Source of the DNA: Candidatus Babelota bacterium
GTDB taxonomy: Bacteria; Babelota; Babeliae; Babelales; UASB340
Assembly (NCBI GenBank): GCA_014730005.1
Contig: WJIY01000042.1
Coordinates: 1-35,674 of the forward strand
Length of the DNA: 35,674 bases
Direction of reading: 5' to 3'
In this document: positions 1-35,674 of the stretch, piece by piece
Numbering within the stretch: position 1 is the first letter of the stretch
How the letters are laid out: each line of letters begins with the position of its first letter
The notes under the pieces: model-generated
What the model saw: the letters and a program-made list of their open reading frames with translations, nothing else
Database searches by the model: none
What the model was told of the DNA's origin: nothing
Made by a program: the position numbers and the translations under genes

Positions 1-56
1 AAAATGCTTGCAAAAATTGTCAAATTCGTAGAAAATTGTTTCCAACATTATTTGTT

Positions 57-119
57 CCTTTCTCTAAATTTCTTTCTGGGTAGTTTACCTAGTTTTTTAG
101 AGAAAGGTTATTTTTTTCT
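57..119 (+). terminator. two-tier hairpin followed by T-rich tract; putative intrinsic terminator of an upstream + strand gene
   Basis: Perfect 12-bp arms CCTTTCTCTAAA (57-68)/TTTAGAGAAAGG (96-107), inner stem CTGGGTA (76-82)/TACCTAG (86-92) with one G-T wobble, then TTATTTTTTTC. Confidence 0.6.
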
Positions 120-205
120 TATCCAGAGTTGGCGTTAAATAAATAAATAAAAATTTTATGTAAATGAATTTAATTTGGATTTATTATTTCGAAAATGTTT
201 AAGTA

Positions 206-2098
206 TTATTTTAAAATAGAAACAGATCTTAAGCTTTTTAAATTACTTGTAGGCAGACCAGTAAACCAGTCGATCGTTATTTCTTTTAATGTAGGATCAA
301 TATAAAAGTATTTTTTTTCAAATTTTATTGATTTATTAAAATCAAGCCAAATTGGAAATGTAATTTTATTGGCATAAACATTTTGTCCTAAAGGTTTGTT
401 ATCATCCCGACCCACATAAATACATGTTGTTAATTCTGGAGTAGATCCAACGAACCATGTAGAAGAGGCATCATTTGTGGCTCCGGTTTTTCCAATAGCT
501 TCTGTTTGTAACCAAGTTTTTTGATTTAATAAAATTTTAGCACGTTTTATTCTATGTGATAGAGCATTTATCATTTTACTGTTTGTTTTTATATCTAAAA
601 CTTCCCAAGTTTCAATTTCTTCTTTTTCCCATATTTTATTGTTCCATTCATTTTTTATCCACTCAATAAAATAAGGTTTAATATATTTTCCATAATTAGC
701 GAAAATGTTGAAAGCTGCGACCATTTCAAAAACAGTAGCTTCTGCTGTTCCAAGTGCTAAAGAAGGATAAGGTAAGATTTCATTTTTTAACCCAAACTTT
801 CTGGCCCATTCAATTACAGTGGTTGCACCTAGTTGCAAAAATAATTTAATAGTTACAATATTATTTGAAAGCGTTAGTGCACGTACAAGAGTCATTGGAC
901 CTTCAAATGTATGCGTCCAATTACGCGGTTTCCAAATTTGATTATTTGGCATTTCAAGCTCAAATGGTTCATCTATTAAAATATCATCCATGCTAAAACC
1001 ATTTTTTAATGCAGCTGCATAAATGATAGGTTTAAATGTTGATCCAATTTGACGTACTGATTGAAATGCCCGGTTGAATTGTGACTCTTGAAAATTACAT
1101 CCACCAATTAAAGCTTTTATCTTTCCACTTGATGATTCCATTGCAATCATTGCACCATTTACTTGTTTATCAATATTTTCTTTACATTCTTGTATTTTTT
1201 GACGAAAAATATTTTCTGCTAAATTTTGCTTTTCAGTATTTATTGTGGTTTTTATTTTTAAGCCCTTTGTATATAAAGTATCTTTACCCCATTTACTTTC
1301 AGCCCAGTTTCTTATCCATTCAATGATATATAAACGAATTGAATTACCTGAAATATGATCATTGATAATTAATTCCTTATCTATTGAATTATCATATTCT
1401 TCTTGAGAAATAAGGTTTAATTTTTTCATTTGTCCTAAAATAATATTTCGACGTTTTTTTGCTGTCAGGGGTGCATTTAGAGGGGAATAAAGATATGCGG
1501 ATTTTGCAACTGCTGCCAATGTAGCAGCCTCATCTAAAGTTACATTGGTAACTGACTTGTTCCAAAATCTTCTGCAAGCTGCTTCTATACCATAAATGCC
1601 TCTGCCGAAATATATGCTATTTAAATAAATTTCTAGTATTTGGTGTTTAGAAAATTTTTTTTCCAATTGTAATGCTAAAAAGATTTCCTGCAATTTTCGT
1701 TTTATTGTTTTGTTGTAATGTAAAAACATTAAGCGAGCGAGTTGTTGTGTTATTGTACTTGCTCCCTGAGCTTTTTTTCTTAAACAAATATTTGTGATTA
1801 ATGATCGTAAGATACCTTTAAGAGATATTCCATAATGATTAAAAAAATTCCAATCTTCAGCAGCAACAAATGCATCTATAACGGTTTTAGGAAGCTGATT
1901 AAATGAGATTAATTCACGTTTGTCTAATTCAAATTTTGCAAATTCTTTTCCTTCATCATCTAAAATGATAGATGGTTTTGCTGTTGTAATTTCAAGAGCA
2001 GAAAAATTAAATTTTTCCTCCTCAAAAAAAGATAAAAATGCTCCTATGCAAAATGAAAATAATAAAAAGCAAAATGTAAAAACATAACGAAAATACAA
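206..2098 (-). CDS. penicillin-binding protein 1A-type bifunctional transglycosylase/transpeptidase
   Basis: Transglycosylase motifs (AAEDWNFFNHYGIS, GASTITQQLAR, LEIYLNSIYFGRGIYGIEAA) and transpeptidase motifs (QIGSTFKP, SNNIVT, GKTGATND). Confidence 0.93.
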   Translation of the reverse strand: MYFRYVFTFCFLLFSFCIGAFLSFFEEEKFNFSALEITTAKPSIILDDEGKEFAKFELDKRELISFNQLPKTVIDAFVAAEDWNFFNHYGISLKGILRSLITNICLRKKAQGASTITQQLARLMFLHYNKTIKRKLQEIFLALQLEKKFSKHQILEIYLNSIYFGRGIYGIEAACRRFWNKSVTNVTLDEAATLAAVAKSAYLYSPLNAPLTAKKRRNIILGQMKKLNLISQEEYDNSIDKELIINDHISGNSIRLYIIEWIRNWAESKWGKDTLYTKGLKIKTTINTEKQNLAENIFRQKIQECKENIDKQVNGAMIAMESSSGKIKALIGGCNFQESQFNRAFQSVRQIGSTFKPIIYAAALKNGFSMDDILIDEPFELEMPNNQIWKPRNWTHTFEGPMTLVRALTLSNNIVTIKLFLQLGATTVIEWARKFGLKNEILPYPSLALGTAEATVFEMVAAFNIFANYGKYIKPYFIEWIKNEWNNKIWEKEEIETWEVLDIKTNSKMINALSHRIKRAKILLNQKTWLQTEAIGKTGATNDASSTWFVGSTPELTTCIYVGRDDNKPLGQNVYANKITFPIWLDFNKSIKFEKKYFYIDPTLKEITIDWFTGLPTSNLKSLRSVSILK

Positions 2099-2102
2099 AT
2101 TT

Positions 2103-2666
2103 TTATTTCCTAAAATAACTTATAACCAAAGTACTTAGAATGACTTTAATTAAACAACCAAAAAAAAATGGATAAAAACCCATATATAATAATTTTTTAA
2201 ATGGAACAAATATTGATAATTGCAACAAACCGAATGCGTAATATATGAACATTGAAATAAATAAATTAAAAAATATTGTAATTATATTTTTTTTAAAAAA
2301 ATTTTTGGTCATGACAATGAAAATCATTGTAAATAAAAATCCTAGAATATATCCACCAGTAGGCCCAACTAATTTTGTTAGCCCCCCTTGAAATCCTGAA
2401 AAAAATGGAGCACCAAAAGCTGTTTGTATGATTGTTAGCAAATATGCATAAACTGAATGCCATCCTAAAAAATAGCTGGATAAAATTAATGGCAAAGGTT
2501 GAAGGCTTATTGGAACTAAATTAAATGGTAATGGAATAATGATTTGTGAACAAAATGCAAAAAACCAAGATAATAAGAAATAAAAAATTATTTTTATTGG
2601 GACTGATTTTTTATAAAACAAAATTATATTTTTATAAATATATAGATTATTTTTAAACATTTGCAT
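2103..2666 (-). CDS. bioY: BioY family biotin transporter S-component
   Basis: Hydrophobic; BioY-like core PFNLVPISLQPLPLILSSYFLGW ... GGLTKLVGPTGGYILGF. Confidence 0.85.
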   Translation of the reverse strand: MQMFKNNLYIYKNIILFYKKSVPIKIIFYFLLSWFFAFCSQIIIPLPFNLVPISLQPLPLILSSYFLGWHSVYAYLLTIIQTAFGAPFFSGFQGGLTKLVGPTGGYILGFLFTMIFIVMTKNFFKKNIITIFFNLFISMFIYYAFGLLQLSIFVPFKKLLYMGFYPFFFGCLIKVILSTLVISYFRK

Positions 2667-2674
2667 CTTATTTC

Positions 2675-4864
2675 CTATCTAGCTTTAAGATTAGAAATTA
2701 AAAATTCTCTCAAAAATGTATTACGTTTTGTTCCTTTATTATTTTTAATACCCATGGCAATTGCTTTTGGTTGACCGATTAAAATACATAATTTTTTTGC
2801 TCTTGTAACTGCAGTATAGATTAAATTTCTTTGTAATAAAATAAAGTGTTGCATAAAGATTGGAATTATAACAGCACCAAATTCTGAGCCTTGACTTTTG
2901 TGAATTGATATAGCATATGAAAGTATAATTTCATCAAGTTCTGCAAAATCATATTCTAATATTCGATCTCCAAAATTTATAAATATTTTTTGATCGATAT
3001 GATTAATTTCATTAATTGTTCCAAGGTCTCCATTAAATATAAATTTATCATAATTATTTCTAATCTGCATTACTCGATCCCCAAGTCTGTAAACTTGTCC
3101 AAAACGGGAAATTTGTTTACAGTTTGTTGTTTCTGGATTTAGGATTGATTGGAGTTCTTGGTTTATTCTTTGTGTACCTACAATGCCTCGATTCATAGGA
3201 GTTAGAACAACGCAATTACTTGGTAAAATATTATATTTTGTAAGAGTTGTTTTATAAATTTTATGTAAAATAGAAAAAGTATTTTCGGCATTGTCTTCTT
3301 TTATATAAAAAAAATCTTTTTTTTTACAAATATTTGAAGATGTTGGAAATTCACCTTTATTAATTTTATGCGCATTTACAATAATTAAACTATTTTGTGC
3401 TTGCCTAAATATTTGTGTGAGTTTAGTTGTTGGAATGATTTGAGAACTTATAAAGTCATTTAAAATGTTTCCTGCTCCTACAGAGGGTAATTGATCAATA
3501 TCTCCAAGAAATACAACGTGTGCTTTTAATGGGATAGCTTTAAGTAATGCGTGCATCAAAAAAACATCTATCATTGATGCTTCATCAACAATTAGAAAAT
3601 CTAAATCAAGAGCATTTTGTTCGTTTTTATTAAAATTCATTATTGTTGGATTAAATTCTAGTAAACGGTGTAATGTTTCTGTATTATAACCTGTTCCCTC
3701 AAACATTCTTTTTGCAGCACGACCGGTTGGTGCTGCAAGTTTGAATTTAAAATTATATTTATTTAACACTTCTAACAATTTTTTTATCAGCGTAGTTTTA
3801 CCTGTACCGGGTCCGCCAGTTATTATTGTTACCTTTTTTTGTAAGCAAGAAAGAATTCCTTTTTGTTGTTCTTCATTTAATTGAACAGAATTAGAATCTG
3901 GTTTTTTTATTTGATTATAAATTTCTTGAAGATTTAAATTAAAGTTAGTTTTTTGGGAAATTAAGCATTCAATTTTTTTCGAGATACCTATTTCTGAAAA
4001 ATAATATTGAGGTAAAGATATAAAATGTTTTTCATTATAAGTAATTAGTTTTATTTTTTCTTCATTATAAAGTTCGGTAAGTGCTTTTTTTATTAAATTT
4101 TCATGTTCATTGTTTTGTTCAAGTTCAAGTATTTTGATAACAGATGTTTTTACAGTTTCAACTTCTAAATATAAATGTCCATTACCACAAGCTTGCGTGA
4201 TTGAATATAAAATTCCTGATTTTATTCTTTTAATTGATTTTTTATCTAAGCCTAATTTTAAGGCTAGAGTATCAGCACTTTTAAAACCAATTCCCCATAT
4301 ATCTTCAACAAGTTTATATGGATTTTGCTGTATTTTATTTAATGATTCTTTGCCATACGTTTTGTATATTTTAACAGCGAATGACGTTGGAATATCACGT
4401 GATTTTAAAAATACCATGACCTTTGAAATTTCTTTTTGATCATGCCAAGCATTTTTTATAGCAGTTACGCGATGAGGTCCAACACCATCAACCAAAGCTA
4501 ATTTTTCAGGTTCTTTGTCAATTATTTCTAGCGTTTGTTCTCCAAATTTTTCAACAAGACGTTTTGCAAATTTTGGACCAATTCCTTTGATTAAGCCAGA
4601 TGCAAGATATTTTTGTATTCCTATAATTGAGTTTGGAAGTTGTGTAGTACATTCTTGAGCTATAAATTGACGTCCATATTTTTTATGAAAAGACCATTTG
4701 CCTTGTAATGTTACATTTTCACCTTGATGTATTTGTGGAAGGAAGCCTTGAATTATAATAGATTGTTTTGAATTTATTTTTAAAGAAAAAACAGAAAATC
4801 CATTTTCTTGATTTTTGTAAATTTGTTTTTCAATTGTTCCACAAAGTTCAACTAATTTTTCCAT
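2675..4864 (-). CDS. recD2: RecD2-type SF1 helicase (RecD/TraA family)
   Basis: N-terminal HhH region (GIGPKFAKRLVEKFG, VDGVGPHRVTAI), Walker A ITGGPGTGKTTLIKK, DFLIVDEASMID, LGDIDQLPSVGAGNIL, C-terminal ISIHKSQGSEF and YTAVTRAKKL. Confidence 0.93.
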   Translation of the reverse strand: MEKLVELCGTIEKQIYKNQENGFSVFSLKINSKQSIIIQGFLPQIHQGENVTLQGKWSFHKKYGRQFIAQECTTQLPNSIIGIQKYLASGLIKGIGPKFAKRLVEKFGEQTLEIIDKEPEKLALVDGVGPHRVTAIKNAWHDQKEISKVMVFLKSRDIPTSFAVKIYKTYGKESLNKIQQNPYKLVEDIWGIGFKSADTLALKLGLDKKSIKRIKSGILYSITQACGNGHLYLEVETVKTSVIKILELEQNNEHENLIKKALTELYNEEKIKLITYNEKHFISLPQYYFSEIGISKKIECLISQKTNFNLNLQEIYNQIKKPDSNSVQLNEEQQKGILSCLQKKVTIITGGPGTGKTTLIKKLLEVLNKYNFKFKLAAPTGRAAKRMFEGTGYNTETLHRLLEFNPTIMNFNKNEQNALDLDFLIVDEASMIDVFLMHALLKAIPLKAHVVFLGDIDQLPSVGAGNILNDFISSQIIPTTKLTQIFRQAQNSLIIVNAHKINKGEFPTSSNICKKKDFFYIKEDNAENTFSILHKIYKTTLTKYNILPSNCVVLTPMNRGIVGTQRINQELQSILNPETTNCKQISRFGQVYRLGDRVMQIRNNYDKFIFNGDLGTINEINHIDQKIFINFGDRILEYDFAELDEIILSYAISIHKSQGSEFGAVIIPIFMQHFILLQRNLIYTAVTRAKKLCILIGQPKAIAMGIKNNKGTKRNTFLREFLISNLKAR

Positions 4865-4885
4865 GTTTATGCTTTGGCTTGTTTT

Positions 4886-4925
4886 ATAAATTAATGGCCG
4901 TTCACATGAACGGCCATTAATTTAT
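4886..4925. repeat. perfect 19-bp-arm palindrome (2-nt centre), intergenic hairpin, possible terminator
   Basis: ATAAATTAATGGCCGTTCA-CA-TGAACGGCCATTAATTTAT between the orphan CDS 4945..5625(-) and recD2(-). Confidence 0.8.
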
Positions 4926-4944
4926 TTTAAAAAACTTTCAAATT

Positions 4945-5625
4945 TTATTTTTTCTTATTTTTTAATTGTTTTGCTAAATCTTCAGCTTTTTGTGCAACCT
5001 CATTAGAAAGATTATTTGTTATTGTTCCACAAATTCTTATAAATTCATCACATAATTGAAGAACTTTTTCTTTATTATCAAGTTTTTGATCAAAAAATTT
5101 ATAACAGGAATTGGTTATAATTTCTTTTTCTAATTTTTCCTTTTTTTCTTTAGGTATATTTGGATTAGAATATTGCTGGTTTTTTTCTTTTTCTGATTGA
5201 ATAATTGGTTCAATTTCTTGGAAAAAATTGCAACATATAAAATCAGTATTAGGATTTTTAGTATTATCTGAATCAAGAAGTTTTGGCAAAAAGTTTGAAA
5301 TAGTTCCAAATGAATAAAAAACTGTGAATAAGCTTTTTGCTGGTATTAAGATTTGCTTTTTAAATTTATCTAAATTTGTTATAGAATCATCATTTAAAAG
5401 TTTATTTTCAACCTTTTGCGATGATTGTAATGTTGCTTTTATTCTGACAATTAATGAAGCATTTTGTTTTAAAAATTGATTAAGGATGTTTTTTTCTGAA
5501 TCAGACAGTTTTTGTATCCTGGTCAATGTTTCTTCCTCTTGTTTTTTTGCATATTGTGGTACGTTGAAGCATAATAAGAATAGAAAAAATACAAACATTT
5601 TGTTTAAAAAAATATTTTTTTTCAT
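4945..5625 (-). CDS. orphan exported, mainly helical protein
   Basis: Signal-peptide-like N-terminus (MKKNIFLNKMFVFFLFLLCFNVPQYA); no recognisable domain. Confidence 0.7.
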   Translation of the reverse strand: MKKNIFLNKMFVFFLFLLCFNVPQYAKKQEEETLTRIQKLSDSEKNILNQFLKQNASLIVRIKATLQSSQKVENKLLNDDSITNLDKFKKQILIPAKSLFTVFYSFGTISNFLPKLLDSDNTKNPNTDFICCNFFQEIEPIIQSEKEKNQQYSNPNIPKEKKEKLEKEIITNSCYKFFDQKLDNKEKVLQLCDEFIRICGTITNNLSNEVAQKAEDLAKQLKNKKK

Positions 5626-5710
5626 ATCTTGTTTCCTTCTTTATAAAATAGTTTAATTTTTTTTATATAAATCTATAAGAATTATAATCTACCAAATGAT
5701 TTCTTTTTAA

Positions 5711-7174
5711 TCAAAACGAACCTCCTATTCGAATAAATATGGTCCAATCATTACCCATATTTTTAGCTGAAAATGTATAATCACCTCCCAACGCTGTAAC
5801 AAGTTTCCAATTTTTTTGTGATTTACTATAATTAATTTCTCCAAAAATCTTATGTTGTTGTGCGTTGATTAATTCTGCATCACTTAATCGAAGAGTATTT
5901 GGATCAATGTTTTCTGTGTAAATTTTTTCGATATGTTCTTCTTGTTGTCCATAATAATCATATCCTATTCCGAATCCTATGTTTTTACCTGGTTCAAATG
6001 TGGCATTTAAAACATAATTAATAATTGAACCTGGCTTTACTGATACGCGATACGGTGGAGGGAAAATATATTGTTTAATAAATTCTGTTCGTCCTTCAGA
6101 AGAACTTATAACATTCAAAAAATTTGCTAAATCTTGTGCTGGTGGCGGAATAGTTTGTGCTGAAAGGATTAAACGGTCTTCTTGAGCTGTAAAAAAGTTA
6201 TCAAAAGATATTCTATTCCAAAGTTGTATTGCATCATGAAATAAATCAACTTTAGCCTCCATATAACAACCCAACCCAAAATGGCCACCATTGCCAATTC
6301 GAGGATTTATCAAATTATCTCGAATGCTATATAAAACTGTTGGCAAATCATCTTCAAAATTCTCCAGATTAATTGAATAACTTTGTAATCTTGGAATACT
6401 AGAAATTATGCTTGTTGGTACAATTCCTTCAAATCCAATGTCCATTTGAAAATTGCTCATATTTAAAGTATTTAGTCCTAATTTTAAGCGAGTATCTCCC
6501 ATTCCAAATTTGGTTTTGTAAAATTCTTTTGTATCTAAAGAGTCGCCTGTCTCTGAAAATAAACTTTTTAAACGATTTTGCTCTTTTTGAGTCAACCAAA
6601 AATTTCTTTCTGCAAATTGAAGCGATGTATTTAATTGAAAAATAAATGGACCGCTATAGAAACCGCCTTGAATTAAGGCGCCTGCTTTTCGTTCTTGTAA
6701 TGTAAAATTTTTAAATAAAGGGATAACACTTGATGCTTCTTGAGAAGTTAACGATTTATTTAATGCTTTAATAAATTCTTCTAGAGCAGGTTGATTTATT
6801 TCTAGATTAAAAATTTCATTTGGCCGCATAGCCATATCATCTGTATAATTATAAAAAATGTTAAATACTAAACCTCCATATTCGATTGCATTTAATCTTT
6901 GTGGAATAAGATATAAAGCATCTCTGCCTCGCGGTGGTTTTGTTATTAACCATAAAGGCGCTTCTATTTTTTGAACGGCTTGCATTAATGTATTAAAATC
7001 TATACCACCGTTACTTCGAGTTTCAAGTTCTAGATCATCTAAATCTAAATTGGAATAATCTATTACTTCTTCAAAATCATTATTGTTTGCTTCTTGAGCA
7101 TAGAGGAAGAAAGAAGAATTAAAATTTAAGATTAATAAAAATATAGCTAAATAAAATTTATAAGATAGCTTCAT
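5711..7174 (-). CDS. putative outer-membrane beta-barrel protein
   Basis: Signal peptide; alternating, aromatic-rich strands and GxGYDYYG-type segments; ends in WTIFIRIGGSF with C-terminal Phe, typical of OM barrels. Confidence 0.65.
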   Translation of the reverse strand: MKLSYKFYLAIFLLILNFNSSFFLYAQEANNNDFEEVIDYSNLDLDDLELETRSNGGIDFNTLMQAVQKIEAPLWLITKPPRGRDALYLIPQRLNAIEYGGLVFNIFYNYTDDMAMRPNEIFNLEINQPALEEFIKALNKSLTSQEASSVIPLFKNFTLQERKAGALIQGGFYSGPFIFQLNTSLQFAERNFWLTQKEQNRLKSLFSETGDSLDTKEFYKTKFGMGDTRLKLGLNTLNMSNFQMDIGFEGIVPTSIISSIPRLQSYSINLENFEDDLPTVLYSIRDNLINPRIGNGGHFGLGCYMEAKVDLFHDAIQLWNRISFDNFFTAQEDRLILSAQTIPPPAQDLANFLNVISSSEGRTEFIKQYIFPPPYRVSVKPGSIINYVLNATFEPGKNIGFGIGYDYYGQQEEHIEKIYTENIDPNTLRLSDAELINAQQHKIFGEINYSKSQKNWKLVTALGGDYTFSAKNMGNDWTIFIRIGGSF

Positions 7175-7479
7175 AATTTTTTATTTTTTCAAATTTGAGC
7201 ATTATAAAATAATTACAATTACAACCAAATATATCTTTTTTTTTGTATATTTGTGATTATGTCAATATAAATCATTTACTTTTGATATGGAAATTTTATT
7301 TATAAAGACCCATCCCAAAAATTTTAAATTTTAAATATTAATTAAAAACAAAATATCTTAAAAGTCAATTGGAAAGCTTTTTTTTTGTGATAAAAATAAT
7401 TTTTTTTGCTTAAAATCTCTTTTAAATTAAAATTTGCATAGCTGTTTTATTAAAAATTTAATTTAGGAGAATTATATTA

Positions 7480-8208
7480 ATGATTAATCAAAATGATAGG
7501 AAAGCAATAGTTGTGGAAGGAAATATTGGTGCGGGCAAATCAACTTTTTTGAAGTTTTTAAAAAATAATTTTAATTTGGATATAATTTATGAACCTACTG
7601 ATAAGTGGCAAAACATAGAGGGACAGGGTAATTTATTGGATTATTTTTATAAGGATACCAAACGCTGGGCTTATACATTTCAGTCGTATGCCTTTGTAAC
7701 TAGGGTTCAATCTCAGATAGAAGCTGAAAATTTTGGTAATAATTCTATACAAATATTTGAACGTTCAGTTTATTGCGATCGTTATTGTTTTGCCAAAAGT
7801 TGTTTTGAAACTGGAGCAATGACAACATTAGAATGGCAAATATATAAAGAATGGTTTGCTTGGTTAGTTGAAAATTATACAAAAAAACCTGCAGGCTTTA
7901 TATATTTGCAAGCAGATCCAGAAGTTTGTTTTTCAAGATTAAAAAAAAGAAATCGATCTGAAGAAGCTGGAGTATCTTTGGAGTATTTAAATATGTTGCA
8001 TCAAAAGCATGAGGATTGGTTAATATATAAAAAGGATTTAAATAAAAAAATATGCAAAATTCCTGTTTTGGTTTTGAATTGTAATCAAGAATTTGAATCG
8101 GATTATATAGTTCAAAAAAGTTTTATAAAAAAAGTTAATATTTTTTTAAATGAATTAAAAAATACAGATTCTATTGAGGTAGAAAGATCTAAGCAAATTG
8201 GAATATAA
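7480..8208 (+). CDS. deoxynucleoside kinase (dCK/dGK/TK2/Dm-dNK family)
   Basis: P-loop VVEGNIGAGKSTFL, EPTDKWQNI, YKDTKRWAYTFQSY, ERSVYCDRYCFA, RNRSEEAGVSLEYLNMLHQKHEDWLI; preceded by TTTAGGAGAATT RBS. Confidence 0.9.
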   Translation: MINQNDRKAIVVEGNIGAGKSTFLKFLKNNFNLDIIYEPTDKWQNIEGQGNLLDYFYKDTKRWAYTFQSYAFVTRVQSQIEAENFGNNSIQIFERSVYCDRYCFAKSCFETGAMTTLEWQIYKEWFAWLVENYTKKPAGFIYLQADPEVCFSRLKKRNRSEEAGVSLEYLNMLHQKHEDWLIYKKDLNKKICKIPVLVLNCNQEFESDYIVQKSFIKKVNIFLNELKNTDSIEVERSKQIGI

Positions 8209-8257
8209 ATATTTGATACTGTGATTATTGAATAATTAACATTTATAAACTACAAAT

Positions 8258-8286
8258 TTGACAAAGTTTTTTTGGAATCATAATAA
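8258..8286 (+). promoter_or_regulatory. sigma70-like promoter of the atp cluster
   Basis: TTGACA (8258-8263), 17-nt spacer, TAATAA (8281-8286); predicted TSS near 8293. Confidence 0.65.
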
Positions 8287-8334
8287 TACTTAATGATTAA
8301 TGTTAAATCTTTTGTTTTATTTGAAAGGGTAAAA

Positions 8335-8586
8335 ATGGTAGAAGTAGTTAACTGGGTTAAAGTAGCTGCTTGTATAGCTGCCGGTCTTTGTATGGGAATT
8401 GGATCTATTGGACCTGCATTAGGACAGGGATTTGTTGGAGGTAAGGCTTGTGAAAGTATTGGAAAAAGACCTGAAAGTGCAGGTCTTATAACAAGGACTA
8501 TGGTTGTGGCATTAGCTTTTGTTGAGTCATCTGCTATATATTCGCTATTAGTAGCATTAGTTTTAATGTTTATTATTGCGAGATAA
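8335..8586 (+). CDS. atpE: F-type ATP synthase subunit c (start re-assigned from 8293 to 8335)
   Basis: Two-helix proteolipid GIGSIGPALGQGFVGGKACESIGKRPE ... FVESSAIYSLLVALVLMF; GAAAGGG RBS just before ATG 8335; the 8293 ATG coincides with the predicted TSS. Confidence 0.93.
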   Translation: MVEVVNWVKVAACIAAGLCMGIGSIGPALGQGFVGGKACESIGKRPESAGLITRTMVVALAFVESSAIYSLLVALVLMFIIAR

Positions 8587-8597
8587 TTTAGGATCTT

Positions 8598-8954
8598 ATG
8601 AAAATTAACCTGACTCTTTTTGTTCAGATTATAAATTTTTATATTACATATTATTTTTTGAATAATTTTATGTATAAGCCTGTTACTTCATTTTTGAATA
8701 AACAAAAACAAAAAGAATCTGAGATTAAGAAAAATTTAGATAAAAAAGAAAAAGAGCTATTAGAATTAGAAAATGCTAAAAAAATTGATTTAATTAGTTT
8801 TAAAGAAGAAATAGATAATAAGTATCAATTTAAGCCATTTGAAGTAAAAGATATTCCAACTCAAATTCCTTTTAAGATAGATCGGCAACAAACAGATAAA
8901 ATAACAAAGATAGTTAAAGAAAAATTGGTAAAAGAGGTTCCTCATGTTGATTGA
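8598..8954 (+). CDS. atpF: ATP synthase subunit b-like (short, 118 aa)
   Basis: Position between c and delta; N-terminal membrane segment followed by charged helix (MYKPVTSFLNKQKQKESEIKKNLDKKEKELLELENAKK). Confidence 0.7.
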   Translation: MKINLTLFVQIINFYITYYFLNNFMYKPVTSFLNKQKQKESEIKKNLDKKEKELLELENAKKIDLISFKEEIDNKYQFKPFEVKDIPTQIPFKIDRQQTDKITKIVKEKLVKEVPHVD

Positions 8955-9444
8955 CAGTGTTAATTTTTTATTGAATATTTTTTTTGAAATAACAATCTTT
9001 TTTTTGCTGGTTATGTTTGTAACAAATTTATTCAAAAAATACGCATTAACACCTTTATATCAAGAAATAAGAAATAAAAAAGAGTATGAAAAATATGTAA
9101 AAAATAAAAAAAATCTTTTACATAAAAGTGAGATAAGACTAAAAGATGAATTAATTGCTCAAAAAGAAGATTTCTTTTATTTAGAAAAAAAGGTTAATTT
9201 ATGGAATGCAGCCTATTTGCAAAAAAAAAAAGAAAAATATGAAACAAATGAAAAACTTCTGAATAAAATAATTAAAAAACGAAAAAAGCAGAAAGAAAAT
9301 TTAGCTTTATTAAAAATGCAGGAAATAGTTATTCCAAAAGCAGAGAAAGAAGCTTATAAAGAAATTGAGCATATTTATGCAGGGGATAAAGGAAAAAAAC
9401 TTTTAAAAGAATTGATATTAACAATTAAACCAAAAATTGGTTAA
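8944..9444 (+). CDS. second ATP synthase b/b'-like stator subunit
   Basis: N-terminal TM segment and long Lys/Glu-rich helix; start overlaps end of preceding b-like gene; lies before delta. Confidence 0.65.
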   Translation: MLIDSVNFLLNIFFEITIFFLLVMFVTNLFKKYALTPLYQEIRNKKEYEKYVKNKKNLLHKSEIRLKDELIAQKEDFFYLEKKVNLWNAAYLQKKKEKYETNEKLLNKIIKKRKKQKENLALLKMQEIVIPKAEKEAYKEIEHIYAGDKGKKLLKELILTIKPKIG

Positions 9445-9464
9445 TTTAAAATAGGTATTGCAAA

Positions 9465-10022
9465 ATGCAAGTTACAAAAAATATTATTGCCAAAAAATAT
9501 GCAGTTGCTTTTTTAAATTTATTTTTTGATCAGATAACAGAAGTATATATCAATAGGTTGTTTAGGTTGAAAGATTTTTTAAAAAAAAATAAATTATTTT
9601 ATATATATTTGCGCATACCAACAATTTCTTATTTAGTAAAACAAAAAGCATTAAACAGATTAGCACAATATTTTGAATTTAATAAACCGCTAAAAAGATT
9701 AATGTTTTTATTACTTGATCAAGGAAGAATTGATATTCTTGATAAAGTAATTGAAAAAATAATAATTGTATATAGGCAAAAAAAAAATATTGAAATGTTT
9801 AAAATTTTTAGTTCACATGAAATTGCAGAACTCGAAAAAAAACATGTTATAAAATTTATAAAACATATAGCAAAAGGAGATATAATAACAAAGTTTATGA
9901 TTGATAAAAAACTGATTGCTGGTTTAAGAATTCAAAGTAATACATTTTTATGGGAAAGATCTATTGCAAAACAGCTTAGAGATGTTAAGCGATCCATTTT
10001 TAAACAGGTAGGTATATGGTAG
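9465..10022 (+). CDS. atpH: ATP synthase subunit delta (OSCP)
   Basis: IIAKKYAVAFLNLFFDQ N-terminus typical of delta; C-terminal IDKKLIAGLRIQSNTFLWERSIAKQLRDVK matches the delta C-terminal motif (GG.R...D...DGS...L..L); overlaps atpA start. Confidence 0.82.
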   Translation: MQVTKNIIAKKYAVAFLNLFFDQITEVYINRLFRLKDFLKKNKLFYIYLRIPTISYLVKQKALNRLAQYFEFNKPLKRLMFLLLDQGRIDILDKVIEKIIIVYRQKKNIEMFKIFSSHEIAELEKKHVIKFIKHIAKGDIITKFMIDKKLIAGLRIQSNTFLWERSIAKQLRDVKRSIFKQVGIW

Positions 10023-11521
10023 AAAAAGAAACAGATATTATTTCTTTGTTAGAAAGAGCTTTAAGTGCTCAACCACAAGAAAAATTGGAAGAAATTGGAA
10101 CAGTCATAAAAGTTGGTGATGATATTTGCAAAGTTTATGGCTTAACTAAAGCTGTTTATGGAGAATTAATAGAATTTGAACGTGGGTGCCAAGGGATTGT
10201 CTTAGATTTGGATGAGGATTATGTCTCTGTGGTTTTATTAGACACACAGGTACCAGTTGAAGAACAAGAGGTTGCGCGTAGAACAGGAACAGTTTTTAAA
10301 GTTCCTGCAGGTGAAGGATTATTGGGACGTATAATAAATGCTGTTGGTAAACCATTGGATGCTTTAGGTGAAATTAAATATGACGTGAGTTTACCTATCG
10401 AAAGATTAGCCCCGGGCATAGTGCAACGAACTCCTGTTAATCAGCCTTTACAGACAGGTATTATTGTTGTTGATTCATTATTTCCTATAGGTAAAGGGCA
10501 ACGAGAATTGATAATTGGAAATAGAAGTACCGGGAAAACTTCTATAGCTCTTGATACAATTATTAATCAAAAAAATAAAGATGTTATTTGTATTTATATA
10601 GCGATTGGACACAAACAATCTGGAACTGCAAAGTTTATTTATCAATTAGAGAAATATGATGCGTTAGATTACACTGTTGTTGTAAGTGCAGATGCAAAAG
10701 ATAGTGCTTTAAACCAATTTTTGGCTCCTTATTCAGGTTGTTCAATAGCCGAATATTTCATGAATAAGGGAAATGATGTTTTAATTATTTATGATGATTT
10801 GAGCAAACATGCTATTGCGTATCGAGAATTATCATTGCTTTTAAGAAGACCCCCAGGAAGAGAAGCATATCCCGGAGATATTTTTTATATACATTCTAGA
10901 TTGTTGGAAAGATCTTGTAAGTTATCAGATAGTTTAGGAGGCGGTTCTTTAACTGCATTACCGATTGCTCAAACTCAAGGCGATGATATTTCAGCTTATA
11001 TACCAACAAATTTAATTTCAATTACAGATGGACAAATTTTTTTAGATACGAATTTATTTAATCAAGGAATAAGACCTGCAGTTAATATTGGATTATCAGT
11101 ATCTCGAGTTGGTGGTGCTGCACAAACGAAGGCAATGAAAAAAATTGCTGGAGCTTTAAAATTAGAACTTGCGCAGTATAATGAATTACAAGCTTTTATT
11201 CAATTTGGTTCTGAATTAGATAAAGAAAGCCAAAAAACTATAAGCAGAGGAAAAAAAGCTGTTGAATTATTAAAACAGGATGAACGTAAAACATATGACT
11301 ATGTTGATGAAATTATTATGTTGTTTTTACTTAAGGCAAATCATTTGGATAATTTAAATTTGGATATCGTTAAAGAGTTTGCAGAACAATTTGCAAGTTA
11401 TGTTAAAGAAACCAATTCAAAATTGCATAATCGAATTGACGAAAGTGGCGATTTAACAAAAGATGATGAAATTGAACTTAATGAATTAGTAAGTGAATTT
11501 AAAATTATATTTAAAAAGTAA
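10016..11521 (+). CDS. atpA: ATP synthase subunit alpha
   Basis: Walker A GNRSTGKTSIALD, LLLRRPPGREAYPGDIFYIHSRLLER, GIRPAVNIGLSVSRVGGAAQTKAMKK. Confidence 0.97.
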   Translation: MVEKETDIISLLERALSAQPQEKLEEIGTVIKVGDDICKVYGLTKAVYGELIEFERGCQGIVLDLDEDYVSVVLLDTQVPVEEQEVARRTGTVFKVPAGEGLLGRIINAVGKPLDALGEIKYDVSLPIERLAPGIVQRTPVNQPLQTGIIVVDSLFPIGKGQRELIIGNRSTGKTSIALDTIINQKNKDVICIYIAIGHKQSGTAKFIYQLEKYDALDYTVVVSADAKDSALNQFLAPYSGCSIAEYFMNKGNDVLIIYDDLSKHAIAYRELSLLLRRPPGREAYPGDIFYIHSRLLERSCKLSDSLGGGSLTALPIAQTQGDDISAYIPTNLISITDGQIFLDTNLFNQGIRPAVNIGLSVSRVGGAAQTKAMKKIAGALKLELAQYNELQAFIQFGSELDKESQKTISRGKKAVELLKQDERKTYDYVDEIIMLFLLKANHLDNLNLDIVKEFAEQFASYVKETNSKLHNRIDESGDLTKDDEIELNELVSEFKIIFKK

Positions 11522-11559
11522 TTAAAAATCTAAATTTTCTTATTTATCAATAAATCTAA

Positions 11560-12054
11560 ATGTGTAGTACAAATTTAATTAAACTTAGTTTTTATTTTTT
11601 AATTAGTATTATTTTTTTTGGTTGTGGGAGAAAACAAAAAAATATTTTTGATTTTCCTGATCCAAATCAGCAAAAAAAAGAATCTTTTAATGTGAATAAG
11701 TTATTATTGCCTTGTACTAGAGGTATAAAACTTGAAAAAACAAAACAAGGTAATTTAATTTCGTGGCAAAATATAAAAAAATCTGAAGAATTTTATAAAA
11801 AAAATTCTTATCCAATGTTTCAAGATGAAAAAAGTTTTTTGGGTTATAACATTTATAAATTAGTTAATGCCTTTTTTGTTCCAAAAGAACCATTAAATTC
11901 AAGTTTTTTAAAAGAAACAAAGTTTTTAGATAAAGAAGTATTAAAAGATAATAAAACGCGTGAGACTTTAAATTGTTATCTAGTTCAAGCCGTGTTTAAA
12001 ATTAAAGGAAAAATTTTTAAAGGTCCATTTAGCCAAATCATTTGTGATTGCTAA
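11560..12054 (+). CDS. orphan lipoprotein with possible fibronectin type III-like fold
   Basis: Lipobox-like ISIIFFGC; pattern LISWQ ... FLGYNIYKL ... CYLVQAVFKIKGKIFKGPFSQ resembles FN3 strands. Confidence 0.55.
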   Translation: MCSTNLIKLSFYFLISIIFFGCGRKQKNIFDFPDPNQQKKESFNVNKLLLPCTRGIKLEKTKQGNLISWQNIKKSEEFYKKNSYPMFQDEKSFLGYNIYKLVNAFFVPKEPLNSSFLKETKFLDKEVLKDNKTRETLNCYLVQAVFKIKGKIFKGPFSQIICDC

Positions 12055-12061
12055 AAAACTT

Positions 12062-12139
12062 CCCTCCAACTTAGGACAAGCTGGAGGGTTGGGGGGGCGA
12101 ACAATACTTTTACGTATTGTTCATTTAGGGACTCTTTTT
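12062..12139 (+). terminator. tandem hairpins followed by T-rich tract
   Basis: CCCTCCA (12062-12068)/TGGAGGG (12082-12088); GAACAATAC (12099-12107)/GTATTGTTC (12114-12122); then ATTTAGGGACTCTTTTTTTG. Confidence 0.65.
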
Positions 12140-12286
12140 TTGTTTTTTTATTTTTTACAATATTGTTTTGCTAATTGCAACCAACAAATTTAATTTCAAG
12201 CAAAATACTAGCAATCTGCATTTCTGATGTCAAGCAAAAAACCCCAATCAATAATTTTTTTATAAATAATTTTTTTTTATAATTTT

Positions 12287-12319
12287 TTATAATGTTTAAA
12301 CTGATTTTAAACATTATAA
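12287..12319. terminator. 14-bp AT-rich hairpin immediately after bamA stop
   Basis: TTATAATGTTTAAA (12287-12300)/TTTAAACATTATAA (12306-12319), flanked by T-run on + strand. Confidence 0.5.
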
Positions 12320-12325
12320 TTTTTT

Positions 12326-14779
12326 TTACCATGCATAATTCATACTTAAATGGAATTCATGTGGTGATTCACCGGCTTTTTTATTTCGATCAAGTTTGTA
12401 TCCCCAATCAATTTTTGCAGGTGTTGGTTTTAAAAGATTTAAACCAAATCCAACAGAATGTCTTAAATTAAATTTATCACGCATAATATTATTAACATTA
12501 ACGTCTCCATATTTTGGTGTATCCCATCCAGCTCCCGCATCATAAAAGACATGTCCTTTCATGGAATAATCTGGAATCAATGGAAAAACAAGTTCAGCAT
12601 TAAATTGGATTGCATGCCTACCACCTAAAGGATCTCCTGTTTGCCATGCAGGTCCAATACTTCCCCAGACAAAACCACGTACAGTATTTTGTCCTCCCAT
12701 ATGAAAAAGTTCTTTGTATGGTATAATTTTTTTCTTTTTATTTTTTGGATCCGTATCTCCAAGCGAGTATATTGTACCTGCTTTACCATGTAAAACTAAT
12801 ACTAATGAATCCTCACCAATTAAGGCATTGTACCAGCTTGTATCAAATTCAATTTTCATAAAGCTGTATTCTTGATTTATAAAAGGTGGAGCAATTTTTG
12901 TATTTAATATAATTTTGTATCCTTTGCTAGGATAAATTTGATGATTTCGTGTATCTTTAATTAAATCTATACCTGTCCAAAAAAGAGTTCCACGTTGAAA
13001 TGTTCTATTAACTATAGGTGTAAGTTGTTCTTTATAATTTCCAGTTGCTATCGGATTATTATTTTCTATATCTTCCACACCAAACTCTAGTAAAAGTTGT
13101 AGACGTTTATCAATTTCTGGCAATTGAAATCCAAATCTAATATTACCGCCAGTTACAGTTTCTTTTGGTGTTTTATTAACATTTTTCCATTGATCATATT
13201 CGTCCCATCTTCTATAAAAATTAAGACCACCCGATACATCTGTATCAAATATGCTTGGATCAAAAAAATGGAATTCGACTTTTTTGAATTGATGTCGATT
13301 TGCTTGCACCATCAAACCGGTATCCCAACCCATTCCAAGAAGGTTTTTCTTTTCAACAGTTAATGTTCCTCTTAAAGATGGTTGAGCTGTATTTTTATCG
13401 CTACCATATGTTAGTCCAGCTTGCAGATTTCCGGTTTTTGTTTCTTTTATATTCATTTCTAAATCAACTTTATCTTCAGAGATTCTATGCATTTTCCAAT
13501 TGACTCCGCCCCTTTCAAAAAAACTTAGATATTCAACGTTGGATTTAGATTGTGATAATTTTTTGGATGTAATAAGATCACCTTCGGCTATATCTAATTG
13601 TCTTCTGATAACTTTATCATGTGTGTTTTTATTTCCAGTAATATTGATTCGATTTACATATAACTTTTTACCTTTTTCTACATAAAAAGTTATATCTACA
13701 ATATTGGTTATTTCATTTGGTTTTATTTGTGGATACACATCAGCATAAATATAACCTTTATTTCCATATAAATTTTTAATATTATTTATCGATTCCACAA
13801 GTTTAGTTTGAGAATATGGATTATTTTCTTCAAGTGTTACGTAGTGCAATAATTCTTGCTCGCTAAAAAACTCATCTCCAATAGCTTCGAGTTTTCCAAC
13901 GGTAAAAAGATCACCCTCTTTTATGTAAAAAGTTATAATTATATCGCGTTCGTTCTTAGAAAATTCTACTTTGGCATCTACAACAGTAGCCATAAGGTAC
14001 CCATGATCTTTATAAAAGTATTCTATTCTATGTTTATCTAATTCAAGGGCATCTTCTTGAAATTCTCCTGCTTCGTCAATAAAGTTTAGCAACCAGTCTT
14101 CACGTGTAAAAATAATTGTTCTTAATTTTCTGTCGGGTATATGTTCATTTCCTTTAAAATAAACTCTAGCGATTCTCGATGGTAACCCTTCTTTTATTAT
14201 TATAAGAGCCGTAGCTTTATCTGGAACTTGAGGATTTGGAATTATTTCAGTTTTGATTTCTACTTTATGATAATTTTCTTTTGCATACATTTTTTTAATG
14301 CCTATTGATATGCGGTGTAATACTTCATCATCTATTGTTGTAAGTTTATCCAGGTTTAATTCTTCCTTTATAGTTTTGGTTTTTATTGCTTTATTTCCTT
14401 GAATTTCAATTTTTTCTATTAACTTATTTTCTTCTACTTTTACATATAAGTTTATTGTATTTGAATCTAATTCTTCGGTTTTAATTTTAACTTGATTGAA
14501 ATATCCGAGTTGTAAAATATTTTTGATAGCTTGGCCTGTTAATGATTTATCGAATTTTTCATTTTCTTTATATGGAATTCTATTAAGTATAACTTCATTA
14601 TTTATATATTTATTTCCCATTATTATTATTTTATTTATAACAGGATTATCTGATTTTTTGACAGACTCATCTTGTAAATTTTCTTCAGATTTAAAATCTT
14701 CAGATAAGATTTCAATAGGTAATACAAAAATACTAAACAAAAATATGACGCTAATTTTTTTAAAAACTTTTTTAAACAT
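12326..14779 (-). CDS. bamA: BamA/Omp85 outer-membrane assembly factor (start re-assigned to 14779)
   Basis: Repeated POTRA-like domains (IQGNKAIKTKTIKEEL; ITGNKNTHDKVIRRQLDIAEGD), C-terminal barrel with GGQNTVRGFVWGSIGP; MFKKVFKKISVIFLFSIF signal peptide preceded by GGAG. Confidence 0.95.
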   Translation of the reverse strand: MFKKVFKKISVIFLFSIFVLPIEILSEDFKSEENLQDESVKKSDNPVINKIIIMGNKYINNEVILNRIPYKENEKFDKSLTGQAIKNILQLGYFNQVKIKTEELDSNTINLYVKVEENKLIEKIEIQGNKAIKTKTIKEELNLDKLTTIDDEVLHRISIGIKKMYAKENYHKVEIKTEIIPNPQVPDKATALIIIKEGLPSRIARVYFKGNEHIPDRKLRTIIFTREDWLLNFIDEAGEFQEDALELDKHRIEYFYKDHGYLMATVVDAKVEFSKNERDIIITFYIKEGDLFTVGKLEAIGDEFFSEQELLHYVTLEENNPYSQTKLVESINNIKNLYGNKGYIYADVYPQIKPNEITNIVDITFYVEKGKKLYVNRINITGNKNTHDKVIRRQLDIAEGDLITSKKLSQSKSNVEYLSFFERGGVNWKMHRISEDKVDLEMNIKETKTGNLQAGLTYGSDKNTAQPSLRGTLTVEKKNLLGMGWDTGLMVQANRHQFKKVEFHFFDPSIFDTDVSGGLNFYRRWDEYDQWKNVNKTPKETVTGGNIRFGFQLPEIDKRLQLLLEFGVEDIENNNPIATGNYKEQLTPIVNRTFQRGTLFWTGIDLIKDTRNHQIYPSKGYKIILNTKIAPPFINQEYSFMKIEFDTSWYNALIGEDSLVLVLHGKAGTIYSLGDTDPKNKKKKIIPYKELFHMGGQNTVRGFVWGSIGPAWQTGDPLGGRHAIQFNAELVFPLIPDYSMKGHVFYDAGAGWDTPKYGDVNVNNIMRDKFNLRHSVGFGLNLLKPTPAKIDWGYKLDRNKKAGESPHEFHLSMNYAW

Positions 14780-14848
14780 TATTTTCTCCAAACTACTCGA
14801 ACATGTTTTCATGTAGGCATTAGGAAAATAGAATACAATTTTGAGCAA

Positions 14849-14865
14849 AAAAAGCTATGCTTTTT
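14849..14865 (-). terminator. intrinsic terminator of the lipase-like gene
   Basis: Read on minus strand: AAAAAGC-ATA-GCTTTTTTT, just downstream of the 14908 stop. Confidence 0.6.
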
Positions 14866-14907
14866 CGCAGTTTAGCTTGATATTAAAAAGATTAAAAGTA
14901 CAAATTG

Positions 14908-16413
14908 TTATAAACAACTACTATGTTTTTTTATTATGTTAAATTCAGTGGATGAAGAAACATCTTCGGGTTTCCATACAAAAAATTTTGTTTTGATTTC
15001 ATTTAATGTAGATATTGGTATTGAAATTTTGTCTTCAACTAATAATTTATTATGTTGAAAAACATATAATTTCATTTTTTTATCTGAAAAATTTATATTT
15101 ATATCAATGTCATCGAAATTATTTTTTAATTTTTTTATCATGTTTAAAAATATTGGTGTTAATACAACAATAGGCAGTGGATTTAAATAATCTTCATTTT
15201 CCCATGATGCAAACCAGAGTTCTTTATGTGTTGGATCTAGGTTTTTACGTTTAAAAGAGAAAAAACTTGACCAAAAGCTAGCGGTAGGTTGATTTGTTGT
15301 AAAAGTTTTGTTCAAATTTTTGTGAATATTGGGACGGAACATTATTTTTGCTTGAATAATTTTAGGAAAGCCTGTTTTATTTTTTTTATCTAATAAAATA
15401 TCAAGTAAATTAAAGCGATTAAAACTATATCTTTTTTTTGTAGAAATCCAGTCTATTTTTTGCACAAAATCTTCATCTGAATAAAAATTGAAGACATTTT
15501 TGAAAGTGTTATCAAAAATAAAAGGTTCAGTTTCTTGTTGAATGGGCGTTCCTAATAATACAAGTTCATCGATTACTAATTCGTTGTTGTTTGGTATATA
15601 ATCAAAATTTTTTTGACTGGAGTTTTTATAAGTATGTTCTAACGGTTTATTAGGTAATTGTTTTATTATTTGATAAATATTAATTAAAGAGTCGTATTCA
15701 TCGTTGTTTTTTGCAATTATTTTGAGTGTTTCTGGATTATTTAAATTTTTAATGACGTTTTTAATTCCTGCCAAGTTTAATGCTAAGTTGCCTCCATGAC
15801 TGTGACATATGATTCTTATTTTTGGATTAATTCCTTTTTGTTTATATTTTTCAATTTCTTTGCTTAATTGATTATAGAACCTTATTGCTTCTTTACGGCG
15901 ACGTTGTTGACTGATTAATCCACTCCAACCAAATGTATAAAAATTATTATTTTCGGAGGATATATTTATAGAATTTAAAAAAAAATCATAAGATTTTGCA
16001 ATTGGATATACAACATATTTTTTATTTCCGATTGAATTAAGATCAAATGTTGGAGCAAACTTTATTAAACCTTTTTGGAGCATTGGTTGACTTTTATAAA
16101 AGTAATCATCGTTTCGTACTTTGTTTACTAATTTTTTATAGTTGGTTCCTGAAATGTTATCTTGAATAACTTCCACGACGTTTAATAAACCTAAAAGACA
16201 TCCAAAGGTTCCATGTGTAAAAATGGTTATCCATTCTTCAGATTGTTCCGGTTTAGAAATTTTTCCTTTTTTAAAGATAATTTCCGACTTATATAAGAAA
16301 ATGTAAATAGAAAATAAAGTAGTCATACATATTAAAACTATCGATATTATATATATTAGTGGACGCCTTTTTTTTGATTGATTTTCTTTATCTTCATTTT
16401 TTTCATTTTTCAT
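14908..16413 (-). CDS. membrane-anchored alpha/beta-hydrolase, lipase-like
   Basis: Single N-terminal TM segment (LIYIISIVLICMTTLFSIYIFLY); TIFTHGTFG oxyanion-like segment; nucleophile elbow ICHSHGGNLALNLAG; ELVLLGTPIQ. Confidence 0.65.
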   Translation of the reverse strand: MKNEKNEDKENQSKKRRPLIYIISIVLICMTTLFSIYIFLYKSEIIFKKGKISKPEQSEEWITIFTHGTFGCLLGLLNVVEVIQDNISGTNYKKLVNKVRNDDYFYKSQPMLQKGLIKFAPTFDLNSIGNKKYVVYPIAKSYDFFLNSINISSENNNFYTFGWSGLISQQRRRKEAIRFYNQLSKEIEKYKQKGINPKIRIICHSHGGNLALNLAGIKNVIKNLNNPETLKIIAKNNDEYDSLINIYQIIKQLPNKPLEHTYKNSSQKNFDYIPNNNELVIDELVLLGTPIQQETEPFIFDNTFKNVFNFYSDEDFVQKIDWISTKKRYSFNRFNLLDILLDKKNKTGFPKIIQAKIMFRPNIHKNLNKTFTTNQPTASFWSSFFSFKRKNLDPTHKELWFASWENEDYLNPLPIVVLTPIFLNMIKKLKNNFDDIDININFSDKKMKLYVFQHNKLLVEDKISIPISTLNEIKTKFFVWKPEDVSSSTEFNIIKKHSSCL

Positions 16414-16566
16414 ATAAATTCTTTCGCCGGATTTATAATTATTAGATGATTAATTTAATCATACTATATCTTTAAAAAGATAAGTTTAATAAAGTAAAAA
16501 GCAAGTAATTTAAACATGCAATTTGTTAATAGGTTTACAAAGTTTTACTAATCAGGAGAAGAAATT

Positions 16567-17592
16567 ATGAAAAATTTTTATATTACATGGTTTTTTATAC
16601 TTGTTTGTATAAGTTTTTTTAAAATTAATTCACAAAAATTTATAGCGAAAATTGAGCCGTTAGATTCTAATAATAGTAAATCGAATAATATTTTTAATGA
16701 GGTTGTACAGGAATCAAAGGAAAATGGATTGCAAGATATGAATAAAAAAAGAATAAGTCCCCAATGGAAAGAAAAAATAGCTGAGCAGATTGATCAAGAT
16801 GTTCAATTAATCAAGCAAATTATTCTTGAGGGTGAGCCAGACAAGGATGAGGTGAGAGATTTTATAAGTTTATTTAAGGAACAAAGATATTGGTTGGATA
16901 AAATGATTACAGGAACCAAATATTTTTTTGATCCTAAATATAACGCTCTTATGCAAAAGAAGGCAGCGTTACAAAGAGTTGCAAAGGCACAAGAAAAAGC
17001 GGATAAATTTTTAAAAGAACTAGTAGATTCTGATGGATTAGAAGAAAATGTTTATAAAAAGTTACGTTTAGTTATTTTGTATGATATTAATTCATTAATT
17101 CAGAATGCTATTGAGACTGGAACAGCTAATAAATTTTCTACTGGAATTTCTGAGCGAAAAATAAAAGAAACGGCAAAAGATGTTTTTCAGGATTATAAGG
17201 ATAAACGGGCTAAAAGCTTAATTATTGAAAATCAAGTAAAATTAGAAATCGATAAAATTGAAAATGAATTAGTCCGAATTAAGCATGAATTAGAAAAACA
17301 AAAATTAGAAACAGAATTAACTGAGAAAAAAATGATAGAAAAGATTGAGAATAAAAATAGAATAATTTTGGAATTAGAAATGCTTTTAGATAAAACAATG
17401 CAAAATATGGAAAAACTCAAAAAAGAAGAAGCATTAAGAACAAAAATGCAACAAGATGAAAAATATAGAAAGATTATAGAAGATAAAAATAAGGAAAACT
17501 TAGATTTACAATTAAAACTTAAAACTTTGCAAAGAAAAGTTTCTGATTTAAAAAATGAATTACAAAAATATAAAACGACAAATGAGGAATAA
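16567..17592 (+). CDS. orphan exported coiled-coil protein
   Basis: Signal-peptide-like N-terminus; AGGAGAAG RBS; long heptad-like C-terminal half (KIENELVRIKHELEKQKLETELTEKKMIEKIENKNRIILELEMLL). Confidence 0.7.
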   Translation: MKNFYITWFFILVCISFFKINSQKFIAKIEPLDSNNSKSNNIFNEVVQESKENGLQDMNKKRISPQWKEKIAEQIDQDVQLIKQIILEGEPDKDEVRDFISLFKEQRYWLDKMITGTKYFFDPKYNALMQKKAALQRVAKAQEKADKFLKELVDSDGLEENVYKKLRLVILYDINSLIQNAIETGTANKFSTGISERKIKETAKDVFQDYKDKRAKSLIIENQVKLEIDKIENELVRIKHELEKQKLETELTEKKMIEKIENKNRIILELEMLLDKTMQNMEKLKKEEALRTKMQQDEKYRKIIEDKNKENLDLQLKLKTLQRKVSDLKNELQKYKTTNEE

Positions 17593-17610
17593 AAAAATAA
17601 GAATAACTAT

Positions 17611-17875
17611 TTAACGCAAACCCGACAGTTGTTTTGTAATAAAATAAGTATAATATTTATAAATTCGCTTCCTTGAGTGATTTTGCAAATACGATATTTT
17701 TTTGATATATTTGCCGCCGTTTCTATTATTATTTGTAATAACGCTATATTTGGCCAAAGATCTATTGTGGATACTTCCGTCCTTGCTAAAGACTACGACG
17801 GAGTATGCAAGATAATATTTTAGTATGAGTAAAATCACTCAGGATGTGCGGTTGAAGAAAATTTTATCTCAGGAT
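17611..17875. repeat. intergenic element copy A (structured, unknown function)
   Basis: Shares boxes TTAAC.CAAAC.CG...GTTTTG, TTATAAA...TGA.TGATTTTGCAAA and ATTACTCAG/ATCACTCAG-like right box with copy B; internal 11-bp inverted repeat 17674-17684/17831-17841; central hairpin 17771-17806. Confidence 0.6.
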
Positions 17876-18046
17876 TAATAGAATAGTTATTTTTGAGATT
17901 ATCAGTTATCGAACTTGCATTATTTAACAAAAATACAATTTGAATAAAATACATTTTTTTTGAACGCCCTATTCACAATGCTTGTTTAGATTTGCGATTT
18001 ATGCTGATCAATGATATATTCATTTCTTAATTATTAGTTGATTATG

Positions 18047-18077
18047 AGCTTTTTTATTTATTAAATATAAAAAAGCT
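18047..18077 (+). terminator. 11-bp hairpin before CDS 18125
   Basis: AGCTTTTTTAT (18047-18057)/ATAAAAAAGCT (18067-18077). Confidence 0.4.
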
Positions 18078-18124
18078 TAGCGGGATAATTTTTTTAATAA
18101 AAACCTTGTTGGGGAGGATTTCTT

Positions 18125-19930
18125 GTGAAGTTTAAAATTAATAAATATGTTTTATTTTTATATTCAATTGTATTTAGCTTTAGTTTTATTACAGTTTTTT
18201 CTGAAGATAGTAATACTGCTTTAAAAGCATTAGATAATAATACAAATTTAGTAATATTAAAAAATGCTTTTGAAAATTTAAAAGATTTGGATTATTACAA
18301 TTCAACTAAATTATCTGTGTTGGTTCCAGGAGGAAGGCAGCTTAATCTGGATTGGGGTTTTAAGGGATCTGGAGATATTTTGGAAGCTTTTCCTGATATA
18401 AATATTTCTGTTGTTAATTTGAATAAAGAATTAGATGTTGGTTTATCAGGAAAGGACAACAAATTTAATTGGGCCGTTTTTGCAAAAATAGTTGCTCAAA
18501 ATAAATTTAAAAATTTGTTTCAAAATGAATTACAAGAGTATTTCTCAGGAATATCATGGTTTTTAAGTCCGAAGGCCTCACCTTTAAAAATTTTTGCATT
18601 AAAATTATTTTTATTGTTGAAGCATCCTTTTCCTGATGGATTTGAGTTTAAACGAAAGATAGAAATTTTAAGATTATTATTTAGGCTAAGTCAAAGTAAC
18701 ATTAGTGAAATATCTAATATAAACCGTCCTTTATCTAGCTATTTTCCTAAAGCGTTAGTTCAAATTTTAGAAGATAATGTTTCTGTAGAATGGAGACAAT
18801 TTATTGATCAGGCTTGGAATAGTTTTGCAAAAGGACTCAATGATTATAAATTTAAAAAAGATGGTTCCTATGATAAAGATATATTTGGTAGATATGTAAA
18901 AGGATTTGTTTTTGATAATAATTCTGTTGCACAGGCTTGCTATAATTCTTTATCTAAAAAGATTGGTAATATTTCTGATCTTGATGATGAAATTAGTAAA
19001 ATAGCTGGATCGAAATATGAAATTATAGATTATAGTGATTATGATAAATATGGTGCTTTAAAGAATTATAATTTTATTGGCAGCAAAGATTTTGGACGAA
19101 TGAATATTGAATCAAAAATTGATAATAATATACCTGAACAAATAAAAAAAGTTGTTTTTAGTGTTCATGATTTGCCTGCGGTAATTAAGTTTGAGGAATC
19201 TGATAATAGGATTTGGTTATTATATATTTCTGAAAAATTATATTTTTTAGATTCAATCAAGCTTTTGTGCGCATCATTATTAGATGTCTTTAAAAATTAC
19301 AAGAAGATAAAAGCAACTTTGCCTGAGAATGATTATCAAGAAGATAACAATCAAAACGAAATTAAATTGGCTGAATTCACTGCAAAAAAACAAGATTTAA
19401 ATAATAAAATTAATGCTTTATTCTTAAATTTGCAGGAAGAAAAAAAGAATTTAATAAAGAAAAAGAAAAATAGTACTGGAAGCATATTAGATCTTAATTT
19501 GATAGAAAAATCTCAAGATAAGATTAATGATCTTGAAAAACAAATATCCTCTTTGAAAATTGAATTAATTGAAGTTGAAAAACAGATTAAAATAATTGAA
19601 AAAAATCCGTATGATATTTTTGGAATAAATAATAATTCGGAAAACAAAAAAAATATATTCAACTTTATAATTAACGCCGTTATTAGCAGTCCTGAATTTA
19701 ATGGGATGCTAAAAGATTTAAGTTATAATTCGAAATATTTCAAAGAACTTAAAGAAGATTTGTTCAAAAAGATTGTTTGTGTTTTAAAAAATACAGAGAA
19801 TCTTAAATCTAATTTAGAAATTTATAGATATTTAATATCAACAATTTTACCAGAGTTTAAAGATGAATTTGAAAATATGACAAAGGAACTAGAAGAGCCC
19901 AATTTGTTTTTAAACTTATTGAACGGATAA
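18125..19930 (+). CDS. orphan exported protein, helical C-terminal half
   Basis: GTG start with GGGGAGG RBS; signal peptide (YVLFLYSIVFSFSFITVFSE); coiled-coil around residues 400-500; no recognised domain. Confidence 0.72.
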   Translation: MKFKINKYVLFLYSIVFSFSFITVFSEDSNTALKALDNNTNLVILKNAFENLKDLDYYNSTKLSVLVPGGRQLNLDWGFKGSGDILEAFPDINISVVNLNKELDVGLSGKDNKFNWAVFAKIVAQNKFKNLFQNELQEYFSGISWFLSPKASPLKIFALKLFLLLKHPFPDGFEFKRKIEILRLLFRLSQSNISEISNINRPLSSYFPKALVQILEDNVSVEWRQFIDQAWNSFAKGLNDYKFKKDGSYDKDIFGRYVKGFVFDNNSVAQACYNSLSKKIGNISDLDDEISKIAGSKYEIIDYSDYDKYGALKNYNFIGSKDFGRMNIESKIDNNIPEQIKKVVFSVHDLPAVIKFEESDNRIWLLYISEKLYFLDSIKLLCASLLDVFKNYKKIKATLPENDYQEDNNQNEIKLAEFTAKKQDLNNKINALFLNLQEEKKNLIKKKKNSTGSILDLNLIEKSQDKINDLEKQISSLKIELIEVEKQIKIIEKNPYDIFGINNNSENKKNIFNFIINAVISSPEFNGMLKDLSYNSKYFKELKEDLFKKIVCVLKNTENLKSNLEIYRYLISTILPEFKDEFENMTKELEEPNLFLNLLNG

Positions 19931-19947
19931 TATATTGGGGTATAAAA

Positions 19948-21345
19948 ATGATGCAATTTGATTTTTTAAATAAAATCTTTATAAAGTTTCTAATATTTTT
20001 AGTAATTATTGGGATGTCTTTTTTAAAGGCTGAAAATTTTTACAAAATTGATTTGCTTTCAAAAAAACAGAAAATTGATTTATTAATGGATGAAATATCT
20101 TATTTGCGGGATACTGTTTTAGACGAAGAATTTTTATTTGATTGTGATTTGCAAGATTTTAGTAATTTATCTGTTTATCTAAAAAATGAAATTGATTTCG
20201 ATTTTGAATCTATTTTATTGGATTTGAATAATAATAAATTAAATATTCAACAAATAAGAATGTTATTATTGTTGGTTGAATTAGAAAAAAGAGCTATTTA
20301 TAAAATAAGCATTTTGAATGCTGCGAATATAGATTTATTAGGGCCTGAGCAATATAAAAGAATTAAGCTTGAATTGTTGAATCTTTTTTACAGGGATATA
20401 CAAAAACATAAAAAAGATTTTTTGAATACCCAAACTAATTGTAAAGTAGATGAATCTTTGAATAAAGGATTTGGCTTTGAAAATATTAAGATAAAATTTT
20501 TTAATGATACTTACATTACAAATTGTGTGAAAAAAATTTTAACTAATTTTGGTTATGCAAATATATTTAATTTTTTTAAAAAAATTAATTCTAATAAGTT
20601 GTTAAATACTGATTTGTATGAGAATAATTTAAATTTTTGCCAAGATTATGTTCAAATTATTGATCAATATAAAAAAGATGATTTTAGTATATTGACCTTT
20701 GATCAAAATAAAATAGAAGTATTAATTAAAACTATTCAAGAAAAAAAAACAGCTTATAAAAAAATAATAGGAGATAATAATTATCCGGGAGATAAAACTT
20801 TTTTTCAAGATGGTATTATCATTTTGGATTTAATGATTAGTTGTTTAATTAAAATTAAGAATAGGATTGAATTATTCAAAGAGTTTTTAATTGATTTGGG
20901 TAATTTTGATGATTTTAAAAAAGATATAATTATCAAACATCTTGTTTTATTAGAAAGTGATGATTTTAGAAAAATATTAGATTTTGAAAAATTCAATCAT
21001 TATTTAAGTTTATATAATCAATTGGTCAGAGATTATGTAAAGTTAGATGGTTTAAATAAAGATACGTTTAGATTTAAGCTTTGTTATGTTATTTCGAAAT
21101 TAGAAGGTTTAAAAAAAGAAAGTGGTGGATTTTTAAAATCTATATTTAATAAAAAAATTAATATATTACATTGCTTAATAAATAATATGCTTGGAATTTT
21201 AAATAAAATACATGAAAAATTAATAGAAAAAAATGAGTGTAAATCAACATCTAGTTTTGTTAAAAAATTTTTAAATGGTGAGATAGAAGTTCCTGATAAA
21301 GTTAAAAAGGTTTTGCTTGCAGCATTTCAATCTGTTTTAGAATAG
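19948..21345 (+). CDS. orphan exported helical protein
   Basis: Hydrophobic N-terminus (IFIKFLIFLVIIGMSFLKAENF); 17 bp after preceding CDS, likely same transcript; no recognised domain. Confidence 0.7.
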   Translation: MMQFDFLNKIFIKFLIFLVIIGMSFLKAENFYKIDLLSKKQKIDLLMDEISYLRDTVLDEEFLFDCDLQDFSNLSVYLKNEIDFDFESILLDLNNNKLNIQQIRMLLLLVELEKRAIYKISILNAANIDLLGPEQYKRIKLELLNLFYRDIQKHKKDFLNTQTNCKVDESLNKGFGFENIKIKFFNDTYITNCVKKILTNFGYANIFNFFKKINSNKLLNTDLYENNLNFCQDYVQIIDQYKKDDFSILTFDQNKIEVLIKTIQEKKTAYKKIIGDNNYPGDKTFFQDGIIILDLMISCLIKIKNRIELFKEFLIDLGNFDDFKKDIIIKHLVLLESDDFRKILDFEKFNHYLSLYNQLVRDYVKLDGLNKDTFRFKLCYVISKLEGLKKESGGFLKSIFNKKINILHCLINNMLGILNKIHEKLIEKNECKSTSSFVKKFLNGEIEVPDKVKKVLLAAFQSVLE

Positions 21346-21419
21346 CTATTTTTGTTTATTTTTGTAATATGAGCAATATTATAAAAATATTTTTATAAGT
21401 TTATATTTTTTGATTGTAG

Positions 21420-21474
21420 CTGAAAATTATTCAAAAAGAATTTGAGGGGTTCAAATTTGGAGTTTCATTTTCAG
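21420..21474 (+). other. nested-stem candidate structured RNA/leader between orphan CDS and groES
   Basis: Outer 8-bp stem CTGAAAAT (21420-21427)/ATTTTCAG (21467-21474); inner AATTTGA (21439-21445)/TCAAATT (21451-21457) around GGGG. Confidence 0.35.
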
Positions 21475-21611
21475 ATTTCGAATTAATCAAAGATCTGCTA
21501 GATGGGTTTATTATAATCTTAAATTATATTTTATAAAATCTTAGTCGATTGATATAAAATCTAGTTGATTTTTTAGTTTATTAACTTATAATAATCACTT
21601 GGTTGGTAATT

Positions 21612-21640
21612 GACTATATTTTTTACATTGTCGATATTGG
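21612..21640 (+). promoter_or_regulatory. possible sigma70-like groESL promoter
   Basis: TTGACT, 17-nt spacer, GATATT. Confidence 0.35.
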
Positions 21641-21713
21641 TTAGTTTTGTAAGTTTATTAGTAAAGTTGAGTAATATTTTAAAATGTTATTTTAAAAATT
21701 AGAGGAGTTTTGT

Positions 21714-22007
21714 ATGGCACAAAAAATTATACCTCTTTATGATCGGGTTCTCTTAAAAAGAACAGAAAGTGAACAAAAATCTGCTGGAGGGATTATAATT
21801 CCTGATACTGCAAAAGAAAAAACACAAATTGGATTAGTTGAATCAGTTGGGGAGGGTAAGATTACTAAAGATGGATCGATTAAAAAATTAAAGGTAAAAC
21901 CGGGAGATAAAGTTCTTTTTGGAAAATATTCTGGCACAGAAATAGCATTTGGTGGTGAAGAATATTTGATTGTAAGAGAGGATGAAATATTAGGTATTGT
22001 CAAATAA
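21714..22007 (+). CDS. groES: co-chaperonin GroES
   Basis: [36 protein letters not shown] ... [17 protein letters not shown]. Confidence 0.97.
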
Positions 22008-22032
22008 AACGGTAGATAGATAAAGGGGATAA

Positions 22033-23709
<1,677 letters not shown>

Positions 23710-23727
23710 TAAGTGATTAAGTTTTTT

Positions 23728-23764
23728 AGAAAAAAGGGCTTGAAAATTTCAAGCCCTTTTTTCT
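23728..23764. terminator. bidirectional intrinsic terminator between convergent groEL and gpmI
   Basis: Perfect 18-bp-arm palindrome AGAAAAAAGGGCTTGAAA-A-TTTCAAGCCCTTTTTTCT. Confidence 0.9.
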
Positions 23765-23777
23765 AATTTTGAAGTTG

Positions 23778-25358
23778 CTATTCAAGAGTTATTATTTTTT
23801 GGTCCATTTTTGCAGGAATTTTTAGATTTAAATATTTCAAAATTGTAGGGGCTATGTTTGCGAGGCCAAATTTTGGTTTTTTATATTTTTTAGATGTCTT
23901 TTTATTTTCATAGTATTTGTTGATCAACATAAATATTACAGGATTAGTGGTATGAGAAGTTTTATATTTATTTTTCATTTCTTCAGCATTACCATGATCT
24001 GCTGTAATAAAAATTGTTCCATTTTGTTTTTCAATCACTTCTTTATATAATTTTTCTAATTGAATATCTAAAAATTCACATGCTTTTTTTGTTGCTGCAA
24101 AATTTCCAGAGTGTCCCACCATATCTGGATTTGCGTAATTAACTAAATAAAAATATGCAGGATCTTTTTTTAATGAATCTAAAATATGATTAGTAATCTT
24201 TTGTGCAGACATTTCTGGATTATCAATATAATTTTTAGTTTTTATTGATGGTATTAGCGTGTATTTTTCATTAGGAAGTTTTTTTTCTTTTCTTCCTCTA
24301 AAAAAATAAGTTACGTGTGCATATTTTTCAGTTTCTGCAATGATGTAAACTTTTTTATTGGTTTGTTTTGATATCTCATCTAAAAGCGTATTTTCTATTT
24401 TTTCTTTTTCAAAAATAATATCATTATCGAATTTAGAAAATTCATTTTTGTATCTAGTAGTGGTTATAAAAAAAGAAAGTGTTCCTTTAGTTGAATTAAG
24501 ATTTTTGACTTTAAATTCATTAAAATTCGGATCAATGAAACATCGAGTTAGTTGTCTTGCTCTATCTGGCCTAAAATTGAAAAATATTATTCCATCCCCT
24601 TTTTCAATTATACCATCAGAAATTAATCGTATTGGTTTTAAAAATTCGTCAGTGTTTTTTTGTTTGTAGGAATTTTCTAGGGCTGCTTGCCATGTTAAAT
24701 TTTTTAAATTTTTATTTTGATTACTACATAAAATATCATAACTTTGTTTTGTTCTATTCCAGTTTTTATCTCTATCCATTGCATAAAATCTACCATGTAA
24801 AGATGCAATTTTTCCTAAATTTAATTTATTGCAAAAATCTTGTAATTTTTGTAGATATTGGCGTGCAGATTTTGGAGCAGTATCTCTTCCATCTAAAAAT
24901 GTATGAATGTAAACTTTTTTAAGTCCAATTTTTTTAGCAAGCTTTATTAATGCATATAGGTGTTTTTCATGACTATGGATTCCCGCGTCTGATAGCAATC
25001 CCATAAGATGTAATGCATGATTATTTTTTTTTTTTAATTTTTCAAAATTTTTAATTAATAGTTTGTTTTTAAAAAAATCACCATTTTTTATTGATTCATT
25101 AAATTTTTTTAAGATTGTTTTTACAATTCTACCACTTCCAATACAAGTATGCCCTACTTCTGAATTACCCATATATTTTTTAGGTAAACCAACAGCTTCT
25201 CCAGATGCTTTTAATAAACAATTTGGATATTTTTGTAACCAATTTTTAAAATTAGGCATGTTGGCAGCCGCAACGGCGTTTCCTTCTTTTTGTCTTGAAT
25301 ATCCAAAACCATCTAAAATTATTAGTAGATTCGGTCTTTTTTTATCATTTTTTGTCAT
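23778..25358 (-). CDS. gpmI: 2,3-bisphosphoglycerate-independent phosphoglycerate mutase
   Basis: LLIILDGFGYS, MGNSEVGHTCIGSGRIV, SDAGIHSHEKHLYAL, HTFLDGRDTAPKSA, FFNFRPDRARQLTR, NYANPDMVGHSGN, ITADHGNAEEM. Confidence 0.97.
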   Translation of the reverse strand: MTKNDKKRPNLLIILDGFGYSRQKEGNAVAAANMPNFKNWLQKYPNCLLKASGEAVGLPKKYMGNSEVGHTCIGSGRIVKTILKKFNESIKNGDFFKNKLLIKNFEKLKKKNNHALHLMGLLSDAGIHSHEKHLYALIKLAKKIGLKKVYIHTFLDGRDTAPKSARQYLQKLQDFCNKLNLGKIASLHGRFYAMDRDKNWNRTKQSYDILCSNQNKNLKNLTWQAALENSYKQKNTDEFLKPIRLISDGIIEKGDGIIFFNFRPDRARQLTRCFIDPNFNEFKVKNLNSTKGTLSFFITTTRYKNEFSKFDNDIIFEKEKIENTLLDEISKQTNKKVYIIAETEKYAHVTYFFRGRKEKKLPNEKYTLIPSIKTKNYIDNPEMSAQKITNHILDSLKKDPAYFYLVNYANPDMVGHSGNFAATKKACEFLDIQLEKLYKEVIEKQNGTIFITADHGNAEEMKNKYKTSHTTNPVIFMLINKYYENKKTSKKYKKPKFGLANIAPTILKYLNLKIPAKMDQKIITLE

Positions 25359-25451
25359 CTGTATTTCCTTTTTTTACAAATTTTATTTTCCATTTAAATT
25401 ATAAATTTATAGTGCTAGTTTGATTTTACAAAAAACGATGGGATTTTTAGT

Positions 25452-25856
25452 ATGTTTAAAAATAATTTTAAATTTATTTTTATTTTTTTATTTATTTTTT
25501 ATACAACTGGGTTTTGTGTTTCCTCTGATTTAGATTCTTTAATTGAGAGTGGGGAAACAATAGATTTTTGTGAAGAAGAGAAGAACTCTATAGATGTTTC
25601 AAACTTTGAAGAAACGAAAGATGTTTTTGAAGAACAAGATTATGATGAGGAGGAAGAGCTTGATTATAGTAATTTGGACTTAAATGATTTATCTGAATCA
25701 GAAGATATAAAGCTTACAACCAAAAATAAAATATATTTTGCTTTACAATATTTAAAGTATCATGTTAAAGAAAATGTTAAGTGGTATTTAACTTATTTAT
25801 TAATTGGTTCTACTACTGCCATGTGTATTATTTATAAATTAAAACGCAAAAAATGA
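25452..25856 (+). CDS. small orphan exported/membrane protein with acidic ectodomain and C-terminal TM
   Basis: Signal-like N-terminus, Asp/Glu-rich middle containing DYSNLDLNDL, C-terminal hydrophobic YLTYLLIGSTTAMCIIYKLKRKK. Confidence 0.7.
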   Translation: MFKNNFKFIFIFLFIFYTTGFCVSSDLDSLIESGETIDFCEEEKNSIDVSNFEETKDVFEEQDYDEEEELDYSNLDLNDLSESEDIKLTTKNKIYFALQYLKYHVKENVKWYLTYLLIGSTTAMCIIYKLKRKK

Positions 25857-26641
25857 TAAATACTTCAACGAAAAACAATAAACATTTTTTTTCAATTTTT
25901 GTATCTGATCTTTCGAATTTAATTCAAGGATGTATTAATAACCAAATTATTATTTGCGACAAACGTTTGTATAAACGATTAATTTCTGTTTTGCGATTAA
26001 AGCCTAATGATTATTTTATTTTGTTTGATTATCAATACAATATAATTTTTTCTTTAGATAAAAAGACATTTGAAAATAAAAAATGTATTTGTGCAAATTT
26101 GATACAACAAAAACGAAATAAGCCATTTAATACTGAAATTATTTTTTGTCCTGCCCTTTTGAAAAAGAGCTCATTTGAGAATATTATTTATTTTTCGGCT
26201 CAAATGGGAGCAACAAAAATTATTCCTGTTTTGACAGAAAAAGTTCAAAGAAAATTTGAAGGTGAAAAAGAGCGACAGAGATTAGAAAAAATTATTATTT
26301 CAGCTTGCGAGCAATCAAAAAATTTTAATGTGCCAGAATTGTGTGGAGCTTTGAATTTAAAAAAAATTTTTAAAAAAATAGAAGAAGAAGAATCTAAAAA
26401 TTCAAAAAAGGTATTATTTGATTATTCCGGTAGCCCATTAATTATGTTACTTAATGAGATCCATAATGAAAAAACAATAAAAGTTTTTATATTAATTGGA
26501 CCTGAAGGTGACTTTACTACTTCTGAGATTTCTTTAATAAGAGAAAATAATTTTAAATTATATAAATTAACCCCAACTATTTTAAGATCAACACAGGCAG
26601 CCGCTGTAGGATTGGGAAGTATTAGAAGTGTTGCAGATTAG
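25853..26641 (+). CDS. rsmE: 16S rRNA m3U1498 methyltransferase
   Basis: ERQRLEKIIISACEQSKNFNVPEL, LIGPEGDFTTSEI, LTPTILRSTQAAAVGLGSI. Confidence 0.92.
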   Translation: MINTSTKNNKHFFSIFVSDLSNLIQGCINNQIIICDKRLYKRLISVLRLKPNDYFILFDYQYNIIFSLDKKTFENKKCICANLIQQKRNKPFNTEIIFCPALLKKSSFENIIYFSAQMGATKIIPVLTEKVQRKFEGEKERQRLEKIIISACEQSKNFNVPELCGALNLKKIFKKIEEEESKNSKKVLFDYSGSPLIMLLNEIHNEKTIKVFILIGPEGDFTTSEISLIRENNFKLYKLTPTILRSTQAAAVGLGSIRSVAD

Positions 26642-27384
26642 TTTTTTATAGGTCGAATTGCAAAAGTTTGTGATTTTAAATATAACGGTGAAAGCTTATA
26701 TTTAAAATTCTCTTTTTTATTAGTTGATTGACTCCATTTATGTAGAGCTATTTTTGAAATTTGTTTAGCTGAACATACATCTTGGTTTATTATTATTGCA
26801 TTTTTTTTAAACTCATTCTCAATTAGATTTTGATAAAGTATTGCTCCATTTCCAACAAATGCGATTTTTTTATTTAAAAAATTACTTTTTAATTCTTTTA
26901 AAAGAGTATCTATTTTTTGATAAGTTTTTTTAGAGCATATTGTTTCTTGAATGTTTAATGAATCAGATAACTTGTTTATTAAAAAATAAACATCTTCATT
27001 ATAAGCATTTAGTAATGTAATTAAGATTTGTGGTGCAAAATTTGCATAAGAATTTTTTATTTTTATTAATGTTTCCTCACTTAAAGCATATAATCCATTT
27101 ATTCCAATTAAAGGTATCTTTGAGGCAAATGATATACCATTGACTGTTGTTATTGTAACTCTTAATGAAGTAAATGCTCCTGGACCTTGGTCGATACAAA
27201 TAAAATCTAAATTATTTAAATTAAATAATTTAGATTTTAAGATTTTGTCTATTAATGGAATTAGAAAAGAGCTTGCTTTTATATTTTTTTCATTAATTAT
27301 TTGTAAACAATTTGTATTTTGATATAACGCAAGTTCCAATTGATTATAACTTCCTTGGATACTTATAAATAGAGGAGGTTTCAT
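26638..27384 (-). CDS. tsaB: tRNA t6A synthesis protein TsaB
   Basis: DQGPGAFTSLRVTITTVNGISFASKIPLIGINGLYAL. Confidence 0.85.
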   Translation of the reverse strand: MKPPLFISIQGSYNQLELALYQNTNCLQIINEKNIKASSFLIPLIDKILKSKLFNLNNLDFICIDQGPGAFTSLRVTITTVNGISFASKIPLIGINGLYALSEETLIKIKNSYANFAPQILITLLNAYNEDVYFLINKLSDSLNIQETICSKKTYQKIDTLLKELKSNFLNKKIAFVGNGAILYQNLIENEFKKNAIIINQDVCSAKQISKIALHKWSQSTNKKENFKYKLSPLYLKSQTFAIRPIKN

Positions 27385-27401
27385 AATTTTTATTTTTTAA
27401 G

Positions 27402-27584
27402 TCAATCACCTTGTTTTTTTATTTTTTGTCGTTGATAAAAAATACTAAATGCATCATCTTTAATTGTATTTTCTTTTTTTTCGATGACTTTACCACAATT
27501 AAGACATTTCCAGCCCTCGAAATTTATGAAGTGATCGAAGAACGATTGCATAACCATTAAACCGTCGCACTTGGGACACTTCAT
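27402..27584 (-). CDS. small zinc-ribbon protein
   Basis: MKCPKCDGLMV ... FEGWKCLNCGKVIE: two CxxC knuckles. Confidence 0.75.
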   Translation of the reverse strand: MKCPKCDGLMVMQSFFDHFINFEGWKCLNCGKVIEKKENTIKDDAFSIFYQRQKIKKQGD

Positions 27585-27746
27585 AATATTTTACCCTCCT
27601 TAGCCAATTTATAAGCTTAAGCAAGCCTTTTTTAATAAAAAATATGTTAAGGCTTACATGTAATCCTTTTTATATAAACTTACCCCTTTTTTATATAATT
27701 GTAAAAGGTAACCATTTAAGCTTTTATTATGGGATAGTTTAAGAAC

Positions 27747-28160
27747 TTACAGATTTTTGAATGCTAGATTGTCTAAATAGCTTTGAAGAATGAAGGCCGC
27801 TGCAATAGAGTGACTTTTAAGTTTTTCTTCTTTTGTTTTAAAAGTTTTATTTTTTAATTGATCTGCTCGTTTGCTACTTAAACGTTCATCCCATAAAATC
27901 CAAGCAACTTTTGGAAATTTTTTTTCAAGTTCATTTTTTATTTTAACTGTTTTTTTTGTTTGTAGGCTTTCTGTTCCCTTGATTGTCTTTGGATGTCCTA
28001 CTATTATTGTACTAATATTTTTTTCAGAAATTATTGATTCCAAAAAATTCATTAAATTTTCTATACCTATTGTTTTATATGGTTTGCAAGTTATATTTAG
28101 AGAGTCTGAAATTGCTGTTCCAATCCATTTATCTCCAATATCTAAAGCTAATTTTTTCAT
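27747..28160 (-). CDS. ruvX: YqgF/RuvX family Holliday-junction resolvase-like protein
   Basis: LALDIGDKWIGTAISD, IIVGHPKTIKGTE, WDERLSSKRADQL, HSIAAAFILQSYL. Confidence 0.9.
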   Translation of the reverse strand: MKKLALDIGDKWIGTAISDSLNITCKPYKTIGIENLMNFLESIISEKNISTIIVGHPKTIKGTESLQTKKTVKIKNELEKKFPKVAWILWDERLSSKRADQLKNKTFKTKEEKLKSHSIAAAFILQSYLDNLAFKNL

Positions 28161-28323
28161 AATTTAATAATCTTCATAAACGATAGTAATTCTTAATTAA
28201 ATTTAAAAATTATAAACAAATAAATTTTTAAATTTCTTATTTTATATTGTTTATTGTTTTTATGACGTTATTTTAATAAATTATATTTTAATTTGCGAAT
28301 AAATAAAAATTAAGGTTTTTAAT

Positions 28324-31116
28324 ATGCCGAAAATAAAAGAAGATGCTCTTTTTTTAATAGATGGTTCTTACATTTTATATAGATCTTATTATGGTTTGAG
28401 GTCTTTACAAACATCGAAGGGTATCCCGACACAGGCTATTTACGGTTTTTGTAGAACTATAAAAAAAATGATTGATGATTTTAATCCTCATAATATGATT
28501 TTAGTTTGGGATAGTAAAGGTAAAACATTTAGAAGTGAAATTTTTCAGGAATATAAAGCAACCAGAACAGCAGCACCAAGTGATCTTTTTGAGCAAAAAG
28601 AAGCGATAATGCGTTTTGCATATTTGATTGGATTAAAACAACTTTCTAAAGTTGGATTTGAAGCAGATGACATTATAAATTCGGTCGTACAAAATTTCAA
28701 AGATAGACAAATAATTATAGTTGGACCAGATAAAGATTTATATCAACTATTAACAGATGAAACTGTAATGATATTTGATTCTTTCAAAGATGAGTTGATT
28801 GATGCAAAGACTTTTGAAAAACAAAAAGGTTTTGGGCCAGAAAAAGTGGCGTTTTATTATTCATTATTAGGAGATGTTTCTGATAATATTCCTGGTGTTA
28901 GAAGTATCGGTAAAAAAACAGCGTCAGAGCTTGTGCAAAAATTTGATTCACTAGAAAATTTATATGAAAAAATTGATGTTATAAAAAAAGATCGGATTAA
29001 AAATTTGTTATTTGAAGGAAAAGATAATGCTTTTTTAAGTTTTAGGCTTTTTTCTTTAAAAAATTTTAAGATTAATTTGAAAGAAGAAGATTTTAGATTT
29101 GACAAGGAAAATTGGTCAAATGCAGCATCTTTTTTTAAGGAGTATGAATTTTTAAGTTTACTAAAAGATTTAAAGAAAAAATATGGTTTACCTGTGGAAA
29201 TGAGACAAGATGAAGCCAGGGAAAGACAATTATCAATATTGCAAGCCGAGGGTATAAGCGAAAAAGATGTTCAAGATGCGATTAAAAAAGCGAAAAAATG
29301 GAATTGTTATATAGTAAAGACTGTAGATGGGTTAAATAAAATTATTGAGTTGGCAAATAAAAAAAAAGAGCTTGCACTTGATACAGAAACTACAGGATTT
29401 AAACCATTACAAGATCAATTAGTTGGGATGTCTTTTTCTTTTAATAAAAAAGATGGTTATTATATTCCTTTTTCACATGAAGAAAATGGAGCCAAAGAGC
29501 AATTAAAAAGAAATTATGTTTTAAGTGCAATAGAACCCATTATGCATAATTTAAAAATAAAAAAAATTTTACATAATACGAAATTTGATCAATTGGTTCT
29601 TTTGCAATATGGAATTAATATAAAAAATATCAAATTTGATACGTTAATAGCAGCTAATTTATTGAGAAAGCAGGATTCTGAAAAAATTAATTTAAAAATT
29701 CTTTCAATAAGATATTTAGATGAACCGATGCAAACTTTTAAAGATATTTTGGGTAAACATAAAAAGTTTAATCATGTTCCTATACAACGAGCAGCAGAAT
29801 ACGCAGCTCACGATGCTTTGCAGACTTTTAAATTAAGATCTGTTTTAGAAAAGAAATTGAATAAATATAAAAAAGTAAAAAAAATTTTCAATGATTTAGA
29901 AATGCCAATTTCGCAGGTTCTTTTGAGAATGGAATTAAAAGGCATATTATTAGATGTTGATCGGTTAAAAGAGATTGGGGAAAATATAAATAAAGATTTG
30001 AAAAAGATAAAACAAAAAATTTATGCGGCAATTGAATATAAAAAAAAGTTTCAAAATATAAATTTGAATTCACCGCAACAAATAGAAAAGCTTTTATTTG
30101 AAGAATTAAAACTTCCAGTCTTAAAAAAAAGTGGAAAGGGGCAACGTTCAACAGAACATGAAGTTTTGTTAGAACTTAGTAAGATAAATCCTATTCCTGG
30201 CATGATAATAAAATATAGAGAATATTTTAAATTAAAAAATACATATGTTGAACCTTTAATAAAACAAGTTAATCCAAATACAAATAGAATACATACATCT
30301 TTTAGTCAGATTATGGTAGCGACAGGTAGGATTTCTAGCGCTAATCCTAATTTGCAAAATATTCCAGTTATATCTGAACATGGGATTAAAATTCGTTCTG
30401 CTTTTATTGCGCCGCGGGGACATAGATTTTTATCTGCAGATTATTCGCAAATTGATTTGCGTTCATTAGCGCATCTTTCTGGTGATAAAAAGTTAAAAGA
30501 GGCTTTTTTGCACAATATAGATATTCATGCACAAACGGCGAGCCAGATTTTTGGTATTCCATTAAATAAAGTCACAAATAAAGAAAGACAACTTGGAAAG
30601 CGTATAAATTTTGGAATAATATATGGTTTGACACCTTTTGGTTTAGCAAAGGATTTAAATATTAAAACAAGCGAGGCAAAAGATTATATAGAAAAATATT
30701 TTGAAAATTACAAAGGTGTTACCGCATGGATAGAAAAAACAATTGCATTTGCACATGATAAAGGATTTGTTGAAACTTGGATGGGACGACGTAGATATAT
30801 TCCTGCAATTAAGGAAAAAAATAAAATGTTGTATGAAGCGGCAAAAAGAATAGCAATCAATACTCCTGTCCAAGGTACTTCGGCTGAGATATTAAAATTG
30901 GCTATGATTGCTATTGATAAAGAGTTATCAAAAAATGATTTAGATGCTTTTATGGTATTGCAGATTCATGATGAAGTAATTATAGAATTCGATATGTATG
31001 AAACTGATAAAATCGAAAAAATTGTTAAAAAATGCATGAAAAGTGTTGTTAATTTGAAAGTACCCTTAGATGTTTCTTTAAGAATTGGTAAAAATTGGGA
31101 AAAAATTAGTAAATAA
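28324..31116 (+). CDS. polA: DNA polymerase I, three-domain
   Basis: 5' nuclease (LIDGSYILYRSYYG, GPDKDLYQLL), 3'-5' exonuclease (LALDTETTGF, AAHDALQTF), polymerase (FLSADYSQIDLRSLAHLSGD, KRINFGIIYGLTPFGLA, LQIHDEVIIE). Confidence 0.98.
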   Translation: MPKIKEDALFLIDGSYILYRSYYGLRSLQTSKGIPTQAIYGFCRTIKKMIDDFNPHNMILVWDSKGKTFRSEIFQEYKATRTAAPSDLFEQKEAIMRFAYLIGLKQLSKVGFEADDIINSVVQNFKDRQIIIVGPDKDLYQLLTDETVMIFDSFKDELIDAKTFEKQKGFGPEKVAFYYSLLGDVSDNIPGVRSIGKKTASELVQKFDSLENLYEKIDVIKKDRIKNLLFEGKDNAFLSFRLFSLKNFKINLKEEDFRFDKENWSNAASFFKEYEFLSLLKDLKKKYGLPVEMRQDEARERQLSILQAEGISEKDVQDAIKKAKKWNCYIVKTVDGLNKIIELANKKKELALDTETTGFKPLQDQLVGMSFSFNKKDGYYIPFSHEENGAKEQLKRNYVLSAIEPIMHNLKIKKILHNTKFDQLVLLQYGINIKNIKFDTLIAANLLRKQDSEKINLKILSIRYLDEPMQTFKDILGKHKKFNHVPIQRAAEYAAHDALQTFKLRSVLEKKLNKYKKVKKIFNDLEMPISQVLLRMELKGILLDVDRLKEIGENINKDLKKIKQKIYAAIEYKKKFQNINLNSPQQIEKLLFEELKLPVLKKSGKGQRSTEHEVLLELSKINPIPGMIIKYREYFKLKNTYVEPLIKQVNPNTNRIHTSFSQIMVATGRISSANPNLQNIPVISEHGIKIRSAFIAPRGHRFLSADYSQIDLRSLAHLSGDKKLKEAFLHNIDIHAQTASQIFGIPLNKVTNKERQLGKRINFGIIYGLTPFGLAKDLNIKTSEAKDYIEKYFENYKGVTAWIEKTIAFAHDKGFVETWMGRRRYIPAIKEKNKMLYEAAKRIAINTPVQGTSAEILKLAMIAIDKELSKNDLDAFMVLQIHDEVIIEFDMYETDKIEKIVKKCMKSVVNLKVPLDVSLRIGKNWEKISK

Positions 31117-31265
31117 GTTTTGACTTTTATTTAAAAAAAAGGCAAAATAATGGTGTCTTAGAGGTTAGAATTGAAAAAACTTCGCAGAAGTAGTCTTTTA
31201 TAAAATTTAAAGAATTCGTATTTAAAAGTATTTTAATTAATGTTGATCATTTGTAAGGAATATTC

Positions 31266-31523
31266 ATGGCAACTAGTAAAAGTGGTGGTTCTACTAGTAA
31301 CGGTCGCGATAGCCAAAGTAAACGTTTAGGTTGTAAGCGTTTTGGAGGTCAAAGAGTTACTTGCGGACAAATTTTAATTAGACAGAGAGGTGCCAAGATT
31401 CATCCAGGAAAAGGTGTTAAAAGAGGCGGTGATTGCACATTATTTGCAATTAAAGATGGTTTTGTTAAGTTTCATACAGGTTTAAAACGAAGAAAATTTG
31501 TTTCTGTAGTGGATGAGATATAG
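31266..31523 (+). CDS. rpmA: 50S ribosomal protein L27
   Basis: [23 protein letters not shown] ... [16 protein letters not shown]. Confidence 0.97.
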
Positions 31524-31589
31524 TAATATGTTTGTTTTAATGAAGTTATGTAATGAGATTTTTAAAGGGATGAGTAGTTAGGAATAATC

Positions 31590-32462
31590 ATGATAAATTT
31601 CTTAAAATATCGTTATTTTTGTTTTGCTTTATCTGTAGCTTTTTTATTGGTAGGTTTGATTGCATATTTTATTAAAGGTGGCTTTACCTATCATATTGAT
31701 TTTTCTGGTGGAGCTGAATTACGTATATCTTTTGAAAATAAAATTGATATCTCAAAAGTAAGAAAAGCAATGTCGGAAAAAGGATGGAAAAATTTTGTTA
31801 TACAAAGTATTGGTAATCAAGGTAAAGAGTTTATTGTCCGTGTTGGTAGTAAAAGTTTAGAAGGACTTGAAAACAAATTTAAAAAAGATATAGACAGTGC
31901 AACGCCTGGAAATAAAATGACTATTAAAAACATCGATTGGGTTGGTGCAGAAGTTGGTAGTGACATGCAGAAAAATGCAATTTTTGCAGTCTTATTATCT
32001 CTTTTGGTTATTTTATTATACATTTCTATTCGTTCTAAATATGCTTATGCAATAGGAGCAGTGGTTGCAATTGCACATGATATTTTAGCTGTTTTAGTTT
32101 TTTTATTACTTGTTGGTGAGCCTATTTCATTATCTGTAGTGGCTGCTTTGTTAGCAATTTTGGGTTATTCTCTTAATGATACAATAGTAATATTTAGTAG
32201 AATAAAAGAAAATTTAATTAAAATGAGAGGTGATTCAATTTATCAAATTGCGAATGTAAGTTTGAATCAAACTTTTACTAGAACCATACGGACCAGTATT
32301 TCAACACTTTTAGCGGTGGGTTCATTTTATATATTTGGGGGTGAAACTTTAAGAGGATTTGCTTTAGCTATGATTGCTGGTACCATTATTGGTACGTATT
32401 CATCTATTTATATTGCAAGTCCTGTAATGTTATCAATTATTTCATTTAAAAACCTGAAGTAA
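31590..32462 (+). CDS. secF: protein translocase subunit SecF
   Basis: HIDFSGGAELRISF, VGAEVGSDMQKNAIFA, IAHDILAVL, GYSLNDTIVIFSRIKENL, TRTIRTSISTLLAV. Confidence 0.95.
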   Translation: MINFLKYRYFCFALSVAFLLVGLIAYFIKGGFTYHIDFSGGAELRISFENKIDISKVRKAMSEKGWKNFVIQSIGNQGKEFIVRVGSKSLEGLENKFKKDIDSATPGNKMTIKNIDWVGAEVGSDMQKNAIFAVLLSLLVILLYISIRSKYAYAIGAVVAIAHDILAVLVFLLLVGEPISLSVVAALLAILGYSLNDTIVIFSRIKENLIKMRGDSIYQIANVSLNQTFTRTIRTSISTLLAVGSFYIFGGETLRGFALAMIAGTIIGTYSSIYIASPVMLSIISFKNLK

Positions 32463-32721
32463 GATAAAGTTTAGGTTAAAATAAAAATTTGTTGAAAAAA
32501 TAAATTATAATTAAATACCTTATTTTTTTTTGATAATTTTATATCATAAATTAAGTTTTCCTTAATCCTTAAATTGAGAGTTTCTCTGGATATATTAATA
32601 GGTTGTTTAGTATTTTTTTATTTTTTTAATATTTAATTGAAGTTTAACGTATAAATTAATGTAAGAATGAGTTTTTTATTAAAATTTTCTTGGTAACAAT
32701 TTAAAATTTTTTAGAATAATT

Positions 32722-34242
32722 ATGGAAACTAATAAAGATAAAAATGTAATAAAGAGGGGAAATATAAAAAAAAGATCAGGGAGTAGGTTTAATGATAAAG
32801 GAATTAAAATTGCTGGAGGTAAAAATTACATGACTAAAAAGGATGATTCTTTAAAAAGAAAAGATGATAATGTTCAAAATAGAAATAATAATAATGCAAG
32901 AACGCGGTATAATAATAAAATAGAAAATAAGAAAAATAGTAGCGATATTAAAGATATAACAAATAAAGAGCATGTTTCTAAAACATCAATAAATGTTCAA
33001 GAATTAAAAGAAATGCCTATTACCGAATTGATAAAATATGCACAAAAATTGGGTATACCAGAGGTATCAGCTTTAAAAAAACAAGAGATTATTTTTAAAA
33101 TTTTAGAATTACAATCTGATAGGAAGATTGAAATATATGGAGAGGGAATATTAGAAAGATTACCCGACGGATTTGGTTTTTTGAGGTCACCTAAATTTAA
33201 TTATGTACCAGGTCCTGATGATATATATGTATCTCCTATTCATATAAAAAGATTTGCCTTAAAAACGGGAGATGTTATTAAGGGAACTTTAAGAAAACCA
33301 AAAGATGGCGAAAAGTATTTTGCACTTAATAGAATTGAAAGTGTTAATTTTCAATCACCGATGCAAACTTTTAATAAAACAGTTTTTGAAAATTTAACTC
33401 CTATTTTTCCAAACGAAAAATTTGATTTAGAGGGTCCCCCATCAGTTATTTCGACACGAATTATGGATATGTTAACACCAATTGGTAAGGGTCAACGTGC
33501 AATGATTGTTGCTCCTCCAAGAACGGGTAAAACAACCTTATTAAAAGAGATTGCTAATACTATTTCTATGAATCATCCTAAAGTTATAATGATGTTATTG
33601 TTAATTGATGAACGACCTGAAGAAGTTACAGATATGCAACGAAGTGTAAATGCTGAGGTTGTTAGTTCAACCTTTGATGAGTATGCTACAAGACATGTGC
33701 AAGTTGCTGAAATTGTTTTAGAAAAAGCAAAACGACTTGTGGAATATGGTCATGATGTTGTTATTTTACTTGATTCTCTTACTCGTTTGGCTCGTGCTTA
33801 TAATACATTAGCGCCAGCTTCAGGTAGAGTTTTGAGTGGCGGTATTGATGCAACAGCTTTACAAAAACCAAAAAGATTTTTTGGTGCTGCTAGAAATATT
33901 GAAGAAGGTGGTTCCTTGACAATAATAGCAACAGCACTTGTTGAAACCGGTTCAAGAATGGATGAAGTTATTTTTGAAGAATTTAAAGGAACTGGTAACA
34001 TGGAAATTCATCTTACTCGCAAGCTTTCTAATAGAAGAATTTATCCAGCATTTGATTTACAAAGTTCAGGAACGCGTCGTGAAGAATTGTTGTTACATGA
34101 AGATGGTGTAAAAAAGATGTGGGTACTTCAGAAATTATTAGGCACAATGAATACTGTTGAAGGAATGGAATTTTTGATTGATAAAATCAAAAAGACTAAG
34201 ACAAATGAAGAATTCTGGAAATTAATGAGTAAGAAGAAATAA
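32722..34242 (+). CDS. rho: transcription termination factor Rho with basic low-complexity N-terminal extension
   Basis: [84 protein letters not shown]. Confidence 0.98.
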
Positions 34243-34247
34243 TAAAT

Positions 34248-35291
34248 ATGTGCATTATTTTAGGCATAGAAACTTCTTGTGATGAAACAGCAGCAGCCGT
34301 CTATGATTTTAAAAATAGACGGCTGCTGTCAAATGAAGTATTTTCTCAAATAAAATTACATGAAATATATGGAGGAGTTGTTCCTGAAATTGCCTCGCGT
34401 TCGCATTTAGAAAAAATCGATATAATAATTCAGCAAGCATTAAATAAATCTAATAAAAATTTAGAAAAAATTGATTATATAGCTGTTACGACAACTCCAG
34501 GCTTGGTGGGGTCACTTTTAATTGGTATTTGTTTTGCAAAAGCGTTAGTTTATGCAAAAAATAAAAAAATAATAGCTGTAAATCATTTAGAAGGACATGT
34601 GTTTTCATCTTGTTTAAAAGATGATTTTTCTACAATCAATGTAGAATTTCCACACATATCTCTTTTAGTTTCAGGAGGCAATTCTGCATTTTATTTGGTT
34701 GATGATTTTGGAAAATATAAGGTTATTGGTCAAACATTAGATGATGCTGCGGGTGAAGCTTTTGATAAAATTGCAAAAATAATTGGTTTTGGATATCCAG
34801 GTGGAGCAAAAATTGAACAGGCAGCTGCGGAAGTTGGATTTAAGGATTTTTTTCATTATCCGAGATTAAAAAATATAAATAAAGATTTAAATTTAAGTTT
34901 TTCAGGTTTAAAAACGGCTGTTCTTTATGATTTAGTCAAACGAAATGCTTATAATTTACAAGATGGACCAGTTTGGGAAAATTTAACTATGGAATTACAA
35001 AATAAAGTTTCAAGCTCTCTTTTGGTTTGTATTGGCGATATTTTTGAGACAAAACTTAAATTGGCGTTTAAATTATATCCAGGCGTTAAAGCATTTACTT
35101 TTGTTGGAGGAGTTGCTTGTAATAAATATCTTGTTAAAAGATTACAAGGTATTTGCCAGAAATATAATAAAAGATTTATAAGTCCTCCGTGTAAATTTTG
35201 TGGAGATAATGCTGCTATGATTGCCTTTGTTGCAGGATATAAATCTTACAAAAATGAATTTTCTCCTTTGACATTAGATGTTTTAAAATAA
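34248..35291 (+). CDS. tsaD: tRNA t6A synthesis protein TsaD (Kae1/Gcp)
   Basis: LGIETSCDETAAAVYD, GGVVPEIASRSHLE, NHLEGHVFSS, LVSGGNSAFYLV, LDDAAGEAFDKIAK, GGVACNKYL. Confidence 0.97.
   Translation: MCIILGIETSCDETAAAVYDFKNRRLLSNEVFSQIKLHEIYGGVVPEIASRSHLEKIDIIIQQALNKSNKNLEKIDYIAVTTTPGLVGSLLIGICFAKALVYAKNKKIIAVNHLEGHVFSSCLKDDFSTINVEFPHISLLVSGGNSAFYLVDDFGKYKVIGQTLDDAAGEAFDKIAKIIGFGYPGGAKIEQAAAEVGFKDFFHYPRLKNINKDLNLSFSGLKTAVLYDLVKRNAYNLQDGPVWENLTMELQNKVSSSLLVCIGDIFETKLKLAFKLYPGVKAFTFVGGVACNKYLVKRLQGICQKYNKRFISPPCKFCGDNAAMIAFVAGYKSYKNEFSPLTLDVLK
34291..34328. repeat. perfect 14-bp inverted repeat inside tsaD 5' coding region
   Basis: CAGCAGCCGTCTAT (34291-34304)-10 nt-ATAGACGGCTGCTG (34315-34328). 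Confidence 0.9.
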
Positions 35292-35315
35292 AATTCGATA
35301 AAAAAATATTTATAA

Positions 35316-35545
35316 TTAACACAAACTCGTAATGTTTTGCAAAATAAATAAACTGTAGAGTTATAAACCTACTTTTCCTGAATGATTTTGCAAACATCAT
35401 ATTCCTGGATTCATCTGTTTTCACAAAAACTATGATGGACAAGCGGATAAAACTTTGCATTCGATATAATCTTTTGATACGTTTATGAAAAGCAAAATTA
35501 CTCAGAATGAACGAGTAAGAAAATTGCATTTAAGTATTACAGGAC
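35316..35545. repeat. intergenic element copy B (diverged relative of 17611-17875)
   Basis: TTAACACAAACTCG...GTTTTGCAAAATAAATAA and TTATAAA...CTGAATGATTTTGCAAA boxes; ATTTTGCAAA box at +69 from TTAAC exactly as in copy A; internal imperfect inverted repeat 35379-35391/35492-35504. Confidence 0.55.
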
Positions 35546-35674
35546 TTTACCTAATGCATAATAGTTTGCTCCAGCAGGTATGATTGAAAATTTTTCATGT
35601 ATGTTTTTTGAATTCTTAAATCCATTAAAACCTGCTCTGTAGATTTTTTCCGTTTGAAAATTTTTTGTTCTTCG
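35537..35674 (-). CDS. possible 3' end of a CDS running off the window edge
   Basis: Open minus-strand frame to window end: RRTKNFQTEKIYRAGFNGFKNSKNIHEKFSIIPAGANYYALGKVL*; not listed in the ORF track (no start in window). Confidence 0.45.
   Translation of the reverse strand, partial: RRTKNFQTEKIYRAGFNGFKNSKNIHEKFSIIPAGANYYALGKVL

Follow-up and report, generated by a model that had tools for sequence, protein, structure and literature searches.

Insertion sequences of the IS982 family begin with AC, follow the end consensus AC(N)6T(N)5TT, and carry inverted repeats of 11-32 bp together with direct repeats of 2-10 bp; the registered elements measure 845-1282 bp (PMC7335449). A short, non-coding element with IS982-like inverted repeats, MITECca01, has been described in Cardinium, where 169 copies of about 240 bp are located mostly between genes in the reduced genome of an intracellular bacterium, and where intact parents (ISCca4) occur in the same genome, so that MITECca01 is thought to be active (PMC9769881).

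In this study we examined an intergenic element present as two diverged copies, A and B, in a window of 35,674 nucleotides (the whole stretch of DNA analysed) from a member of the Dependentiae (Babeliales). The family to which both copies belong resembles the IS982 family (PMC7335449) in its AC start and in the lengths of its inverted and direct repeats, which fall within the published ranges, and the same repeats are found on IS982 elements of related genera. It differs in the lack of a transposase gene and in size, its simple copies in this genome measuring only 161-348 bp. With MITECca01 (PMC9769881) it has in common its shortness, the absence of coding capacity, IS982-like inverted repeats, a mostly intergenic position and the reduced genome of an intracellular bacterium as its setting. 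The differences are that about 33 diverged copies are found here, that the only IS982 genes found in the same genome are broken, that the family contains REP-like and GIY-YIG insertions, and that the host belongs to the Dependentiae and not to the Bacteroidota. Judged from sequence comparison, we put at roughly 0.88 the probability that this is an old MITE specific to its lineage, mobilised in trans by a transposase of the IS982 family and analogous to MITECca01, the nearest published case.

Results and discussion

Boundaries of the two copies in the window

A first-pass annotation of the window had described a set of boxes common to both copies, and all of them were found at the positions and spacings that it gave: TTAAC at 17611 (A) and 35316 (B), ATTTTGCAAA starting 69 bp after TTAAC in both (17680 and 35385), and ACTCAG[G/A]ATG starting at +226 in A (17837) and at +184 in B (35500). 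The arms TGAGTGATTTT and AAAATCACTCA of copy A are likewise exact complements of each other. The central hairpin proposed for A is present but imperfect, since ATACTTCCGTC would need GACGGAAGTAT as its partner and the sequence has GACGGAGTAT; the stretch concerned is missing from most copies of the family. The limits of the element had to be redrawn, as the right-hand box is internal and not an element end. The true right end of copy A lies 45 bp beyond 17875, where the element had been thought to stop, and is marked by an inverted repeat (Table 1), while 35545, the end given for copy B, corresponds to a junction with another insertion sequence and not to an end of the family.

The local alignment of A and B scored 99.5, against 43.9 +/- 6.3 and a maximum of 64 for 500 dinucleotide shuffles of B, so that their likeness is not due to chance. 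The annotation had reasoned that a genuine family should have further copies and should align better than shuffled sequence, and both proved to be the case, with copies at about 33 sites in the genome and the score well above the shuffled maximum. Copy A lies between an unannotated gene on the + strand, with its stop at 17592, and a second + strand gene starting at 18125; the longest chance ORF across it spans 17611-17838 on the - strand.

Table 1. Features of copies A and B and of the insertion sequence that truncates copy B (positions in the window)
Feature	Coordinates	Strand	Remarks
Copy A	17614-17920	+	307-bp MITE with IS982-type ends
Left target-site duplication of copy A, TATTTA	17608-17613	.	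sequence; 6/6 match with right flank
Left terminal inverted repeat of copy A, ACGCAAACCCGACAGTT	17614-17630	+	
Subterminal arm TGAGTGATTTT	17674-17684	+	pairs with 17831-17841
Subterminal arm AAAATCACTCA	17831-17841	+	within internal REP-like palindrome module
Right terminal inverted repeat of copy A, ATGCAAGTTCGATAACT on the - strand	17904-17920	-	
Right target-site duplication of copy A, TATTTA	17921-17926	.	
Copy B	35319-35539	+	left end and middle of the MITE, 3' of tsaD; without right inverted repeat
Left flank of copy B, TAATTA	35313-35318	.	fits TNNNNA; right partner gone with the right end
3' end of IS4/IS701-like insertion sequence (DDE_Tnp_1 transposase)	35539-35674	-	interrupts copy B

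The sequence that follows copy B up to the end of the contig matches, at 97% identity and in reversed orientation, the 3' end of a DDE_Tnp_1 gene located terminally on contig C9; the product of this gene finds its best family matches in IS701/IS4 (hmmscan). The insertion of this other element at about 35540 removed or displaced the right end of copy B. The C9 gene was also considered as the autonomous partner of the MITE and rejected, being IS4/IS701-like with unrelated ends, and it is instead the element that truncates copy B. As the contig ends inside the IS4/IS701-like element, the right edge of the window is an assembly break at a repeat.

A dispersed family in this genome

The genome (1,149,308 bases in 58 contigs, about 95% complete) gave 39 matches with copy A as a query and 49 with a consensus drawn up by eye. 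These correspond to about 33 dispersed sites, a count obtained by searching the sequence around the matches with the left, middle and right parts of the element and merging the pieces by hand. The copies are 65-95% identical to a rough consensus and many are truncated. Their orientation relative to the neighbouring genes varies. At the 32 sites examined for their context, no gene exceeding a chance ORF in size is clearly broken; on contig C18 a truncated copy overlaps the called start of the ORF downstream. Contigs C7 and C56 (L003, L005) have 463 bp in common at their ends (98% identity), a stretch in which a coding region stops and a MITE copy starts; this represents either a segmental duplication or a repeat left unresolved by the assembly.

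An exact search of all GTDB species and of viral contigs, this genome excluded, with a degenerate pattern for the left 29 bp gave no matches, for which reason the MITE looks lineage-specific. Sequence searches of this kind suggest that the family as such is confined to the lineage, whereas its ends have a wider distribution: the inverted-repeat pattern, with at most one mismatch, occurs in 20 of the 101 genomes of the order. Within this genome the same pattern had 20 matches, compared with none for a reversed control. Many of the matches are found no more than about 140 bp from a contig end, which is what multi-copy insertion sequences, by breaking assemblies, would be expected to give. The TsaD protein encoded in the window is 69-71% identical to proteins from Candidatus Dependentiae, Babeliales and TM6 records, which places the genome in that phylum. 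The element was not found behind tsaD in four relatives from the Dependentiae/Babeliales; with TsaD identities of only about 70%, these are too distant for the exact pre-insertion site to be recovered.

Terminal repeats and target-site duplications

The full element is bounded at both ends by 17-bp terminal inverted repeats of the ACGCAAACTCGATAATT type (AACGCAAACTCGATAATT on the left and, on the opposite strand, AATGCAAGTTCGATAACT on the right), and the end pattern of the family is ACGC[A/G]AACTCGATAATT. Ends were placed at AC, which yields 6-bp duplications of the form TNNNNA and the AC start usual for IS982; an earlier placement at AACGC, with a 4-bp duplication, was dropped because a shift of one base on each side gives these 6-bp duplications and AC ends. 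Compared with AC(N)6T(N)5TT, the ACGCAAACTCGATAATT repeat agrees in the AC and in the T at position 9, and has the TT one base later than published. The direct repeats of 6 bp, or 8 bp in one copy, fall inside the IS982 range.

Target-site duplications, which the first-pass annotation had proposed to look for, were assessed in 18 two-ended elements, 12 of them from this genome and the rest from related genera (two being IS982 elements); the set was picked by hand according to its ends with the flanks already seen, and is therefore not blind. Perfect 6-bp duplications flank 10 of these elements, all ten of the form TNNNNA; when the right flanks were shuffled among the elements 20,000 times, perfect duplications numbered 1.6 on average and 7 at most. 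The duplicated sequences are TATTTA, TTAATA, TAATAA, TAATTA, TAACTA, TACCTA and TAAGCA, the last three coming from other genera. Perfect 6-bp duplications are missing in the remaining eight elements; in a further copy, C12b, 8 bp are duplicated (TATTTTAA). When ends were paired automatically under laxer rules, 14 of the 388 resulting pairs showed four-base duplications where 10.9 would be expected; the lack of an excess is explained by chance pairs, which swamped the signal.

The same ends on IS982 elements of relatives

Repeats of this type accompany IS982 transposase genes in several related genomes. A complete IS982 element in G034, 958 bp long, carries an open transposase gene of 283 aa (217.7 bits), ends in ACGCGAACTCGAT/ACGCCAGTTCGAT and is flanked by the duplication TAATTA. 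In G057 (L105) an IS982-family transposase, which runs for 197 aa to the contig end and scores 146.7 bits against NF033520 (cut-off 130), begins just downstream of the repeat. The repeat AACGCGAACTCGATAATT, found also in a copy of our family at C31:34338, opens a region of G024 that contains a broken IS982 transposase gene, the contig ending in the opposite repeat, and in G083 the repeat is again followed by a broken IS982 gene.

The genome under study harbours only broken IS982 genes (C44:6946-7507 and C34:2679-3068), with the ends AACGCGAGTTCGG and AACGTGAGTTCGG (in fuller form, AACGCGAGTTCGGGATAA and AACGTGAGTTCGGGATAA). Their repeats match the MITE over about the first 12 bp only, so that these copies need not be the parent, which we infer from the elements of relatives. 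An intact IS982 element with exactly the ends of the MITE was not found in this genome, which is about 95% complete and assembled in 58 contigs, so that a collapsed intact copy could have been missed. Within the MITE itself, no remains of a transposase could be recognised. The transposase that probably mobilised the family is now broken or unassembled in this genome.

In the probable mechanism, a full-length insertion sequence elsewhere in the cell, bearing the same ends, would have supplied the IS982-family DDE transposase. The enzyme would bind the repeats of the MITE and insert the element at A/T-rich TNNNNA sites, leaving direct repeats of 6 bp. The interior would merely travel along as a passenger, with its REP-like palindromes and the elements that nested in it later. 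The surviving copies lie between genes, mostly just past stop codons, where insertion is presumably least harmful. The copies look old, in view of their divergence from the consensus, their frequent truncation and the presence of broken IS982 genes only, and the activity of the family appears to have been lost. The annotation's suggestion of a MITE-like or decayed mobile element is supported by a multi-copy family that has terminal inverted repeats, target-site duplications and IS982-type ends.

Nested elements inside the family

The interior of the MITE has itself received insertions. Near consensus position 65, short palindromes are inserted in copies on C31, C46, C23 and C25, and a copy on C7 holds a nested element (at about 1640-2320 within locus L002, C7:29499-32291) that has inverted repeats CTATGCATTACCCACATCTTTTGC and a 9-bp duplication, TTACCTTGA. 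The module bounded by CTATGCATTACCCACATCTTTTGC consists of two GC-rich palindromes of 94 bp in opposite orientation with a short GIY-YIG gene between them. A second near copy, whose gene is 91% identical, is located on C34 of the same genome (L158, about 160-735), and decayed remnants occur in L021 and L130. The existence of two near copies and of decayed remnants suggests that the GIY-YIG module is, or formerly was, mobile.

Since palindromic elements, including this module, are nested repeatedly in MITEs at gene 3' ends, we also considered a layered mobile-element system specific to the Dependentiae, in which the MITE family would serve as a landing platform and a donor of stop codons and in which the GIY-YIG module may be mobile. 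We regard such a system as unlikely, although it is less so than the readings discussed below.

Gene 3' ends, structured RNAs and host functions

The placement at gene 3' ends to which the first-pass annotation had drawn attention is real as a statistical tendency. Gaps between element and gene have a median of 35 bp at 3' ends versus 151 bp at 5' ends (one-sided Mann-Whitney P = 0.0006, with gaps treated as independent). The same tendency would, however, arise if insertions survived where a dense genome tolerates them.

This bias is one of the observations in favour of a structured RNA family, or of elements acting at the RNA level, that has been spread or kept at gene 3' ends, as are the long inverted repeats within the element and the folding of copy A, somewhat better than that of shuffled sequences (z -1.97), which is not so for copy B (z -1.00). 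Against it, Rfam gave no match at gathering scores, and RNAalifold on 14 copies found no consensus pairs, which is weak evidence by itself given the gappy alignment. The compensatory changes that the annotation had proposed to seek were not found above the level of shuffles in the two stems that it named, of which TGAGTGATTTT/AAAATCACTCA is complementary in 81.6% of cells across the copies with no covariation. Moreover, the stems sit within a transposon with duplicated targets, the middle of the element is freely deleted and its orientation relative to genes is not constant. We therefore hold an RNA family to be very improbable.

The bias could also reflect domestication, with the insertions working for the host as insulators or terminators at the 3' ends of genes, in line with the annotation's mention of insulators. 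In addition to the shorter 3' gaps, this reading draws on two sites, C2:5621 and C31:55722, at which a TAA stop codon is formed at the junction between target duplication and inverted repeat. Nevertheless, a terminator-like site was not found in the region of copy A, the one region searched, and the copies are strongly diverged and truncated, with no sign of a maintained core. Selection removing insertions near promoters would yield the same 3' bias. As selection against insertions in genes and promoters suffices, the bias requires no host function, and we infer that purifying selection acting in a dense genome is its best explanation. The stems being devoid of covariation and terminator-like sites missing from the copy A region, neither an RNA family nor a terminator is supported, and a role in the service of the host seems to us every bit as improbable as the RNA family. 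The genes at the two sites mentioned above may have acquired a changed C-terminus through the stop codon made by the MITE.

The internal REP-like module

In the least probable reading, the element is a palindromic repeat of the REP/BIME type spread by a RAYT (Y1) and not by a DDE transposase. This reading could appeal to the REP-like hairpin at consensus positions 181-235, which several other genomes of the order contain in the absence of the MITE ends, and to Y1 transposases, which three of four genomes in the same family carry. A search of this genome for a Y1 transposase, however, gave none, and REP elements lack the long terminal inverted repeats and target duplications that the MITE family has. 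In view of the duplications at its ends, this reading is wrong for the element as a whole; it may still hold for the internal module. The likeness to REP/BIME elements (e.g. PMC3733652) lies in an imperfect palindrome of about 45 bp in the interior, which other genomes of the order also have, and the module is best seen as a passenger. The palindrome CCTTTGATACGATTTTGC..GCAAAATCACTCAGGATGA was seen independently of the MITE ends in G001, G020, G018, G016, G003, G026 and G023 (L059-L063, L066, L067).

Conclusions

No earlier account of a MITE family of this kind was found in a search of open-access papers for mobile elements in the Dependentiae or Babeliales, and we offer here a concrete and checkable description of one for this obligately intracellular and mostly uncultured phylum. 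The IS982-type MITE accounts for a set of sequences between genes that might otherwise pass for regulatory RNAs. The parallel with Cardinium suggests that IS982 elements repeatedly yield MITEs in the reduced genomes of intracellular bacteria.
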